Shown: positions 1-63,537 of the stretch, piece after piece | Layout of the letters: each line of letters starts with the position of its first letter | How positions within the stretch are numbered: position 1 is the first letter of the stretch | Assembly (NCBI GenBank): GCA_944385465.1 | Contig: CALWXH010000003.1 | Span: forward strand, 1 to 63,537 | Length of the DNA: 63,537 bases | Source: an uncultured Oscillospiraceae bacterium | GTDB taxonomy: Bacteria; Bacillota; Clostridia; Oscillospirales; Oscillospiraceae | Direction of reading: 5' to 3' | Notes under the pieces: model-generated | The model's database searches: none | The model's input: only the letters and a program-made list of their open reading frames with translations | Told to the model about the DNA's origin: nothing | Translations under genes and position numbers: made by a program

Positions 1-353
1 GCGGCTGGCAGACCGTATTTGCGTGACGAGACACGTGTGCTAGTAACATAGGGCTTTGCCCGTATATGAAATACCCCAGGCTATGCCGGGGGATATTTAT
101 TCATTTTTGCTGCGCAAAAGCATGGCAGAGCATGTGAGACGCGCCAGTTCCCCGCCCCTGGGGGACAGGCGGAACTGGCGCGGGAAAACTGTACGCGCCG
201 TTGCCGCCGCCCCTGATGGCGGCGCGCCGGCGGCGCAGGAAGTTTTATGCCCGGGGAGAAAAGAAGGCCTTGTCCCCGGGGAGCTCCTGTGATAAAATTC
301 TATGGAATGAGCAGAGAGGGGGCAGGCGCCGCGGCTGCGGCGTCCACACAGAA
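1..353. other. Non-coding left edge with palindromes
   Basis: I see no credible gene here. An 11-bp inverted repeat (arms 141-151 and 171-181, GCGCCAGTTCC and its complement) forms a strong hairpin. An imperfect hairpin around 70-105 pairs an ACCCC tract with a GGGGGAT tract. They may be the end of a transcript entering from the left or intergenic palindromes like those seen elsewhere in the window. The right part carries the promoter of the DUF1846 gene. Confidence 0.5.
270..298 (+). promoter_or_regulatory. Promoter of DUF1846 gene
   Basis: A TTGTCC -35 box (270-275) and a TAAAAT -10 box (293-298) are separated by exactly 17 bp. The start codon lies about 55 bp downstream. Confidence 0.55.
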
Positions 354-1847
354 ATGACAGCAAAGAAAATCGGATTTGACAACCAGCGGTACCTGGACAC
401 CCAGTCCGCCCACATTCGGGAGCGCATCGCCCAGTTCGGGGGCAAGCTGTACCTGGAGTTTGGCGGGAAGCTGTTTGACGACTACCACGCCGCCCGGGTG
501 CTGCCCGGGTTCGCGCCGGACAGCAAGATCCGTATGCTGCTGGAGCTGCGGGAGAGCGTGGAGATGGTGGTGGTAATCAACGCCGCCGCCATTGAGCAGA
601 ACAAGGTCCGGGGGGATCTGGGCATCACCTACGACGAGGATGTGCTGCGCCTGGTGGACACCTTCCGGGCGGAGGGGCTGTATGTGGGCAGCGTCACCAT
701 CACCCAGTACGCCGGCCAGGCGGCCGCGGACGCCTTCAAGCGCCGGCTGGAGAGCCTGGGGGTCAAGGTGTACCTCCACTATCCCATTGCCGGCTATCCC
801 CACGACATCACCCACATCGTCTCCGATGAGGGCTATGGGAAAAACGACTATATCGAGACCACCCGCCCCCTGGTGGTGGTCACCGGGCCGGGCCCCGGCT
901 CCGGGAAGATGGCCACCTGCCTGAGCCAGCTCTACCACCACTACCGCCGGGGCGTCAAGGCGGGCTACGCCAAGTTCGAGACCTTCCCCATCTGGAACCT
1001 GCCCCTGAACCACCCGGTGAACCTGGCCTATGAGGCGGCCACGGCGGATCTGAACGACGTGAACATGATCGACCCCTTCCACCTCCAGGCCTATGGGGTG
1101 ACCACGGTGAACTACAACCGGGACGTGGAGGTCTTCCCCGTGCTGGCGGCCATGTTTGAGAAGATCACCGGCGGGGAGAGCCCCTATAAGTCCCCCACGG
1201 ATATGGGGGTGAACATGGCGGGCAACTGCATCGTGGACGACGACGTAGTGTGCGCCGCCGCCCGGCAGGAGATTCTGCGCCGGTACTACACCGCCCTGTG
1301 CGACCGCCGCAGGGGACACGGCAGCGACGAGATCGTATTCAAGCTGGAGCTGCTGATGAAGCAGGCGGGCGTCACCGAGGAGATGCGCCCGGTGATCGGG
1401 GCGGCCCAGGCCCGGGCGGAGGAGACGGGGGAGCCGGCGGCGGCCATCCAGCTGCCCGACGGAACCATCGTCACCGGGAAGACGGGGACGCTGATGGGCG
1501 CCTCCTCCGCCGCCCTGCTCAACGCCCTGAAGGAGCTGGCGGGAATCAACCGGGAGGTACACCTCATCTCCCGGGAGGCCATCGAGCCCATTCAGACGGT
1601 GAAGGTGCGCCACCTGGGCAGCCACAACCCCCGGCTGCACAGCGATGAGATCCTCATCGCCCTGGCCATCTCCGCCGCCACCGACCCCCAGGCGGCCAAG
1701 GCGCTGGACAGCCTGTCCGCCCTGCGGGACTGCGAGGCCCACTCCTCGGTGATCCTGTCCGCCGCGGACAGCGGCATCTACTCCCGGCTGGGCCTGCGGC
1801 TGACCTGCTCCCCCCAGTATCAGACCAACCAGCTGTTTCACAAGTGA
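354..1847 (+). CDS. DUF1846 (UPF0371) family protein
   Basis: A 497-residue soluble protein that I recognise as the DUF1846 family from its opening (MTAKKIGFDNQRYL), the segment FGGKLFDDYHAARVLPGF, and the glycine-rich GPGPGSGKM loop near residue 178. The family is conserved in Firmicutes and actinobacteria; its biochemical role is not settled. The loop resembles a nucleotide-binding loop, but that is inference. The ATG at 354 matches the usual family start; the reading frame stays open for 51 codons upstream but with unusual arginine-rich content, and no strong ribosome binding site is visible close to 354. Length agrees with the family (about 495-500). It is transcribed from its own promoter and followed by a small gene 58 bp later. 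Confidence 0.9.
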   Translation: MTAKKIGFDNQRYLDTQSAHIRERIAQFGGKLYLEFGGKLFDDYHAARVLPGFAPDSKIRMLLELRESVEMVVVINAAAIEQNKVRGDLGITYDEDVLRLVDTFRAEGLYVGSVTITQYAGQAAADAFKRRLESLGVKVYLHYPIAGYPHDITHIVSDEGYGKNDYIETTRPLVVVTGPGPGSGKMATCLSQLYHHYRRGVKAGYAKFETFPIWNLPLNHPVNLAYEAATADLNDVNMIDPFHLQAYGVTTVNYNRDVEVFPVLAAMFEKITGGESPYKSPTDMGVNMAGNCIVDDDVVCAAARQEILRRYYTALCDRRRGHGSDEIVFKLELLMKQAGVTEEMRPVIGAAQARAEETGEPAAAIQLPDGTIVTGKTGTLMGASSAALLNALKELAGINREVHLISREAIEPIQTVKVRHLGSHNPRLHSDEILIALAISAATDPQAAKALDSLSALRDCEAHSSVILSAADSGIYSRLGLRLTCSPQYQTNQLFHK

Positions 1848-1905
1848 GCGCCGGCCCGGGTGGTTTCGGCGGCCGCGTTTCTCAGAGAGAAAGGAGCGAA
1901 TCGTC

Positions 1906-2382
1906 ATGGCGCGCAGGATCAAGAAGCTGTGGATCGGCCTTGGGGTTTTGCTGGCGGTGCTGGCCCTGCTGGCGGTGCTGTGGCTCAAGCTGTTCCCGCC
2001 CCGGTGGGCGGTGGAGCGGTACGTGCTGGGCCACCAGGAGGAGCTGGACGCCTATGTCCAAAGACTGCTGGAGACGGACCCGGCCCAGCTGGAGGACTAC
2101 CACGGGTACTCCGCGGGGGACACCTATGACGGCTGGGACGTGACTTACTACCCCCACAGCGGCATGATCGAATTTCAGACCTCCGCCTTCGGCCTTGTGC
2201 CCTCCTCCACCTATTCCGGGTTCTACTACTCCCCGGAGGATGTGCCTATGGGGTTTCAGAGCGCACAGGTGGATTTCGCAGAGCACGGCGACGGCTGGCT
2301 CTGGGAGGAGCCGGAGGGGGACAACCGGCAGTATACCCGGCGGATCACAGAACATTGGTATTGGTATGACGTGAGATTTTGA
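1906..2382 (+). CDS. Small membrane-anchored protein, unknown
   Basis: A 158-residue protein with a short basic N-terminus (MARRIKK) and one hydrophobic segment at about residues 9-29, then a hydrophilic tail rich in Tyr, Asp and Trp. The topology suggests a membrane-tethered extracytoplasmic domain or an uncleaved signal anchor. The ribosome binding site AGAAAGGAG lies a few bases before the ATG. A perfect palindromic terminator begins at its stop codon. I do not recognise a family. It probably shares the transcript of the DUF1846 gene, since no promoter is evident in the short gap. Confidence 0.7.
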   Translation: MARRIKKLWIGLGVLLAVLALLAVLWLKLFPPRWAVERYVLGHQEELDAYVQRLLETDPAQLEDYHGYSAGDTYDGWDVTYYPHSGMIEFQTSAFGLVPSSTYSGFYYSPEDVPMGFQSAQVDFAEHGDGWLWEEPEGDNRQYTRRITEHWYWYDVRF

Positions 2383-2413
2383 AAAGGACGCCCCCGGCCG
2401 GGGGCGTCCTTTT
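2382..2413. terminator. Bidirectional palindromic terminator
   Basis: A perfect 16-bp-arm palindrome (AAAAGGACGCCCCCGG and its complement, no loop) carries T4 on the plus side and T4 on the minus side. It lies between the convergent small membrane protein gene and the XRE regulator gene and can serve both. Confidence 0.8.
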
Positions 2414-2469
2414 GTAATCGTGTGGGGAGCAAGACACCGGGCATCCGTATGTCCAGGCGGAAGGCTGTG

Positions 2470-3771
2470 CTAAAAGTTCCAGTGTGCGGGGTCGTTGTCC
2501 GTGGTGTACTCCCCCGGACCGCCCCAGGTCCCGTCCGTCTCGTCATAGGCCAGAGGGGCGTCGGGGTAGATGCGCTGCCGGCCGTACCCATCGGTATACA
2601 GGATGGCCTCGGTGTATTCGTGTCCCAGTTCCAAGGTTACCTCCCTGGGCCGGTACCACAGCCGCACTGGGGTGAGGACGCCGTCGACGTTTCGCTCCAC
2701 CGTTTCCTCCTCATACCAGAAAAGCAGCTGATTGTCCCGGAACAGCCCCACCTGGAGGTCCATGTCCTGGATGGACAGCTCACTGCCGTTACTCTGGTCA
2801 AAGGCCGCCGGCTCGACGCCGTCCCGGGGTGTCTGGGCGGGGAGCACCCCGTCCTCCTCCTCGAAGAACAGCCCGCCGCCCCAGAAGTTCAGCATGGGGA
2901 AGGAGCTGGAATAGAGGTAGTCCCAGTCCTCCAGCCACTGGGTCTCCTCCTTGTCCCCGGTGACAAAGACCACGGACAGGGTGATGTCGTCGGTGAGGGG
3001 GCAGGTGATTGTGCCGGAAAAGGCGTTGTTTCCGTCCGGCTCCGTCACGGTCAGCTCCACGGTGTCCCCTCCGCTGCGGGCCTGGAAGCGGGCGGTCATT
3101 CCTGGCACATAGGTCTTGGGGACGGCGTACACCGAGAAGCTGGCGGTGTTGGCGGCCAGGTCGCTGGAGAGATACTCCGTGCGGTACTCCGCCGTCAGCT
3201 CGTTCTGGCTCTGTAAAATGCTCTCCACCCGGTCGGTGATGGAGCCGATCTGGCTGTTCACGGTGTACTGTACGTTCTGAATGGAGTTCTGGAGGGATTG
3301 ATAGTCCTGGGTCACCCGGTTCAGCCGGTCAAAGAGGTTGAACAGGGCCACCACCAGCGCCAGGCAGGCCACGGCGGCCAGCACCCGGGGCCACCGGCGC
3401 CTCCGGGGGCGCTGGGGGGCGGCGGAATCGTCCGGATCTGCCGGTGTGCCCTCCGGGCCGCCGCCCTGGGGGCCCTCCGGCCTGGGCAGGGCGGCAAGAT
3501 ACTGCTCCACAATCTCCTTCACCATGGCCAGCTGCTCCGGGGTGAGCTCCGGGGAGGGCTCCGGCCGGGCGTCCTCCTCCACCCCCAGCAGCCAGCCCAC
3601 GGAGACGGAGAACAGCCGGCTCAGGGCGATGAGCTTCTCCACCTCGGGCAGGACGGTGTCCGACTCCCATTTGTAGATGGACTGGCGGGACACCCCCAAC
3701 TGCTCCCCCAGGGCCTCCTGGGACAGGCCCAGCTCTTTTCGTTTGAGTGCGATGCGTTGGCCTACGGTCAT
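2470..3771 (-). CDS. XRE-family regulator fused to an extracytoplasmic domain
   Basis: A 433-residue protein. Residues 1-65 are a Cro/C1-type helix-turn-helix (LGLSQEALGEQLGVSRQSIY, then KWE). A Pro/Gly-rich linker (about 66-122) and a basic patch RPRRRR precede one transmembrane helix at about 129-148. The rest, about 285 residues, should be outside the membrane; it starts with a heptad-like stretch (about 150-192) and continues as a beta-rich domain with Trp/Tyr-rich C-terminus. The layout is that of a one-component membrane sensor. The ATG at 3771 is preceded by AAAGGAGGTG. It lies 139 bp downstream of the ABC-F gene on the same strand. The ligand and target promoter are unknown. Confidence 0.85.
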   Translation of the reverse strand: MTVGQRIALKRKELGLSQEALGEQLGVSRQSIYKWESDTVLPEVEKLIALSRLFSVSVGWLLGVEEDARPEPSPELTPEQLAMVKEIVEQYLAALPRPEGPQGGGPEGTPADPDDSAAPQRPRRRRWPRVLAAVACLALVVALFNLFDRLNRVTQDYQSLQNSIQNVQYTVNSQIGSITDRVESILQSQNELTAEYRTEYLSSDLAANTASFSVYAVPKTYVPGMTARFQARSGGDTVELTVTEPDGNNAFSGTITCPLTDDITLSVVFVTGDKEETQWLEDWDYLYSSSFPMLNFWGGGLFFEEEDGVLPAQTPRDGVEPAAFDQSNGSELSIQDMDLQVGLFRDNQLLFWYEEETVERNVDGVLTPVRLWYRPREVTLELGHEYTEAILYTDGYGRQRIYPDAPLAYDETDGTWGGPGEYTTDNDPAHWNF

Positions 3772-3910
3772 GGCCGCACCTCCTTTCGCCCCCACCATAC
3801 CAGAAAATCCTGCCGGCATGCCACCAACTTGAGGGCTGATTTCTGCTAACCTGGGGTTTGCATTTCCCAATTTCAGCATACCAGACGGGGGCGGGAAAGG
3901 CAAGGGGGAG

Positions 3911-5470
3911 TCAGTCCGGCCCGGCGGGGCGCAGCCCCTCCGGGGTGAGCTCCAGCACCCGGGTGCACACCTGCTTCAGGTACAGCCGGTCGTGGGACAC
4001 GCTGAGGATGCAGCCGGGGAAGCCGGCGAGCACCTGCCGGATCACCGGGGCGGACAGGGGGGAGAAGTTCCGGGTGGGCTCGTCCAGCACCAGCACGTTG
4101 GCGCCGTTCAAGACCATGGCCAGGAAGAGCAGCTTGGCCCGCTGGCCGCCGGACAGCCCCGCCGCCGGGTGCTCCATCTCCTCCGCCTTGTACTTCATGG
4201 CCCCCAGCAGGGTGCGGGCCCGGGTGATGTCGTCCCTCTGCCCCGAGGGGGCCAGGAGGTCCACCGGGGTTTTCTCCCCCAGCAGCTGGTCTGCGTAGTC
4301 CTGGGCCATGTAGGCCGCCCGCAGGTCGGGCCGGGGCAGCAGCTGATTCGCCACCAGCTTCAGCAGGGTGGATTTGCCCGCCCCGTTGGCCCCCACGATG
4401 CCGATCTTCTCCGGCCCGGTGACCCACAGCCGCACGTCCCGGGCCAGCACCCGCTCCCCTGCCTTCAGCTCGGGCAGGTCCAGCCGGAGCACGCGCTTGC
4501 CCGCGGGCAGGGCGGCCTTGCCCTGGTCAAAGGCGGTGAGGATGGCCTCCTCCCACTCGGGCAGCTGGGTCATGTCCTCCTTTTCCCGCTGGAACCGGCG
4601 GCCCATGGACAGGACGGTGTGCATCTTCTTTTTCAGCATACCGTCCGTAAAGGAGTTGGGAATACCGGCGGAATTATAGCGCGGAACGGTGGCCTGGGCG
4701 TGTTCCACCTTGTCCCGGATCTGGCGGAACCGCTTCATTTTGGCGTCGAATTCCGCCCGCTCCTTCCGGGCCACCTGCTCCTGGTGGGCAAAGCCCGCCT
4801 GCCGGGCGGCCACATAGTCCCGGTAGCCGGTGCGGGCCACGGTGCACCGGGGGAGGGTGCGGCGGCGCAGCCGCTCCAGGTGGATGACCACGTTGGCGGT
4901 GCGCTCCAGCAGGGTCTCGTCGTGGGAGATGTACAGCACCGGGACCGGGCAGGACAGCAGGAAGTCCTCCAGCCACTCCAGGGTGGCCAGGTCCAGGTCG
5001 TTGGACGGCTCATCCAGCAGCAGCACGTCCGGGCCGTCCAACAACAGCAGGGCCAGACGCAGCTTCACCCGCTCGCCCCCGGACAGGGTGGACATGGGCC
5101 GCCAGTCGTAGAAAAGCTCTGGCTCCAGCCCCACCTGCCGGGCGCACTGGGCCAGTTCCCGACGGTCCGATTTCACAAAAGCGGCGCTGGTCTGGCAGAA
5201 CTCCAGCACCGGGGCCGCCAGCTCCTCCGGCCGCAGCTCCTGGGCCAGGTAGCCCTTCCGCAGCCCCCTGTCCAGGATCTCCCCCGTCCACTCCACATAG
5301 GGCTCCACTAAGGCGGGGTCATAGAGCAGTTTGAGCACCGTGGACTTCCCGTTTCCCTCCTCCCCGATGACCGCCGCTCGGTCCCCGGGGGCCAGGGTGA
5401 AGGACAGCCCCTCCACCAGGGTGGTGAGGTCCTTTTTATGGGTGATGGTCAAATTCCTGACTTGAAACAT
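3911..5470 (-). CDS. ABC-F family ATPase, probable ribosome-protection protein
   Basis: A 519-residue soluble twin-ABC protein without membrane segments. ABC1 has Walker A GEEGNGKST, signature LSGGERVKL and Walker B VLLLDEPSNDLDL. A charged linker rich in Arg, Lys and Glu (about 235-320) separates it from ABC2, with GANGAGKST, LSGGQRAKL and VLVLDEPTRNFSPLS. The last motif departs from the EPTNHLD of housekeeping ABC-F proteins. ABC-F proteins bind the ribosomal E site, and several confer resistance to peptidyl-transferase-centre drugs. The gene start has a GAGAGGAGG site, and a leader with an upstream ORF and terminator precedes it, which fits drug-inducible control. The resistance role is inferred from family and leader; a housekeeping translation factor remains possible. 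Confidence 0.85.
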   Translation of the reverse strand: MFQVRNLTITHKKDLTTLVEGLSFTLAPGDRAAVIGEEGNGKSTVLKLLYDPALVEPYVEWTGEILDRGLRKGYLAQELRPEELAAPVLEFCQTSAAFVKSDRRELAQCARQVGLEPELFYDWRPMSTLSGGERVKLRLALLLLDGPDVLLLDEPSNDLDLATLEWLEDFLLSCPVPVLYISHDETLLERTANVVIHLERLRRRTLPRCTVARTGYRDYVAARQAGFAHQEQVARKERAEFDAKMKRFRQIRDKVEHAQATVPRYNSAGIPNSFTDGMLKKKMHTVLSMGRRFQREKEDMTQLPEWEEAILTAFDQGKAALPAGKRVLRLDLPELKAGERVLARDVRLWVTGPEKIGIVGANGAGKSTLLKLVANQLLPRPDLRAAYMAQDYADQLLGEKTPVDLLAPSGQRDDITRARTLLGAMKYKAEEMEHPAAGLSGGQRAKLLFLAMVLNGANVLVLDEPTRNFSPLSAPVIRQVLAGFPGCILSVSHDRLYLKQVCTRVLELTPEGLRPAGPD

Positions 5471-5491
5471 GGCGCATGCCTCCTCTCGCGC

Positions 5492-5530
5492 AAAAAAAGC
5501 CTGCCTTCCGTGACTGACGAAGGCAGGCTT
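5492..5530 (-). terminator. Leader terminator (attenuator) of ABC-F gene
   Basis: On the minus strand AAGCCTGCCTTC (5530-5519) pairs with GAAGGCAGGCTT (5508-5497), followed by a T7 run to 5492. It lies only 22 bp before the ABC-F start codon and after the promoter, so it would stop transcription before the gene unless an alternative fold forms. Confidence 0.85.
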
Positions 5531-5606
5531 ACATGACGAAAGAAGACCGGGGCGGGGCCACCTGTGGCCCTGCCCGGCGCAAGTCCGTAAACTGCCCTTC
5601 TCGTCA
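5515..5606 (-). promoter_or_regulatory. Antiterminator and competing helices of the ABC-F leader
   Basis: TGACGAGAAGGGCAG (5606-5592) can pair, with two bulged G residues, with CTGCCTTCGTCA (5526-5515). That strand is part of the 5' arm of the terminator, so the pairing would open it. The same segment can instead pair with CTTCTTTCGTCA (5545-5534), which would leave the terminator free. The repeated TTCGTCA makes these folds mutually exclusive. Folds were paired by eye. Confidence 0.65.
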
Positions 5607-5669
5607 CGAAAACCCAGACCCATCCCCAATGGGCCTGACAGCGGTATGGTTCATGACTGGAAGTTCAGT

Positions 5670-5681
5670 TTACTTGCGCAT
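5670..5681 (-). CDS. Three-codon upstream ORF (Met-Arg-Lys) of ABC-F leader
   Basis: ATG CGC AAG TAA begins about 25 nt after the predicted transcription start and follows GGTGAG, a match to the 3' part of the ribosome-binding consensus. The ORF itself is complementary to a downstream leader strand: GCGCAAG (5679-5673) to CTTGCGC (5583-5577), and TAAACTG (5672-5666) to CAGTTTA (5594-5588). A ribosome held on it would free that strand, which overlaps the antiterminator. Short leader ORFs are known in other antibiotic-responsive ABC-F leaders; the inducer here is unknown. Confidence 0.6.
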   Translation of the reverse strand: MRK

Positions 5682-5712
5682 TCTCTCACCCTTTTCTATC
5701 TGACTTGCAGAA

Positions 5713-5742
5713 ATTGTAGCACAGGCGGGCGGGGTGTGTCAA
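5713..5742 (-). promoter_or_regulatory. Promoter of ABC-F leader
   Basis: On the minus strand TTGACA (5742-5737) and TACAAT (5718-5713) are 18 bp apart, a near-consensus vegetative promoter. Predicted start of transcription is near 5706, leaving a leader of about 235 nt before the ABC-F start codon. Confidence 0.8.
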
Positions 5743-5866
5743 GGGTGGGGGAACGGGTGGGCATCTCGTCCGGACAGACAGTTCTAAAATTGCGGTTGAC
5801 ATACCTTGACCGGCCGGAGTGGGCCGGGGGTTGACCGGAAAATCGGCGAAGAGGCAAAAGTTATCC

Positions 5867-5895
5867 TTCCCATTTGGGGGAAAGCGTGCGATAAT
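5867..5895 (+). promoter_or_regulatory. Candidate promoter of fbp
   Basis: TTCCCA (5867-5872), a 17-bp spacer, and GATAAT (5890-5895) preceded by TG one base upstream (extended -10). It is about 47 bp before the proposed TTG start. Confidence 0.5.
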
Positions 5896-5941
5896 AGAGG
5901 CACCACAGGCGCGCGCCGCCAAAACCAAAGGGGGAAGTCCA

Positions 5942-7933
5942 TTGAAAGCGGGAAAGGGTTACAGCCCGGAAAATCTGCACTACCTGAAAATGCTGGCCAA
6001 GCAGTATCCCAACGTGCAGGCCGCCAGCACGGAGATCATCAACCTGCAGGCCATTCTGAACCTGCCCAAGGGCACCGAGCACTTCATCTCCGACGTCCAC
6101 GGGGAGTACGAGGCCTTTGAGCACATCCTCAACTCCGCCTCCGGCGTGGTGCGGGAGAAGATCGACGACCTGTTCGGCTCCAGCGTGTCCCGGACGGAGC
6201 GGGACCAGCTGGCCACCCTGATCTACTACCCCAAGGAGAAGCTGGAGGAGATCTCCCGGGAGACGGAGGACATGCGGGAGTGGTACCGCATCACCTTCCA
6301 CCGGCTCATCGAGGTGTGCCGGCTGGTGAGCTCCAAGTACACCCGCTCCAAGGTGCGCAAAGCCATGCCCCAGGAGTATGCCTACATCATCGACGAAATG
6401 CTCCACACCCACTATGAGGACAGCGACAAACGGGACTACTACGAGAACATCATCAGCACCATCATCGACATCGACCGGGCCTCCAACTTCCTCATCCAGA
6501 TGTGCGAGCTCATCAAGCGCATGGCGGTGGACCACCTGCACCTGGTGGGGGACATTTTCGACCGGGGCCCCGGGGCGGACATCATTCTGGACTCCCTCAT
6601 GGCCTATCACAGCGTAGACATCCAGTGGGGCAACCACGACATTTTGTGGATGGGGGCGGCCTCCGGCTCCCGCACCCTGGTGGCCACGGTGCTGGCCAAC
6701 TCCCTGCGCTACAACAACCTGGACGTCATCGAGACGGGCTACGGCATCTCCCTGCGGCCCCTGTCCGTCTTTGCCGATGAGGTGTACCGCAACTGCGACG
6801 TGAAGCAGTTTGCCGTGAAGATTGCCAGCGAGGACGAGGACCACTACACCGAGAAGAGCAAGCTCCAGGCGGCCCGGATGCACAAGGCCATCACCATCAT
6901 CCTCTTCAAGCTGGAGGGGCAGAAGATCCTGCGCAACCCCTGCTTTGGCATGGAGGACCGGCTGCTGCTGGACAAGATCGACTACGAGCGCAAGACGGTG
7001 AACATCCAGGGGGTGGACTACCCCATGGAGGACACCGACTTCCCCACGGTGGATCCCAAGGACCCCTATACCCTCACCCCGGAGGAGGACGAGCTTATCA
7101 ACCAGCTCACCCGGTCCTTCCTCCACAGCGAAAAGCTCCAGCGCCATGTGCGCTTCCTCTACTCCAAGGGCAGCCTGTACCGGGTGTTCAACGGCAACCT
7201 GCTCTTCCACGGCTGCATCCCCATGTCGGAGGACGGCAAGCTGCTGAGCTTCTCCATTGGATGTAAGGATCTGTCCGGCAAGGAATTCCTGGACTATGCC
7301 GACCTCACCGCCCGGCGGGCCTACTACAACAAACCCGGCTCCAAGGAGCGGCAGTTCGGCATGGACTTTCTCTGGTTTTTGTGGGCCGGGCGCAACAGCC
7401 CCATCTTCGGCCGAGACCGGATGACCACCTTTGAGCGGCGCTTCATCAAGGATGAGGACACCTGGACCGAGCCCAAAAACGCCTACTACCGCTACTACAA
7501 CGACCCGGCGGTGTGCGACGCGCTGCTCAAGCAGTTCGGCCTGGAGGGGCCCCACTGCCACATCATCAACGGCCATGTGCCGGTGAAGTCCAAGAAGGGG
7601 GAGAGCCCCATCAAGGGGGGCGGCAAGCTGCTGGTCATCGACGGCGGCTTCTGCAAAGCCTATCAGAAGACCACCGGCATCGCCGGCTACACCCTGATCT
7701 ACAACTCCGCCTGCCTGCGCCTGGTGTCCCATGAGCCCTTTGCCGGCCAGGCCGCCGCCATCCGGGGCAACCGGGACATCGCCTCCACCTCGGTGGTCTT
7801 TGAGCGCATGGAGCACCGGATGAAAATCGCCGAGACCGACGTGGGCCGCCAGCTCCAGGAGCAGATCGACGACCTCATGGACCTGCTCTCCGCCTTCCGC
7901 AGCGGCGCCATTGTGGAGGACCACAAGGAATAA
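5942..7933 (+). CDS. fbp: Fructose-1,6-bisphosphatase, class III (Firmicute type)
   Basis: Removes the 1-phosphate of fructose 1,6-bisphosphate in gluconeogenesis. The 663-residue product carries calcineurin-type metallophosphatase motifs: SDVHGEYEAF near residue 50, VGDIFDRGPGAD near 203 and QWGNHDILWMGA near 229, then INGHVP toward the C-terminus. Length matches the roughly 640-670 residues of the family. I chose the TTG at 5942 because AAAGGGGGA lies about eight bases before it and the homologous part begins there; the frame is open to an ATG at 5819, but that upstream part lies across the promoter and has low-complexity content. It stands alone, with a regulated ABC-F gene divergent upstream. 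Confidence 0.95.
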   Translation: MKAGKGYSPENLHYLKMLAKQYPNVQAASTEIINLQAILNLPKGTEHFISDVHGEYEAFEHILNSASGVVREKIDDLFGSSVSRTERDQLATLIYYPKEKLEEISRETEDMREWYRITFHRLIEVCRLVSSKYTRSKVRKAMPQEYAYIIDEMLHTHYEDSDKRDYYENIISTIIDIDRASNFLIQMCELIKRMAVDHLHLVGDIFDRGPGADIILDSLMAYHSVDIQWGNHDILWMGAASGSRTLVATVLANSLRYNNLDVIETGYGISLRPLSVFADEVYRNCDVKQFAVKIASEDEDHYTEKSKLQAARMHKAITIILFKLEGQKILRNPCFGMEDRLLLDKIDYERKTVNIQGVDYPMEDTDFPTVDPKDPYTLTPEEDELINQLTRSFLHSEKLQRHVRFLYSKGSLYRVFNGNLLFHGCIPMSEDGKLLSFSIGCKDLSGKEFLDYADLTARRAYYNKPGSKERQFGMDFLWFLWAGRNSPIFGRDRMTTFERRFIKDEDTWTEPKNAYYRYYNDPAVCDALLKQFGLEGPHCHIINGHVPVKSKKGESPIKGGGKLLVIDGGFCKAYQKTTGIAGYTLIYNSACLRLVSHEPFAGQAAAIRGNRDIASTSVVFERMEHRMKIAETDVGRQLQEQIDDLMDLLSAFRSGAIVEDHKE

Positions 7934-7954
7934 AATTTTCCGTTCAAGGTACTG

Positions 7955-7981
7955 TTCAACCGCGAAAAAGTCTGCTATATT
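7955..7981 (+). promoter_or_regulatory. Candidate promoter of flavoprotein gene
   Basis: TTCAAC (7955-7960) and TATATT (7976-7981) are 15 bp apart, and TG one base before the -10 gives an extended -10 element. The spacing is short, so the extended -10 is the stronger evidence. Confidence 0.4.
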
Positions 7982-8030
7982 ATCCACAGGAGCGGAGCGC
8001 GGCTCCGCAATACGGAGAGGAGCATCGGAG

Positions 8031-8957
8031 ATGAAAGTATTTGGTATCTGCTGCGGCAGAAAAAACGGCAACACGGAGATTCTGATGAAGGAGGCCTTCA
8101 AGGCCATCCAGGAGAAGTGCGGGGCCGAGTGCAGCTTTGTGCGCCTGCAGGACGCCCAGATCCGCGCCTGCGTGGGCTGCGAGACCTGCATGGTCAACCA
8201 CCTGAAGGGGAACTGGGACTTCCGCTGCGTCCACAAGACGGGGAGCGACCACTTCTATTTCATTGAGCAGCAGATGCGCCAGGCGGACGCCATCATCGTC
8301 TCTGCCCCGGCCTATAACCTGCTGCCCCCCGGCATCCTCATCAAGTTCATGAACAAGCTCCACGCCTCCGGGGACTACCGGGAGGTGGTGCACCACAACA
8401 ACAAGATCGGCGCCACCTTCACCCTGGGCGGCACCGACTGGACCAACTACACCCTGGCCGCGGCCAATATGCTCACCATGGAGCTGGTGGGCTCCTATGA
8501 GGCGGTGGTGGACAAGTGCCACTTTGACTTTGTCCCCTCCGTGGGCGCCATCGTGCTGGAGGAGGATATGCTCGCCCGGATCCGCCAGCTGGGCGGGAAC
8601 GTGGCCGACGCCCTGCTGGCCAAGGAGAAGGGGGAGATGCCTTCTTACGTGGGCGACCCCGGGCTGTGCCCGGACTGCCACAGCCCCTTCCTGGAGAAGC
8701 GGGCGGACGGCTGGTATTGCCCCCAGTGCCTGACCAAGGCCAAGCTGACCATGGAGAACGGGGAGCTGAAGGTGGAGTTCACCCCGGAGGAGCGGGCCAA
8801 GAACCGCTGGAGCTTCGCCGGCCAGGAGGTCCACGACAACAACATCCGCAAGGGCCACAAGAAGGCCGCCGACAGCCGGGAGTACATTGCCCAGCGCCGG
8901 AAGGAGTATGCGGACTACATGGACGCGCTGGAGCTGCCTGAGCTGGTCAAGGAATAA
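8031..8957 (+). CDS. Flavodoxin-fold NAD(P)H-dependent reductase with cysteine motifs
   Basis: A 308-residue protein. The N-terminal 190 residues are an NADPH-dependent FMN reductase / iron-sulfur flavoprotein type domain: MKVFGICCGRKNGNTEILM is the phosphate-binding loop for FMN, and ACVGCETC supplies a CxxCxxC cluster as in iron-sulfur flavoproteins. SAPAYNLLPPGILIKFMNK is a typical FMN-contact segment. The C-terminus adds a zinc-ribbon-like pair (CPDC ... CPQC, about residues 215-242) and a charged helix. Probable role is electron transfer or substrate reduction with FMN; the substrate is unknown. It starts at ATG 8031 behind GAGAGGAG and ends with a hairpin at 8978, so it looks monocistronic. 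Confidence 0.8.
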   Translation: MKVFGICCGRKNGNTEILMKEAFKAIQEKCGAECSFVRLQDAQIRACVGCETCMVNHLKGNWDFRCVHKTGSDHFYFIEQQMRQADAIIVSAPAYNLLPPGILIKFMNKLHASGDYREVVHHNNKIGATFTLGGTDWTNYTLAAANMLTMELVGSYEAVVDKCHFDFVPSVGAIVLEEDMLARIRQLGGNVADALLAKEKGEMPSYVGDPGLCPDCHSPFLEKRADGWYCPQCLTKAKLTMENGELKVEFTPEERAKNRWSFAGQEVHDNNIRKGHKKAADSREYIAQRRKEYADYMDALELPELVKE

Positions 8958-8977
8958 GCGAGAGATACACACCCCCC

Positions 8978-9013
8978 AGGGCCGGGTCCCACAATGGGAC
9001 CCGGCCCTGCTTT
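8978..9013 (+). terminator. Terminator after flavoprotein gene
   Basis: Thirteen-bp arms AGGGCCGGGTCCC (8978-8990) and its complement (8996-9008), then GCTTTA. The T tract is weak. The next promoter starts immediately after. Confidence 0.65.
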
Positions 9014-9039
9014 ACGACGGAATTCCGGTGTGGTATACT
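9011..9039 (+). promoter_or_regulatory. Promoter of GNAT leader transcript
   Basis: TTTACG (9011-9016) and TATACT (9034-9039) are 17 bp apart. Transcription should begin near 9046, giving a 5' leader of about 120 nt that contains a small ORF and RNA switch elements. Confidence 0.7.
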
Positions 9040-9087
9040 TGCCTTGGCGGATTGCCGCCCAAAATCAGACAGAAAGGACGGATACAC

Positions 9088-9129
9088 ATGAAAAAGACCA
9101 TGGAGCGCGGCTGGAGGGTGCGCGCCTGA
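9088..9129 (+). CDS. 13-codon leader peptide ORF (MKKTMERGWRVRA)
   Basis: ATG at 9088 follows AGAAAGGA at nine-base spacing and the ORF ends at TGA 9127-9129, 38 bp before the triple-GNAT start. Codons 9-11 contain the RNA segment TGGAGGGT (9112-9119), complementary to the strand that otherwise hides the ribosome binding site of the GNAT gene. Size, position and pairing are those of a regulatory leader peptide, as upstream of inducible resistance genes. Nothing indicates a function for the peptide itself. Confidence 0.6.
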   Translation: MKKTMERGWRVRA

Positions 9130-9166
9130 ACCCAAACCCTCCAATTTTAGTTTGGAGGAACGTTTG
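9112..9166 (+). promoter_or_regulatory. Translational switch hiding the GNAT ribosome binding site
   Basis: Three segments compete. Segment 1 is TGGAGGGT (9112-9119, inside the leader ORF), segment 2 is ACCCTCCAA (9136-9144), segment 3 is TTGGAGG (9152-9158, the Shine-Dalgarno of the GNAT gene). Pairing 2:3 hides the site and is extended by CAAAC (9133-9137) with GTTTG (9162-9166), reaching the base before the start codon. Pairing 1:2 is a perfect 8 bp and frees the site. A ribosome on segment 1 would favour the hidden state; one stalled earlier would favour the open state. Confidence 0.65.
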
Positions 9167-9167
9167 T

Positions 9168-10805
9168 ATGCAGATCAAGTACAAGGACATCGTGCTCCGG
9201 GACTACCGGGAGAGTGACATCGAGGACGAGGTGCGCTGGAACACCGTGGACACCGCCTGGGGGGACTGGGACGCCCCCTGGGAGCGGGAGGAGCAGTTCC
9301 AAACCTTTGACGAGGGGGCCTACCGCCGGCGCCGGCTGGACTGGCTGGCCGCCAAGGCCCCAAAGGGGGACGAGCTTCGCTGGTCCCTGGAGATCGACAC
9401 GGCGGACGGGACCCACATCGGCGCGGTGGCGGCCTATCTGATGACAGAGGACTTCCAGTGGCGGGACCACGCCCCGGAGGAGGTCCCCGGCCCGGACACC
9501 CCGGTGGCCCTGGGGCTGGACCTCATGGACAGCGCTTACTGGTCCGGCGGCTGGGGGACCAAGGCCCTCACCGCCTGGGTGGGGTATTGGCTGGACCGGG
9601 GCTGCCGGGAGCTGTACACCCAGACCTGGTCGGGGAACACCCGGATGATCGGCCTGGCGAAAAAGCTGGGCTTTGTGGAGTACCTGCGAAAGCCGGGCAT
9701 CCGCCAGGTGCGGGGAGAGGTGTACGACGGGCTCACCTTCCGGCTGGACGTGGGCCGGTGGGAGGAGCTGGAGCTCCATGTGCCCGAGGCGGAGGAGCTC
9801 TGGTTCCGGGCGGCCATGGAGGCAGACCCGGCCACCATGGCCTACAACGCCGGCTGGGAGGTGGACTTCCCCGGATACCACCGGGACACCGGCTGCATTG
9901 ACCTGCCGCCGGAGAACTGGGAAAAGGAGCACCGGCGCCTGACGGGCCGGGAGCCGGAGCGGTTTTACGCCTATGTCCGGCGGAAGATGGACGGGGCTTT
10001 TCTGGGAGAGGTGAACTTCCAGCCCGCCGGGCCGGGCACCTGGGGCATGGGGGTGCTGCTGCACGCCCCCTGCCGGGGCCGGGGCTATGGCCGGCGGGCG
10101 CTGGAGCTGCTGCTGGAGCGGGCCTTCGTCACCGACGGCGTGCCCAAACTGCGCAACGACTTTGAGGCGGGGCGGGACGCCGCCCTGGCCATCCACCTGG
10201 CCGCCGGTTTCCGCCAGGTGGGGACGCAGCGGGCCCGGCGGTTCGGCCGGGACATCGACCTTCTGGTGCTGGAGCTGTCCCGGGAGGAATACCTGGCCCG
10301 GCGCATCCGGATCGTCCCGGTGGGCGACCCGGAGGAGCGCGCTGCCATCGCCGCCTCGGTGTTGGCCGATCTGCCCGGCTGGTTTGGCCTGCCGGAGAGC
10401 ACGGCGGAGTACGTGGAGACCAGCCGGGGGCTGCCCTTCTGGTCGGCCCGGCGGGGCGGGGAGGACCTGGGCTTCCTGGCCCTGCGGCAGACCGGGCCGG
10501 AGGCAGCGGAGCTGTATGTCATGGGGGTGCGCCCGGCGTGCCACCGCCTGGGCCTGGGGCGAAAGCTCTTTGAAGCGGCGTATCAGTATGCGAAGACGCG
10601 GGGATATCGTTTTTTGCAGGTCAAAACCGTTCAGGAGGGGCGTTACCCGGAATATGACCGCACCAACGCCTTCTACCGGGCCATGGGCTTTACCGAGCTG
10701 GAGTGCCTGCCCACCCTGTGGAACGCATGGAATCCCTGTCAACTGTTTATCCTGAGTGTGGAATCATCAGGAGGGCGGGCGGCGCCCGTCTCCCGCAGTG
10801 ATTAG
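9168..10805 (+). CDS. Triple GNAT-domain acetyltransferase
   Basis: A 545-residue protein made of three tandem GNAT folds. Domain 1 (about 5-185) begins like RimJ/RimL enzymes (IVLRDYRESDIEDEVRW) with SGGWGTKAL as acetyl-CoA loop. Domain 2 (about 186-365) has the loop CRGRGYGRRALELLLERAF. Domain 3 (about 375-545) has ACHRLGLGRKLFEAAYQYAK followed by NAFYRAMGF. Tandem double GNATs are common; three in one chain are less so. Substrates cannot be told from sequence; the leader-controlled expression makes an antibiotic or other small molecule attractive but unproven. Starts at ATG 9168 with GGAGG inside a hairpin. The bile-salt-hydrolase-like gene follows 15 bp later and is probably cotranscribed. 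Confidence 0.85.
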   Translation: MQIKYKDIVLRDYRESDIEDEVRWNTVDTAWGDWDAPWEREEQFQTFDEGAYRRRRLDWLAAKAPKGDELRWSLEIDTADGTHIGAVAAYLMTEDFQWRDHAPEEVPGPDTPVALGLDLMDSAYWSGGWGTKALTAWVGYWLDRGCRELYTQTWSGNTRMIGLAKKLGFVEYLRKPGIRQVRGEVYDGLTFRLDVGRWEELELHVPEAEELWFRAAMEADPATMAYNAGWEVDFPGYHRDTGCIDLPPENWEKEHRRLTGREPERFYAYVRRKMDGAFLGEVNFQPAGPGTWGMGVLLHAPCRGRGYGRRALELLLERAFVTDGVPKLRNDFEAGRDAALAIHLAAGFRQVGTQRARRFGRDIDLLVLELSREEYLARRIRIVPVGDPEERAAIAASVLADLPGWFGLPESTAEYVETSRGLPFWSARRGGEDLGFLALRQTGPEAAELYVMGVRPACHRLGLGRKLFEAAYQYAKTRGYRFLQVKTVQEGRYPEYDRTNAFYRAMGFTELECLPTLWNAWNPCQLFILSVESSGGRAAPVSRSD

Positions 10806-10820
10806 TGAGGAGGAACCATT

Positions 10821-11807
10821 ATGTGTACCGCGGTGAGTTTGATCCAGAAGGGCGGGCTCTATTTCGGCCGCACCCTGGACCTGGACCGGTCCTTTGGGGA
10901 GCAGGTGGCGGTCACCCCCCGGAACCATCCCCTGACCTTCCGCCTGGTGGGAGAGCTCAAGCGGCACCACGCCCTGGTGGGGATGGCCCTGATGGCGGAG
11001 GGCTACCCGCTGTACTACGAGGCGGCCAACGAGGCGGGGCTGGTCATGGCGGGGCTGAACTTCCCCGGCAACGCCGCCTATCTGCCCCCGGCGGAGGGGA
11101 AGGACAACATCGCCCCCTTTGAGCTCATCCCCTGGGTGCTGGGGCAGTGCGACACGGCGGACCAGGCCTGGCAGCTGCTGGAGGGGTGCAATGTCACCGA
11201 CCTGGCCTTCCGGCCCGACCTGCCCCCGGCCCCCCTCCACTGGCTTGTTGCCGACGGGACGGGGTGCCTGGCGGCGGAGCCCATGGCGGAGGGGCTGCGG
11301 CTGTACGACAACCCGGCGGGGGTGCTCACCAACAACCCGCCCTTCCCCTTCCAGATGCACCATCTGGCGCTGCACCTGAACCTCACCCGGGAGGAGCCGG
11401 TCAATCGCTTCGCCCCCGGCCTGGAGCTGACCCCGGACTGCCTGGGGATGGGGGCTGTGGGGCTGCCGGGGGATTTGTCCTCCCCCTCCCGGTTTGTCCG
11501 GGCGGCCTTTGCCCGGGGCAACGCCCTGCCCGGGGAGACAGAGGCGGAGCGGGTGGGGCAGTGCTTCCACCTGATGGACACCGTGGCCCAGACCAGCGGA
11601 CTGGCCCGGGCGGGGGAGGACGGCTTTGAGCGCACGGTGTACACCTGCTGCTACAGCGCCCCGGCCCGGACCTACTGCTACACCACCTATGGGAACCGCC
11701 GCATCACCGCGGTGGCCCTGGAGGACTGCGACCTGGAGGGGGACGCGCCGGTGTGCTTCCCCCTGCGGGGGCGGGAGGATATCTTCCGGGAGAAAGGGCA
11801 GGGGTAA
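10821..11807 (+). CDS. Choloylglycine hydrolase family, probable bile salt hydrolase
   Basis: A 328-residue Ntn-type linear amide hydrolase that probably deconjugates glycine- or taurine-bound bile acids. After removal of Met1, Cys2 (MCTAVSL) is the nucleophile. Family catalytic positions are in place: Arg17 and Asp20 (FGRTLDLD), Asn80 (AGLNFP), Asn171 (VLTNNP) and Arg224 (SPSRFVRAAF). Length fits bile salt hydrolases (about 315-330). The related penicillin V acylases share these residues, so substrate preference is not certain; GLNFP and LPGDLSSPSRF favour the bile salt branch. No signal peptide. Ribosome binding site GAGGAGG precedes ATG 10821. Fits a gut lifestyle. Terminator at 11851. Confidence 0.87.
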   Translation: MCTAVSLIQKGGLYFGRTLDLDRSFGEQVAVTPRNHPLTFRLVGELKRHHALVGMALMAEGYPLYYEAANEAGLVMAGLNFPGNAAYLPPAEGKDNIAPFELIPWVLGQCDTADQAWQLLEGCNVTDLAFRPDLPPAPLHWLVADGTGCLAAEPMAEGLRLYDNPAGVLTNNPPFPFQMHHLALHLNLTREEPVNRFAPGLELTPDCLGMGAVGLPGDLSSPSRFVRAAFARGNALPGETEAERVGQCFHLMDTVAQTSGLARAGEDGFERTVYTCCYSAPARTYCYTTYGNRRITAVALEDCDLEGDAPVCFPLRGREDIFREKGQG

Positions 11808-11850
11808 GGCTGCGGAGATCCCGCGAAGGGCCAGAGTGAAGCATCTTCAG

Positions 11851-11892
11851 GGAACCGTTTTCCGGCACTCCGGGAAACGGTTCCCCTTTTTT
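11851..11892 (+). terminator. Terminator after bile salt hydrolase gene
   Basis: GGAACCGTTT-CCGG pairs with CCGG-AAACGGTTCC around an ACT loop, followed by CCTTTTTT. It closes the GNAT and hydrolase transcript. Confidence 0.85.
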
Positions 11893-11942
11893 GCGTGCTG
11901 GGTTTCTGCATTTGGAAAAACCCACACAGACGGATGATGATG

Positions 11943-11951
11943 TGATATAAT
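11943..11951 (+). promoter_or_regulatory. Extended -10 promoter of MATE gene
   Basis: TGATATAAT, a perfect extended -10 element, lies 66 bp before the GTG start. No good -35 is visible, as is usual for extended -10 promoters. Confidence 0.5.
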
Positions 11952-12016
11952 ATTGTATCGCCGGGCGGAAGGCAGACTGCTCAGGCCGAGATTAGAACAA
12001 CGGGAGCGCGGGCGCT

Positions 12017-13426
12017 GTGGAACATAACGTATTGAAACCGGGCGAGGGGGCACAGGCGTCCTCTTCCTTGAAAAATCAGATGTCTCAGGTCATCCGGCTG
12101 AGTATTCCCGCCATTCTGGCCCAGATCAGCTCCATGGCCATGCAGTACATCGACGCGGCCATGGTGGGCAGCCTGGGGGCCAACGCCTCGGCGGCCATCG
12201 GGCTGGTGTCCACCTCCACCTGGCTGATGAGCGGGCTGTGCATCTCCCTGGCCACCGGCTTCTCCGTCCAGGTGGCCCACCTCATCGGCGGCGGGAGGGA
12301 GGACGAGGCCAGGAGCGTGCTGCGCCAGGCCCTGGTGTGCGCCCTAGCCATGGGGCTGCTGCTGGCGGGGATCGGCATGTCCATCAGCGGCCGGCTGCCC
12401 TTTTGGCTGGGGGGCGACGGCCAGATCCGGCCGGACGCCTCCAGCTATTTCCTCATCTATGCCAGTGCCCTGCCGGCGGTGCAGATCCGCCAGCTCTCCG
12501 GCAGTATGCTCCAGTGCAGCGGCAACATGCGCACCCCCAGCCTGCTCAACGCCCTGATGTGCCTGGAGGATGTGGTGTTCAACGCCCTGCTGATCTTTCC
12601 CGGCTTCACCCTTCCCTTGGTGGAAGTGCATGTCCCGGGGGCGGGCATGGGGGTGGCGGGAGCCGCCCTGGGCACTGCCCTGGCGGAGTGGGTCACCGCC
12701 CTGCTCATGGCGGGGGCGGTGTGCCTGCGCTCCCCCAGGCTGCGGCTGGTTGGAACCGCGGGCCGGTGGCGCCCCACAAGAAAATGTCTGGCCAACGCCG
12801 CCCGCATCGCCGTGCCCATGGCCTTTGAGCACACGGTGCTGTGCGGGGCGCAGATCGCCTCCACCCGCATTGTGGCCCCCCTGGGCAACGTGTCCATCGC
12901 CGCCAACTCCCTGGCGGTGACGGCGGAGAGCCTGTGCTACCTGCCCGGCTACGGCATTGCCGCGGCGGCCACCACCCTGGTGGGGCAGAGCCTGGGGGCG
13001 GACCGGCGGGACCTGGCCCGGCGGTTTGCCCGGCTGTCCGTGCTGTTGGCGGTGCTCCTCATGAGTGTGATGGGGGTGCTCATGTTCCTGCTGGCTCCGG
13101 CGGTGTTCGCCCTGCTCACCCCGGACCCGGCGGTGCGGGCCCTGGGCAGCCGGGTGCTGCGCATCGAGGCCTTTGCCGAGCCGCTGTACGCCGTGTCCAT
13201 CGCCGCCGCCGGCGCCATGCGCGGCGCGGGGGACACCCTGGTTCCCAGCATCCTGAATCTGGTGAGCATGTGGGGGGTGCGCATCACCGCGGCGGCCCTG
13301 CTGGCCCCCCGTATCGGCCTGACCGGCGTGTGGATCGCCATGTGCGGCGAGCTGTGCTTCCGGGGGGTGCTCTTCCTCATCCGCCTGCTCCGGGGGCGCT
13401 GGCTGGAGCGGAACCTGCGGGTGTGA
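12017..13426 (+). CDS. MATE-family multidrug efflux pump
   Basis: A 469-residue integral membrane protein of about 12 helices, with the two-fold repeated architecture of MATE antiporters. Typical segments are IRLSIPAILAQISSMAMQYI and DAAMVGSLG in helix 1-2, and FGMxTA-like VAGAALGTALAEW and IAFGMRGAG-like AAAGAMRGAGDT in the second half. Likely exports drugs or cationic compounds by Na+ or H+ exchange. The GTG at 12017 with GGGAG about 12 bases upstream is my choice; a TTG at 12068 (LKNQMSQVIRL) would give a start closer to many homologues. Transcribed alone from an extended -10 promoter. Confidence 0.88.
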   Translation: MEHNVLKPGEGAQASSSLKNQMSQVIRLSIPAILAQISSMAMQYIDAAMVGSLGANASAAIGLVSTSTWLMSGLCISLATGFSVQVAHLIGGGREDEARSVLRQALVCALAMGLLLAGIGMSISGRLPFWLGGDGQIRPDASSYFLIYASALPAVQIRQLSGSMLQCSGNMRTPSLLNALMCLEDVVFNALLIFPGFTLPLVEVHVPGAGMGVAGAALGTALAEWVTALLMAGAVCLRSPRLRLVGTAGRWRPTRKCLANAARIAVPMAFEHTVLCGAQIASTRIVAPLGNVSIAANSLAVTAESLCYLPGYGIAAAATTLVGQSLGADRRDLARRFARLSVLLAVLLMSVMGVLMFLLAPAVFALLTPDPAVRALGSRVLRIEAFAEPLYAVSIAAAGAMRGAGDTLVPSILNLVSMWGVRITAAALLAPRIGLTGVWIAMCGELCFRGVLFLIRLLRGRWLERNLRV

Positions 13427-13476
13427 GGGCCCTTTGTCCTGTTTGAATGACTGAAGAAAATTTCCAGTCGAATGGC

Positions 13477-13506
13477 TGCATAGAACGGTCCCGTCGGCTC
13501 AAACTA
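13477..13506 (+). promoter_or_regulatory. Candidate sigma-G promoter of SASP gene
   Basis: TGCATA (13477-13482), 17 bp, then CAAACTA (13500-13506). These differ by one base each from the forespore consensus TGAATA and CATACTA, as expected for an SASP gene. No vegetative promoter is evident. Confidence 0.5.
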
Positions 13507-13568
13507 TGCTCGGATTCCAAATCCAATGAGTTTGAGAAAACAAACAGAAACAAAAGGAGAGTAAGGAT

Positions 13569-13772
13569 ATGTCTAATACCAAGAACTCCAATCGTCTGGT
13601 AGTCCCCGGTGCCCGCGAGGCCATGGAGAAGTTCAAGATGGAAGCCGCCAGCCAGGTGGGCGTCAACCTGAAGCAGGGTTACAACGGCGACCTGTCCAGC
13701 CGTGAGGCCGGTTCCGTGGGCGGCCAGATGGTCAAGAAGATGATCGAGGCCTATGAGAACGGCCTGAAGTAA
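13569..13772 (+). CDS. Small acid-soluble spore protein, alpha/beta type
   Basis: A 67-residue DNA-binding protein that coats and protects spore DNA. The two conserved blocks are present: NRLVVPGAREAMEKFKMEAA, with the germination-protease-type site region just after it, and GYNGDLSSREAGSVGGQMVK. It is made in the forespore and degraded on germination by the GPR protease. The ATG at 13569 follows AAAAGGAGAG. The gene stands alone between a candidate sigma-G promoter and a hairpin. It is direct evidence that the organism belongs to a spore-forming lineage. Confidence 0.95.
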   Translation: MSNTKNSNRLVVPGAREAMEKFKMEAASQVGVNLKQGYNGDLSSREAGSVGGQMVKKMIEAYENGLK

Positions 13773-13795
13773 CGGCCCAAAAAGAAATCACAAAA

Positions 13796-13834
13796 AAGAC
13801 CGGGGACATCCGAAATTGGATGCTCCCCGGTCTT
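13796..13834 (+). terminator. Terminator after SASP gene
   Basis: A 16-17-bp stem (AAGACCGGGGACATCC, loop GAAATT, complement with one mismatch) followed by GCAGTTTTT. On the minus strand it is followed by T6. Confidence 0.75.
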
Positions 13835-13861
13835 GCAGTTTTTGTAGAAGGGTGGTATACT
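13833..13861 (+). promoter_or_regulatory. Promoter of DUF1847 gene
   Basis: TTGCAG (13833-13838) and TATACT (13856-13861) with 17-bp spacing. The -35 box overlaps the last bases of the preceding terminator stem. Confidence 0.7.
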
Positions 13862-13937
13862 ACATATAGTGTCGGCTCCGGGAGCTGAAATACTACTGGT
13901 ACGGAACCAATCTTCCCAAGGGAATGGAGGAACTGCC

Positions 13938-14576
13938 ATGGAGGGCGAGAAACCCTGCCTGTCCTGTGTGGACTGCCATGTATACAACTGCTGGCTGCAA
14001 GACAGCCGGTATCCGGAGTTCTGCCTCACCACAAACGTGTCGGAAGAGACGAAAAAGCGCGCCATGGACGCGCTGAAGGGGGAGGACAACGCGGTGGCGG
14101 TGGCCGCCGCCCAGGTGGAATACGAGGGATATGGCCGGCGCACCCGGGTGGAAGAGGTGATTCAGTTCGCCAGGAAGATCGGGGCGAAGAAGCTGGGCAT
14201 CGCCACCTGCGTGGGCCTGATCGAGGAATCCCGCACCCTGGCCAAGATCCTGCGGATCAACGGGTTTGAGGTATACGCTGCGGCCTGCAAACTGGGCGCC
14301 GTCCCCAAAGTGGAGATCGGCATTCCCAAAGAGTGCGAGGCGGTGGGGGTGAATATGTGCAACCCGGTCCTCCAGGCGGAGGCGCTGAATGACGCCGGCA
14401 CTGATCTGAACCTGATCATGGGCCTGTGTGTGGGCCACGACAGCCTGTTTATCAAGCACTCCAACGCCCTGTGCACCTGTGTGGTCGCCAAGGACCGGGT
14501 GCTGGGGCACAACCCGGTGGCGGCCCTGTACCAGGCCGGACACTATTATAAACGGCTGATGGAGTACCAGCCCTGA
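13938..14576 (+). CDS. DUF1847 domain protein, cysteine-rich
   Basis: A 212-residue soluble protein recognised as DUF1847 from CLSCVDCHVYNCW near the start, RVEEVIQFARKIGAKKLGIA in the middle, and NLIMGLCVGHDSLFIKHSNA toward the end. Eleven or so cysteines, several in CxxC spacing, suggest metal or iron-sulfur binding; the family has no assigned reaction. Proteins of this family occur in anaerobic Firmicutes and archaea. ATG 13938 lies behind GGAATGGAGGA. It has its own promoter, and a 330-bp gap separates it from the division cluster. Confidence 0.85.
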   Translation: MEGEKPCLSCVDCHVYNCWLQDSRYPEFCLTTNVSEETKKRAMDALKGEDNAVAVAAAQVEYEGYGRRTRVEEVIQFARKIGAKKLGIATCVGLIEESRTLAKILRINGFEVYAAACKLGAVPKVEIGIPKECEAVGVNMCNPVLQAEALNDAGTDLNLIMGLCVGHDSLFIKHSNALCTCVVAKDRVLGHNPVAALYQAGHYYKRLMEYQP

Positions 14577-14813
14577 GCGCGGCACGCGCGGACCATAGGC
14601 GGCGGCCCGGATGACAGCCGCTCCGGTGCTGCCCCTTTGACCTGTTCTCCCGTTGCTTACAGTGTGAAAAGATTATGTAACCACAAGATATAGTGCGCGA
14701 CAAAAAATGACGCACAGGAAAATGTGCAAAGTGCGAGAAAGTAGAACACCCGTTTGATGACAAAAACGCGAAAAAAGTTCTGTGTTTTCCGGCGTTTTGC
14801 CGGAAAAAAGGGC
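14577..14813. other. Intergenic gap before the division cluster
   Basis: An AT-richer stretch than its surroundings. It holds a hairpin TTTTCCGGC-GTTTT-GCCGGAAAA (about 14785-14808) that may end the DUF1847 transcript, and short repeats of the form GTGCG / GACGCAC near 14690-14740. I see no gene here. It ends at the mraZ promoter. Confidence 0.5.
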
Positions 14814-14842
14814 TTGCAATTTCAATAATGAGGCTGTATACT
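14814..14842 (+). promoter_or_regulatory. Promoter of the mraZ division cluster
   Basis: TTGCAA (14814-14819), 17 bp, TATACT (14837-14842). It is followed within 12 bp by the MraZ box array. Confidence 0.8.
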
Positions 14843-14853
14843 AAAAATACGAT

Positions 14854-14899
14854 TGGAGTGAATTGGAGTAAAATAGCTTCAAAATGGAGCGGGATGGAG
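14854..14899 (+). promoter_or_regulatory. MraZ box array (four TGGAG repeats)
   Basis: TGGAG occurs at 14854, 14864, 14885 and 14895, that is, as two pairs with 5-base spacers, offset from each other by 21 bp. All four face the same side of the helix. MraZ is known to bind TGGNN direct repeats with 5-base spacers upstream of its own gene and repress the cluster. The last box is also part of the mraZ ribosome binding site (TGGAGGG). Confidence 0.7.
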
Positions 14900-14908
14900 G
14901 GATGACGG

Positions 14909-15325
14909 ATGACCGGCACCTACGAACACAGCATCGACAACGCCGGTCGGCTCATCGTCCCCGCCAAGCTCCGGGAGGAGCTGGGCTCCACCTTCTATCT
15001 GGCGGTGGGGGTGAAGGAGAACCTGACCCTGTACCCCATGGCCGCCTGGAACAAGCTCCAGGAGCGGGTGGCCGGTCTCACCACCGCCCAGGCCGCCTCC
15101 ATGGACGTGTTCTTTGCCTCCGCCCAGCTGTGTGAGGCGGACAAGCAGTGGCGCTTCCAGGTGCCCGGCTATCTGAAGGACTACGCCAAGATCGACCGGG
15201 ACGTGGTCATCACCGGCAACAACGACCGGGCCCAGATCTGGAGCGCCGACAACTGGAAGGCCAAGACCCAGCAGCAGCTCAATCCGGAGACCATCTCCGC
15301 GCTGCTGGAAGGGCTGGGGATCTGA
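14909..15325 (+). CDS. mraZ: MraZ transcriptional regulator
   Basis: A 138-residue protein of the MraZ/AbrB fold that binds DNA upstream of the division and cell-wall cluster and represses it, including itself. It has two tandem SpoVT/AbrB-like repeats: residues 1-45 (GTYEHSIDNAGRLIVPAKLR) and about 75-125 (WRFQVPGYLKDYAKIDRDVV), matching the DXXXR signature region. Length is near the usual 140-150. ATG 14909 is preceded by TGGAGGGATGACGG. It is first in the cluster and only one base separates its stop from rsmH. Direct TGGAG repeats upstream are its likely operator. Confidence 0.95.
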   Translation: MTGTYEHSIDNAGRLIVPAKLREELGSTFYLAVGVKENLTLYPMAAWNKLQERVAGLTTAQAASMDVFFASAQLCEADKQWRFQVPGYLKDYAKIDRDVVITGNNDRAQIWSADNWKAKTQQQLNPETISALLEGLGI

Positions 15326-15326
15326 G

Positions 15327-16259
15327 ATGGAATACACCCACAAGCCGGTACTGCTCCAGGAGTGCCTGGAGGGGCTGGCCATCCGGCCGGATGGCGTCTA
15401 TGTGGACGGCACCCTGGGCCGGGCGGGCCACAGCCGGGAGATCGCCCGGCGGCTCACCACCGGACGGCTCATCTGCATCGACCGGGATCAGGCGGCGCTG
15501 GACGCCGCGCCGGAGCGGCTGGCCGGCCTGATGGACAAGGTCACCCTGGTTCACGGCAACTTCGGTGATGTGGCTGTTATTTTGAACGATCTGGGCGTCC
15601 CGGCAGCGGACGGGATGCTCTTTGACCTGGGGGTGTCCTCCCCGCAGCTGGACGACGGCAGCCGGGGCTTCTCCTATCTGCAGGACGCCCCGCTGGATAT
15701 GAGAATGGACCAGTCGGCCACCCTCACCGCCGGTAACGTGGTGAACGGCTGGAGCCAGGAGGAGCTCAGACGCATCCTCTGGCAGTACGGGGAGGAGCGG
15801 TACGCCGCCCCCATCGCCGCGGCCATCTGCCGGGCCCGGGAGCAGGCGCCCATCCGCACCACCCTGGAGCTGGCCGAGCTCATCCGCCAGGCCATGCCCG
15901 CCAAAGCCCGCCGGGAGAAACAGCACCCGGCCAAGCGGTCCTTCCAGGCCATCCGCATCGCGGTGAACGACGAGCTGGGCGAGGTGGAGCGGATGCTGGA
16001 CAGCGCGCTGGACCTGCTCAGCGCCGGCGGCCGGCTGGCGGTGATCTCCTTCCACTCCCTGGAGGACCGGCTGGTGAAAACCGCCTACGCCCAGTGGGCC
16101 AGGGGCTGCACCTGTCCGCCGGACTTCCCGGTGTGCGTGTGCGGGAAAAAGCCCCGGGCCAAGCTCATCGGCAAGCGCCCCATCGTGGCCGGTGATGCAG
16201 AACTGGAGGAAAACCCCAGAGCCCGCAGCGCCAAGCTGAGGGTGGCAGAAAAACTATGA
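15327..16259 (+). CDS. rsmH: 16S rRNA (cytosine-1402-N4) methyltransferase
   Basis: A 310-residue SAM-dependent methyltransferase that modifies C1402 in the ribosomal P site. Motif I is VYVDGTLGRAGHSREIA (about 26-42); MLFDLGVSSPQLD and GFSYLQDAPLDMRMD (about 95-130) are family signatures, and ISFHSLEDRLVK (about 237-248) is the C-terminal catalytic-domain motif. Length is typical (about 310). The start is one base after the mraZ stop, so translation is coupled. The standard second gene of division clusters. Confidence 0.96.
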   Translation: MEYTHKPVLLQECLEGLAIRPDGVYVDGTLGRAGHSREIARRLTTGRLICIDRDQAALDAAPERLAGLMDKVTLVHGNFGDVAVILNDLGVPAADGMLFDLGVSSPQLDDGSRGFSYLQDAPLDMRMDQSATLTAGNVVNGWSQEELRRILWQYGEERYAAPIAAAICRAREQAPIRTTLELAELIRQAMPAKARREKQHPAKRSFQAIRIAVNDELGEVERMLDSALDLLSAGGRLAVISFHSLEDRLVKTAYAQWARGCTCPPDFPVCVCGKKPRAKLIGKRPIVAGDAELEENPRARSAKLRVAEKL

Positions 16260-16300
16260 CCTCCCGCCGGGCGGGAATGAGAATAAAGGAGCGGTAGACC

Positions 16301-16852
16301 ATGGCAGTGTCCACCCAATACAGAACAAGACGATACACCACCTATGGCAACGTGGCCTACCAGCCCGAGCCTGAGCCCATCCGCCGCGGGGCGCAGCGCC
16401 CCGGCCAGGAGGCGGAGCGGGTCCGCCGCCCCCGGGTACAGCCCCGCCCCAGGACGATTTCCCGTCCCCAGGTGCAGGTGCGCCCCCAGGGCGCCGTGGC
16501 CCCCTTTGCCATCGTGGGCTTTCTGGCGGTGATTGTGTGCGCCGTGCTGCTGGTAATGACCAGCGCCCAGCTGGCCGTGGTCAAGGATGAATCCGTGGAT
16601 CTGCGCTCCACCCTGTCCGACCTGCAGAGCGAGGAAAAGACCCTCCAGGCCCAGTACGAGCTGGCCTTTGACCTGTCTGAACTGGAGCGGCAATTCACCG
16701 CAGACGGCTCCATGGTGAAGGCCGGCCCCAGCCAAACGGTTTACCTGGACCTGTCTGAGGGGGACAGCGTGGTCTATTATGAGCAGGCGCAGTCCGGCCT
16801 GCCCGGCCTGATCCGTCAGGCGGAGGAACTTTTATCCGGCATCCTGTCATAA
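16301..16852 (+). CDS. ftsL: FtsL-like septum protein
   Basis: A 183-residue bitopic membrane protein. Residues 1-65 are a long basic cytoplasmic tail rich in Arg, Pro and Gln; one transmembrane helix spans about 68-89 (FAIVGFLAVIVCAVLLVMTS); a predicted coiled coil follows (about 90-130, KDESVDLRSTLSDLQSEEK). The position between rsmH and the PBP gene and the topology identify the FtsL role, linking the FtsQ/DivIB-FtsB complex to the septal transglycosylase and transpeptidase. Sequence similarity in this family is always weak. Ribosome binding site AAAGGAGCGG precedes ATG 16301. Confidence 0.75.
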   Translation: MAVSTQYRTRRYTTYGNVAYQPEPEPIRRGAQRPGQEAERVRRPRVQPRPRTISRPQVQVRPQGAVAPFAIVGFLAVIVCAVLLVMTSAQLAVVKDESVDLRSTLSDLQSEEKTLQAQYELAFDLSELERQFTADGSMVKAGPSQTVYLDLSEGDSVVYYEQAQSGLPGLIRQAEELLSGILS

Positions 16853-16908
16853 GGGCGGGGTGTGCGGTCATAGGCTGTACCAGACAAAAACACAACGAGG
16901 AAATACAG

Positions 16909-16944
16909 AAGGGGCGTAAGAAGATAGGGAATTCTTACGCCCCT
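16909..16944 (+). repeat. Hairpin between ftsL and PBP genes
   Basis: AAGGGGCGTAAGAA (16909-16922) pairs with TTCTTACGCCCCTT (16931-16944), a perfect 14-bp stem and 8-base loop, followed by TGG rather than a T tract. It may be a processing or partial attenuation site within the cluster. Confidence 0.55.
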
Positions 16945-16994
16945 TTGGAGTTGTATGCGGCCATTGGGCCGACAGGGACAGAAGGAGCGAAGCC

Positions 16995-19439
16995 ATGCAG
17001 AAGCAGGATCCGAAGGAGCGGCACTCTGCCGGTAACAATAACCGCAGCCTCTTCCGGCGCACCATCTTCCTGATGGTGTGCATGGGAGTGGTATTTTTCA
17101 TTCCCATGGTGGCCCAGCTGTGGAAGCTGCAGATCAGCCAGCACGACTACTGGCAGGAGCGGGCGGCCAACCAGCAGCTGCGGGACGTGGCGGTGGACTC
17201 CGGCCGGGGGACCATCTACGACGCCAACGGCGAGGTGCTGGCCATGTCCGCCACCGCCTACGACCTGATCCTGGCCCCCGCCCAGCTGGTGCGCAACGCC
17301 AACGAGCTGGCGGAGAACAACTCCAAGCTCCAGGACGAGGAAAAGGAGCCCGACGAGGGCAAGATCCAGGACCTCATTGAGGACACCCGGGCGGATGTGG
17401 CCGAATTTCTGGCCGGGCTGCTGGGGGAGGACGAGGAGACCTACCTGAAGCGGCTGGAGCGCACCGACTCCTATTACGAGAAGCTGGCCACCTATTTGAA
17501 TGAGGAACAGGCCGAGCAGGTGCGCAAGTTCATCAACGGCTACCGGGAGGAGTCCGGCTGGAACATGAGCATGCCCACCATCCTCTATCTGGTGGAGACC
17601 TCCCAGCGCTATTATCCCCAGTCCACCACCGCCTCCCACGTGCTGGGCTACACCGCCCAGAACGAGAGCAGCGGCGGGGAGAAGGTGGGCGCCCAGGGGC
17701 TGGAGGCGGCCTATCAGGATGTGCTGTCCGGCACCTCCGGCATGGTGGTGACGGGAGTCACCGGGGTGGGCACCGAGCTGTTCTCCAGCTATGAGGAGTA
17801 CTTTGACGGCCAGGACGGCATGGACCTTCACCTGACCATCGACGCCCAGATCCAGGCCATGGCCGAGCAGACCCTGGCGGAGGGCATCGAGACCTACGAC
17901 GTGAAGAAAGGCGGGTTCTGCATTGTGATGCACCCGTCCACCGGGGCCATCCTGGCCATGGCCAGCTCCCCGGAGTTTGACCCCAACAACTACAGCGAGA
18001 TCATCACCCAGGCCTACCTGGAGCAGCTGGCGGCGGTGGCCGACCAGTACGGCGAGGACAGCGAGGAGTACGGCACCGCCTGGAACGAGGCCTACGGCGA
18101 GCAGCTGCGCAACAAGGCGGTGAACTTCACCTATGAGCCCGGCTCCGTGTTCAAGCCCATCACGGTGGCCATGGCCCTGGAGGAGGGGATCATCAGCCCC
18201 GACGACCACTACTACTGCGGCGGATACAAGATGGTGGGGGGCTACAAGATCCGCTGCCACGACCACAGCGGCCATGGGGACCAGACGGTGACCCAGGCCC
18301 TGGAGAACTCCTGCAACGTGGCCCTGATGGACATAGGCGAGCAGATCGGCGCCGAGATCATGTGGGAGTACTGGGAGAACTTCGGCCTGATGGAGACCAC
18401 CGGCATTGACCTGGCTGGCGAGGTGGAGAGCTTTTTCTGGCCGGAGGATGAATTCAAGGGGCCGTATGGCGCGACCTCTGTCGCCACCGCCTCCTTCGGT
18501 CAGACCTTGAAGGTGATGCCGATTCAGATGATCCGGGCCTTTGCCAGCCTCATCAACGGTGGCCATCTGCTCACCCCCTATCTGGTGCAGTCAGTCACCG
18601 ACGACAACGGCAATACGGTGTATTATCACGAGACAGAGGAGAACCGGCAGGTCATCAGCGAGTCCACCTCCTCTCTCCTCCGGGGAATGCTGGAGAGCGT
18701 TGTGGCCAACGGTTCCGGCCACAACGCTTACATGGCGGGCTACCGCATCGCCGGCAAGACGGGCACCTCGGAAAAGCGGGATGAGACGACGGGGGACGTG
18801 ATCTGCTCCTTCATGGGCTTTGCTCCGGTGGATAATCCCAAGGTGCTGGTGCTGCTGGCCTATGACTCCCCGGAGCGGGCCAATGGGACTTCCAACTACA
18901 CCCCCTCCGGCACCTACATCAGCGGCGGCAACATCACCGCCCCCATGGCGGGGGAGCTCATTGCCAACATCCTGGACTACATGGGCGTGGAGAAGCAGTA
19001 CACCGGCCAGGAGCTGGCCAGCAGTGATACCACCGTGCCCCGGCTCACCGGCTACGAGCTCACCGTGGCCAAGGGCCAGGCCCAGGGCCAGGGGCTGAAC
19101 GTGCGCACCATCGGCACGGGCAGCATCGTCACCGCCCAGGTGCCCGCGGCGGGGGTGAGCATCCCCGGCGGGTCCACCGTCATTTTGTATCTGGGAGACG
19201 CGAAGCCTGAGCAAGAGGTGGAGGTGCCCGATGTGGACGGCCTCAACCCCAACCAGGCCAAGGAGCGGCTGGAGAGCGCGGGGCTGTTCCTGCGGGCCGC
19301 CGGGGTGTCGGATTACAGTGATCCCGCCGTCACCGCCTCCAGCCAGTCCATCGAGGCGGGCACCACCGTGAAGATCGGCACCGTGGTGGATGTGCGCTTT
19401 GTGTCCAATGTCATCGACTATGCGCCCGGTGAGACGTGA
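16995..19439 (+). CDS. Penicillin-binding protein 2 (FtsI/SpoVD type) with PASTA domains
   Basis: An 814-residue class B transpeptidase that crosslinks septal peptidoglycan. A cytoplasmic basic tail and one transmembrane helix (about 21-43) anchor it; residues about 55-200 are the dimerisation (pedestal) domain beginning RGTIYDANGEVLAMS. The catalytic triad is Ser384-x-x-Lys387 (EPGSVFKP), Ser439-Cys-Asn441 and Lys588-Thr-Gly (AGKTGTSEK). Two PASTA domains follow (about 670-735 and 740-807; VEVPDVDGLNPNQAKERLES). PASTA-bearing members in clostridia include SpoVD and the septal FtsI; only one such gene is here, so either name could apply. ATG 16995 follows AGAAGGAGCG. Confidence 0.93.
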   Translation: MQKQDPKERHSAGNNNRSLFRRTIFLMVCMGVVFFIPMVAQLWKLQISQHDYWQERAANQQLRDVAVDSGRGTIYDANGEVLAMSATAYDLILAPAQLVRNANELAENNSKLQDEEKEPDEGKIQDLIEDTRADVAEFLAGLLGEDEETYLKRLERTDSYYEKLATYLNEEQAEQVRKFINGYREESGWNMSMPTILYLVETSQRYYPQSTTASHVLGYTAQNESSGGEKVGAQGLEAAYQDVLSGTSGMVVTGVTGVGTELFSSYEEYFDGQDGMDLHLTIDAQIQAMAEQTLAEGIETYDVKKGGFCIVMHPSTGAILAMASSPEFDPNNYSEIITQAYLEQLAAVADQYGEDSEEYGTAWNEAYGEQLRNKAVNFTYEPGSVFKPITVAMALEEGIISPDDHYYCGGYKMVGGYKIRCHDHSGHGDQTVTQALENSCNVALMDIGEQIGAEIMWEYWENFGLMETTGIDLAGEVESFFWPEDEFKGPYGATSVATASFGQTLKVMPIQMIRAFASLINGGHLLTPYLVQSVTDDNGNTVYYHETEENRQVISESTSSLLRGMLESVVANGSGHNAYMAGYRIAGKTGTSEKRDETTGDVICSFMGFAPVDNPKVLVLLAYDSPERANGTSNYTPSGTYISGGNITAPMAGELIANILDYMGVEKQYTGQELASSDTTVPRLTGYELTVAKGQAQGQGLNVRTIGTGSIVTAQVPAAGVSIPGGSTVILYLGDAKPEQEVEVPDVDGLNPNQAKERLESAGLFLRAAGVSDYSDPAVTASSQSIEAGTTVKIGTVVDVRFVSNVIDYAPGET

Positions 19440-19962
19440 GTCCGGCGCCCCCCTGGCGGTGGTGGGCCGGGGCGGGACCATGACGGCCGGCCTGCTGCGC
19501 CGGCTCACCGGCTGCCCGGTGGAAGAGCTCACCCCCTGCCAGGCGGCGCTGGCCGCCCCGGCGGACAACCGGTACCGGGCGGTCATTGTGGAAAATTTCG
19601 AGCCCCGGGATCACCGGACGCTGTCCTGCTGCGCCGCCGCCCGGTGGGCGCTGGCGCCCCGGGCGGACGTGACGGTGGTGGCCCTGGACGACGCGGAGGG
19701 CCGCCGGCTGGCCACGGCGCTGCCGGGACAGGTGTACGCCTATTCCGACGGCCGGCCCCAGGCGAACCTCACCGCCAAAAATGTGCGGTTGTGGGACGAC
19801 CGGCTGGAGTTTGACGCCCTGACGGACGGCGAACTGCTGCGGGTGCGTCTGCCCCTGGAGGACCGGCCCCGGCTGTACGATTGCCTGGCGGCCCTGGCCG
19901 GCGCCCTGGCGCTGGGGGTGCCGCTGGAGCGGGCGGCCAGGCTGCTGGCCCACAGGGGCTGA
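19429..19962 (+). CDS. Degenerate Mur-ligase central-domain protein
   Basis: About 177 residues. It resembles only the ATP-binding middle domain of Mur ligases. AVVGRGGTMTAGLLRRLTG occupies the P-loop place but lacks the GKT lysine; then AVIVENFEPRDHRTL, VTVVALDDAEGRRLATALP, YAYSDGRPQANLTAKNVRLW and LPLEDRPRLYDCLAALAGAL follow the order of the ligase domain (the last like the ...GxHNxxNALAA... block). The C-terminal ligase domain is missing. It lies where murE or murF normally sits, between pbp and mraY. The GTG at 19429 overlaps the PBP stop by 11 bases; no strong Shine-Dalgarno is seen, so coupling is assumed. Start uncertain (ATG 19408, 19420 and 19480 are alternatives). The open frame with normal codon use argues against recent decay. 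Confidence 0.65.
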   Translation: MRRESGAPLAVVGRGGTMTAGLLRRLTGCPVEELTPCQAALAAPADNRYRAVIVENFEPRDHRTLSCCAAARWALAPRADVTVVALDDAEGRRLATALPGQVYAYSDGRPQANLTAKNVRLWDDRLEFDALTDGELLRVRLPLEDRPRLYDCLAALAGALALGVPLERAARLLAHRG

Positions 19963-19992
19963 ACAAAAGAGAGAAGGACGGAGGTCTTTGCT

Positions 19993-20979
19993 ATGAGGAT
20001 GCTGCTGGCAGGTATTCTTGCCTTTGCGGTCTCGGCGGTGGTGGGACGGTTTCTCATCCCCGCCCTGCGGGCCATGAAGGCGGGCCAGTCCATCAAGGAG
20101 ATCGGGCCCAACTGGCACATGTCCAAACAGGGCACCCCCACCATGGGGGGCATCATGTTCATGGTCGCGTGCGTGGCGGCGGTGCTGGTGTTCGGCTGGC
20201 GGGACATGGCGGGGGGAGATTTCTCCGCCCTGTTCGTGCTGGTGCTGGCCCTGCTGTACGGGGCCATCGGCTTTGTGGATGACTACGCCAAAATCAAGAA
20301 GAAGGAGAACACCGGCCTCACCGCCGGGTGGAAGTTCCTGCTCCAGCTGGCGGTGGCCATCGCCTTCCTGGCCCTGATGCGCATGGAAAATCACCTGACC
20401 CCAAACCTGTACATCCCCTTTGTCAACGTGTCGGTGAGCCTGCCCTGGATCGTCTACCTGATCTTCGCGGCCTTTGTCATGGTGGGGTGCGTCAACGCGG
20501 TGAACCTCACCGACGGGCTGGACGGCCTGGCCGGGTCGGTGACCCTGCCGGTGGCGGTGTTCTTTGCCGTGCTGTCCGCCTGGTGGGACAAGGGGGCAGT
20601 GGGCATCTTCGCCGGCGCCCTGGCCGGAGGCGTCCTGGGCTTCCTGGTGTATAATTTCTATCCGGCCAAGGTGTTTATGGGGGACACCGGCTCCCTGTTC
20701 CTGGGGGGCGCGGTGTGCGGCCTGGCCTTTGCCCTGGACGCACCCCTCATCCTCATCCCCGTGGGCATCATCTACATTGTGGAGACCATGAGCGACATTC
20801 TCCAGGTGGGCTACTTCAAGCTCACCCACGGCAAGCGGATCTTCCGCATGGCCCCCCTCCACCACCATCTGGAGATGGGGGGCTGGAGCGAGGTGCGCAT
20901 TGTGCTCACCTTCGCGGGCATCACCATCGCCTTCTGCCTGCTGGCCTTTGTGGGCGTGATGTACCGGTACAGCATGTAA
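19993..20979 (+). CDS. mraY: Phospho-N-acetylmuramoyl-pentapeptide transferase
   Basis: Transfers phospho-MurNAc-pentapeptide to undecaprenyl phosphate, making lipid I. The 328-residue product has about 10 membrane helices and the family loops: TPTMGGIMF, FVDDYAKIKKKENTGLTAG (Asp pair for Mg2+), NAVNLTDGLDGLAG, and HHHLEMGGWSE near the end. Length is as expected (about 320-330). Ribosome binding site GAAGGACGGAGG lies upstream of ATG 19993. It is followed by ftsW, 81 bp away. Confidence 0.96.
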   Translation: MRMLLAGILAFAVSAVVGRFLIPALRAMKAGQSIKEIGPNWHMSKQGTPTMGGIMFMVACVAAVLVFGWRDMAGGDFSALFVLVLALLYGAIGFVDDYAKIKKKENTGLTAGWKFLLQLAVAIAFLALMRMENHLTPNLYIPFVNVSVSLPWIVYLIFAAFVMVGCVNAVNLTDGLDGLAGSVTLPVAVFFAVLSAWWDKGAVGIFAGALAGGVLGFLVYNFYPAKVFMGDTGSLFLGGAVCGLAFALDAPLILIPVGIIYIVETMSDILQVGYFKLTHGKRIFRMAPLHHHLEMGGWSEVRIVLTFAGITIAFCLLAFVGVMYRYSM

Positions 20980-21060
20980 GCGATGGCCGGGGCGGGAAAG
21001 TCCGCCCGGCTGTCCGGAAGATCGAAAAATGAGAACCATCAACACAGGAGGTGACACAGC

Positions 21061-22272
21061 ATGAGACGACGCCGCGCCAAACGGGACCTGACCATTGAGC
21101 AGCAGCTGGCCCGGGGGCCCATCGACCTGCCCTATCTGGCGCTGACCCTGCTGCTCACCGCCATCGGCCTGGTCATGCTGCTCTCCTCCTCCTACGCCTC
21201 CGCCTACTATGAGAGCGGAGACCCCTACTACTATTTTACCCGGCAGCTGGGGTTTGCCCTGCTGGGCATCGTGGCCATGTTCCTGATCCCGAAGATTGAC
21301 TACCAGCGGCTGCGGCTGCTGTCAGTGCCGGCGATTTTCCTCTCCGTTGTGCTGCTGGCCCTGGTGCTCACCCCCCTGGGGAGAGCTGGCGGCGGCGCCC
21401 AGCGGTGGATTTCCATCGCCGGTATCCGCTTCCAGCCCCTGGAGGTGGCCAAGGTGTCGGTGGTCATGTTCTTCGCCGCCCGCCTGTCCAAACGCAACGA
21501 CCAGCTGAAAGCGCCGCCCAAGAAGTGGAACCGCCACACCCCGGTGGGGCGCATCGGCGCCGTCCTGGACAAGATCGGATTTCTGGAGCTGGTGCCCTAT
21601 GGGGTGATCCTGCTTGTCGTGCTCTTCCTGCTGTATAAGCAGCCCCACATGTCGGGCATGATCCTGGTGCTGGTGGCGGCGGCCTCGGTGCTGTTTGCCT
21701 CGGGCATCCGGCTGTACTGGTTTGTGGGTGTGGGCACGGCGGCGGCGGGCGCGCTGTGGTTTGTCATCACCCAGACGGAGTATATGACCGCCCGCATCAA
21801 TTCCTGGCTCAACCCCACCGCCGATCTGCAGGGGGACGGGCTGCAGCTGTGGCAGTCCCAGATCGCCATCGGCTCCGGCGGACTGCTGGGGGTGGGGCTG
21901 GGCAACAGCCATCAGAAGTATCTCTTTTTGCCGGAGGAGCACAACGACTTTATCTTTGCCATCGTCTGTGAGGAGCTGGGGCTGGTGGGGGCCTGTCTGA
22001 TCATCGCCCTGTTCGCCCTGCTCATCATCCGGGGCTACTGGCTGGCCCTCCACGCCAGGGACCGGTTCGGCACCCTGCTCATTGTGGGGCTGAACACCCT
22101 GATGGCGGCCCAGGTGCTCCTGAACCTCGGCGTGGTCACCGGGGTGCTGCCCACCACCGGCATCTCCCTGCCCTTCTTCAGCTACGGTGGCACCGCCCTA
22201 GCGGTGCAGCTGGCCTCGGCGGGAATTGTGCTGGGGGTGTCCCGGCAGATTGTAGCCCCCAGGGCAGAGTAG
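21061..22272 (+). CDS. ftsW: FtsW/RodA/SpoVE-family lipid II polymerase
   Basis: A 403-residue SEDS protein, the glycosyltransferase that polymerises lipid II at the septum with a class B PBP. About ten membrane helices; conserved loops include ITQTEYMTARINSWLNP, LPEEHNDFIFAIVCEELG and GVLPTTGISLPFFSYGGT. The charged N-terminus (MRRRRAKRD) is cytosolic. In spore formers the cluster copy can be FtsW or SpoVE; the gene order (after mraY, before murG) fits either. ATG 21061 has AGGAGGTGACACAGC upstream, a near-perfect ribosome binding site. Confidence 0.93.
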   Translation: MRRRRAKRDLTIEQQLARGPIDLPYLALTLLLTAIGLVMLLSSSYASAYYESGDPYYYFTRQLGFALLGIVAMFLIPKIDYQRLRLLSVPAIFLSVVLLALVLTPLGRAGGGAQRWISIAGIRFQPLEVAKVSVVMFFAARLSKRNDQLKAPPKKWNRHTPVGRIGAVLDKIGFLELVPYGVILLVVLFLLYKQPHMSGMILVLVAAASVLFASGIRLYWFVGVGTAAAGALWFVITQTEYMTARINSWLNPTADLQGDGLQLWQSQIAIGSGGLLGVGLGNSHQKYLFLPEEHNDFIFAIVCEELGLVGACLIIALFALLIIRGYWLALHARDRFGTLLIVGLNTLMAAQVLLNLGVVTGVLPTTGISLPFFSYGGTALAVQLASAGIVLGVSRQIVAPRAE

Positions 22273-22285
22273 GAGTGTGGAGACA

Positions 22286-23404
22286 ATGCGTGTGATATTC
22301 ACCTGCGGCGGTACCGCCGGCCATGTGAATCCCGCCCTGGCGGTGGCCCAGGTCTTTCAGGCCAACCATCCGGACTGTGAGATCCTGTTTATCGGGGCGG
22401 AGCGGGGGATGGAGCAGCGCCTGGTGACCCAGGCGGGCTATCCCATCCGGACCGTGAAGGTGTCCACCTTTGAGCGGGCCTGGAGCTTCAAGGTGCTGCG
22501 GCACAACCTCAAGAGTGTTGTGAAGGTGCCCATCGGCCGCCGGCAGGCGGCGTCCATCCTGCGCTCCTTCCGGCCGGACCTGGTGGTGGGCACCGGGGGG
22601 TACGCCTCCTTCCCCGCCGTGCGGGAGGCCGCCCGGATGGGGATCCCCACCGCCATCCACGAGTCCAATGTCTACCCGGGCCTCACCACCCGGGCCCTGG
22701 CGGACAAGGTGGATCTGGTGATGGTGGGCTTTCCGGAGGCCGCGTCCTTCTATCAGAATGCCAAGCGGGTGGAGGTCACCGGCACCCCGGTGCGGGGAGA
22801 GTTCTTCACCCTGGACCGCTCCCGGGCCCGGCAGATGCTGGGGCTGGAGGACAGCCAGCCGCTGGTGATCTCCTTCTGGGGATCCCAGGGGGCGGGGCAT
22901 ATGAGCCAGCGCACGGTGGATCTGGTGGAGCTGTGGGCCGGCGAGGGCCGCCGGTTCCACTACATCCACGCCGCCGGCCGGGACTATGAGGACATGCGCT
23001 CGGAGCTGAAAAACCGGGGCGTGGCCGTCACCGACAGCGAGATCCGCCCCTACATCGACGACATGCCGGTGGTGATGGCGGCGGCCGACCTGGTGATCTG
23101 CCGGGCGGGGGCGTCCACCCTGGGGGAGCTCACCGCCCTGGGCAAGCCGGCCATTCTGGTGCCCTCCCCCTTTGTGGCGGCCAACCACCAGTACAAGAAC
23201 GCCAAGGTGCTCGCCGACCGGGGGGGCGCGGTGCTGCTGGAGGAAAAGGCGTGCACCGGGGAGCAGCTCTACCGCACGGCGCTGGAGCTGCTGGCTGACG
23301 GCAGCCGGCGCTCCGCCATGGGCAAGGCGCTGAAGGAGCTGTCGGCCCCCCATGCGGCCCAGGATATTTACCAGGCCCTGAGAAGCGTCATGAAACAGGG
23401 CTGA
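22286..23404 (+). CDS. murG: MurG, lipid II-forming GlcNAc transferase
   Basis: Adds GlcNAc to lipid I on the inner face of the membrane. The 372-residue GT-B protein has the first glycine loop TCGGTAGHVNPALAVA, GTGGYASFPAVREA in the N-domain, HESNVYPGLTTR, and the UDP-sugar-binding RAGASTLGELTALGKPAILVP. The second glycine-rich loop reads SFWGSQGAGHMS. Start chosen at ATG 22286 with AGGAG ten bases upstream; a GTG at 22277 in frame is less well placed. It follows ftsW by 13 bp. Confidence 0.95.
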   Translation: MRVIFTCGGTAGHVNPALAVAQVFQANHPDCEILFIGAERGMEQRLVTQAGYPIRTVKVSTFERAWSFKVLRHNLKSVVKVPIGRRQAASILRSFRPDLVVGTGGYASFPAVREAARMGIPTAIHESNVYPGLTTRALADKVDLVMVGFPEAASFYQNAKRVEVTGTPVRGEFFTLDRSRARQMLGLEDSQPLVISFWGSQGAGHMSQRTVDLVELWAGEGRRFHYIHAAGRDYEDMRSELKNRGVAVTDSEIRPYIDDMPVVMAAADLVICRAGASTLGELTALGKPAILVPSPFVAANHQYKNAKVLADRGGAVLLEEKACTGEQLYRTALELLADGSRRSAMGKALKELSAPHAAQDIYQALRSVMKQG

Positions 23405-23442
23405 AGGGCGAAAAATCGCACGCAATCGGCCCTCTTCACATA

Positions 23443-23463
23443 GGATGAGGTGATCTCATCCTG
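23443..23463 (+). repeat. Inverted repeat before murA
   Basis: AGGATGAG-GTGAT-CTCATCCT, an 8-bp perfect stem 18 bp before the murA start, in the 76-bp gap after murG. It contains GAGGTGAT, a strong anti-Shine-Dalgarno match not followed by a start codon at proper spacing. It could be an RNA hairpin tuning murA translation. Confidence 0.45.
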
Positions 23464-23480
23464 TGTGGGGAGGCTTTGCC

Positions 23481-24758
23481 ATGAGCGTGATGTATATCTG
23501 CGGGGGACGTCCGCTGGAGGGAGAAGTTGCCGTTCAGGGGGCGAAAAACAGCGTGCTGCCCATCCTGGCCGCCTGCCTGCTGGCAGATGGGCCGGTGGTG
23601 CTGGAACACTGCCCCAGGCTGTCCGATGTGACGGCGGCGCTGGACATTCTGACCCATCTGGGCTGCCGGGTCCGGCAGGAGGGACACATGGTGACGGTGG
23701 ACCCCCAAGGCGCGTCGGGCTGCGCCCTCTCAGAGCGGCAAACGCGGGCCATGCGCTCCTCCATCATGTTTCTGGGGCCGCTGCTGGCCCGCATGGGGCG
23801 GGCCAGTCTGGCCTATCCCGGGGGATGTGAGCTGGGGCCCAGGCCCATTGACCTGCACCTGTCCGCCATCCGGGCCCTGGGCTGTGAGGCGCTGGAGGAG
23901 GGCGGGCGGATCTGCTGCCGGGGGCATCCCGCGGGGGGTGAGATCCGGCTGGCCCTCCCCAGTGTGGGCGCCACGGAAAACGCCATGCTGTGCGCCGTGG
24001 GAGCCGCGGGGGAGAGCGTGATCCAGAACGCCGCCCGGGAACCGGAGATCGTCGATCTGCAGAATTTCCTCAACACCCTGGGCGCCAGGGTGCGGGGCGC
24101 GGGCAGCGGCGTCATCACCGTGGAGGGGGGACGCCCCCTGTCCGGCGGGCGCTATACCATCATGGGAGACCGGATGGCGGCGGCCACGCTGCTGTCCGCC
24201 GCGGCGTCGGCCGGCGGCCATGTGGTGCTGCGAGGGGTGGATTGGCGGCACCTGTCCACGGTGCTGGAGGTGTTTCATCGGGCGGGCTGCCGGGTGCGCA
24301 GCCGGGAGGACCGGGTGGAGCTGAAGCGGGACCCGGATTGTCCCCTGCGGGGGGTGGATCTGATCCGCACCGCGCCCTATCCCGGCTTTCCCACCGATGC
24401 CCAGGCCCCTGTGATGGCGGCGCTGGCCGCGGCCCGGGGGAGTACATGTTTTTTGGAAACAATGTTTGACAGCAGGTACCGCCATGTGGTACAGTTGCGG
24501 CGCATGGGTGCGGACATCACCGTCGCGGGCCGGCTGGCCCGGGTGCGGGGGGTGGAGCAGCTCCACGCCGCGGCGGTGACAGCCCAGGACCTGCGGGGCG
24601 GCGCCGCGCTGGCGGTGGCGGCCCTGGGGGCCAGAGGGGAGAGCATCCTGTCCGGCCTGCACCATGTGGACCGGGGCTATGAGGCGCTGGAGGACGTCCT
24701 CCGGCAGCTGGGCGGCTGCGTGCGGCGGGAAGAGGCCGGGCGCACACAGCCGGCATAA
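23481..24758 (+). CDS. murA: UDP-GlcNAc 1-carboxyvinyltransferase
   Basis: Transfers enolpyruvate from PEP to UDP-GlcNAc, the first committed step of peptidoglycan synthesis. The 425-residue EPT-fold protein begins with the substrate-binding block QGAKNSVLPILAACLL; the fosfomycin-sensitive catalytic Cys116 lies in YPGGCELGPRPIDLHL (Cys115 in E. coli). Later blocks include ENAMLCAVGAAG and RTAPYPGFPTDAQAP, with the conserved Asp of the latter. The start at ATG 23481 has GGGAGG upstream. Many Firmicutes have two MurA proteins; this is the cluster copy. An intact Cys predicts fosfomycin sensitivity of this enzyme. Confidence 0.95.
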   Translation: MSVMYICGGRPLEGEVAVQGAKNSVLPILAACLLADGPVVLEHCPRLSDVTAALDILTHLGCRVRQEGHMVTVDPQGASGCALSERQTRAMRSSIMFLGPLLARMGRASLAYPGGCELGPRPIDLHLSAIRALGCEALEEGGRICCRGHPAGGEIRLALPSVGATENAMLCAVGAAGESVIQNAAREPEIVDLQNFLNTLGARVRGAGSGVITVEGGRPLSGGRYTIMGDRMAAATLLSAAASAGGHVVLRGVDWRHLSTVLEVFHRAGCRVRSREDRVELKRDPDCPLRGVDLIRTAPYPGFPTDAQAPVMAALAAARGSTCFLETMFDSRYRHVVQLRRMGADITVAGRLARVRGVEQLHAAAVTAQDLRGGAALAVAALGARGESILSGLHHVDRGYEALEDVLRQLGGCVRREEAGRTQPA

Positions 24759-24782
24759 ACACAGAAGAGGAGGTGATCACAC

Positions 24783-25616
24783 ATGGCAAGACAGAGAAGG
24801 CATGTTTCCCGGCGGCGACGGCGGGGACGGTTCCGCGGCCTGTACCGGGTGCTGTCCGTGCTGGCGGTGGCTGTGGCCCTGGTTGTGGCGTGTGTGGTCT
24901 TCTTCCGGGTCAATGAGGTGACGGTGTCGGGCAATCAGCGCTACACCGCCCAGCAGATTGTGGAGGCCTCCGGGATCAAGCTGGGGGATAACCTCATCAC
25001 CCTGTCCAAAAGCCGTGTGGCGGGCAATCTCATTGCCAAACTGCCCTATGTGCGCTCCATCACCATTGACCGGAAGCTGCCCGACGGCCTTCTGATCACC
25101 GTGGAGGAGCATGTGGCCGCCGCCGCGGTGTCCGACGGGGAGTCCTGGTGGTATGTGGCCGCCCAGGGCAAGCTGCTGGAGCGGGTGGATGACCCGGGAA
25201 CGGTGATGCGGGTCACCGGGCTGACCGCGGCGGACCCCATGGTCAGCGACGATATCCAGGTGGAGCAGGACGAGGAGAATACCCTGAGCTATGTGCTGGC
25301 TCTGCTGACGGAGCTGGAGGCGCGGGGGATGCTGGGGCAGTGTACCGCCCTGGACTGCACTGCCGCCGCCTCCATCACCCTGGACTATGACATTTACCAT
25401 GTGAAGCTGCCCCGGCGGTCGGACTACAGCCAGTATCTGGCCCTGTTCCAGGGGGCGCTGACCAGCGACCGTATGCCCCAGGGCGTGCCCGGAACCTTTG
25501 ACCTGACCATTCAGGACGGGCGGGCCTATTTCCAGCCGGAGGACGAGGAGCCCATTGCCAGCCAGCCGCAGCCGGACCCGGAGCCGGATCCCTCGGCCAG
25601 CCAAGCTGCACAATGA
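24783..25616 (+). CDS. divIB: FtsQ/DivIB-type division protein
   Basis: A 277-residue bitopic membrane protein. Residues 1-20 are a strongly basic cytoplasmic tail, about 24-44 is the membrane helix (VLSVLAVAVALVVACVVFF), about 45-115 is the POTRA domain (VNEVTVSGNQRYTAQQIVEA, with LPDGLLITVEEH at its end), and the beta domain follows. An acidic, Pro/Gln-rich tail ends it. It bridges FtsL/FtsB and the septal synthases. ATG 24783 follows AGAGGAGGTGATCAC. It is the last gene before a terminator that separates ftsZ. Confidence 0.9.
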   Translation: MARQRRHVSRRRRRGRFRGLYRVLSVLAVAVALVVACVVFFRVNEVTVSGNQRYTAQQIVEASGIKLGDNLITLSKSRVAGNLIAKLPYVRSITIDRKLPDGLLITVEEHVAAAAVSDGESWWYVAAQGKLLERVDDPGTVMRVTGLTAADPMVSDDIQVEQDEENTLSYVLALLTELEARGMLGQCTALDCTAAASITLDYDIYHVKLPRRSDYSQYLALFQGALTSDRMPQGVPGTFDLTIQDGRAYFQPEDEEPIASQPQPDPEPDPSASQAAQ

Positions 25617-25650
25617 CGTCCCAGCCGATCCCGGCTGGGGCGCTTTTTTC
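25617..25650 (+). terminator. Terminator between divIB and ftsZ
   Basis: CCCAGCCG-ATCC-CGGCTGGG with flanking pairs, then GCGC and T6. It begins right after the divIB stop and ends the mraZ-divIB transcript. Confidence 0.85.
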
Positions 25651-25680
25651 GACTCGGGAATAAAAAACCTGTTTTCTCTA

Positions 25681-25709
25681 TTGACCCCGTACGAAAAAAA
25701 CGTTACAAT
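25681..25709 (+). promoter_or_regulatory. Promoter of ftsZ
   Basis: TTGACC (25681-25686), 17 bp, TACAAT (25704-25709), in an AT-rich gap 86 bp before the ftsZ start. With the terminator upstream it gives ftsZ independent expression. Confidence 0.8.
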
Positions 25710-25794
25710 ACTAAATAAAGTTTTCTGTGTTTTGGAAAATGACAAGCGACTGCTTTTAGAAAGATAAAACATGCACGACTTAGGAGGACTATTT

Positions 25795-26904
<1,110 letters not shown>

Positions 26905-26915
26905 GCAGACAGCTC

Positions 26916-26951
26916 AAACGGCCCTATCCGCGTGCGGGTAGGGCCGTTTTT
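26916..26951 (+). terminator. Terminator after ftsZ
   Basis: AAACGGCCCTA-CCGC pairs with GCGG-TAGGGCCGTTT, followed by TT. Stem of about 15 bp with one internal mismatch. Confidence 0.85.
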
Positions 26952-27069
26952 CACAGGGAAAATCTCCCGGGCAACCCGCCGTTGACAAGGTTCCAGCCCC
27001 GGTTGGTGGCGTGGCAACCGCCTGTTCTGGTACCATCGGGCCAGCCAGAACAGAAAGGAGCAAACCGTA

Positions 27070-27714
27070 ATGACATTGGCAGACCGCATTCAACAGCTGA
27101 GGAAGCAAAAGGGCATCTCCCAGGAGGAGCTGGCCGACCGGGTGGGGGTGTCCCGCCAGGCGGTGAGCAAGTGGGAGAGCGAGCAGAGCACGCCGGACAT
27201 GGACAAGGTCATCCTGCTCAGCGACTACTTTGAGGTGACCACCGATTATTTATTGAAGGGCATCGAGCCCGCGCCCCCCGCCGCCGGGGAGAAAAGGGCG
27301 GACGGGCGGATTTTTACCATTGTGGCCACGGTGCTCAACCTCATCGGGGTGCTCACCGCCTGCGCGGTGTGGTACGAGACGCAGGAGATGGGATCCCTCA
27401 TCATCGGAGTGGTCTTTTTGGCCCTGGGATGCATGGTGTTCGGCATCGGCATGGTGGAGTGCGCCCCGGACTCCAAGCCCCGGGCCAAGGGGAACTTCTG
27501 GCGGGTAAACATCTGGCTGCTGGCCTTCCTGCCCCTGTCGGTGGTCTACAATACGCTGGTGGACGCCCCGCCGGCGCCCTATCCCCAGCTGATCACCTTC
27601 GCGGGCTGGCCCCTCTGGGCCTGCCTGGGAGTGTACGCCCTGTTCTGGGTGGTGTACATCGCCGTGTGCACCGTCGTGACGGTGCGACAGACGGGGACAG
27701 CCCGGAAGCAGTAA
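27070..27714 (+). CDS. XRE-family regulator with C-terminal membrane helices
   Basis: A 214-residue protein. Residues 1-65 form a Cro/C1 helix-turn-helix (ISQEELADRVGVSRQAVSKW, then STPDMDKVILLSDYFEVTTDYLL in two pieces), typical of clostridial SinR-like regulators. After a linker, four hydrophobic segments at about 80-98, 105-125, 145-165 and 178-202 suggest a membrane-embedded C-domain. This architecture recurs in Firmicutes as a membrane-tethered repressor of nearby genes; the target is not visible. ATG 27070 follows GAAAGGAGCAAACCGTA. It converges with the DUF1576 gene. Confidence 0.85.
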   Translation: MTLADRIQQLRKQKGISQEELADRVGVSRQAVSKWESEQSTPDMDKVILLSDYFEVTTDYLLKGIEPAPPAAGEKRADGRIFTIVATVLNLIGVLTACAVWYETQEMGSLIIGVVFLALGCMVFGIGMVECAPDSKPRAKGNFWRVNIWLLAFLPLSVVYNTLVDAPPAPYPQLITFAGWPLWACLGVYALFWVVYIAVCTVVTVRQTGTARKQ

Positions 27715-27745
27715 AAAATCCGCCCCGCCGGTTCCGGCGGGGCGG
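27713..27745 (-). terminator. Terminator of DUF1576 gene
   Basis: Twelve-bp arms CCGCCCCGCCGG (27720-27731) and complement (27734-27745). Read on the minus strand it is followed by A then T6, so it terminates the DUF1576 transcript. It overlaps the stop codon of the convergent XRE gene. Confidence 0.75.
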
Positions 27746-27774
27746 CTGGCCTGAGAGGGGACGAAGCGGCGGGG

Positions 27775-29178
27775 TCACGGGGCGGTGGGGCCCTCCCCGG
27801 CGGATTCTGATTCCCCGGAATCCTGCGGCCCCTCCCGGGAGGCGTCCTGTCGGGCCCGGTGGGAGCGCCAGTACGAGGTGTCGATGGGGGTGTCCTGGGA
27901 GAACAGGTCGTAGTAATCCCGGTCCCGCAGCTTGGGGTTCCGGTGCCGCCAGACGGCGGTGATGACGGGATAGAGGACAATGGCGATGAGGCCGCCGGAA
28001 AAGCCGTTGTTGTACAGGTTCAGCCCGGCCACCGGGTTTCCGGTCTGCAGTACCAGGGCCGAGTGGATGAAGCCCGCCAGGATGCCGAAGGGCCAGCCGA
28101 AGTGGCCGGAGATGGGGGCCAGGGTGGTGCCGAACAGGCCGGCCAGCTGAAGCATGGGCAGATCCGGCGTCTGGTGCATGCCGTAGGCGCCCAGGGCCAC
28201 CCCGATCATCACCGGAAGGGTGTTGCGGGGGTGCTTGCCGAAGGCGGAGAAGCCCATGATGGTAAAGATGCCGCCCAGGGTGGGGCCGTTCAGTTCCCCG
28301 CCCACAATGAGAATGTAGAGGATGCCCAGGATCCCGTTCAGGCCGGTGTTCACCAGGACGGGGCCGGCGCCGAACATGCGCAGGTAATCGCTGGGAGAGC
28401 GGCCTGTGGTGGACAGCAGCCGCCGGTAACCCGCCCAGACGGCCCAGGCGGGGGTGCCGGTGGCGGTAAAGCCCAGGACGATGAGAATCAGGCAGAGGAC
28501 CCCGATGGCCAGGCCAAACTGGAGGTTATAGTCTGCGGCCCAGTAGAGGGCGGAGTCCGGGTGGTCGCCAAAAGCGGTGAGGACGGGGACGATCATCATG
28601 GCCAGCAGGCCGCAGGCGAAGCCCATGTTGTACAGGTTCATCCCGTTCTGAATTTTGTAGGTGTAGGCGGAGATGGGGGGCAGGACAAACCCCACAATGA
28701 CGCCGGACAGGAGGCCCAGGGGGAGGCTGCCGATCCTGCTACCCAGGGCCATGTAGCTCACCAGCGGGGACAGGGAGGTGGCCAGCAGCGCCACCGAGAC
28801 GTGCTTGGAAAAGGGCTCCTTCTGATAGCGGGCGTACAGCCAGGTGCCCAGGATGATGGGCCAGATGTTGACGCAGTTTTTCCCGAACAGGGAGAAACCG
28901 GCCATCAGCCCGATCTCCACCAGGGTGAATCCGTTGAAGTGGTTGCCGGAAAAGCGGATGAGGCAGACGGAGATGGCGGTGACGATGGCGGCGTTGAGCA
29001 GGGCGGCCCCGGGCCCGGCGATGTACACATAGTCGGTGATGAGCAGATCCTGCATGGTGATGATCCGGTACATACCGGGCAGGATGTGCTCAGGGCTGTC
29101 CAGCAGAAAACCCAGCAGGGCCAGCCCGGCGGCCAGCACCAGGGTGGCGGGGAAAATCCGGTTGTAGCGGTCGTGCAA
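27775..29178 (-). CDS. DUF1576 membrane protein with internal duplication
   Basis: A 467-residue polytopic membrane protein that I assign to DUF1576. It has two homologous halves: GLMAGFSLFGKNCVNIWPII and GMNLYNMGFACGLLAMMIVP in the first match FTIMGFSAFGKHPRNTLPVM and GLNLYNNGFSGGLIAIVLYP in the second. Such repeats are typical of transporters and channels. About twelve helices are expected, with a hydrophilic acidic tail of 60 residues. The substrate is unknown. Start is TTG 29178 behind GAGAGGAGGG. It appears monocistronic. Confidence 0.8.
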   Translation of the reverse strand: MHDRYNRIFPATLVLAAGLALLGFLLDSPEHILPGMYRIITMQDLLITDYVYIAGPGAALLNAAIVTAISVCLIRFSGNHFNGFTLVEIGLMAGFSLFGKNCVNIWPIILGTWLYARYQKEPFSKHVSVALLATSLSPLVSYMALGSRIGSLPLGLLSGVIVGFVLPPISAYTYKIQNGMNLYNMGFACGLLAMMIVPVLTAFGDHPDSALYWAADYNLQFGLAIGVLCLILIVLGFTATGTPAWAVWAGYRRLLSTTGRSPSDYLRMFGAGPVLVNTGLNGILGILYILIVGGELNGPTLGGIFTIMGFSAFGKHPRNTLPVMIGVALGAYGMHQTPDLPMLQLAGLFGTTLAPISGHFGWPFGILAGFIHSALVLQTGNPVAGLNLYNNGFSGGLIAIVLYPVITAVWRHRNPKLRDRDYYDLFSQDTPIDTSYWRSHRARQDASREGPQDSGESESAGEGPTAP

Positions 29179-29334
29179 AGAGTGCCCTCCTCTCGGTTGA
29201 ACTACCTTTTTATTATATTATAGGGGAATCGGAGCGGGAGAGCAAGGAAAAAGCGGAGGACCCGGCGGAAAAACATCGGCCTGGCCGTGGGATGCCGCAG
29301 CGGGAAAACCGCTGAAAGGGGAGATTGAGGAAAC

Positions 29335-30261
29335 ATGAGCGTGCGTGGACGGTTTGCCCCGACGCCCAGCGGGCGGATGCACCTGGGTAACCTGCTCGCC
29401 GCCCTGCTGGCCTGGCTGGACGTGCGCAGCCAGGGGGGCGTGATGGTGCTGCGGATCGAGAATTTGGACACCCAGCGCACCAGCCTGGAGCTGGCCCGGC
29501 AGGTGGCGGACGATCTGACCTGGCTGGGGCTGGACTGGGACGAGGGGGGCGTGGAGCCCGACTGGTGCCAGTCAGAGCGGGGGGAATATTATCAGGCCGC
29601 CTTTGACAGGCTGGAGAAGATGGGCCTGATCTACCCCTGCTACTGCTCCCGGGCGGAGCGGCTGGCGGCCAACGCCCCCCACCGCGCCGACGGCAGCGTG
29701 GTGTACGACGGCCGGTGTGCCCGGCTGACGCCGGAGCAGCGCCTGGCGCTGGAGCGCTCCGGCCGGCGGAGCGCCTGGCGGATCCGGGTGCCGGAGGAGC
29801 AGGTGACGGTGGTGGACGGCCACCTGGGTCCCTATACGGAGTACCTGCCCCGGGACTGCGGGGACTTCATCCTGCGCCGGTCCGATGGGGTGTGGGCCTA
29901 TCAGCTGGCGGTGGTGGTGGACGACGCTCTCATGGGGATCAACCATGTGGTGCGGGGGGCGGACCTGCTCCCCTCCGCCCCCCGGCAGGCGTGGCTCCAC
30001 CGGACGCTGGGGTTCAAGCCGCCCCGCTTTTTCCACCTGCCCCTGCTGGTGGATCCCTCGGGGCGGCGGCTGGCCAAACGGGACCGGGATCTGGATATGT
30101 CCGTTCTGCGCCAGCGGTACACACCCCGGGAGCTGACGGGGTATCTGGCCTGGCTGGCGGGGCTTCTGCCGGAGAGAAAAAGTGTGGAACCTGCCCAGTT
30201 GATCCCCCTGTTTTCCTGGGGGAAAGTGCCGAAAACGGAGATTGTGATCCCGGCACCTTGA
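29335..30261 (+). CDS. gluQRS: Glutamyl-Q tRNA(Asp) synthetase-like protein
   Basis: A 308-residue paralogue of the glutamyl-tRNA synthetase catalytic domain without an anticodon-binding domain. It carries RFAPTPSGRMHLGNLLAALL (the HIGH-type motif as HLGN), the zinc site CYCSR with further Cys in the insert, and RLAKRDRDLD in place of KMSKR. GluQRS attaches glutamate to queuosine in tRNA(Asp). Length is normal (about 290-310). The ATG at 29335 follows GAGGAAAC. The guaB promoter overlaps its 3' end. Confidence 0.88.
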   Translation: MSVRGRFAPTPSGRMHLGNLLAALLAWLDVRSQGGVMVLRIENLDTQRTSLELARQVADDLTWLGLDWDEGGVEPDWCQSERGEYYQAAFDRLEKMGLIYPCYCSRAERLAANAPHRADGSVVYDGRCARLTPEQRLALERSGRRSAWRIRVPEEQVTVVDGHLGPYTEYLPRDCGDFILRRSDGVWAYQLAVVVDDALMGINHVVRGADLLPSAPRQAWLHRTLGFKPPRFFHLPLLVDPSGRRLAKRDRDLDMSVLRQRYTPRELTGYLAWLAGLLPERKSVEPAQLIPLFSWGKVPKTEIVIPAP

Positions 30262-30286
30262 CAGGGTTCCGGGCAAAGCGTAGAAT
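30258..30286 (+). promoter_or_regulatory. Promoter of guaB
   Basis: TTGACA (30258-30263), 17 bp, TAGAAT (30281-30286). The -35 box includes the stop codon of gluQRS. Confidence 0.85.
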
Positions 30287-30303
30287 AGATTAAATTTGAT
30301 TGA

Positions 30304-31794
<1,491 letters not shown>

Positions 31795-31800
31795 CCGGAC

Positions 31801-32058
31801 ATGGAGCGCATCACGGTATCTGCTCCGGACGGGGGCTGGACCATCCCGGAGGGGCGGCAGGAAGAGGCCGCCCGCCGTCTGGCCGCCTTTGAGAACGCCG
31901 CCCAGCGGCTGGCTGACCGGCACGGAGAGCTGGCAGGGCGCATGGAACAGCTCAAGGCGGAGGGCAGGCAGAAGAGCGCCCAGTTCCGGGAGGCCTTCGG
32001 CGAAAAGCTGATGATCCAGAATCTGATGCAGCTGTGGGAGACCTACGGCGTGAAATAG
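31801..32058 (+). CDS. Small coiled-coil-like protein, unknown
   Basis: An 85-residue protein, rich in Ala, Glu, Arg and Gln and nearly all helix-forming from residue 18 on. There are no cysteines, membrane segment or recognised motif. It begins six bases after the guaB stop without a good Shine-Dalgarno, so expression would depend on coupling to guaB, and a terminator follows immediately. The frame has the codon bias of its neighbours, which supports it being real. No function can be assigned. Confidence 0.55.
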   Translation: MERITVSAPDGGWTIPEGRQEEAARRLAAFENAAQRLADRHGELAGRMEQLKAEGRQKSAQFREAFGEKLMIQNLMQLWETYGVK

Positions 32059-32065
32059 CACAGGG

Positions 32066-32103
32066 ACAGCCCCTGCGGTTCTTTGACCGCGGGGGCTGTT
32101 TTG
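32066..32103 (+). terminator. Terminator after guaB operon
   Basis: ACAGCCCC-T-GCGGT pairs with ACCGC-G-GGGGCTGT, followed by TTTTG. It closes the guaB plus small gene transcript. Confidence 0.85.
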
Positions 32104-32129
32104 CGTCCGCTTTTCCGGACAGGGAAACG

Positions 32130-32158
32130 TTGCCCGGGGGCGGGGAATTTGATATAAT
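32130..32158 (+). promoter_or_regulatory. Promoter of addBA
   Basis: TTGCCC (32130-32135), 17 bp, TATAAT (32153-32158). It is 37 bp before the GTG start of addB. Confidence 0.75.
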
Positions 32159-32195
32159 GCAGCTATCTGCAAGAGAACAGAGGGAGGGTGCGCCA

Positions 32196-35100
32196 GTGCT
32201 GACCATCTTATACGCCCGGGCGGGACAAGAGGTCCGGGAAGAGCTGCTGGAGCGGCTGGGCCGGAGCGGGGCCGGCCGGCGGCTGCTCCTTGTGCCGGAG
32301 GATGACTCCCACGAGAGCGAGCGGGCTGTATGCCGGGTGCTGGGCAACGCCGGGGCCCGGGAGTGCGAGGTGCTCTCCCTCACCCGGCTCTCAGGCCGCC
32401 TCACCGACGTGGCGGGGGGCGGCGCCGCGCCCATGCTGGACGCCGGAGGGCGGATGCTGCTGATGTACGCCGCCCTGCGCCGGGTGGCGGACAGCCTCAC
32501 GGTGTACCGCGCCCCCTCCCGCAAGCCGGCCTTTCTCACCGGGCTGCTGGCCACGGTGGATGAGTGCCGGGCCTGCCGTGTGACGCCGGAACAGCTCGTC
32601 CAGGCGGGGGAGGCCGCCGGCGGGCAGCAGGGGGACAAGTGGCGGGACATCGGGCTGATCTATGCCGCCTACGAGGCCCTGGCCGCCGCGGGCCCGGCCG
32701 ATCCCCGGGACCGGCTGGACCGGCTGGAGCGGCAGCTGAAGGAGACCGGCTGGGCCCGGGACGCCCGGGTGTGCGTGTGGGGCTTCACCGATTTTGCCGC
32801 CCAGGAGGAGGCGGTGCTGCTGGCCCTGGCCCGGCAGGGGGAGGTGACGGTGGCCCTCACCGGGGATGCCGGCCGGGAGGAGGACCAGCCCTTCCAGCCG
32901 GGGATGCGGGCCGGCCACCGGCTGCTGCGCAAGGCCCGGGAAGAGGGGATCCCGGTCCGGTGGGAGCAGCTGGAGCGGCCCCGGGACCGGCATTCCTCCC
33001 TGGCCTTTCTGGAGCGGCATCTGTTCGGCCCCCTGCCCGCTCAGGGCTGGCAGGGGCCGTGCGCGGTGGAGCGGGTGAGGGCCGCCGACCCCCGGCAGGA
33101 GGCGGAGTGGGCGGCGGCGGAGATCCTCCGCCTGGCCCGGGAGGAGAACGTCCGCTTCCGGGATGTGGCGGTGTGCGCCCGGAATATGGAGCACTATGGC
33201 GAGCTCATCGCCGGAGTATTTCAGCAGTACGGCATCCCGGTGTTCCGCAGCGCCATGGAGGATGTGCTGCAAAAGCCGGTGCTGGCCCTGGTCACCGCGG
33301 CCCTGGCCGCCGCGGCGGAGGACTATCCCTACGAGGAGATGTTCCGCTATCTCAAGACCGACCTCACCGGCCTGACCCTGGCGGAGCGGGACGCGTTGGA
33401 AAACTATGTGCTCACCTGGAACATCCGGGGGGGACAGTGGCGGCGGGAAAAGCCCTGGGACATGCATCCCGAGGGGTACGGGCACACCTTTACCCCGGAG
33501 CAGCGGGAGCAGGTGGCCCGGCTGGACAGCCTGCGCCGGCGGGTGATCGCCCCCCTGGAGCGGCTGCGGAACAACCCGGAGTCCACCGGCCGGGGCTGGG
33601 CCCTGACCCTGTACGATCTGCTGGAGGACATCGGCCTGCCTGCCCGGCTGGGGGAGCGCGCCGCCGCCCTGGAGGAACGGGGAGATCTGAACACCGCCGG
33701 ACAGTACCGCCAGCTGTGGGACATCCTGGTGGGGGGGCTGGAGCAGTGCGCCCTGCTGCTGGGGGATACCCGGCTGGAGTTGGAGGAGTTTGCCCGGCTG
33801 TTTTCCCTGGCCCTGAGCCAATATGACGTGGGCACCATCCCGGTCTCCCTGGACCGGGTGGCGGTGGGCGAGGCGCCCAGAATGGTGAACAAGCGGGTGC
33901 GGGCCCTCTTCTTCCTGGGGACGGACAGCGCCTCCCTGCCCGGCGTGGCCCCGGACCCGGGCCTGTTTTCCGACCAGGACCGGATGGCCCTGGCGGGGCT
34001 GGAAATCCAGCTGGGCCCCCGGCAGGAGGAAAAGCTGGAGCGGGAGCTGGCCATCGCCTATTCCGTGTGCGCCGCGCCCGATGGGCGGCTGTATCTCAGC
34101 TGCCCCCGGGTGGACGCCTCTGGCCAGGAGTGCGCCCCCTGCTTTTTGTGGGAGCGGCTGGCCGCCCTGTTCCCGGAGACGGGAGAGCGGCAGGTCCAGG
34201 GGGCGGACAGCCGCCTGGCGGCGCCTCAGCCGGCCCTGGAACTGGCGGGAGCCAGTCAGCCGCTGATGGCGCTGCTGAAAACGCTGCCGGACACCGCCCG
34301 GCGGGCCGCCCGGCTGGAGCAGGCGGGGCGCTGGTGCCGGGGCAGCCTGTCCCCCCAGGGGGTGCGGGACCTGTTCGGGCAGGTGGTGCCCATGTCCGCC
34401 ACCCGGCTGGACGCCTATCACTCCTGCCGGTTCCAGCACTTTCTGCGCTTCGGCCTGGAGGCCAGGCCCCGGCAGGAGGCAAAATTCCGCCCCTCGGACT
34501 ACGGCACCTTTGTCCACGCGGTGCTGGAGGAGGTGCTGGGCCGCAGCCTGGAGCTGGGGGGCGCCCCCGCCCTGGCGGCCGACCCGGCGCTGTGCCGGGA
34601 TCTGGCCCGGCAGGCGGCGGAGCGCTATGAGCGGGAGGTGCTGTCCGGCCTGGAGGGGGAGAGCGAGCGGATGCGCTGGCTCTTCGAGCGGATGAAGGGG
34701 GCGGTGCTGGAGGTGACCCAGAGCGTGGTGGCCGAGCTGGCCGGCTCCGACTTTGTCCCCGCCCGGTTTGAGCTGGGCTTCGGCCCGGGAAAGGAGCTGC
34801 CCGCGGTGGAGGTGGACAGCGGCCTGGCCCTGCGCCTGACCGGCATCGTGGACCGGGTGGACGAGTGGGTGCGGGACGGCACGCGCTACCTGCGTGTGGT
34901 GGACTATAAGACGGGAAAGAAGAGCTTTGATTTCACCGATGTGGAGGACGGCCGGGGGCTGCAGATGCTGCTCTACCTCTTTGCCCTGGCCCGGCAGGGG
35001 GAGCATTTCGGCCCGGAAAACGTGCAGCCGGCGGGAGTGCTGTACATCCCCGCCCGCAATCCCCTGGTGGACGGGGAGCGGAGCATGACGGACGCCCAGG

Positions 35101-35492
35101 TGGAGGCGGAGCGGGGCCGGCAGCTGCGCCGGCAGGGCCTGGTGCTGGACGAGGCGCCGGTGCTGGAGGCCATGGAGCGCGCCGGGGCGGGCAGCCGCTT
35201 CCTCCCCAACCGGCCGGAGTTCCGGGTGAGCCGGGAACAGCTGGACGAGCTGGACCGCTTTGTCACCCACACCCTGCGCCGGGCCGCCGGGGAGCTGGCG
35301 GCGGGGGACATTTCCGCCGACCCCTTCTGGCGGGACGGGGAGCACAACGCCTGCCGCTGGTGCGACTACCGGGCGGCCTGCCACTTCGAGCCGGAGTGCG
35401 GAGACAGGGTGCGGTACCGGCGGAAGCTGGAGGGAAAGGAATTCTGGAGCTGGCTGAGCCAGCGGGAGGGGGGAGAACAGGATGGCCATTGA
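32196..35492 (+). CDS. addB: AddB, helicase-exonuclease subunit with Fe-S nuclease domain
   Basis: A 1098-residue subunit of the AddAB double-strand-break resection complex. The C-terminal nuclease shows GTFVHAVLEE and VVDYKTGKKSFD, and four cysteines for a 4Fe-4S cluster: Cys744 (YHSCRFQHF), Cys1053, Cys1056 and Cys1062 (CRWCDYRAAC). Their spacing (far N-terminal Cys, then C-x2-C-x5-C) is that of Bacillus AddB. The N-terminus LTILYARAGQEVREELLERL occupies the Walker A place but lacks GKT/S, so ATP binding by this subunit is doubtful. Start is GTG 32196 behind AGGGAGG; the frame is open further upstream but crosses a terminator and the promoter. It overlaps addA by 11 bases. Confidence 0.92.
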   Translation: MLTILYARAGQEVREELLERLGRSGAGRRLLLVPEDDSHESERAVCRVLGNAGARECEVLSLTRLSGRLTDVAGGGAAPMLDAGGRMLLMYAALRRVADSLTVYRAPSRKPAFLTGLLATVDECRACRVTPEQLVQAGEAAGGQQGDKWRDIGLIYAAYEALAAAGPADPRDRLDRLERQLKETGWARDARVCVWGFTDFAAQEEAVLLALARQGEVTVALTGDAGREEDQPFQPGMRAGHRLLRKAREEGIPVRWEQLERPRDRHSSLAFLERHLFGPLPAQGWQGPCAVERVRAADPRQEAEWAAAEILRLAREENVRFRDVAVCARNMEHYGELIAGVFQQYGIPVFRSAMEDVLQKPVLALVTAALAAAAEDYPYEEMFRYLKTDLTGLTLAERDALENYVLTWNIRGGQWRREKPWDMHPEGYGHTFTPEQREQVARLDSLRRRVIAPLERLRNNPESTGRGWALTLYDLLEDIGLPARLGERAAALEERGDLNTAGQYRQLWDILVGGLEQCALLLGDTRLELEEFARLFSLALSQYDVGTIPVSLDRVAVGEAPRMVNKRVRALFFLGTDSASLPGVAPDPGLFSDQDRMALAGLEIQLGPRQEEKLERELAIAYSVCAAPDGRLYLSCPRVDASGQECAPCFLWERLAALFPETGERQVQGADSRLAAPQPALELAGASQPLMALLKTLPDTARRAARLEQAGRWCRGSLSPQGVRDLFGQVVPMSATRLDAYHSCRFQHFLRFGLEARPRQEAKFRPSDYGTFVHAVLEEVLGRSLELGGAPALAADPALCRDLARQAAERYEREVLSGLEGESERMRWLFERMKGAVLEVTQSVVAELAGSDFVPARFELGFGPGKELPAVEVDSGLALRLTGIVDRVDEWVRDGTRYLRVVDYKTGKKSFDFTDVEDGRGLQMLLYLFALARQGEHFGPENVQPAGVLYIPARNPLVDGERSMTDAQVEAERGRQLRRQGLVLDEAPVLEAMERAGAGSRFLPNRPEFRVSREQLDELDRFVTHTLRRAAGELAAGDISADPFWRDGEHNACRWCDYRAACHFEPECGDRVRYRRKLEGKEFWSWLSQREGGEQDGH

Positions 35493-38400
35493 GCTGACTG
35501 CGGCCCAGAGCGCCGCGGTGGAGGACCGGGGCGGGAACTTGCTGGTATCCGCCGCCGCCGGCTCGGGCAAGACCCGGGTGCTGGTGGAGCGGCTGATGGG
35601 CTATGTGGAGCAGGGGGAGGACATTGACCGCTTCCTGGTCATCACCTTTACCAACGCCGCCGCCGCCGAGCTGCGCCAGCGCATTGCCGCCGGCATCCAT
35701 CAGCGGCTGGCCCTCCACCCGGAGGACCGGCACCTGCGGCGCAACGCCACCCTGGTGTACCAGGCTCCCATCTGTACCATTGACGCCTTCTGCCTGGACT
35801 TTCTCCGGCAGTGGGGCCACCTGGCGGGGCTGGATCCGGACTTCCGGCTGTGCGATGAGGCCCAGGGAGAGGCCCTGCGCCGGCAGGCCCTGGAGGAGGT
35901 GCTGGAGGGGCGTTACGCCGCCATCGGGGAGGACCCCGCCTTCGCCGCCCTGGTGGACGACCTGGCGGGGGAGCGGGACGATCAGACCCTGGAGGACGTG
36001 GTGCTGGAGATGCACCGCCGGGTGCAGGCCCAGTCCGATCCGGAGGCATGGCTGCTGAGGCGCCGGGCGGACTTTGCCCTGACAGAGGGGGCCATGCCGG
36101 AAGACACCCCCTGGGGCAGGGCCCTGCTGGCCGACGCCGGGGAGCTGGCCCGGGACTGGGGGCGGGAACTGGAGGCGCTGCTCAGGCAGCTGGAGGGGGA
36201 CGAGGTGCTCCAGGCCAACTATGCCCCCTCTCTCCAGACGACACTGGACGCCCTGGAGGGGCTGTGTTCCGCCCTGGAACAGGGCTGGGACGCGGCGGCT
36301 GCCTGCTTCCCCATCCCCTTCCCCCGGGTGGGGGCCAAGCGGGGGGAGTGCGACGAGGGGCTGAAGCTCCAGGTGAAGGCACAGCGGGAGCGGTGCAAAA
36401 AGCAGCTGGCGGAGCTGGGCGCCCGGTTTGACGTGAGCGCGGAACAGGTCATGGAGGACCTGCGGGCGGTGGGGCCGGCCATGACCGCCCTGCTGGAGGT
36501 GACGGCCCAGTTTGACCGGGCGTTCCTGCGGCTGAAACAGCACCGGCACCTGGCGGATTTCGCCGATCTGGAGCACCTGACGGTCCGGTTGCTGGTGGAC
36601 GGGGAGGGGCGGCCCACCCCCTTGGCCCAGGACTGGGGCGAGCGGTATGCGGAGATTATGGTGGACGAGTATCAGGACACCAATGAGGTGCAAAACGCCA
36701 TCTTCAACGCTCTGTCCAACGGCCGCAACCTGTTTCTGGTGGGGGACGTGAAGCAGTCCATCTACCGCTTCCGCCTGGCTGACCCCACCCTGTTTTTGAA
36801 CAAATACCGCGCCTGGCCCCCGCGGGAGGCGGCGGAAGAGGGAGAGAGCCGGAAAATCCTGCTCTCAGACAACTTCCGCTCCCGGCCCGAGGTGCTGGAG
36901 GGCACCAACTTTATCTTCCGCAACGTGATGACCCGGCAGGCGGGAGAGCTGGACTACACCCCGGCGGAGGCGCTGCGCTCCGGCCGGACGGATTTTACTC
37001 CCGACCCGGACTGCCGGGTGGAGCTGCGCTGTGTGGACCTGGGACAGCTCACCGATCACCAGGACCAGGGCAAGACCCCTAAGGATCTGGTGACCGCCCG
37101 GGTCGCCGCGGCCCGGATCCGGCAGCTGCTGAACACCGGGCGGCGGGAGGACGGGGCCAGGCTGCAGCCGGAGGACATCGTCATCCTGTTGCGCTCCCCC
37201 AACCCTGTGCTGCGCCACTTTGCCGCCGCCCTGGACGAGCAGTCCATCCCCTGGAGCGCCGAGGGGGGCCGGGACTTTTTCGGAACCACCGAGATCGCGG
37301 TGGCCATCTCCCTGCTGCAGATTGTGGACAACCCGGTGCAGGACGTGCCGCTGCTCGCCGTACTGCGCTCCCCGGCCTTTGCCTTCACGCCGGACCGGCT
37401 GGCCCAGCTGCGGAGGGGCTGCCCGGATGGGATGGTATATGACGCCATTGCCGCGGGGGCCGGTCGGGGGGAGGAGGACTGCCTGGAATTCCTCGCCCTG
37501 CTGGGAGAGCTGCGGGAGCTGGCCGCCCAGGAGAGCAGCCACCGCCTGCTCTGGTATCTCTACCAGCGCACGGACCTGCCCGCCGTCTTTTCCGGCATGC
37601 CCGACGGCCGCCGCCGCAGGGCCAATCTCATGGCCCTGTACGACGAGGCCTGCCGCTTTGAGTCCGGCGGCCACCGGGGGTTGATGGCCTTCCTGCTCCA
37701 CCTCACCCGGATGGCGGAAAACGGCGTGGCCGTGCCGGTGAGCGGGGAGGAGACGGGGGGCGTGCGCATCCTGTCCATCCACAAATCCAAGGGTCTGGAA
37801 TTCCCGGTGGTGCTGCTGTGCGGGCTGGAGCGGCAGTTCAACGAGGCGGACGCCAAGGCCACCATTCTGTTTCATCCGGAGCTGGGACTGGGCCCCAAGC
37901 GCACCGACCGGAGCCGGATGCTGCGCTACACCACCATCGCCCGGGACGCGGTGGCCCTGCGCCTGCGGCGGCAGCTGCGCGCGGAGGAGATGCGGCTGCT
38001 GTATGTGGCCATGACCCGGGCCCAGCGCAAGCTCATTCTCTTTGCCGCGGTGAACGGCCCCGGCACCGCCCTGGAGAATTTCGCGGCCCGGGCCCAGTGC
38101 CCGCCGCCTCCCCGGCAGATGGCCATGGCCCGGTCCATGGCGGAGTGGGTGCTCCTTCCCGTCCTGTGCCGGACGGACAGCGGGGCGCTGTGGGAGGGCC
38201 TGGCTGTGCCCAGGCCTTCGCCGGCGGAGGAGCAGGGCCCGGCCTGGGAGATCCGGTTGCTGCCAGGCACGGACTATGAGCAGCCGCGGGCCGCCGCCGG
38301 GCCCCACGCCGACGCCCCCCGGCCCGGGCTGGAGCTGCCGGAGGATCTGGCGCGGCGGCTGAGCTGGCGCTATCCCCACGCCGCCCTGGCGGACGTGCCC

Positions 38401-39042
38401 TCCAAGCTCACCGCCACCCAACTCAAGGGCCGGGAGCGGGACCGGGAGGTGGCCCAGGACGGGGTGGAGCTGCGTCCTGCCCCGCCGGAGGTGACGCTAC
38501 GCCGGCCGGTCTTTGAGGGGCAGCGGCCCCTCACCCCCGCCCAGCGGGGCACCGCCCTGCACATGGTGATGCAGTACATTGACTACGCCAGAACGGGGAG
38601 CGAGGCGGACATCCGGGGGGAGCTGGCCCGGCTGGTGGCGGGGCAGTTTCTCACCGAACAGCAGGCCCAGGCGGTGGATCCGGGGGCCATCCTGACCTTT
38701 TTCCGCTCCGAGCTGGGGCAGCGGCTGCTGGCCGCCCCGCAGCGGGAGCAGGAGTACAAGTTTTCCCTGCTGCTCCCCGCCGGGGACTACTACCCGGAGG
38801 CGGAGGCCGGGGAGGAGATCCTCCTCCAGGGGGTGGTGGACTGCTGGTTCTGGGAGGCGGACGGCAGTGTGACGGTGGTGGACTTCAAGACCGACCGGGT
38901 GACGGAGCACACCGCCCGGGAGCGGGCGGAGAGCTACCGGCCCCAGCTGGAGGCCTACACCCGGGCCCTGGCCGCCGCCGGCATGCCGGTGGGGCGGCGG
39001 GCGCTGTGGTTTTTCGCTCTGGGGCGGGAGATGGAGCTGTAA
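35482..39042 (+). CDS. addA: AddA, UvrD-type helicase/nuclease subunit
   Basis: A 1186-residue motor and nuclease of AddAB, acting in recombinational repair and Chi recognition. Helicase motif I is [12 protein letters not shown] (residues 23-34); [17 protein letters not shown] is motif Ia; [14 protein letters not shown] is the Walker B/DEXX motif; [13 protein letters not shown] is motif [18 protein letters not shown] and [12 protein letters not shown] are motifs V and VI. The C-terminal RecB-like nuclease has [13 protein letters not shown] and VVDFKTDRV (near residue 1132). Length is typical (about 1150-1240). GGAGGGGGGAGAACAGG lies before ATG 35482. Confidence 0.96.
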
Positions 39043-39064
39043 AAAACTTTTCCGAAAAAAACAG

Positions 39065-39093
39065 TTGCTTTTTGCCGCCGGGCGTGGTAAACT
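39065..39093 (+). promoter_or_regulatory. Promoter of rpmE
   Basis: TTGCTT (39065-39070), 17 bp, TAAACT (39088-39093), located right after the addA stop. Confidence 0.7.
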
Positions 39094-39157
39094 ATCATTT
39101 GCGTTTACAAGGTGCCTTTGCGCCTTCACATCAGTTTCACAGAAAGAGGTGAATTCC

Positions 39158-39358
39158 ATGAAGGAAGGCATCCATCCCAACTACCAGCAGACCACCATTA
39201 CCTGCGCCTGCGGCAATGTGATCGAGACTGGCTCTACCAAGAAGGACATCAAGGTGGAAGTCTGCTCCAAGTGTCACCCCTTCTACACCGGCAAGCAGAA
39301 GATGGTGGACACCGGCGGACGTGTCAGCCGCTTCAACAAGAAGTTTGGTCTGGAGTAA
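39158..39358 (+). CDS. rpmE: Ribosomal protein bL31
   Basis: A 66-residue protein of the large subunit, bridging toward the small subunit. It starts [19 protein letters not shown] and contains the zinc-type cysteines (CAC ... CSKC), marking the zinc-binding (C+) form of bL31, then [20 protein letters not shown], the family hallmark. ATG 39158 follows AAAGAGGTGAATTCC. It has its own promoter and a GC-rich hairpin after it. Confidence 0.97.
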
Positions 39359-39372
39359 ACCCGGTTCTTTTC

Positions 39373-39415
39373 AGGGCCCCGACGCAGGATGCTGCGGCGG
39401 GGCCCTGCTCATTTT
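39373..39415 (+). terminator. Terminator after rpmE
   Basis: AGGGCCCCG-AC-GCA pairs with TGC-GG-CGGGGCCCT, followed by GCTCATTTT. Read-through into the GNAT gene is possible since the T tract is offset. Confidence 0.65.
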
Positions 39416-39429
39416 AGGAGGCGAGAGCA

Positions 39430-39966
39430 ATGGCCCATCACATCACCATCGAGACGCCCCGGCTGCTCCTGCGGCCCCTGACGGTGGCCGACGCCCCGGC
39501 GGTGTTCGCCTGGGGGAGCGACCCGGAGGTGAACCGCTATATGGCCTACCCCCTGGAGCGGTCTGTGGCCGACGCGGAGGCCTGGCTGCGCCAGGTGGAG
39601 CAGGCCGACGGGCGCAGTGACTACGACTTCGGCTTTGTCCGGAAAGCGGACGGGCTGCTCATCGGCTCCGGCGGGGTATACCGCCGGAAGAAGGAGTTCT
39701 GGCGCCGGGCCTGGTGGGTGCTGGGCTACAACCTGCGCCGGGACTGCTGGGGCCAGGGCTATGCCACCGAGGCCGCCCAGGCCATGCTGGACTTTGCCCG
39801 GAGAAAACGCGGAGCCCGGATCTTCATCGCCTCCCACGCGGTGGACAACCCCGCCTCCGGCCGGGTGATGGAGAAGTGCGGCATGAAATGCGAGGGCGCG
39901 GGGCAGTATGCCAAGCTGGACGGCAGCCAGATCTTTCAGACCAGGCGCTACCGCCTGGAGGTATAG
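39430..39966 (+). CDS. GNAT acetyltransferase, RimJ/RimL-like
   Basis: A 178-residue single-domain acetyltransferase of the RimJ/RimL branch (IETPRLLLRPLTVADAPAVF). The acetyl-CoA loop is DCWGQGYATEAAQAMLDFA, and AVDNPASGRVMEKCGMK is the usual C-terminal motif. RimL-type enzymes modify N-termini of ribosomal proteins, but the branch also includes antibiotic and small-molecule acetylases, so no substrate is given. Ribosome binding site TTTTAGGAGGCG before ATG 39430. It lies between rpmE and a flavin reductase gene. Confidence 0.85.
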   Translation: MAHHITIETPRLLLRPLTVADAPAVFAWGSDPEVNRYMAYPLERSVADAEAWLRQVEQADGRSDYDFGFVRKADGLLIGSGGVYRRKKEFWRRAWWVLGYNLRRDCWGQGYATEAAQAMLDFARRKRGARIFIASHAVDNPASGRVMEKCGMKCEGAGQYAKLDGSQIFQTRRYRLEV

Positions 39967-40038
39967 CCGGGGCCGGTCGAAACGGCCGGGGCTGGCATCG
40001 CATAGAATAAACCAGCCAATTATCAGGAGGAATCCGCT

Positions 40039-40539
40039 ATGTTTTTGAAGATTGATCCCAAGAGCCTGGACCTGAACGCCTTTTCCGCCATCGGTGAGAA
40101 GTGGATGCTTATCACCGCCGGGACAAAGGAGAAGTGCAACACCATGACCGCCTCCTGGGGCGCCCTGGGGGTGCTGTGGGGCGCGCCCATGGCCACGGTG
40201 TACATCCGCCCCCAGCGGTATACCAAGGAGTTTGTGGACGAAAACGAGTACTTCACCCTGTCCTTCTTCCCGGAGCAGTACCGCCAGCAGCTCTCCCTGT
40301 GCGGCACCAAGAGCGGCCGGGAGGTGGATAAGGTGAAGGAGTGCGGCTTTACAGTGGCGGAAGGAGAAGGGGGCGCGCCCTATTTTGAGCAGGCCGAGCT
40401 GGTGCTGGTGTGCCGCAAGCGCATGGCGGTGCCCATGGACCCGGCGGCCATGCCGGAGGACGTGAAGGAGAAGTGGTACGAGGGGGATTACCACACCATG
40501 TACTGGGGGGAGATCGTGGAGGCTCTGGTGCAGGCGTGA
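40039..40539 (+). CDS. Flavin reductase-like FMN-binding protein
   Basis: A 166-residue split-barrel protein of the flavin reductase like family (NTMTASWGALGVLWGAPMAT and RYTKEFVDENEYFTLSFF). It probably binds FMN and reduces flavins or acts as a small redox partner with NAD(P)H. It is a little shorter than two-component monooxygenase reductases (about 170-190). Ribosome binding site CAGGAGGAATCC precedes ATG 40039. Upstream is an imperfect hairpin (about 39966-39997), so it may be separately transcribed. Confidence 0.82.
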   Translation: MFLKIDPKSLDLNAFSAIGEKWMLITAGTKEKCNTMTASWGALGVLWGAPMATVYIRPQRYTKEFVDENEYFTLSFFPEQYRQQLSLCGTKSGREVDKVKECGFTVAEGEGGAPYFEQAELVLVCRKRMAVPMDPAAMPEDVKEKWYEGDYHTMYWGEIVEALVQA

Positions 40540-40801
40540 TTGGGGGGCACCCCCAAATCCCCGGGAATTTCCGCCGCCTGCGGGCGGCGGGGCGCACCGC
40601 TGGAATTGCATTTCTTTTGCCGGCACCCGCCGGCAAAAGGGCCGGGGGTGTCTTTGGTTTCTTTCTGCACGAGCAGAAAGAAACTCGCCCTTCCGGGCGA
40701 AACGGAGAACCCGACTGCCGGAAGTGAATCAAAAGGCCTGCGGGCAGTGCCCCAGGGCCTGGTCTCGCCGGTGGCGGCGAAATCTTTGCAAGGAGACAGC
40801 T
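40540..40801 (+). repeat. Palindrome-rich spacer with repeat copy A
   Basis: No gene. Four hairpins stand in a row: CCGCCGCC/GGCGGCGG (40571-40590), CTTTTGCCGG/CCGGCAAAAG (40614-40639), GTTTCTTTCTG/CAGAAAGAAAC with 6-base loop (40657-40684), and TCGCCC/GGGCGA (40685-40700). The last two, with TCTTTG before and AAAC after, match the arrangement at 49243-49295. The end of the spacer carries AAGGAGACAGCT, the hflX ribosome binding site. Confidence 0.65.
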
Positions 40802-42091
<1,290 letters not shown>

Positions 42092-42093
42092 CC

Positions 42094-42645
42094 ATGAAGC
42101 ACTTAGAGACCGCCCGGCTGCTGCTGCGCCCCTGGCAGGACGGGGATGCGCCGGTTTTGTACCGTTGGGCTTCTGACCCGGAGGTGGGGCCCCGGGCAGG
42201 GTGGCCGGTTCACACCAGCGTGGAAAACAGCCTGGAGATCATCCACGGCCCCCTGGGCCAGCCGGAGACCTACGCCCTGGTTTACAAGCAGACCGGGGAG
42301 CCGGTAGGCAGTGTGGGTCTGTTCCCGCCGGAGAACTACTGCCCGCCCCTGGACCTGCCCGCCGGGGCGGTACAGCTGGAACTGGGCTACTGGGTGGCCC
42401 GGCCTTACTGGGGGCAGGGACTGGCGCCGGAGGCGGGCCGGGCGATGCTTCACCGGGCCTTTGAGAATTTGGGCTGCACGGTGGTCCACTGCAGCCATGC
42501 GGATTTTAATTCCCAGTCCCGGCGGGTCATTGAAAAGCTGGGCTTTACCTACCGCCTGACCCGGGACGCCGTGGACGGGGACGGGAATCCCCGGCCTACC
42601 TGCTGCTATGTCCTGCCCCGGGAGGACTGGGAGCGGCAACAGTGA
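42094..42645 (+). CDS. GNAT acetyltransferase, RimJ/RimL-like
   Basis: A 183-residue acetyltransferase (LETARLLLRPWQDGDAPVLY) with the acetyl-CoA loop PYWGQGLAPEAGRAMLHRAF and SQSRRVIEKLGF. It is related in type but not closely in sequence to the GNAT at 39430. Start chosen at ATG 42094, eight bases after GGGAGGA; an ATG at 42088 overlaps the hflX stop as ATGA. Likely cotranscribed with hflX. Substrate unknown. Confidence 0.83.
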   Translation: MKHLETARLLLRPWQDGDAPVLYRWASDPEVGPRAGWPVHTSVENSLEIIHGPLGQPETYALVYKQTGEPVGSVGLFPPENYCPPLDLPAGAVQLELGYWVARPYWGQGLAPEAGRAMLHRAFENLGCTVVHCSHADFNSQSRRVIEKLGFTYRLTRDAVDGDGNPRPTCCYVLPREDWERQQ

Positions 42646-42661
42646 GAACTGGAGGTGCCCC

Positions 42662-43306
42662 ATGACGGAATATTTCATTCCCACTGCCCCGTCTGAGGCG
42701 GAGCTGGTGGAAAAGCGTTCCCGGTTCATCGGCCAGCTCCGGCCGGTGGAGACGGAGGAACAGGCCCGCGCCTTTCTCGAGGCGGTGAAAAAGGAGCACT
42801 ACGACGCCCGGCACAACTGCTGGTGCTACCTGCTGAAGGACGGGCCGGTGCGCTATTCCGACGACGGAGAGCCCCAGGGCACCGCCGGACAGCCCATGCT
42901 GGGGGTGTTCCAGAAGGCTGGGGTGACCAATCTGTGCTGTGTGGTCACCCGGTACTTCGGGGGGGTGCTGCTGGGGGCCGGGGGCCTGGTGCGGGCCTAT
43001 ACCCAGGCGGCCAAGCTGGCCCTGGACGCGGCGGGCATCTCGGTGGTGCGCCGCTGGGTGGAGGTGGAGGTGGCCTGCCCCTACAACCTCTTCGAGCGGG
43101 TGAAAAACGAGGCCGCCGCCCAGGACGGCGTGCTGGGGGACGTCGCCTACACCGATCAGGTGGCGGTGCGGGTGCTGTTGCCGGAGGAAAAGGCGGCCCC
43201 CTTCGCCGGCCGGATCGTGGAGCTGTCCGCCGGCGCCTGCCAGGCGGTGGAGCTGGGGGAGTCCTTCCAGGCGGTGCCGGTCCAAGGACAGGCGAGTAAG
43301 AAATGA
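42662..43306 (+). CDS. yigZ: YigZ/IMPACT family protein
   Basis: A 214-residue protein of the IMPACT/YigZ family. The N-domain has KRSRFIGQLRPVETEEQA, HNCWCYLLKDG, YSDDGEPQGTAGQPML and VVTRYFGGVLLGAGGLVRAY, the hallmark segments; a small C-terminal DUF1949 domain follows. Eukaryotic IMPACT regulates GCN2 and bacterial members are linked to ribosome or translation control, but the biochemical role is unknown. ATG 42662 follows TGGAGGTGCCCC. It is the last gene before the low-GC island. Confidence 0.9.
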   Translation: MTEYFIPTAPSEAELVEKRSRFIGQLRPVETEEQARAFLEAVKKEHYDARHNCWCYLLKDGPVRYSDDGEPQGTAGQPMLGVFQKAGVTNLCCVVTRYFGGVLLGAGGLVRAYTQAAKLALDAAGISVVRRWVEVEVACPYNLFERVKNEAAAQDGVLGDVAYTDQVAVRVLLPEEKAAPFAGRIVELSAGACQAVELGESFQAVPVQGQASKK

Positions 43307-43367
43307 AAGTGTGTATTCCAAACGGAGGCATAATAGGTTTGGCCTTCGACAGGTGAAAAAGAGCCAG

Positions 43368-43405
43368 AAGCCTCAATCCCTTGAAAATAAAGGGGATTGA
43401 GGCTT
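43368..43405 (+). terminator. Terminator at the island boundary
   Basis: Thirteen-bp perfect arms AAGCCTCAATCCC (43368-43380) and GGGATTGAGGCTT (43393-43405), loop of 12, followed by ATATATATG rather than a T run. Probably ends the hflX-yigZ transcript. Confidence 0.7.
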
Positions 43406-43631
43406 ATATATATGTGTAAAGATGTTGTATGCGAGGATTCTTTCAGTTGCTTGGCAGCGCAGTGTTTAAATTTTGGGGAAGTCGCATATTGCAGCCATCC
43501 TGTACCAAGCTGCAACGAAAGAGACGAAAGTTCCAGACGGTCTCCATGAATTTAGAAGGACGGTCTTACGGCCACGGTTCAGCGATGAATCACTATACTA
43601 AAGTTGTTATAGCTGCTTTGCGTTTATTGCA

Positions 43632-43661
43632 TTGCACTTCATTGGCGTATTATAGTAAAAT
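43632..43661 (+). promoter_or_regulatory. Candidate promoter of DUF3100 gene
   Basis: TTGCAC (43632-43637) and TAAAAT (43656-43661) with 18-bp spacing. An overlapping alternative is TTGCAT (43627) with TATTAT (43648), 15 bp apart. The region is AT-rich, so chance matches are more likely here. Confidence 0.4.
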
Positions 43662-43806
43662 ACTGTTGCAATAGATAAAATAGCTGTGCAAGAAGCACAA
43701 ATATGGGAGGTGGAACAAAGTTTTTCAAGATGAAGTCATTAGAGAAGGTAGAAAGTACACATCAGAGAAAAGTCTAAACTTTAATTCCTTATCAGGAGGG
43801 AGAATT

Positions 43807-44986
43807 GTGAATATCTGGGTACCACTGTTCTGCTTTGCGGTTATGGCCCTGCTGTTTAGCATGGGTGACTATGTTTCATTCAAGACAAAGGGCTATTTTT
43901 CTGCATATCTGTTTGTGTCCGTTGTTTATCTGCTCCTCTTCAATTTTAATATCATCCCCCGTGATGCGCTGGACAACACAGGTCTTCCCAACCTGGCCAG
44001 CAGCATCGTGCTAGCCTTGGTGCTGGCAAATCTGGGCGCGTCTATCAGTGTGCGTCAGCTGGTACATGAATGGCGCACGGTTCTCATTGCCCTGTTGGCT
44101 ATGGCCGGTCTGCTGATCGTGGGCTTTACTCTGGGTAGCTGGATTGTTGGCCGGGAATACTCTTTGGTCTCCCTGGGCCCCATCGCAGGTGGTCTGGCAG
44201 CTTTCCTGGTTATGCTCCAGGGCGTTAACGAACTTGGCCGGGGTGATTTGGCCATCTTTTTGTCTGGAATTAACATTGCAGCTGTTTGTGGGAACTCCCA
44301 TTGCTGCCTGGTGCTTGCGCCGCGAATGCCTGCGTTTGCATAAGCAGGGCAAAATCGAAGCGGAAATTCCTATGGCTGGCAAGGGAAAATTCAGCATTCG
44401 TTTTCTGCCTCCTGCCCCGGAAAAGCTGAATACTCCCACCTTTAAACTGTTTAAGTTGGCCTTGGCCGGATCCATTGGCTTAGGGATCTCCAACCTTACG
44501 GGTGGCGTGGTCAATTCCGCCATCTGCTATTTGATCATCGGACTGATCATGGCGGAAATCGGATTTTTGGAGCCGTACAGCCTTCAGTCTTCCCAGTCTA
44601 TGGGGTTTCTGATGCTGTGCCTGCTGTCCATGATCCCCTCTGGTATTTCTTCTGCATCTCTGATGGATTTGGTTAATGCCATTGTGCCCACTGTAGTTAT
44701 GCTTGGTTTGGGTATCTTGTTTATGGGCATCTTCTCCATCATTGCTGGCAAAATTACGGGTTATTCGCCCTACATTTCTGTTGCCATTGCCATGACTTCG
44801 CTTTTCGGTTATCCCGCAAGCCAAGTGGTTACAAACGACGTTGTGGATCGCCTTACCGAGGTGACAGATGAGGAGCGGGAAATTCTCCGCAACCGGTTGA
44901 CACCCAAAATGGTCGTCGGTGGCTTTGTAACAGTTTCCATCTCGTCGGTGATTATTGCTGGCGTTGTAGCCAATATTTTGTTCTAA
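43807..44986 (+). pseudogene. DUF3100 membrane protein, frameshifted
   Basis: Two overlapping frames together encode one DUF3100-type membrane protein of about 392 residues. The first frame (43807-44343) gives an N-terminus with five or six helices and runs through NELGRGDLAIFLSGINIAA. The second, one base later, continues FVGTPIAAWCLRRECLRLHK to the end at 44986 with further helices and FGYPASQVVTNDVVDRLTE. The join is near 44284, as if one base had been inserted. It could be a true disruption, an assembly error or, less likely, programmed +1 shifting. DUF3100 genes often lie beside amidohydrolases, as here, and are thought to be transporters. AGGAGGGAGAATT precedes the start, which is ATG or the GTG three bases before. 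Confidence 0.75.
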
Positions 44987-45069
44987 TAACTGCCCCTTCG
45001 GTTGGCATAGCCGCAGCTAGACGTGCCGGCCCAGAGGCACAACAATCTTTAAGAAAGCCAGGTGTAGTT

Positions 45070-46290
45070 ATGAAGACCATCCTCAAATGCGGAAAACTTT
45101 TTACCGAGGAAAATGACACCGTTCAGCAAAATATGGCCATTGTTGTGCAGGAAGGGAAAATCAGCCAGATTGCCTCGGCTGAACGAGCTGACTGCACCAG
45201 AGCCCATGTGATAGACCTCAGTGATAAGTTTGTCATGCCCGGCTTAATTGACAGTCATCTCCACACCTATATTGGTGGCTATGACAAGGGATTTCTCCCT
45301 ATTGCTCTGGACAATCACTGCCTAACTGTGTTGAAATGCCTTTCTCGGGCCATGGCGGACCTGCGTGCTGGGTTCACCACCATTTGTGACTGCGGTTGTG
45401 CTGACTTCGGTGCGGATCTCTCTTTGAAGCAAGCCATTGAGACCGGGCTGGTGGATGGCCCCAGGATGCTCGTGAGCGGACCCATGATTGCAACCACCAG
45501 CTTCTATTTCCCGAACTGTGACATGGTGACCCGGACAGTGGATGGACCGTTGGAAGCGCAGAAAGCCGCACGGGACGTTATTGCAAAAGGCGCTGATATT
45601 GTTAAGCTGATGGCTACAGAGGGTGTATGTTCTCCCGGTCCTTTAGGCCTTCCGATTATGGAGTACGATGAAATTCAAGCTGCTTGTAATGTGGCCAACT
45701 CTCTGCACCATATTTCCCGTGCCCATGCTCACGGTGCGGAGGGGATCAAGCGGGTAGTCAAAGCTGGTATCACTCTGGTAGACCACGCCATGCTCATTGA
45801 CGATGAGGGTATAGACCTGATGGCAGAACACGGCACCTATCTATGCCCCACCTTCACCGCTGGTTACCGTATGATTGAGCGGGGTGCGGGTACTGATCTT
45901 CCGCAATATATGGTGGAGAAGTCCAAGTACGCTTTGGAACAGCACGCCGGCCACTTCCAAGAGTTCCTTAAGCGGGGCATCCCTATCGTCTTTGGCACCG
46001 ATACCGGTACACCCTTTAGTGCTCACGGTGAGCAGGGTGTTGAGTTCCGCCTGATGGTACAGTTTGGCATGTCTCCCGTGCGGGCGCTTCTCAGCGCAAC
46101 CCGGACTGCAGCGGAATTCCTGAGGATCCAGGATAAGGTGGGCACCTTGGCTGAAGGCAAGTGTGCTGATGTGGTTGCTTTTGATAAAAATCCCTTGGAG
46201 GATATCTCTGTGATGGAGCACTGTTCCTTCGTCATGAAAGGCGGAAAGATTTACAAGCAGACTTGCGCAGAGTCTGCATGCTGCCAGTGA
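45070..46290 (+). CDS. Imidazolonepropionase-like amidohydrolase
   Basis: A 406-residue metal-dependent hydrolase of the amidohydrolase superfamily. The metal ligands are in place: HLH in MPGLIDSHLHTYIGGYD (about 54-70), the bridging Lys in ADIVKLMATEG, His of HAHGAEGIKRVVKAG and DHAMLIDDEG, and Asp in VFGTDTGTPF. A small beta-domain is formed by both termini. Relatives act on peptide, imidazolone or hydantoin-like amides; substrate unknown. AAAGCCAGGTG precedes ATG 45070, 83 bp after the DUF3100 gene. Codon use is AT-richer than elsewhere in the window, pointing to transfer together with its neighbour. Confidence 0.85.
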   Translation: MKTILKCGKLFTEENDTVQQNMAIVVQEGKISQIASAERADCTRAHVIDLSDKFVMPGLIDSHLHTYIGGYDKGFLPIALDNHCLTVLKCLSRAMADLRAGFTTICDCGCADFGADLSLKQAIETGLVDGPRMLVSGPMIATTSFYFPNCDMVTRTVDGPLEAQKAARDVIAKGADIVKLMATEGVCSPGPLGLPIMEYDEIQAACNVANSLHHISRAHAHGAEGIKRVVKAGITLVDHAMLIDDEGIDLMAEHGTYLCPTFTAGYRMIERGAGTDLPQYMVEKSKYALEQHAGHFQEFLKRGIPIVFGTDTGTPFSAHGEQGVEFRLMVQFGMSPVRALLSATRTAAEFLRIQDKVGTLAEGKCADVVAFDKNPLEDISVMEHCSFVMKGGKIYKQTCAESACCQ

Positions 46291-46326
46291 TTCACTTATC
46301 TGATACCTGTCATTTTTATTCTTGCC

Positions 46327-46361
46327 GAAAAAGCCCTGGGCCAGTGACCCAGGGCTTTTCG
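46327..46361. terminator. Bidirectional terminator
   Basis: Twelve-bp arms AAAAGCCCTGGG (46329-46340) and CCCAGGGCTTTT (46348-46359), with T-rich tails on both strands. It serves the amidohydrolase and the convergent DUF1461 gene. Confidence 0.85.
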
Positions 46362-46427
46362 ACGCGTTGCCTTTCGTGGCTTTGGCTGAACCGATGGAGT
46401 TTGATGCGGTTCAAGTGTATCTGGCGT

Positions 46428-47108
46428 TTATGCACGGCCGGGCCGTTTGCGCAGCACATCCCACAGGATGAGGGCGGCGCACCCCGCGATCAGGATGCCC
46501 AGGATGAGCAGGGCGTAGTTGCGGAACACCTCCTGGGGGAGGATGTTGATGATCTGGTCGGTGCGGGGGTCAAAGAGCCAGTTGTCCTTGCCGGGGAAAA
46601 AGACGGCGTGGAAGAGGGTGAAGGCCCGGTTGAAATCCAGGGCGGCCAGGCCGCCGATGATCAGAAAGGCGCACCCCAGCCCCGCGCCCGCCCAGACGCC
46701 GGGGGTGCGGCCCAATAGCCGGGCACACTTCCGATGGGTGACCCGGCCCAGGATCAGCAAGGCGATGAGCAGAAGCGCACAGACCAGGAACAGCCGCAGA
46801 TCCAATGAGAACAGGCCGCGCACGTCGGTGAAGTGGCTCTTCCCGCTCTCCGACCAGGCCAGGGAGCCGGTGGAGAACTCCTCTGTCTGGCCCATGCAGT
46901 AGTCCATCATCTCGTCGAAGGCGGTGCGGATTTCCTCCTGGGTGAGGCCGGTGCGCTCCGGCAGGTTCAGGGCGTTGATCTGAACATAGTAAAAGGGCCG
47001 GCACAGCAGGGGGATGGCGATGGAGCCGGACAGCAGGGTCAGGGCGGTGATGACAGCCAGCAGCAGGCTGAGCAGCCGGGAGTGTTTCACAGCTTTGGCT
47101 GAGGTCAT
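46428..47108 (-). CDS. DUF1461 (TIGR01906) membrane protein
   Basis: A 226-residue membrane protein. Helices at about 10-35, 105-125, 140-160 and 195-217 bracket an extracytoplasmic loop containing LTQEEIRTAFDEMMDYC and SHFTDVRGLF, which are family features of TIGR01906. The family occurs in Firmicutes and has no assigned function. The start codon is GTG or ATG at 47108 (MTSAKAVKHSRL), with AAAGGAGCG upstream. It follows the next gene with a gap of three bases, so the two form an operon. Codon use returns to the GC-rich type. Confidence 0.82.
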   Translation of the reverse strand: MTSAKAVKHSRLLSLLLAVITALTLLSGSIAIPLLCRPFYYVQINALNLPERTGLTQEEIRTAFDEMMDYCMGQTEEFSTGSLAWSESGKSHFTDVRGLFSLDLRLFLVCALLLIALLILGRVTHRKCARLLGRTPGVWAGAGLGCAFLIIGGLAALDFNRAFTLFHAVFFPGKDNWLFDPRTDQIINILPQEVFRNYALLILGILIAGCAALILWDVLRKRPGRA

Positions 47109-47111
47109 GGT

Positions 47112-47759
47112 TCAGCGCTCCTTTCGGGGATAGGCGGACAGGGCGATGAGCACCTGGGAGGGCAGATAGAACAGCCACATGCCCACCCGGGCGAAGTGAT
47201 AGAGGGCGTCAGGCACCAGGCCGGAGAGGTTGAACAGGCCCACGCACACATCGCACCCCACAAACAGGGTGAGCCCCAGGGCAAACAGCCGTTGGGAACG
47301 GCCCTTCACGGTCCAGGCCAGGCAGGTGTTGGACAGCAGCTGGGAAAAGTACAGGCACACCAGCAGATTCAGGGGGGAGAGCAGCCCCAGCCCGTACACC
47401 GCCAGGGCCAGGATGAGCGCCAGACCGGCGCGCAGCCACGGGGCGCTGTCCGACCCGTCCCGGCGCAACCGGAGCAGGTAAAGGGTTTGGACCACCAGGA
47501 AGATGGCCACGCCCAAGGGATAGTACCGGTTCAGCACCAGCAGGAACAGGTCGGCCAGGGCGGTGCAGGCCAGCGCGAAGGGGATGAGCCGGTCCCCGCC
47601 CCGGACGGCGGCCAGACAGGCGAAGGCCAGGCACAGCAGGATGCCGGCGTACTTCGGCCAGATGGACAACCCGCCCAGCCCGGCCAGGTCCATGGCCAGA
47701 AAGGCGGCGTACACTGCCCCTTCCAGGACAAGAAACAGGAGCGTGGCCCTCCGGCCCAT
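47112..47759 (-). CDS. YhhN-like polytopic membrane protein
   Basis: A 215-residue protein with about eight membrane helices, almost no soluble loops. The order of polar residues in helices (ALADLFLLVLNRYYPLGVAI and LFVGCDVCVGLFNLSG) resembles the YhhN/TMEM86 family, whose eukaryotic member hydrolyses lysoplasmalogen. The conserved Asp residues in those two segments support this, but similarity is modest. Start chosen at ATG 47759; a TTG at 47789 in frame is possible. The GAGAGGGGGG tract upstream serves as ribosome binding site. Confidence 0.6.
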   Translation of the reverse strand: MGRRATLLFLVLEGAVYAAFLAMDLAGLGGLSIWPKYAGILLCLAFACLAAVRGGDRLIPFALACTALADLFLLVLNRYYPLGVAIFLVVQTLYLLRLRRDGSDSAPWLRAGLALILALAVYGLGLLSPLNLLVCLYFSQLLSNTCLAWTVKGRSQRLFALGLTLFVGCDVCVGLFNLSGLVPDALYHFARVGMWLFYLPSQVLIALSAYPRKER

Positions 47760-47832
47760 GGGCGATCCCCCCCTCTCCTCAATCAACAACAGGATACCAC
47801 AAAAGGGGGGACTTGAAAAGGGGGGCTTCCCC

Positions 47833-48876
47833 TCACCCCCGGAGCTGCCGGCCCAGCCGCTCCTCTAAGGCGCGTATCCTCCGGCGCACCACGTCCGCCG
47901 TCTCCCCCTCGGTAGTGTCCCAGTCCCGGGCCAGCACCTCCAGTTCCTCCTCCAGGGCGGCGATGGCCCCGGGCAGGTCGCCGGTGATCTGGCAGATCTG
48001 GGCGATGGACTCCAGCCCGTCCACGAACCGGGGCGGCTTTTGCAGCGCCAGCCCCTTGTGGTAGTAGGCGACGGCCTGCTCCCACTGGCAGGAGCGGGCC
48101 ATGGCGTCCCCCATCTGGAACCACACGCACCACTCGCCGGGGAAGTCCCGGCACATCTGGTCCCACACCGCCATGGCGTCCTCCCGCCGGCCGGAGTACC
48201 ACAGCAGCAGCCCCCGGTACAGGGGGGTGCGGAAGGTGTGGTCGATGCGGGCCAGCCGGTCCACATACCGCTGGGCCTCGTCAAACCGCCCGTCGTCCAT
48301 CAGCTGGTCCAGAAGGAAGAGATAGCCGTGCCAGTTGTCCGGGTGCCGGTCCAGAAAGTCCTGGTACCAGGCGATGAGCTCCTGGTGGTTGGCGGCGTTC
48401 CAGTCGGGCAGGCGGCCGCCCATGGCCTGCACCAGCTCGCCGTGGGCCTCCTTCAGCCAGCCGTCCCGCTCCAGGGCCATCTGGGCGTAGCTGGCCGCCG
48501 TGGCCCGGTGCTCCCGGGCCAGGTGGTTGTGCAGGTCGGCCAGCAGCTCGAAGGGGCGGCCGTTGGCCGGCTCCCGTCGGGCCTTTTCCAGCAGGAAGGC
48601 CTCCTCCCGCTCCACCGCCCTCCGGTCCAGCACCCGCTCGTCCCACAGCATGTTCTGGATGCGCTCCATCCGGGCCTCATCGCTCAGGGCGAACAGCTCG
48701 TCGATGGTGACGCCAAAGTAGGCGGACAGGGCGGGGAGGAGGGTGATGTCGGGGAGGGCGGCGTTCCGCTCCCACTTGCTCACCGCCTGGGGGCTGACCC
48801 CCAGCCGCTCGGCCAGGGCCTCCTGGGTGACCCCCCGGGCCAGGCGCAGGGTTTTGATCTGGGTTCCAATATCCAT
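47833..48876 (-). CDS. XRE-family regulator with TPR-like repeats
   Basis: A 347-residue cytosolic protein. Residues 1-65 are a Cro/C1 helix-turn-helix (GVTQEALAERLGVSPQAVSK). The remaining 280 residues are all-helical with repeated WXXXL/YXXGL pairs (ELIAWYQDFLDRHPDNWHGY, PLYRGLLLWYSGRREDAMAV, AVAYYHKGLALQ), a TPR-like solenoid as in Rgg/PlcR-type sensors. That architecture often binds peptides, so a quorum or pheromone ligand is conceivable, but no peptide gene is seen. ATG 48876 follows GCGAGGGATC. No target gene is evident beyond the downstream membrane protein genes. Confidence 0.85.
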   Translation of the reverse strand: MDIGTQIKTLRLARGVTQEALAERLGVSPQAVSKWERNAALPDITLLPALSAYFGVTIDELFALSDEARMERIQNMLWDERVLDRRAVEREEAFLLEKARREPANGRPFELLADLHNHLAREHRATAASYAQMALERDGWLKEAHGELVQAMGGRLPDWNAANHQELIAWYQDFLDRHPDNWHGYLFLLDQLMDDGRFDEAQRYVDRLARIDHTFRTPLYRGLLLWYSGRREDAMAVWDQMCRDFPGEWCVWFQMGDAMARSCQWEQAVAYYHKGLALQKPPRFVDGLESIAQICQITGDLPGAIAALEEELEVLARDWDTTEGETADVVRRRIRALEERLGRQLRG

Positions 48877-49320
48877 AACGATCCCTCGCTTCTCGTGTGT
48901 TCTGACCGGTCGAGCCCAGTATAACCCGGATGGGCCCGCGGCGCCAGCGACTGGTGGGCGACGCGGCCCAACCGGCGGTTGGGGGGAAATTGCCGGGTCT
49001 CGTCCCGGCAGATGAGGTACTTTCTCTTACACCAGAGAAAGTACCCGAAGAGCGTGTCCAGGGGTAGAACCCCCTGGATACCCCCGCTCAGTTGAAATGC
49101 ACCGACAGCTTGCCGCCGGAAAGCGGTCGCTGCACCCCAACTGACACCCCCGTAGTCCTTCCGGGGGTTCTCAGGGGGTGGAAAGCCTGGAGAGTGGGCC
49201 GTCCTTTGGCACACTCGATTCGGCTTGACTCCCCCTGAGCGGCTCTTTGCCTACTTTCTGTCCGCACAGAAAGTAGGTCGCCCCCCGGGCGAAACCGGGA
49301 AAATCCGGAGACCTTCGGCA
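48877..49320. repeat. Repeat- and hairpin-rich spacer with repeat copy B
   Basis: No gene. It contains hairpins GGTACTTTCTC/GAGAAAGTACC (49016-49045), TCCAGGGG/CCCCTGGA (49058-49079), a nested fold 49089-49143 (CAGTTG...CAACTG, TGCA...TGCA, CCGC...GCGG), CTCAGGGGG with CCCCCTGAG (49170-49178 and 49231-49239), CCTACTTTCTG/CAGAAAGTAGG (49250-49277) and TCGCCC/GGGCGA (49279-49293). The last two match copy A near 40657-40700 in arm length, loop length and order. A TTATACT -10-like motif for the XRE-TPR gene lies at about 48920 on the minus strand. Confidence 0.65.
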
Positions 49321-49362
49321 AAAGAAAAAACAGCCCCGCCGGAAAGAGCCCGGCGGGGCTGC
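49321..49362 (-). terminator. Terminator of gdhA
   Basis: Arms CAGCCCCGCCGG (49331-49342) and complement (49350-49361). On the minus strand it is followed by T6CT4. It lies 20 bp beyond the gdhA stop. Confidence 0.9.
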
Positions 49363-49383
49363 AAGTCAACGGGACGAGATGGG

Positions 49384-50775
<1,392 letters not shown>

Positions 50776-50782
50776 TTACATC

Positions 50783-50811
50783 ATTGTACACTATGGAGCG
50801 CGGATTTGCAA
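50783..50811 (-). promoter_or_regulatory. Promoter of gdhA
   Basis: On the minus strand TTGCAA (50811-50806), 17 bp, TACAAT (50788-50783). Start of transcription would be near 50776, 46 bp before the ATG. Confidence 0.85.
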
Positions 50812-50942
50812 TAGGAAATCGGCAATCTTGCAAGTGTGACGGAAAAGTTGTAAAACGGGGCGGGAATACGAAGTTTGCGGAAGAGAGGTTGCAAGCCGCA
50901 GCGGGAGGCTGGGAAGGTGCCTGAACGATCTTGGAGAGCAAA

Positions 50943-50997
50943 CTTGAGAGATTCTTAATGTCTGCATGAGGCTTTCTTGAGGTCTGTCTGCTATCCT
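50943..50997 (+). promoter_or_regulatory. VanZ-gene promoter with four 11-bp-phased repeats
   Basis: CTTGAG (50943), CTTAAT (50954), CATGAG (50965) and CTTGAG (50976) are spaced exactly 11 bp start to start. A TATCCT -10 box begins at 50992, ten bases after the last repeat, and no -35 box is present. This is the geometry of promoters activated by OmpR/PhoP-family response regulators (for example CiaR or PmrA type). No two-component genes lie in the window. Confidence 0.6.
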
Positions 50998-51029
50998 GGG
51001 GACAAGACCAAGAGAGGCAGGTGCGGAAA

Positions 51030-51677
51030 ATGCGTGATTATCTGGAGGCAATTTGGCAGGCGCTTTGCCTGTTTCCGGCCCCAGCGGCAGTGCTCGCCCT
51101 CTGTTATGGGGCGTACGGCGTCCGCCGGCGGGGCGCGGTGAGCTGGGCCCGGCTGGCGGCGGCAGAGTCCTTCCTGGGGTACCTGATGTGCGTATACTGC
51201 CTGGTGATCCTGCCGCTGCCCACGGCGGCGGAGGCCATGTCCCTCCACGGGTACGAGGCCCAGCTGATCCCCTTTGCCTTTGTGGGGGACATGCTCCGGG
51301 AAGGGGAGGGAAGCTGGTTGGCCGGTCTCGCGTCTCCGGCGGCCCTGACGGTGTTGCTCAATCTGATGATGACTGCCCCGTTTGGCGTCTATCTGCGTTG
51401 TATCTTCCGCCAGAGCTGGTGGGCGACGGCAGGGCACACCTTCCTGCTGTCCTTGTTTTTGGAGCTGACCCAGCTGACGGGACTGTACTTCCTCTACCCG
51501 GGCAGTTACCGGATGTTCGACGTGGACGACCTGCTGATCAACACCGCGGGCGGGCTGGCCGGGTATGCGCTGGGTGGGCTGGCGCTGGGGGTCCTGTCTG
51601 CCCTGAAGCGGGTGGAGCTGGACCGGACGCTGGGGCACCGGCTGGGCTCCACGGCCTCCAGGGGCAGGGCGGCCTGA
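51030..51677 (+). CDS. VanZ-family membrane protein
   Basis: A 215-residue protein with about five helices. The VanZ features are the second helix block ESFLGYLMCVYCLVILPLP, the loop NLMMTAPFGVYLRCIF, and the segment GSYRMFDVDDLLINTAGGLAGY with the conserved DVDDxxxNxxG motif. VanZ proteins give low-level teicoplanin or lipoglycopeptide tolerance by altering surface exposure of lipid-linked targets; many chromosomal members lack a known role. Start chosen at ATG 51030 with GAGAGGCAGG upstream. It is transcribed away from gdhA behind a response-regulator-like repeat array, which suits an envelope-stress gene. Confidence 0.8.
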   Translation: MRDYLEAIWQALCLFPAPAAVLALCYGAYGVRRRGAVSWARLAAAESFLGYLMCVYCLVILPLPTAAEAMSLHGYEAQLIPFAFVGDMLREGEGSWLAGLASPAALTVLLNLMMTAPFGVYLRCIFRQSWWATAGHTFLLSLFLELTQLTGLYFLYPGSYRMFDVDDLLINTAGGLAGYALGGLALGVLSALKRVELDRTLGHRLGSTASRGRAA

Positions 51678-51727
51678 TGGGACCCTGTCAGGGGCGTCCG
51701 GCGGCGGATGGAGCCCGCAGAAAATGA

Positions 51728-51771
51728 GAAGACACCGGCGGCCGGAGGACCCTCCGGCCGCCGGTGTCTTC
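51728..51771 (+). terminator. Long inverted repeat after VanZ gene
   Basis: A 21-bp perfect arm at 51728-51748 (GAAGACACCGGCGGCCGGAG, then G) is complementary to 51751-51771 with a two-base gap. No T tract follows (CCACAATC), so it could be a terminator of unusual form or a mobile palindrome. It lies 50 bp after the VanZ stop. Confidence 0.6.
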
Positions 51772-51833
51772 CACAATCAGGTAGAAAGAAATTTGTGAGG
51801 GAAATACAATTTATCTGGAAGACAGAATATACT

Positions 51834-51863
51834 TTGACAAGTTTAGCAGCGGCGAATTATACT
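51834..51863 (+). promoter_or_regulatory. Promoter of the uORF and zinc-ribbon gene
   Basis: TTGACA (51834-51839), 18 bp, TATACT (51858-51863), within an AT-rich stretch. Transcription should begin near 51870. Confidence 0.75.
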
Positions 51864-51908
51864 AACAAGTAGTGAATGATAACAGGAAAAAGATATTGAG
51901 GGGAGGGG

Positions 51909-51992
51909 ATGCCCATGGGCGTGACATATCCGGACAATGATTCCGGGGCCTTGCTTTATAGAGGAAGTATGGAAAGGGAGTATGGAAAATGA
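51909..51992 (+). CDS. 27-codon upstream ORF, translationally coupled
   Basis: ATG 51909 follows GAGGGGAGGGG and the ORF (MPMGVTYPDNDSGALLYRG and so on) ends in a TGA that overlaps the ATG of the next gene as ATGA. GCCCATGGGC (51911-51920) is a palindrome inside it. The overlap would couple translation of the zinc-ribbon protein to passage of ribosomes through this ORF. The second gene also has its own weaker site (AAAGGGAG). No recognisable protein family. Confidence 0.5.
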   Translation: MPMGVTYPDNDSGALLYRGSMEREYGK

Positions 51993-52270
51993 GTGGCCGA
52001 CAAGACAACGCGGTAGAGTGTCCCGTCTGCCAGGGCGCGATGAAACTGGGCCGCCTCTATGCCCCGGAAGACTCCGCCGTTTACTGGTTCCCGGATGACC
52101 GGGAGATCGAACTCTGGTTCCTGACCGGAAAAAAGGTGACGGACCAGGGCGGGGTGGTGCTGGGCAGGACGTACAGGGGATTGTTCCGTTCCAAGGACCG
52201 CCCGGAGACCTGGCACTGTCCCCGGTGCAGGCTGCTGATCACCTGCCTGGAGCAGGAAGAAACCGAATAA
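51989..52270 (+). CDS. Small zinc-ribbon protein (DUF6487-like)
   Basis: A 93-residue soluble protein with two Cys pairs, CPVC (residues 11-14) and CPRC (about 77-80), enclosing a beta-rich middle. MKLGRLYAPEDSAVYWF and WHCPRCRLLI match a family of small zinc-binding proteins in Firmicutes, which I recall as PF20097/DUF6487. Function unknown. AAAGGGAG lies 14 bases upstream of ATG 51989 and the coupled uORF ends at the start codon. The hairpin at 52281 follows. Confidence 0.75.
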   Translation: MSGRQDNAVECPVCQGAMKLGRLYAPEDSAVYWFPDDREIELWFLTGKKVTDQGGVVLGRTYRGLFRSKDRPETWHCPRCRLLITCLEQEETE

Positions 52271-52277
52271 GGTATGC

Positions 52278-52307
52278 AAAAATCCGCCTCCAGTCTGGAG
52301 GCGGATT
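52278..52307 (-). terminator. Terminator of ackA, shared
   Basis: Eleven-bp arms AATCCGCCTCC (52281-52291) and GGAGGCGGATT (52297-52307). The minus side has T5, so it ends ackA well; on the plus side, after the zinc-ribbon gene, the tail is TCTCTGTT. Confidence 0.8.
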
Positions 52308-52339
52308 CTCTGTTCAAAGGGAATTTGCTCTGACAGAGG

Positions 52340-53533
52340 TCAGGCCAGCGCGGCGGTGTCCAGGGCGATCATCAGCTCCTCGTTGGTGGGGATGAGCAGC
52401 ACCTTCACCTTGGAGTCGGCGGCGGAGATCACGGTCTCCTTGCCCCGGACGTTGTTGGCCTCGGCGTCCATCTTCACGCCCATGAACTCCAGGCCGGAGG
52501 CGATGGCCATGCGCTGGTCGGCGGAGTTCTCACCCACGCCGGCGGTGAAGATGATGGCATCCACCCCGCCCATGGCGGCGGCGTAGGCGCCGATGTACTT
52601 CTTCACGCCGTAGTTGAACATGTCCACAGCCAGGGCGGCGCGGGCATTGCCCTTCTCGCCGGCGTCGGACAGGTCGCGGAAGTCGGAGGACACGCCGGAC
52701 ACGCCCAGCACGCCGGACTTCTTGTTGAGCACGTTGAGCATCTCCTTGATGTCCATGTTGTACTTGCCCATCAGGTACTCCATGATGCCGGCGTCCAGAT
52801 CGCCGGAGCGGGTGCCCATGGGCAGGCCGGCCAGGGGGGTGAAGCCCATGGAGGTGTCCACGCTCTTGCCGCCGTCGATGGCGGTGACGGAGGAGCCGTT
52901 GCCCAGGTGGCAGGAGATGAGCTTGAGCTCCTCGATGGACTTGCCCAGCATGGCGGCGGCCCGCTGGGCCACATATTTGTGGGAGGTGCCGTGGAAGCCG
53001 TAGCGGCGGACCTTGTCCTTCTCATAGTACTCGTAGGGCAGGGCATAGGTGTAGGCCACGGGGGGCATGGTCTGGTGGAAGGCGGTGTCAAACACGGCCA
53101 CCTGGGGCACGTCGGGGCCCATGACGGCCTGGCAGGCCTTGATGCCGGTGATGTTGGCGGGGTTGTGCAGGGGGGCCAGGGGAATGCACTCCTCCAGGGC
53201 GGCCATCACCTTGTCGTCGATCTTCACCGAGCAGGCGAAGGTCTCGCCGCCGTGGACCACCCGGTGACCCACCGCGTCGATCTCCTTCATGGAGGCGATG
53301 ACGCCGTTGTCCTTGTCCACCAGGGCGTTGAGCACGGCCTGGATGGCCTCGGAATGGGTGGGCATGGCCACGTCCACCGCGTCGATGGTGTTCTTGCCGG
53401 GGGCCTTGTAGGTGAACTTGCCGTCGATGCCGATGCGCTCGCAAAGGCCCTTGGCCAGCACCTGCTGGTTGTCGGTGTCCAGCAGCTGATACTTCAGGGA
53501 AGAGCTGCCGGCGTTGATGACGAGTACTTTCAT
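52340..53533 (-). CDS. ackA: Acetate kinase
   Basis: Makes ATP from acetyl phosphate, the last step of acetate fermentation. The 397-residue ASKHA protein starts [19 protein letters not shown], carries [40 protein letters not shown] and the loops [20 protein letters not shown] and [12 protein letters not shown]. Length is as expected (395-400). I chose ATG 53533, seven bases after AAGGAG; a GTG three codons upstream sits against that site. No pta is adjacent. A GGCGGAC/GTCCGCC hairpin (53606-53623) lies in the upstream region. Confidence 0.97.
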
Positions 53534-53712
53534 GTCTGACACTCCTTAACACATGATGTAAAATGAGAATTGCGAAGATCTGGGGTTTGTATTAAAATGT
53601 GAGGAGGCGGACGGCTGTCCGCCAGCGTCATACAACTCTATTTTAGCCCATTTTGTGGGAAAGAACAAGTGCTTTTCAGGATTTACTTCAAATTTTGCGG
53701 GAGGTGGCCGGA

Positions 53713-54846
53713 ATGAAGATCGCGGGGGTGGTGGCGGAGTACAATCCCTTCCATGCCGGACACCGGCACCACCTGGAACAGACCCGGGCCCGGCTGGGGG
53801 AGTGCGCCGTGGCGGCGGTGATGAGCGGCAACTTCGTCCAGCGGGGGGACTGCGCCGTCACCGACAAGTGGGCGCGGGCCGCCGCCGCCCTGGAGGGGGG
53901 CGCGGACCTGGTGCTGGAGCTGCCCACGGTGTGGGCCTGCGCCTCGGCGGAGGCCTTTGCCCGGGGGGCGGTGGCCATCCTGCAGGCGGTGGGGGCGCAG
54001 GCGCTGTCCTTCGGCAGCGAGTCGGGGGACGCCGCCGCCCTGGCCCGGGCGGCGCAGGCGCTGTCCAGCGCGGACTACCGGCTGGCCCTGCGGGGCTATC
54101 TGGACCAGGGGCTGCCCTTTGCCCGGTGCCGGCATCTGGCGGCCCGGACGCTGTTGGGGGAGGCGGGGGCGGCCTGCCTGGCCAACCCCAACGACAACCT
54201 GGGGGTGGAGTACCTCCGGGCCGCCCGGCATCTGGATTTTGCCCCTGAGGTGATCGCCATCCCTCGGGCGGGGGCGGGCCACGACGGAGGGGACCACCCG
54301 GACTACCCCTCCGCCTCCCATCTGCGGGGGCTGATCCACGCGGGGAAACTGCCCATGGACAACCCGGCCGCGCTGGGGTACAATGAGCGGGGCGTCTTGT
54401 CCCGGCTGCGGGGGCTGGAGCTGGCGGACTTTGCCGCCCTGCCCGACTGCGGGGAGGGGCTGGCCGCCCGGCTGTACCGGAGTGTTCGTCAGGCCACGGC
54501 GCTGGAGGAGCTGTACGCCCTGGCCAAGACCAAGCGGTACGCCCACGCCCGCATCCGGCGGGCGGTGGTGTGGGCCTGCCTGGGGCTGCGATTAGAGGAC
54601 CGCCCGGAGCGCCCACCCTATCTGCGGGTGCTGGCGGCCAACGGCCGGGGCATCCGGGTGCTGCGGGAGCTGGAGACCGACCTGCCCGTCATCACCAAGC
54701 CCGCCGCCGGCCACGGCATCCCCCTGCTGGAGCTGGAGGGGCGGTGCACCGACTTTTTCAACCTGTGCCGGAAACACCCTCTGCCCTGCGGGGCGGAGTG
54801 GTCCACCAGCCCGGTGATCCGGACGGGGGAAGGAGAGAGAGCATGA
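53713..54846 (+). CDS. tmcAL: tRNA(Met) cytidine acetate ligase
   Basis: A 377-residue nucleotidyltransferase-fold protein that acetylates the wobble cytidine of elongator tRNA(Met) using acetate and ATP. It opens IAGVVAEYNPFHAGHRHHLE with the HxGH site, followed by AAVMSGNFVQRGDCAVTDKW and FGSESGDAAAL, all family features. Length is somewhat below the 390-410 typical. ATG 53713 follows GCGGGAGGTGGCCGGA. Its divergent neighbour ackA is also linked to acetate, and the pairing with ackA is common in Firmicutes. rimI overlaps its end by four bases. Confidence 0.92.
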   Translation: MKIAGVVAEYNPFHAGHRHHLEQTRARLGECAVAAVMSGNFVQRGDCAVTDKWARAAAALEGGADLVLELPTVWACASAEAFARGAVAILQAVGAQALSFGSESGDAAALARAAQALSSADYRLALRGYLDQGLPFARCRHLAARTLLGEAGAACLANPNDNLGVEYLRAARHLDFAPEVIAIPRAGAGHDGGDHPDYPSASHLRGLIHAGKLPMDNPAALGYNERGVLSRLRGLELADFAALPDCGEGLAARLYRSVRQATALEELYALAKTKRYAHARIRRAVVWACLGLRLEDRPERPPYLRVLAANGRGIRVLRELETDLPVITKPAAGHGIPLLELEGRCTDFFNLCRKHPLPCGAEWSTSPVIRTGEGERA

Positions 54847-55349
54847 ACTATCACCTCACCACCATGAACGCCGAGCACATCCCCCAGATTGCGGCGCTGG
54901 AAAAGACCTGCTTCTCCCACCCCTGGAGCGAGGAGCTGCTGCGCCAGGCCCTCTGGAACGAGGCCGCCGCCATTGTGGTGGCGGAGGGGGAGGACGGCAC
55001 CGTGCTGGGCTACGCCGGGGTGAGCACCGTGCTGGACGAGGGGTACATCGACAATGTGGCGGTGGACCCCCGGTTCCGCCGCCAGGGGGTGGCGGACGAG
55101 CTGGTGGCCGCCCTGGCCCGCTTCGGGCGGGCCAAGCTGGCCTTCCTCACCCTGGAGGTGCGCGCTTCCAACGCCCCGGCCATCGCCCTGTATGCCAAGC
55201 ACGGCTTCCAGCAGGCGGGGCGGAGAAAACACTATTACGACGATCCCAAAGAGGACGCCATCATCATGACACTGGAGTTTGACCATGAAACTGAATCTGC
55301 TGAACAAGGAACAACTGACGGACCTGTACCGCACCGAGATGGTGTTTGA
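54843..55349 (+). CDS. rimI: RimI-like N-alpha-acetyltransferase
   Basis: A 168-residue GNAT protein of the RimI branch, which acetylates the N-terminal alanine of ribosomal protein bS18 in E. coli. Features are IAALEKTCFSHPWSEELLR, NVAVDPRFRRQGVADEL (acetyl-CoA loop), LEVRASNAPAIALYAKHGF and RKHYYDDPKEDAIIM with the typical C-terminal tyrosines. rimI is usually close to tsaD/tsaB, as here. ATG 54843 overlaps the tmcAL stop (ATGA) and has GGAAGGAGAG upstream. The end overlaps the next gene by 65 bases. Confidence 0.9.
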   Translation: MNYHLTTMNAEHIPQIAALEKTCFSHPWSEELLRQALWNEAAAIVVAEGEDGTVLGYAGVSTVLDEGYIDNVAVDPRFRRQGVADELVAALARFGRAKLAFLTLEVRASNAPAIALYAKHGFQQAGRRKHYYDDPKEDAIIMTLEFDHETESAEQGTTDGPVPHRDGV

Positions 55350-55905
55350 CTTTCCCAAGGCGGAGCTGAAGCCCCTGCGGGCCATGCTCCGGCTGATGGA
55401 CCTGGGGCAGTATGACCCCACCCTGGTGACAGACGACGGGGGGGAGCCCCTGGGCTACGCCATGCTGTGGCTGCCCCGCTCCCGCCAGGGGGCCCTGCTG
55501 GAGTACCTGGGGGTGCTCCGGGGCAAGCGCAACGGGGGACTGGGCACCCACATCCTCCCCCTGCTGGCCGCCCGGTACGGCCAGCTCTTCGGGGAGGCGG
55601 AGGCCCCGGACGCCGACGATGAGGTGGAGAACGACCTGCGCCGGCGGCGCATCGCCTTCTATGAGCGCAATGGCTTCCGGGTGCTGGACTACGACACCGC
55701 CCTGTTCGGGGTGCACTTCAAGAGTCTGTACCGGGGGCCGGAGACCGATGACCGGAAGGTGGAGGCCCTCCACCGCAGCGTATACGCCGACTACTTCTCC
55801 CCGGAGCACATGCAGCGGTATATCCAGCTGCCCCTGGGCCCGGATGAGGCCGTCCACCCCGCCCCCGCCTGGGTGGAGGAGGACGGGGAAGAGGTCTTCC
55901 CATGA
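55285..55905 (+). CDS. GNAT-fold protein, unknown substrate
   Basis: A 206-residue protein with a GNAT-like core: DLYRTEMVFDFPKAELKPLR at the start, LEYLGVLRGKRNGGLGTHIL as a divergent acetyl-CoA loop, and RRRIAFYERNGFRVLDYD as the C-terminal helix-strand. The C-terminal quarter (LHRSVYADYFSPEHMQRYI) is extra. The loop lacks the usual RGxG, so activity is not certain. Start chosen at ATG 55285 (TGGAG upstream), inside rimI, giving a 65-base overlap; a later start would lose the first helix. The stop overlaps the next start. Confidence 0.72.
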   Translation: MKLNLLNKEQLTDLYRTEMVFDFPKAELKPLRAMLRLMDLGQYDPTLVTDDGGEPLGYAMLWLPRSRQGALLEYLGVLRGKRNGGLGTHILPLLAARYGQLFGEAEAPDADDEVENDLRRRRIAFYERNGFRVLDYDTALFGVHFKSLYRGPETDDRKVEALHRSVYADYFSPEHMQRYIQLPLGPDEAVHPAPAWVEEDGEEVFP

Positions 55906-56321
55906 GTGAGCGGGAGGACAAGCTGCGCCGCTGGTTCGCCATGTGGCTGAATCAGACGGACGCGGGGATCGAATCGCTGTTTGCCCCCGACGCGGTGTAT
56001 ATCGAGAGCTGGGGCCCGGAGTACCACGGCCTGCCCGCCATCCGCCACTGGTTTTCCGAGTGGAACAGCCGGGGCCGGGTGGTGGCGTGGGACATCCAGC
56101 AGTTCTTCCACAAGGACAACCAGACCGTGGTGGAGTGGTATTTCCGGGACGCCATGGACGACGGCCGGGTGGAGGAATTCGACGGCCTGTCCCTGGTGGC
56201 GTGGAACGGCGCCGGGCAGATTGCCCGCCTCCAGGAATTTGGCTGCAACCTGAATCGCTATGACCCCTACGCCAACGGCCCCATCCCTCAGTTCCGGGAC
56301 GGGAAGGCGGCGTGGTTTTGA
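55902..56321 (+). CDS. SnoaL/NTF2-like protein
   Basis: A 139-residue protein with the NTF2-like cone fold: KLRRWFAMWLNQTDAGIESL, DAVYIESWGPEYHGLPAIRH and VVEWYFRDAMDDGRVEEFDG follow the SnoaL-like pattern, with DGxxLVAWN near the end. Such proteins bind or isomerise small molecules, or act as scaffolds; no catalytic residues can be assigned. ATG 55902 overlaps the preceding stop by four bases (ATGA), and tsaD follows 24 bp after its stop. Confidence 0.78.
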   Translation: MSEREDKLRRWFAMWLNQTDAGIESLFAPDAVYIESWGPEYHGLPAIRHWFSEWNSRGRVVAWDIQQFFHKDNQTVVEWYFRDAMDDGRVEEFDGLSLVAWNGAGQIARLQEFGCNLNRYDPYANGPIPQFRDGKAAWF

Positions 56322-56345
56322 TTTTGAGCAGAAAGTGTGATCGAC

Positions 56346-57356
56346 ATGAATATCTTAGCCTTTGAATCCTCCTGCGACGAGACCGCCGCTGCGGTGGTCA
56401 AGGACGGCCGGAAGGTGCTGTCCTCCGTCATCGCCTCGTCGGCGGACATGCACGCCATCTACGGCGGCGTGGTGCCCGAGATCGCCTCCCGGCAGCACGT
56501 GGAGGCCATCGCGGGTCTGGCGGACGAGGCCCTGCGCCAGGCGGGAATTTCCAAGCAGGACATTGACGCCGTGGCGGTGACCTACGCCCCCGGCCTCATC
56601 GGGGCCCTGCTGGTGGGGGTGTCCTTTGCCAAGTCGGTGGCCTACGGCCTGGGAGTGCCCCTCATCCCCGTCCACCACGTCCGGGGGCACATCGCCGCCA
56701 ACTACATTGCCCACCCCGACCTGGAGCCCCCCTTCCTGTGTCTGTGCGTGTCCGGGGGGACCACCGCTCTGGTGGACGTGCAGGACTACACCCACTTCCG
56801 GGTGATGGGGGGCACCCGGGACGACGCCGCCGGGGAGTGCTTTGACAAGACCGCCCGGGTGCTGGGCCTGGGCTATCCCGGGGGCGGACCCATGGACAAG
56901 ATGGCCCAGGGGGGCAACGACCAGGCCTTCCGCTTCCCCATCGGCCACGTGGCCGAACACCCCCTGGATATGTCCTTCTCGGGGCTGAAGACGGCGGTGC
57001 TCAACACCATCCACAACGCCCGGCAGAAGGGGGAGGAGCTGGACCTCCACGACCTGGCGGCCTCCTTTGCCGCGGCGGTGTCCGACTCCTTGGTGCCCCG
57101 GGTGATGGAGGCCGACCGGATGCTGGGCTATCACAAGATTGCCACCGCCGGCGGCGTGGCCGCCAACAGCCGCATCCGGGCGGATCTGGCCCGGGCCTGT
57201 GAGCGGGTGGGCACCAGGCTGTGGATGCCCCCCCTGTCCCTGTGCGGCGACAACGCCGCCATGATCGGCTGCCAGGGGTATTACGAGTACCTGGCGGGCC
57301 ACACCGCCGGCTGGGACCTGAATGCGAAGGCGAGTTTGGATATCTCCAAGGGCTGA
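56346..57356 (+). CDS. tsaD: tRNA threonylcarbamoyladenosine transferase subunit TsaD
   Basis: Transfers the threonylcarbamoyl group to A37 of ANN-decoding tRNAs, in complex with TsaB and TsaE. The 336-residue ASKHA protein has ILAFESSCDETAAAVV, PEIASRQHVEAI, the metal ligands in VHHVRGHIAANY (about His110 and His114), CVSGGTTALVDV, GGTRDDAAGECFDKTARVLG, and AGGVAANSRIRADL. Length normal (about 335-345). ATG 56346 is the family start; GTG 56337 in frame is possible. tsaB and tsaE are not in the window. Confidence 0.97.
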   Translation: MNILAFESSCDETAAAVVKDGRKVLSSVIASSADMHAIYGGVVPEIASRQHVEAIAGLADEALRQAGISKQDIDAVAVTYAPGLIGALLVGVSFAKSVAYGLGVPLIPVHHVRGHIAANYIAHPDLEPPFLCLCVSGGTTALVDVQDYTHFRVMGGTRDDAAGECFDKTARVLGLGYPGGGPMDKMAQGGNDQAFRFPIGHVAEHPLDMSFSGLKTAVLNTIHNARQKGEELDLHDLAASFAAAVSDSLVPRVMEADRMLGYHKIATAGGVAANSRIRADLARACERVGTRLWMPPLSLCGDNAAMIGCQGYYEYLAGHTAGWDLNAKASLDISKG

Positions 57357-57383
57357 CGATTATCATGCTGTAATCAGAGACAT

Positions 57384-57432
57384 CGGCGCGGCCACGGGGG
57401 CGGCAGTTCCCTCCGGGGCCGCGCCGCTTTTC
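57384..57432 (+). terminator. Terminator after tsaD
   Basis: CGGCGCGGCC (57384-57393) pairs with GGCCGCGCCG (57417-57426), followed by CTTTTCT. Loop of 23. Confidence 0.7.
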
Positions 57433-57995
57433 TATACGTTTTGTATAGGACGGGGGGGCGGGCGGAGGATCTCTCGGTGTAAAACGCGGGTAAATGGCCG
57501 GAAAATGCGGGGTACACAAGAGGTAAAATGGTTTCCATAACTGCGCCGATAACTTTGCATACCAGGAGTTATCCACAACTTCCACAGAGTTTTCCACAGC
57601 GCAAACCCGCTGAGGGAGTTGGGCTTGCGCGATAATTGTCGGAAAATGGCAAACCGTGAACCGGACTTCTTTTCTCTGCGAAAGTGCGGGAACAGATTAC
57701 ATAAAAGCACAGTCCCTGTCCGCCGGCGGCGGACAGGGACTGTGGGTATCGGGCGAAGACCGGCTGGCGGTCGCCGGAACCCAAAAAGAAAGGACTTCCC
57801 ATCGGAAGTCCTTTCTTTTCGCAAGGGACCGTTAGAATCGATAGTTCGGATTGGCAGTACCGTTGCAGGAGAACCGCCCAACGGCCCTTCTGGGCCGCGG
57901 CGCTTTTGCGCCGTACAAGCGTTTTGGCCTGCGGCCAAAACCTTGGCGCAGGGCGAATTCATTTCGCCCGAGCATGTAAAATTTCCCCGGTATCC
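57433..57995. repeat. Non-coding palindrome-rich region with DnaA-box-like cluster
   Basis: No gene found. TTATCCACA (57569-57577), TTCCACA (57580-57586) and TTTTCCACA (57590-57598) form a DnaA-box-like cluster. Inverted repeats follow: a 17-bp stem at 57708-57744 with 3-base loop, a 16-bp stem 57784-57819, CGGCGC-TTTT-GCGCCG near 57899, GTTTTGGCC-TGC-GGCCAAAAC near 57924, and GGGCGAA/TTCGCCC near 57955. Confidence 0.6.
57784..57819 (+). repeat. 16-bp palindrome sharing its core with one at 58538
   Basis: AAAAGAAAGGACTTCC (57784-57799), CATC, then the complement ending in TTTT (57804-57819). The central 22 bp (57791-57812) are identical to 58544-58565. No gene lies between these hairpins that would need either except the tRNAs. 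Confidence 0.65.
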
Positions 57996-58033
57996 ATAAA
58001 AATAACCACACCTAACGGTGTGGTTATTTTTAT
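57996..58033 (-). terminator. Terminator of tRNA-Leu(GAG)
   Basis: Seventeen-bp perfect arms ATAAAAATAACCACACC (57996-58012) and complement (58017-58033), loop of four. On the minus strand the T-rich 3' arm starts at once after the CCA end of the tRNA. Confidence 0.85.
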
Positions 58034-58118
58034 GGTGCGGATGACGGGACTCGAACCCGTACGGCCATGAGCCACTAGCACCTCAAGCTAGCCAGTCTAC
58101 CAGTTCCAGCACATCCGC
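58033..58118 (-). tRNA. tRNA-Leu (anticodon GAG)
   Basis: An 86-nt class II tRNA. Acceptor GCGGATG pairs with CATCCGC, discriminator A, CCA encoded. The anticodon stem CTAGC/GCTAG encloses loop TTGAGGT with anticodon GAG. A long variable arm follows (TGGCTCATGGCC), then the T arm CGGGTTCGAGTCCCG. It reads CUC and CUU codons, CUC being frequent in a GC-rich genome. Confidence 0.95.
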
Positions 58119-58152
58119 ATATCTGCCATATTCTCTTGTTGACAGCTTACTT

Positions 58153-58181
58153 ATTATAAGCGGGGAAAACTTTTTTGTCAA
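58153..58181 (-). promoter_or_regulatory. Promoter of tRNA-Leu(GAG)
   Basis: On the minus strand TTGACA (58181-58176), 17 bp, TATAAT (58158-58153): a perfect consensus promoter 35 bp from the tRNA 5' end. Confidence 0.92.
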
Positions 58182-58195
58182 GAAGAAAAAAAGTA

Positions 58196-58224
58196 TTGAC
58201 AAACTCCTTCCCCAGTGGTAACAT
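58196..58224 (+). promoter_or_regulatory. Promoter of tRNA-Leu(CAG)
   Basis: TTGACA (58196-58201), 17 bp, TAACAT (58219-58224), 40 bp before the tRNA. Its -35 box is only 14 bp from that of the divergent promoter. Confidence 0.85.
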
Positions 58225-58264
58225 ATCACTTGCGCTGAGCAAAACGGCACGGCGCCAACCACTT

Positions 58265-58351
58265 GCGCGAGTGGTGGAATTGGTAGACTCGCTGGCTTCA
58301 GGTGCCAGTGCTCGCAAGGGCGTGCGGGTTCGACTCCCGCCTCGCGCACCA
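58265..58351 (+). tRNA. tRNA-Leu (anticodon CAG)
   Basis: An 87-nt class II tRNA. Acceptor GCGCGAG pairs with CTCGCGC, discriminator A and encoded CCA. The anticodon stem CTGGC/GCCAG encloses TTCAGGT with anticodon CAG, for the CUG codon, which dominates in the coding sequences here. Variable arm TGCTCGCAAGGGCG and T arm GCGGGTTCGACTCCCGC are complete. Confidence 0.95.
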
Positions 58352-58390
58352 GCTCGTCGCAAGCGTCATATCGCTTGCGACGAGCTTTTT
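58351..58390 (+). terminator. Terminator of tRNA-Leu(CAG)
   Basis: AGCTCGTCGCAAGCG (58351-58365) pairs with CGCTTGCGACGAGCT (58372-58386), then T4 to 58390. The stem begins at the terminal A of the tRNA. Confidence 0.92.
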
Positions 58391-58623
58391 CATTTCATTG
58401 CAAAGCTCATCGCGCGCTCACTCTGCTACTCCTCGCTTCCAAACCGCAACCGCTTCGCTGGGTTGCGGTTTGGGGCCGCCGCTGCGCGGCGGTTTTGTCT
58501 GTCGTTGAAACAATGTCGATTTTAACCGTTCCATCCCAAAGACAGGACTTCCCATCGGAAGTCCTGTCTTTTTTTGTCCCCGCCTTTTCTTCTGCCTGTT
58601 TCTGCTATTCCACGCTGCGTATG
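58391..58623. repeat. Non-coding palindromes before lysR
   Basis: No gene. CCAAACCGCAACC (58439-58451) pairs with GGTTGCGGTTTGG (58461-58473); CCGCCGC/GCGGCGG stands at 58477-58493; and a terminator-like 15-bp stem spans 58538-58571 with T run to 58575. Its core is the same as that at 57791. Confidence 0.6.
58538..58575 (+). repeat. Palindrome with T tract, copy 2 of the 57784 core
   Basis: AAAGACAGGACTTCC (58538-58552), CATC, complement (58557-58571), then T4. It looks like an intrinsic terminator on the plus strand although no plus gene precedes it apart from the tRNA, which has its own. On the minus strand it could also end lysR, though the A-side gives only TTTGGGA. Confidence 0.6.
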
Positions 58624-59511
58624 TCATCCTGCCGGGGCGGCCAGCGCCTGTTCCAGCAGGGCCAGGAAGCGCCGGAACACAGGGTCCCTGCGGCCGGAGA
58701 GATAGCCCACCCCGTAGGAGAGGGGCTCAAACTCCGGAAGCGGAATTTGCCGCAGGCCGGGGTTGCGCAGGTTGGGCAGGCCGGCGGCCACGGCAATGGC
58801 ATAGCCGGCGCGCACCAGGGTGGAGGCCACCTCCAGATTGTCGCACAGCAGCATCTCATCGGGCCTGCGGCCGGCCAGCGCCTGACTCTGGGCGGAGAAC
58901 AGGGCGGGGGGATAGACCTGGGGCGGACACACCGTGAGCCGCCCGCCCTGGCGCAGCTGCTCCAGGGTAAGCCGCTCACAGCCGGCCAGCGGGTGATTTT
59001 CCCCGCACAGGCAGACCACCGGGCAGCGGGCCAGCTCCCGGTACACCACTTTGGGGGGCAGGGGTTCCTGGAGGGTGAGCATGGCCTGGATCGCCCCCTC
59101 TTCCAGCAGATTTTTCAAAGAGGCGAAGGGGCTCATGCGCAGGATGGGAATCAGCTGGGGGAACTCCTCCCGCATCTGCCCCAGCAGGCCGCCCAGAAAG
59201 TTCAGCTCCAGAAAGTTCCGGCATCCGATGCCCAGGCGGGGCGGCTGGGCGGCGCCCGCCTCCTTGATCCTGGCTTTGGACAGGCCGGTCAGCTTCATGA
59301 TTTCACTGGCGTACTGCAGAAACAGGTAGCCGGCCTGGGTGAGCTGCACGCTTTTGCTGGTGCGGTGGAACAGCCTGGCCCCCAGTTCGTCCTCCAGCGT
59401 GTTGATCTGATGGCTGACGGCGGGCTGGGTGAGGCCCAGCTGCTGAGCCGCCCGGGAAAAGTTCAGGTGGTTGGCCACGGTGAGGAAACATTCCAGCTGT
59501 GTGGTGTTCAG
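58624..59511 (-). CDS. LysR-family transcriptional regulator
   Basis: A 295-residue regulator. Residues 1-60 are the winged helix-turn-helix (TTQLECFLTVANHLNFSRAA, then QQLGLTQPAVSHQINTLEDE), the rest a periplasmic-binding-like effector domain (LGIGCRNFLELNFLGGLLGQ at about 93). The start is unusual: homology begins at a CTG at 59511 preceded by GAAGGGAAGG at eight-base spacing, and no ATG or GTG is near; an in-frame TTG at 59562 lacks a ribosome site. It is divergent from the marR-ABC exporter genes, which it may regulate, but LysR proteins also often control unlinked genes. Confidence 0.83.
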   Translation of the reverse strand: MNTTQLECFLTVANHLNFSRAAQQLGLTQPAVSHQINTLEDELGARLFHRTSKSVQLTQAGYLFLQYASEIMKLTGLSKARIKEAGAAQPPRLGIGCRNFLELNFLGGLLGQMREEFPQLIPILRMSPFASLKNLLEEGAIQAMLTLQEPLPPKVVYRELARCPVVCLCGENHPLAGCERLTLEQLRQGGRLTVCPPQVYPPALFSAQSQALAGRRPDEMLLCDNLEVASTLVRAGYAIAVAAGLPNLRNPGLRQIPLPEFEPLSYGVGYLSGRRDPVFRRFLALLEQALAAPAG

Positions 59512-59590
59512 ACAAATCGCCTTCCCTTCGCGCGAAATCCCTTGTGAAATACAGAAAAACAATAAAAGTTATTTATAGATAATAGCACAT

Positions 59591-59650
59591 TTGAATTTCA
59601 CATTCAAGAGCTGATGTGTTATAAAAACAGTCAGGGCCGGAATAGTTCCG
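59591..59650 (+). promoter_or_regulatory. marR promoter and candidate operators
   Basis: TTCACA (59597-59602), 17 bp, TATAAA (59620-59625) is a promoter candidate. The palindrome TTGAAT-TTCAC-ATTCAA (59591-59607) covers its -35, and CGGAA-TAG-TTCCG (59638-59650) lies just downstream of the start region. Either could be a MarR autoregulatory operator. Confidence 0.5.
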
Positions 59651-59682
59651 ACCCGAACGAATCAAAGGGGGAGGGAGAGACC

Positions 59683-60156
59683 ATGGAGCTGGACAGGACC
59701 ATGCTGGCCCGGGCCAACCGGCAGATCGGGATCCAGATGGAGCAGCGGGCCAACCGGGAGATGGCCGGCCAGGCCCTCACGGCGGCCCAGGGGCACGCCC
59801 TGCTGTACATCCTGGAGCACTCCCGGGACGGCACCTCCCTGACTCAGATCCACGACGCCCTGGGCTGCTCCAAGGCGGCACTGTCCCCCATTCTCAAGCA
59901 GCTGCGGAAGAAGGACTATATCCGGGTGGTCCCCTGTGACGGGGACGAGCGCAGAAAGCTCCTGTTCGGCACGGAGAAGGGCCGGCAGATGAAGGCCTTT
60001 CTGGACCGGGCGTTTCAGGCGTCCTGCGACCGGCTGTTCCGGGGGTTTACCCCGGGGGAGCTGGACCAGCTGGCGGGGATGCAGCGCAGGATGCTGCGCA
60101 ACCTGGCAGAGGGAGACGGGCCTGGGCGTTGTTGGGAAGATCCTAAGGAGGAGTGA
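59683..60156 (+). CDS. MarR-family transcriptional regulator
   Basis: A 157-residue dimeric winged-helix regulator. Helices and wing follow the MarR pattern: ALTAAQGHALLYILEHSRDG, LTQIHDALGCSKAALSPILK (recognition helix), and the wing KKDYIRVVPCDGDERRKLLF with the DxRxxxL-like DERRKLL motif. Such genes commonly sit ahead of a heterodimeric ABC exporter and repress it until a drug binds. ATG 59683 follows GGGGGAGGGAG. The stop overlaps the ribosome binding site of the next gene. Confidence 0.92.
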   Translation: MELDRTMLARANRQIGIQMEQRANREMAGQALTAAQGHALLYILEHSRDGTSLTQIHDALGCSKAALSPILKQLRKKDYIRVVPCDGDERRKLLFGTEKGRQMKAFLDRAFQASCDRLFRGFTPGELDQLAGMQRRMLRNLAEGDGPGRCWEDPKEE

Positions 60157-60161
60157 CATTT

Positions 60162-61901
60162 GTGAGACAAGTTTTGCGGCAATTGAAGGAGTACCGGCGG
60201 GACACGTTTGCCTGCGTCGGACTGACCGCGCTGGAGGTGATCATGGAGATCCTGCTGCCCCTGATCACATCGCTGATCATTGACCAGGGGCTGGAGAAGA
60301 GCAACCTCCCCGCGGTCTACCGCTTCGGGATCCTCATGGTGGTCATGTCCTTCCTGGCGCTGCTGTTCGGCGCCCTGGCGGGCAAATTCGCCGCCAGCGC
60401 CAGCACCGGCCTGGCGGCCAACCTGCGGCAGGCCATCTATGACAACATCCAGACCTTTTCCTTTTCCAACATCGACAAGTTCAGCGTTCCCGGCCTGGTG
60501 ACCCGGATGACCACCGACATCACCAATGTGCAAAACGCCTTTATGATGGTCATCCGCGTGGCGGTGCGGGCGCCGCTGAACCTGATCTTCAGCTACATCA
60601 TGTGCCTGATCATCAGCGTGAAGCTGAGTCTGACCTTCCTGATCGCGGTGGTCTTCCTGCTGGTGGTGCTGGGCGTCATCATGGTCGCCACCCTGAAGAT
60701 TTTCGCGCAGGTGTTCCGGAAGTATGACGATCTGAACGCGGATGTTCAGGAAAACGTGGCCGCCATCCGGGTGGTGAAGGCCTTTGTCCGGGAGAAGTAT
60801 GAGGGCGAAAAGTTTTCCAAGGCCTCCGACATGCTCTACCAGCTGTCGGTGAAGGCGGAAAAGCTGCTGGCCTTCAACAGCCCGGCCATGATGATCGCGG
60901 TGTACTTCTGCATCATTATGGTGTCCTGGCTGGGGGCCCAGTTCATCGTGGGGGGCAGCCTGACCACCGGCAACCTCACCAGTTTGTTCAGCTACATCAT
61001 GTCCCTGCTCATGAGCCTGATGATGCTGTCCATGATCGTGGTGATGATCTCCATGTCCCTGGCCAGCGTCCGGCGTATCGGCGAGGTGCTCAGCGAGACC
61101 CCCGATCTGAAAAACCCCGCCCGGCCGGTGGAGACGGTGGCGGACGGCTCCATTGACTTTGAGCATGTGAATTTTTCCTATCAGCATGGCAGCGGCAAGA
61201 ACGCCCTGTCCGACATCGACCTGCACATCTCCTCCGGCCAGACCATCGGGGTGATCGGGGGCACCGGCGCGGGCAAGAGCAGCCTGGTGAACCTGATCTG
61301 CCGGCTGTACGATGTGGACAGCGGCTGCGTGAAGGTGGGCGGCCTGGATGTGCGGCAGTATGACATGGAGGCCCTGCGCAATCAGGTGTCTGTGGTGCTG
61401 CAGAAGAACACCCTCTTTTCCGGCACCATCCTGGACAACCTGCGCTGGGGCAATCCCGACGCCACCGAAGAGGAGTGCGTGGAGGCCTGCAAGGCCGCCT
61501 GTGCCGACGAGTTCATCGACCGCTTCCCGAAGGGGTACCACACCTGGATCGAGCGGGGGGGCAACAACGTCTCCGGCGGGCAGAAGCAGCGGCTGTGCAT
61601 CGCCCGGGCCCTGCTGAAAAAGCCCAAGGTGCTCATCCTGGACGACTCCACCTCCGCGGTGGACACCGCCACCGACGCCAAGATCCGCGCCGCCTTTGCC
61701 CGGGAGATCCCCGGCACCACCAAGATCATCATCGCCCAGCGCATCTCCAGCGTGCAGGACGCGGATCAGATCCTGGTGCTGGACAACGGGCGGATCGACG
61801 CCTTTGACACCCACGAGAACCTGCTCAAGTCCAACGCCATCTACCAGGAGATCTACGAGTCCCAGGTCAAGGGCGGCGGCGACTTCGACCAGCCCGCGTG
61901 A
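60162..61901 (+). CDS. ABC exporter subunit 1 (half-transporter, noncanonical ATP site)
   Basis: A 579-residue type IV ABC exporter half: six membrane helices (residues about 15-315), then an ATPase domain with Walker A GGTGAGKSS (about 364), Q-loop VVLQKNTLFSGTI, signature VSGGQKQRL and Walker B VLILDDSTSAVD. The catalytic Glu after Walker B is Asp (DDSTS), as in the degenerate-site subunit of heterodimeric exporters such as TM287/288 or BmrCD. Start is GTG 60162, eight bases after AAGGAGGAG; the GTG at 60153 is inside that site. With the next gene it should form a heterodimer exporting drugs or peptides, under marR control. Confidence 0.93.
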   Translation: MRQVLRQLKEYRRDTFACVGLTALEVIMEILLPLITSLIIDQGLEKSNLPAVYRFGILMVVMSFLALLFGALAGKFAASASTGLAANLRQAIYDNIQTFSFSNIDKFSVPGLVTRMTTDITNVQNAFMMVIRVAVRAPLNLIFSYIMCLIISVKLSLTFLIAVVFLLVVLGVIMVATLKIFAQVFRKYDDLNADVQENVAAIRVVKAFVREKYEGEKFSKASDMLYQLSVKAEKLLAFNSPAMMIAVYFCIIMVSWLGAQFIVGGSLTTGNLTSLFSYIMSLLMSLMMLSMIVVMISMSLASVRRIGEVLSETPDLKNPARPVETVADGSIDFEHVNFSYQHGSGKNALSDIDLHISSGQTIGVIGGTGAGKSSLVNLICRLYDVDSGCVKVGGLDVRQYDMEALRNQVSVVLQKNTLFSGTILDNLRWGNPDATEEECVEACKAACADEFIDRFPKGYHTWIERGGNNVSGGQKQRLCIARALLKKPKVLILDDSTSAVDTATDAKIRAAFAREIPGTTKIIIAQRISSVQDADQILVLDNGRIDAFDTHENLLKSNAIYQEIYESQVKGGGDFDQPA

Positions 61902-61918
61902 AAGGAGGAGCGCACAGT

Positions 61919-63537
61919 ATGAACAATTTGCCTGGAAACGCCGGCGCGGGGCAGGTGCTGGGCCGGGTGATCCGGTATATGCTGCACCACTACAAATTCC
62001 CCTTCGCGCTGGTGATTGTCTGTATCATCGTCAACGCGGTGTCCTCCGTGGTCGGGGCCAGCTTCCCCCAGACCCTGGTGGACGACTACATCGAGCCTAT
62101 GCTGGCCAGCGGCTCCACCGATTTCAGCGGCCTGGCCAGCCAGATCATCCGCCTGGTGTGCATCATGGCGGTGGGCGTGGTGGCGGCCTATACCTATAAC
62201 CGCATCATGGTCAGCGTCAGCCAGGGCACCATGCGCCGGCTGCGGGACGACCTGTTTACCCGCATGGAGTCCCTGCCCATCAAATACTTCGACACCCATG
62301 CCCACGGGGACATCATGTCGGTGTACACCAATGACGTGGACACCCTGCGGCAGCTGCTCAGCCAGAGCATTCCGCAGATCATCAACTCCGTGATCACCAT
62401 GGTGGCCACCCTGGTGATGATGCTCATCCTCAGCCCTGCCCTGACGGTGATCTCCGTCCTCACCGCCCTGGTGATGCTGGCGGTGACGAAAAGCTTCACC
62501 CGCCTGTCCGGCAAGTATTTCATCCGGCAGCAGCGGGATCTGGGCGCGGTGGACGGCTTCATCGAGGAGATGCTGGACGGGCAGAAAGTGGTGAAGGTGT
62601 TCTGCCACGAGGAGCAGGCCAAAGCCGACTTCCGCCAGGTGAACCAGGCCCTGCGGGACAGCGCGGACAAGGCCAACCGGTACGCCAACCTGCTCATGCC
62701 CATCAACGCCAACATCGGCTGGCTGAGCTACGCGGTGGTGGCCATCGTGGGCGCCATCCTGGCCATCAACGGCATGGCCGGGGTCACCCTGGGCACCGTC
62801 ATCTCGTTTGTGGGGCTGAACAAGAGCTTCACCAACCCCATCACCCAGGTGAGCCAGCAGGTGAACTTTGTGGTCACCGCCGCCGCCGGCGCGGGCCGCG
62901 TCTTTGACCTGATGGACGAGGTGCCGGAGACGGACGAGGGCTATGTGGAGCTGGTGAACGCCAGAGAGGACGCCGCCGGCAGCCTGCGTGAGGCGGACCA
63001 CCGCACCAACGTGTGGGCCTGGAAGCACCCCCACAAGGCGGAGGGCACCGTCACCTACACCCGGCTGGAGGGCAGCGTGGTCTTTGAGCACGTGGACTTC
63101 GGCTACGACCCGGGCAAGCTGGTGCTCCACGACATCAGCCTGTGGGCCAAGCCGGGGCAGAAGATCGCCTTCGTGGGGGCCACCGGCGCGGGCAAGACCA
63201 CCATCACCAACCTCATCAACCGCTTTTACGACATTGCCGACGGCAAGATCCGGTACGACGGCATCAACATCGGCAAGATCAAAAAGGACGACCTGCGCCG
63301 GTCCCTGGGCATCGTGCTCCAGGACACCCACCTGTTCACCGGCACGGTGATGGACAACATCCGCTACGGCAACCTGGAGGCCAGCGACGAGGAGTGCATG
63401 GCCGCCGCCCAGCTGGCCAACGCCGACGGCTTCATCCGCCGCCTGCCCGACGGCTACCAGACCATGCTCACCGGCGACGGGGCCAACCTCAGCCAGGGCC
63501 AGCGGCAGCTGCTGGCCATCGCCCGGGCCGCCGTGGC
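61919..63537 (+). CDS. ABC exporter subunit 2, truncated by window end
   Basis: A partial half-transporter of 539 residues so far, cut off by the window edge. Six membrane helices (about 25-330) are followed by a roughly 40-residue acidic insertion (NAREDAAGSLREADHRTN) before the ATPase domain, Walker A GATGAGKTT (near residue 420), Q-loop IVLQDTHLFTGTV and signature LSQGQRQLL. Walker B and the D-loop are beyond the end. The canonical partner in such pairs keeps the catalytic Glu, which cannot be checked here. ATG 61919 is preceded by AAAGGAGGAGCGCACAGT, 17 bases after the first subunit stop. The insertion is longer than in most homologues. Confidence 0.92.
   Translation, partial: MNNLPGNAGAGQVLGRVIRYMLHHYKFPFALVIVCIIVNAVSSVVGASFPQTLVDDYIEPMLASGSTDFSGLASQIIRLVCIMAVGVVAAYTYNRIMVSVSQGTMRRLRDDLFTRMESLPIKYFDTHAHGDIMSVYTNDVDTLRQLLSQSIPQIINSVITMVATLVMMLILSPALTVISVLTALVMLAVTKSFTRLSGKYFIRQQRDLGAVDGFIEEMLDGQKVVKVFCHEEQAKADFRQVNQALRDSADKANRYANLLMPINANIGWLSYAVVAIVGAILAINGMAGVTLGTVISFVGLNKSFTNPITQVSQQVNFVVTAAAGAGRVFDLMDEVPETDEGYVELVNAREDAAGSLREADHRTNVWAWKHPHKAEGTVTYTRLEGSVVFEHVDFGYDPGKLVLHDISLWAKPGQKIAFVGATGAGKTTITNLINRFYDIADGKIRYDGINIGKIKKDDLRRSLGIVLQDTHLFTGTVMDNIRYGNLEASDEECMAAAQLANADGFIRRLPDGYQTMLTGDGANLSQGQRQLLAIARAAV

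What the first reader, a model, noticed from the sequence alone, without database searches (positions are those of the whole stretch)
9046..9170. Leader-ORF riboswitch-like device over a triple-GNAT gene
The sequence shows a promoter, a 13-codon ORF with its own ribosome site, and three segments sharing one complement: TGGAGGGT (9112-9119, in codons 9-11), ACCCTCCAA (9136-9144) and TTGGAGG (9152-9158, ribosome binding site). Pairing of the last two is extended by CAAAC/GTTTG up to the start codon. Pairing of the first two is a perfect 8 bp and leaves the site open. The logic predicts a shut state when the leader is read through and an open state when the ribosome stalls early (about codons 1-4) or is absent. 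Translational attenuators of this form control erm and cat genes; I know of none described for a triple GNAT, so the inducer may be a substrate drug.
Basis: partly seen in the sequence, partly recalled or inferred. Interest (0 to 1): 0.8.

Follow-up and report, generated by a model that had tools for sequence, protein, structure and literature searches.

The report
Widespread upstream-ORF switch before resistance-like genes
A short leader gene next to a two-way RNA switch sits in front of an acetyltransferase gene; the same arrangement recurs in many Firmicutes in front of acetyltransferases, methyltransferases and exporter-like pumps, so it is probably an undescribed family of antibiotic- or stress-responsive translation switches.

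Summary
In the window's genus, 7 of 7 genomes holding the first GNAT domain have the leader with its three segments, one of them one gene upstream. A covariance model built without window sequences finds this element as its only hit in the window, E 1.4e-5. A broader model hits 36 of 400 genomes of the window's family and 18 of 391 of its class at E<=0.01, a few of them doubtful. The stop codon abuts segment 2 in 75 of 87 members. The Trp codon, and sometimes the Arg, varies. Downstream genes are GNATs (about 55 of 77), ABC exporters, methyltransferases, APH-like kinases, RsgA-like GTPases. Rfam has no match at this site. Most likely it is a translational attenuator that opens when leader translation is disturbed. 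The inducer is unknown.

The parts
9011..9039 (+). promoter-like site TTTACG-17-TATACT with TG before the -10
   Evidence: consensus scan, 9 of 12; predicted only
9073..9078 (+). ribosome-binding site of the leader ORF (AAAGGA)
   Evidence: sequence; in the family 74 of 86 leaders match 6 nt or more of an extended SD, about 11% of shuffled pieces do (the models favour this)
9088..9129 (+). leader ORF MKKTMERGWRVRA*
   Evidence: present in six further genus relatives, in one of them before the gene upstream of GNAT1
9105..9109 (+). 5' strand of stem S1 (GCGCG), pairs with 9121-9125
   Evidence: family stem: 68 of 68 cells paired in A1, 84.3% of 324 in A4 with 45 both-sided cells; no covariation within the window genus alone, where RNAalifold extends the stem into segment 1
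9112..9119 (+). segment 1, TGGAGGGT: Shine-Dalgarno look-alike inside the leader ORF; pairs with segment 2
   Evidence: 96.1% of 592 1:2 cells paired in A4, 13 both-sided cells
9121..9125 (+). 3' strand of stem S1 (CGCGC)
   Evidence: as for 9105-9109
9133..9137 (+). CAAAC, extends the 2:3 hairpin with 9162-9166
   Evidence: RNA folding; not tested in the family
9136..9144 (+). segment 2, ACCCTCCAA: anti-SD; can pair with segment 1 or segment 3
9152..9158 (+). segment 3, TTGGAGG: ribosome-binding site of the GNAT gene
9168..10805 (+). 545-aa protein with three GNAT domains, start codon at 9168
   Evidence: Pfam GNAT models, three stretches of PF00583

Best explanation
A cis-acting translational attenuator. 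The leader mRNA holds one anti-SD (segment 2) that can pair with the gene's SD (segment 3: closed) or with an SD look-alike inside the leader ORF (segment 1: open). Segment 1 lies in the loop of a small hairpin (S1), so its pairing with segment 2 makes an H-type pseudoknot. The two states are close in predicted energy, so ribosome traffic on the leader ORF decides between them. In normal growth ribosomes clear segment 1 repeatedly and segment 2 falls back on the gene's SD: low expression. When leader translation is disturbed, segment 2 is kept off the SD and the acetyltransferase is made. The ORF end is so placed that a ribosome at the stop codon reaches over segment 2; I think a hold-up there is slightly the more likely trigger, and an empty or early-stalled leader (pseudoknot state) the next. 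Shown: the conserved parts, the covarying stem, the exclusive complementarities. Inferred: that the RNA folds so, the direction of switching, the trigger, and that the enzyme protects against a translation inhibitor.
For: Genus relatives found by protein search, without use of the leader, carry it: six (window included) directly before GNAT domain 1, the seventh (G036) before a GNAT gene just upstream. Model R1, built from 17 other leaders, finds window 9068-9171 at E 1.4e-5, its only match there. Model R2, in which 1:2 pairs are not modelled (the letters are), hits 36 of 400 and 18 of 391 genomes; three genomes in each count had supplied sequences to it. S1 covaries. 1:2 pairing is kept in 96.1% of cells with 13 both-sided changes, 0 of 500 shuffles, e.g. 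GGGAGGG:CCCUCCC in L205, where that base does not pair with the gene's SD, and GGGGG:CCCCC in L221 (read by eye). Stop abuts segment 2 in 75 of 87 while leaders have 10-24 codons. 1:2 and 2:3 are close in energy (means -10.7 and -9.6; window -13.7 and -13.2). Downstream genes belong to resistance-like families.
Against: No expression, probing or ribosome data. The inner pairs of 1:2 and 2:3 hardly vary: 12 of the 13 both-sided 1:2 cells are in the outermost pair, which is also unpaired in 22 rows. At that position 15 rows keep 1:2 but not 2:3, and 12 keep 2:3 but not 1:2 (counted), so the preference is slight. Some measures do not beat shuffles: pairs with both-sided change for S1 in A4 (421 of 500 as high), further pair types for 1:2 (104 of 500), pairs with both-sided change for 1:2 in A3 (193 of 500). 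2:3 shows no covariation. Within the window genus there is none at all. The 1:2 and S1 pieces of the window are no more stable than shuffles. Patterns and models contain the segment letters and the stop, and the sequences are related. S1 is not evident in the ABC-exporter and 'TIL' leaders. No GNAT substrate is known.
Confidence: 0.8

Rival explanations
1. Trigger model A: a ribosome held at the last codons or the stop of the leader (by a drug, or by slow termination) covers segment 2 and so frees the gene's SD, as in cat- or tnaC-like schemes (recalled).
For: Stop abuts segment 2 (0 nt) in 75 of 87 members, and lies 5-8 nt before it in the nine window-type ones. The residue five before the stop is R in 74 of 77 members outside the window type, while leader length is free, 10-24 codons. 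In a subgroup the last residues (T-I-L/I) recur with synonymous codon changes.
Against: It does not by itself explain why segment 1 stays complementary to segment 2, nor the covarying S1 stem. In the window the stop is 7 nt from segment 2. No drug is known to me that stalls there.
Confidence: 0.45
2. Trigger model B: with no ribosome, or one stalled at the first codons, S1 and the 1:2 pseudoknot form and free the gene's SD; read-through of the leader closes it. It would sense failing initiation or early stalls.
For: Covariation of S1 and conserved 1:2 complementarity with loop lengths fit for an H-type pseudoknot. As simple hairpins, 1:2 is more stable than 2:3 in 70 of 87 (rough: extensions of 2:3 beyond the SD are cut off, and one row was misplaced).
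Against: In the commonest class only 18 nt separate ATG from segment 1, so by the usual footprint (recalled) an initiating ribosome would cover the 5' strand of S1 and weaken the pseudoknot. The start-to-segment distance is not fixed.
Confidence: 0.35
3. Ligand-binding pseudoknot riboswitch: a drug or metabolite binds the S1/1:2 pseudoknot directly; the leader ORF is incidental.
For: Possible H-type pseudoknot with covarying stem; two states close in energy.
Against: An ORF with start and stop is present in 86 of 87, most with an SD (the models favour this). No strongly conserved loop beyond the segments was seen in A4. The downstream enzymes are diverse.
Confidence: 0.07
4. Segment 1 acts on the ribosome, not on segment 2: an internal SD that pairs with 16S rRNA of the terminating ribosome and slows its release or favours re-initiation at the gene.
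For: By eye, GGAGG lies 9 nt before the last sense codon in the leaders with four codons after the AGG, also where S1 is not evident.
Against: In the window and three window-type relatives (L119, L220, L222) that spacing is 6 nt. By eye, changes outside GGAGG can follow segment 2 rather than the 16S complement (L205, L189, L195). L206 and L221 alter the core to GGGGG and keep pairing with segment 2.
Confidence: 0.1
5. Chance: SD-like words recur in a purine-rich leader and have no joint function.
For: Whole-leader folding energy, and that of the 1:2 and S1 pieces, is unremarkable.
Against: Conservation across families of Bacillota and pair counts.
Confidence: 0.02

Closest known systems
erm/cat translational attenuators (ermC, ermB, cat-86); mechanism recalled, titles and abstract starts seen in the listings
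   Same: short translated leader, mutually exclusive RNA pairings, SD of the resistance gene masked by default
   Different: one anti-SD shared by two SD-like segments; the 1:2 pairing would be a pseudoknot around a covarying stem; the leader peptide is mostly not the conserved element; downstream genes are GNATs and others
E. coli toiL uORF of topAI-yjhQ (PMC12121999, abstract and passages read)
   Same: uORF that overlaps RNA structure masking the gene's SD and responds to several classes of ribosome-targeting drugs; stalls at various positions suffice in their model
   Different: there the uORF itself pairs with the gene's SD region; here a third segment is shared; no pseudoknot in the passages read; other genes and phylum
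cplR/vmlR-type uORFs of ARE-ABCF genes (PMC10201436, passages read)
   Same: Clostridial and Bacillus uORFs with anti-SD and drug induction
   Different: very short uORFs (MR[I/M], MIN, MK[L/Q]); cplR has a terminator, here none was found on the coding strand
repY/repZ of IncI-type plasmids (recalled, not read)
   Same: leader translation plus a pseudoknot that frees the SD of the next gene
   Different: replication gene with antisense RNA control; no sequence relation tested
BmrB leader of bmrCD (PMC4191407, title and abstract start only)
   Same: leader peptide before a multidrug ABC exporter
   Different: described as ribosome-mediated transcriptional attenuation; here no terminator found
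LEU element of actinobacterial leuA (PMC1262725, abstract and passages read)
   Same: leader ORF with a candidate pseudoknot near the SD
   Different: leucine codon run pairs with the SD; amino-acid gene; other phylum

Membership tests
translational attenuator with leader peptide (erm/cat kind) | short leader ORF with its own SD upstream of the gene on the same transcript | tested here: met
   (sequence and conservation; transcription itself not tested)
translational attenuator with leader peptide (erm/cat kind) | mutually exclusive pairings, one of which masks the gene's SD | tested here: met
   as complementarity only; 2:3 is conserved but does not covary; no probing
translational attenuator with leader peptide (erm/cat kind) | no terminator, control at translation | tested here: met
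   only minus-strand terminator-like sites in 8850-9250
translational attenuator with leader peptide (erm/cat kind) | drug-dependent stall at a defined leader codon | not testable with these tools
   needs ribosome profiling or toeprinting
translational attenuator with leader peptide (erm/cat kind) | leader peptide sequence conserved as arrest motif | tested here: inconclusive
   outside the window type residue -6 is W 45, R 21, G 9, K 1, E 1 and residue -5 R 74, G 3 of 77; a T-I-L type end recurs with synonymous codons in a subgroup
known Rfam family | match to a covariance model | tested here: not met
   at gathering score the window has only two tRNAs; none at E<=5 in 8960-9260; near the L053 leader only two sub-threshold minus-strand hits outside it
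ligand riboswitch | conserved unpaired ligand pocket and direct binding | not tested
   binding cannot be tested here; no conserved pocket noticed by eye in A4
uORF-pseudoknot attenuator family proposed here | S1 stem around segment 1, and segments 1, 2 and 3 | tested here: met
   window found by R1 built without it, no non-standard pair marked in S1 or 2:3

The most novel reading that the evidence does not exclude
A widespread, undescribed class of uORF-coupled pseudoknot switches in Bacillota senses the state of translation (not one drug through one arrest peptide) and has been placed before many kinds of drug-modifying, drug-exporting and ribosome-associated genes, marking a large set of unknown resistance determinants, among them multi-domain GNATs of gut Clostridia.
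Probability: 0.5. Interest if true: 0.85.

Novelty: new variant of a known kind. Interest (0 to 1): 0.72.

Why it matters
If right, this gives a searchable RNA signature that points to genes induced when translation fails. In the window's family 36 of 400 genomes have a hit at E<=0.01, two of them only doubtful ones, and by my reading most of the hits lie before acetyltransferases whose substrates are unknown; the switch itself nominates candidates for unknown resistance to ribosome-targeting compounds. It also offers a compact natural case of a pseudoknot and an anti-SD hairpin competing under control of ribosomes on a 10-24 codon ORF, with dozens of natural variants to compare.

Tried and rejected
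Leader-peptide arrest motif as the conserved element: first favoured because RGWRACAR and VWRAH recur, but model hits show RR, GR, WG, RG and KR in place of WR, so it was dropped as a general rule; it stays possible for the 'TIL' subgroup. A search for the RGWRACAR form gave 4 of 42 genomes in the genus and, in a separate family sample, 6 of 400 against 3 control hits, which I take as chance.

A count that I first took as evidence and withdraw: that the distance from start codon to segment 2 is a multiple of three in 75 of 77. It follows from the stop abutting segment 2 and adds nothing.

Upstream regions of L029 and L008 were first read on the wrong strand and corrected. L031 (G036) seemed to lack the leader; it lies before the preceding GNAT gene.

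The Acholeplasma uORFC-13-1 motif was checked: it is upstream of aroF, not RsgA. The RsgA and the Trueperaceae ABC pattern hits have another reading frame; model R1 found nothing in the RsgA genome G454, so their membership is weak; the Trueperaceae ones were not put to a model.

Rows left out: the class-search hits with E>=0.003 (L239-L242) look false and were not put into A4. The 90 sources of A4 were my choice: duplicates, L193, and the RsgA and Trueperaceae hits were also left out. Of the 90 matches three (L249, L251, L254) look false and were dropped before the counts; searches used all 90. L193 has a one-base deletion in segment 1 that shifts the leader frame; it was left as it is. One R1 hit in G448 (L188, E 0.029) lies in coding sequence and looks false. 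Searches of more than 40 genomes used stricter filters, so their counts are lower bounds for weak members.

Plasmids hold six distant relatives of the L053 acyltransferase. The viral pattern scan gave 15 stretches; one (L153) has the leader. Structure prediction was not used.

Literature (open-access PMC only): 8 of 8 papers listed; 'RVWRA': none; 8 of 8; 20 of 22; 10 of 20; 10 of 616; 10 of 157; 10 of 31. No listed paper was one I recognised as describing this family; the unlisted ones were not seen. Titles and abstract starts were seen for the listed; passages were read in five: PMC8632094, PMC11109978, PMC12121999, PMC10201436, PMC1262725.

Full report
WHAT IS IN THE WINDOW. The letters and coordinates of the finding are correct. 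A promoter-like site (9011-9039) precedes a 13-codon ORF (9088-9129, MKKTMERGWRVRA) with its own ribosome site. Segment 1 (9112-9119) lies in its codons 9-11; segment 2 follows its stop by 7 nt (counted to CCCTCCA, 9137); segment 3 (9152-9158) is the ribosome site of a 545-aa protein with three GNAT domains. A slightly looser triple pattern occurs once in 63.5 kb against 0.01 expected. Folded apart, 2:3 has -13.2 kcal/mol (z -3.58) and the 1:2 piece -13.7 (z -0.28, so not unusual for its composition). No terminator-like site lies on the coding strand in 8850-9250. Rfam has nothing here.

RELATIVES FOUND WITHOUT USING THE LEADER. A protein search of 42 genomes of the genus gave matches in 27; seven of these, window included, hold GNAT domain 1. 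Six have a leader directly in front: MKKTMERGWRVRA (twice), MMKRNNARGWRACAR, MKNNTVRGWRACAR, MKRNNARGWRACAR, MKKINARGWRACAR, all with the three segments. In the seventh, G036, the leader (MKNNTARGWRACVR) sits before a 163-aa GNAT gene directly upstream of the GNAT1-GNAT3 gene. Within this genus the leaders are too alike to show covariation.

THE SAME ARRANGEMENT ELSEWHERE. A scan for the three-segment pattern in 84,980 species genomes gave 109 stretches, and 15 in viral contigs. Many are chance hits, but 55 of the 124 had a candidate leader ORF by a loose rule that also lets some chance hits through. Among them is a block with a fixed plan: SD, ATG, then TGG AGG G.. and three more codons, stop, directly CCCTCCA, loop, TGGAGGA, start of gene. 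Record titles name Lachnospiraceae, Oscillospiraceae, Ruminococcaceae, Kallipyga, Clostridium zeae, Paenibacillus and others.

A HIDDEN STEM. In 17 leaders of the commonest class (A1) segment 1 lies in the loop of a four-pair stem: 68 of 68 cells paired (0 of 500 shuffles), three of four pairs changed on both sides (2 of 500), five both-sided cells (0 of 500), well above slid controls. RNAalifold, not told of it, proposes the same stem plus the 2:3 hairpin. In the window the stem is 9105-9109:9121-9125. Pairing of its loop (segment 1) with segment 2 would be an H-type pseudoknot.

MODEL SEARCHES. Model R1, from those 17 leaders (S1 and 2:3 only), finds window 9068-9171 as its only match (36.0 bits, E 1.4e-5, limit E 1). 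R1 in 397 genomes of the family of G439 (by title Lachnospiraceae): 8 with a match, two of them already in R1. Model R2, from 32 leaders including the window type, hits 36 of 400 genomes of the window's family (by titles Oscillospiraceae) and 18 of 391 of its class at E<=0.01. Three genomes in each count had supplied sequences to R2 (G000, G129, G203; G000, G1154, G1242). The four weakest class hits (L239-L242) and, in the family, L249, L251 and L254 look false. The window's genome has a second copy (G000:C1:44697-44791) before a 174-aa GNAT. R2 over 90 chosen sources gave 90 matches, aligned as A4.

COVARIATION. On A4, S1: 84.3% of 324 cells paired (shuffles 65.2), 45 both-sided cells (shuffles 12.8), 0 of 500 for both; but 'pairs with a both-sided change' (4) is reached by 421 of 500. 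1:2: 96.1% of 592 cells paired (shuffles 93.6), 13 both-sided cells (shuffles 5.0), 0 of 500 for both; further pair types reached by 104 of 500. Twelve of the 13 are in the outermost pair, which is unpaired in 22 rows. At that position 15 rows keep 1:2 but not 2:3 and 12 the reverse (counted). Telling single cases, read by eye: L205 GGGAGGG:CCCUCCC, where the changed base cannot pair with the gene's SD; L221 GGGGG:CCCCC; L206 with A-U become G-U; L191 CGGAGGG:CCCUUCG. 2:3 shows conservation without covariation, as expected if segment 3 must stay an SD. The sequences are related and were found with patterns and models that hold the segment letters, so shuffle counts are not probabilities.

THE LEADER ORF. 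Of 87 rows kept (three of 90 dropped), 86 have an ATG-to-stop ORF ending near segment 2; the stop abuts segment 2 in 75, is 1 nt away in two and 5-8 nt away in the nine window-type members. The models contain the letters of the stop, which favours this. Leaders outside the window type have 10 to 24 codons, so the length is free and the end is fixed. Residue -5 from the stop is R in 74 of 77 and G in 3; residue -6 is W 45, R 21, G 9, K 1, E 1. In a subgroup (17 leaders picked by their ending, T-I-L and the like) synonymous codons suggest selection on the last residues.

WHAT IT CONTROLS. Of 77 members with a usable downstream protein, single-linkage groups with Pfam-tested representatives give 55 GNAT (one member, L230, without a Pfam hit itself), 10 ABC exporters, 6 class I methyltransferases, 3 RsgA-type GTPases (pattern hits, other frame), 2 APH-type kinases, 1 NAT_N/GNAT_C acyltransferase. 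Of the NCBIfam matches shown, all are below their cut-off except RsgA TIGR00157; AAC(6') models are among the weak ones. To my knowledge this is the gene mix of antibiotic modification and export, but no substrate is known.

MECHANISM. Established on sequence: one anti-SD complementary to two SD-like partners; a covarying stem that would turn one pairing into a pseudoknot; a leader ORF whose end is fixed to that anti-SD. Inferred: OFF = 2:3; ON = 1:2, or segment 2 covered by a ribosome. As simple hairpins 1:2 is the more stable in 70 of 87 (rough), so the OFF state presumably depends on ribosomes clearing segment 1. Two triggers remain: a ribosome held near the stop (favoured slightly by the fixed 3' geometry), or an empty or early-stalled leader (favoured by the pseudoknot). 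For E. coli toiL, stalls at various positions in the uORF are proposed to suffice (PMC12121999, passages); a like generality may apply here.

COMPARISON. It works like erm/cat attenuators (recalled) and like toiL; it differs by the shared anti-SD, the likely pseudoknot, the fixed termination geometry and the genes. CplR/VmlR uORFs are shorter, and cplR has a terminator (PMC10201436). None of the papers listed by my searches was one I recognised as describing it (open-access PMC only, lists capped).

VERDICT.

Noticed in passing
window 3911-5681, minus strand: An ABC-F-like gene (start 5470; family assigned by eye) is preceded by a promoter-like TTGACA-18-TACAAT, a three-codon ORF ATG CGC AAG TAA (MRK) at 5681-5670 with SD-like gaaaagggtgag, and a terminator-like hairpin at 5530-5492, all read by eye. 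This resembles the cplR/vmlR uORF attenuators (PMC10201436, passages).
   Followed up: partly
G000:C1:44697-44791 (L215:1501-1595): Second copy of the device in the window's own genome, leader MKKMRVRRVHAF, before a 174-aa GNAT.
   Followed up: partly
L060:3048-3103, L063:3970-4021, L067:4063-4118: Acholeplasma/Tenericutes leaders with segment 1 in another frame (..VMEGT..) before RsgA-type GTPases; possibly a convergent or distant version.
   Followed up: no
window 9168-10805 and the G009, G013, G015, G022, G035, G036 loci: The three GNAT domains occur as a triple fusion (window, G015), as GNAT1-GNAT3 fusions (G009, G035, G036), or GNAT1 alone (G013, G022), with GNAT2-like genes elsewhere: a gene family in the course of fusion or fission.
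   Followed up: partly
L193:1501-1596: A degenerate copy: one base missing in segment 1 shifts the leader frame, and the gene's SD is altered.
   Followed up: no
A4 rows such as L187, L233-L237, L247, L250: A subgroup of mostly longer leaders ending in R-[V/A/D]-T-I-[L/I]-stop, several before methyltransferases, an APH-like kinase (L223, variant ending) or single GNATs; the end recurs with synonymous codons, so a nascent-chain effect at the stop is possible there.
   Followed up: partly
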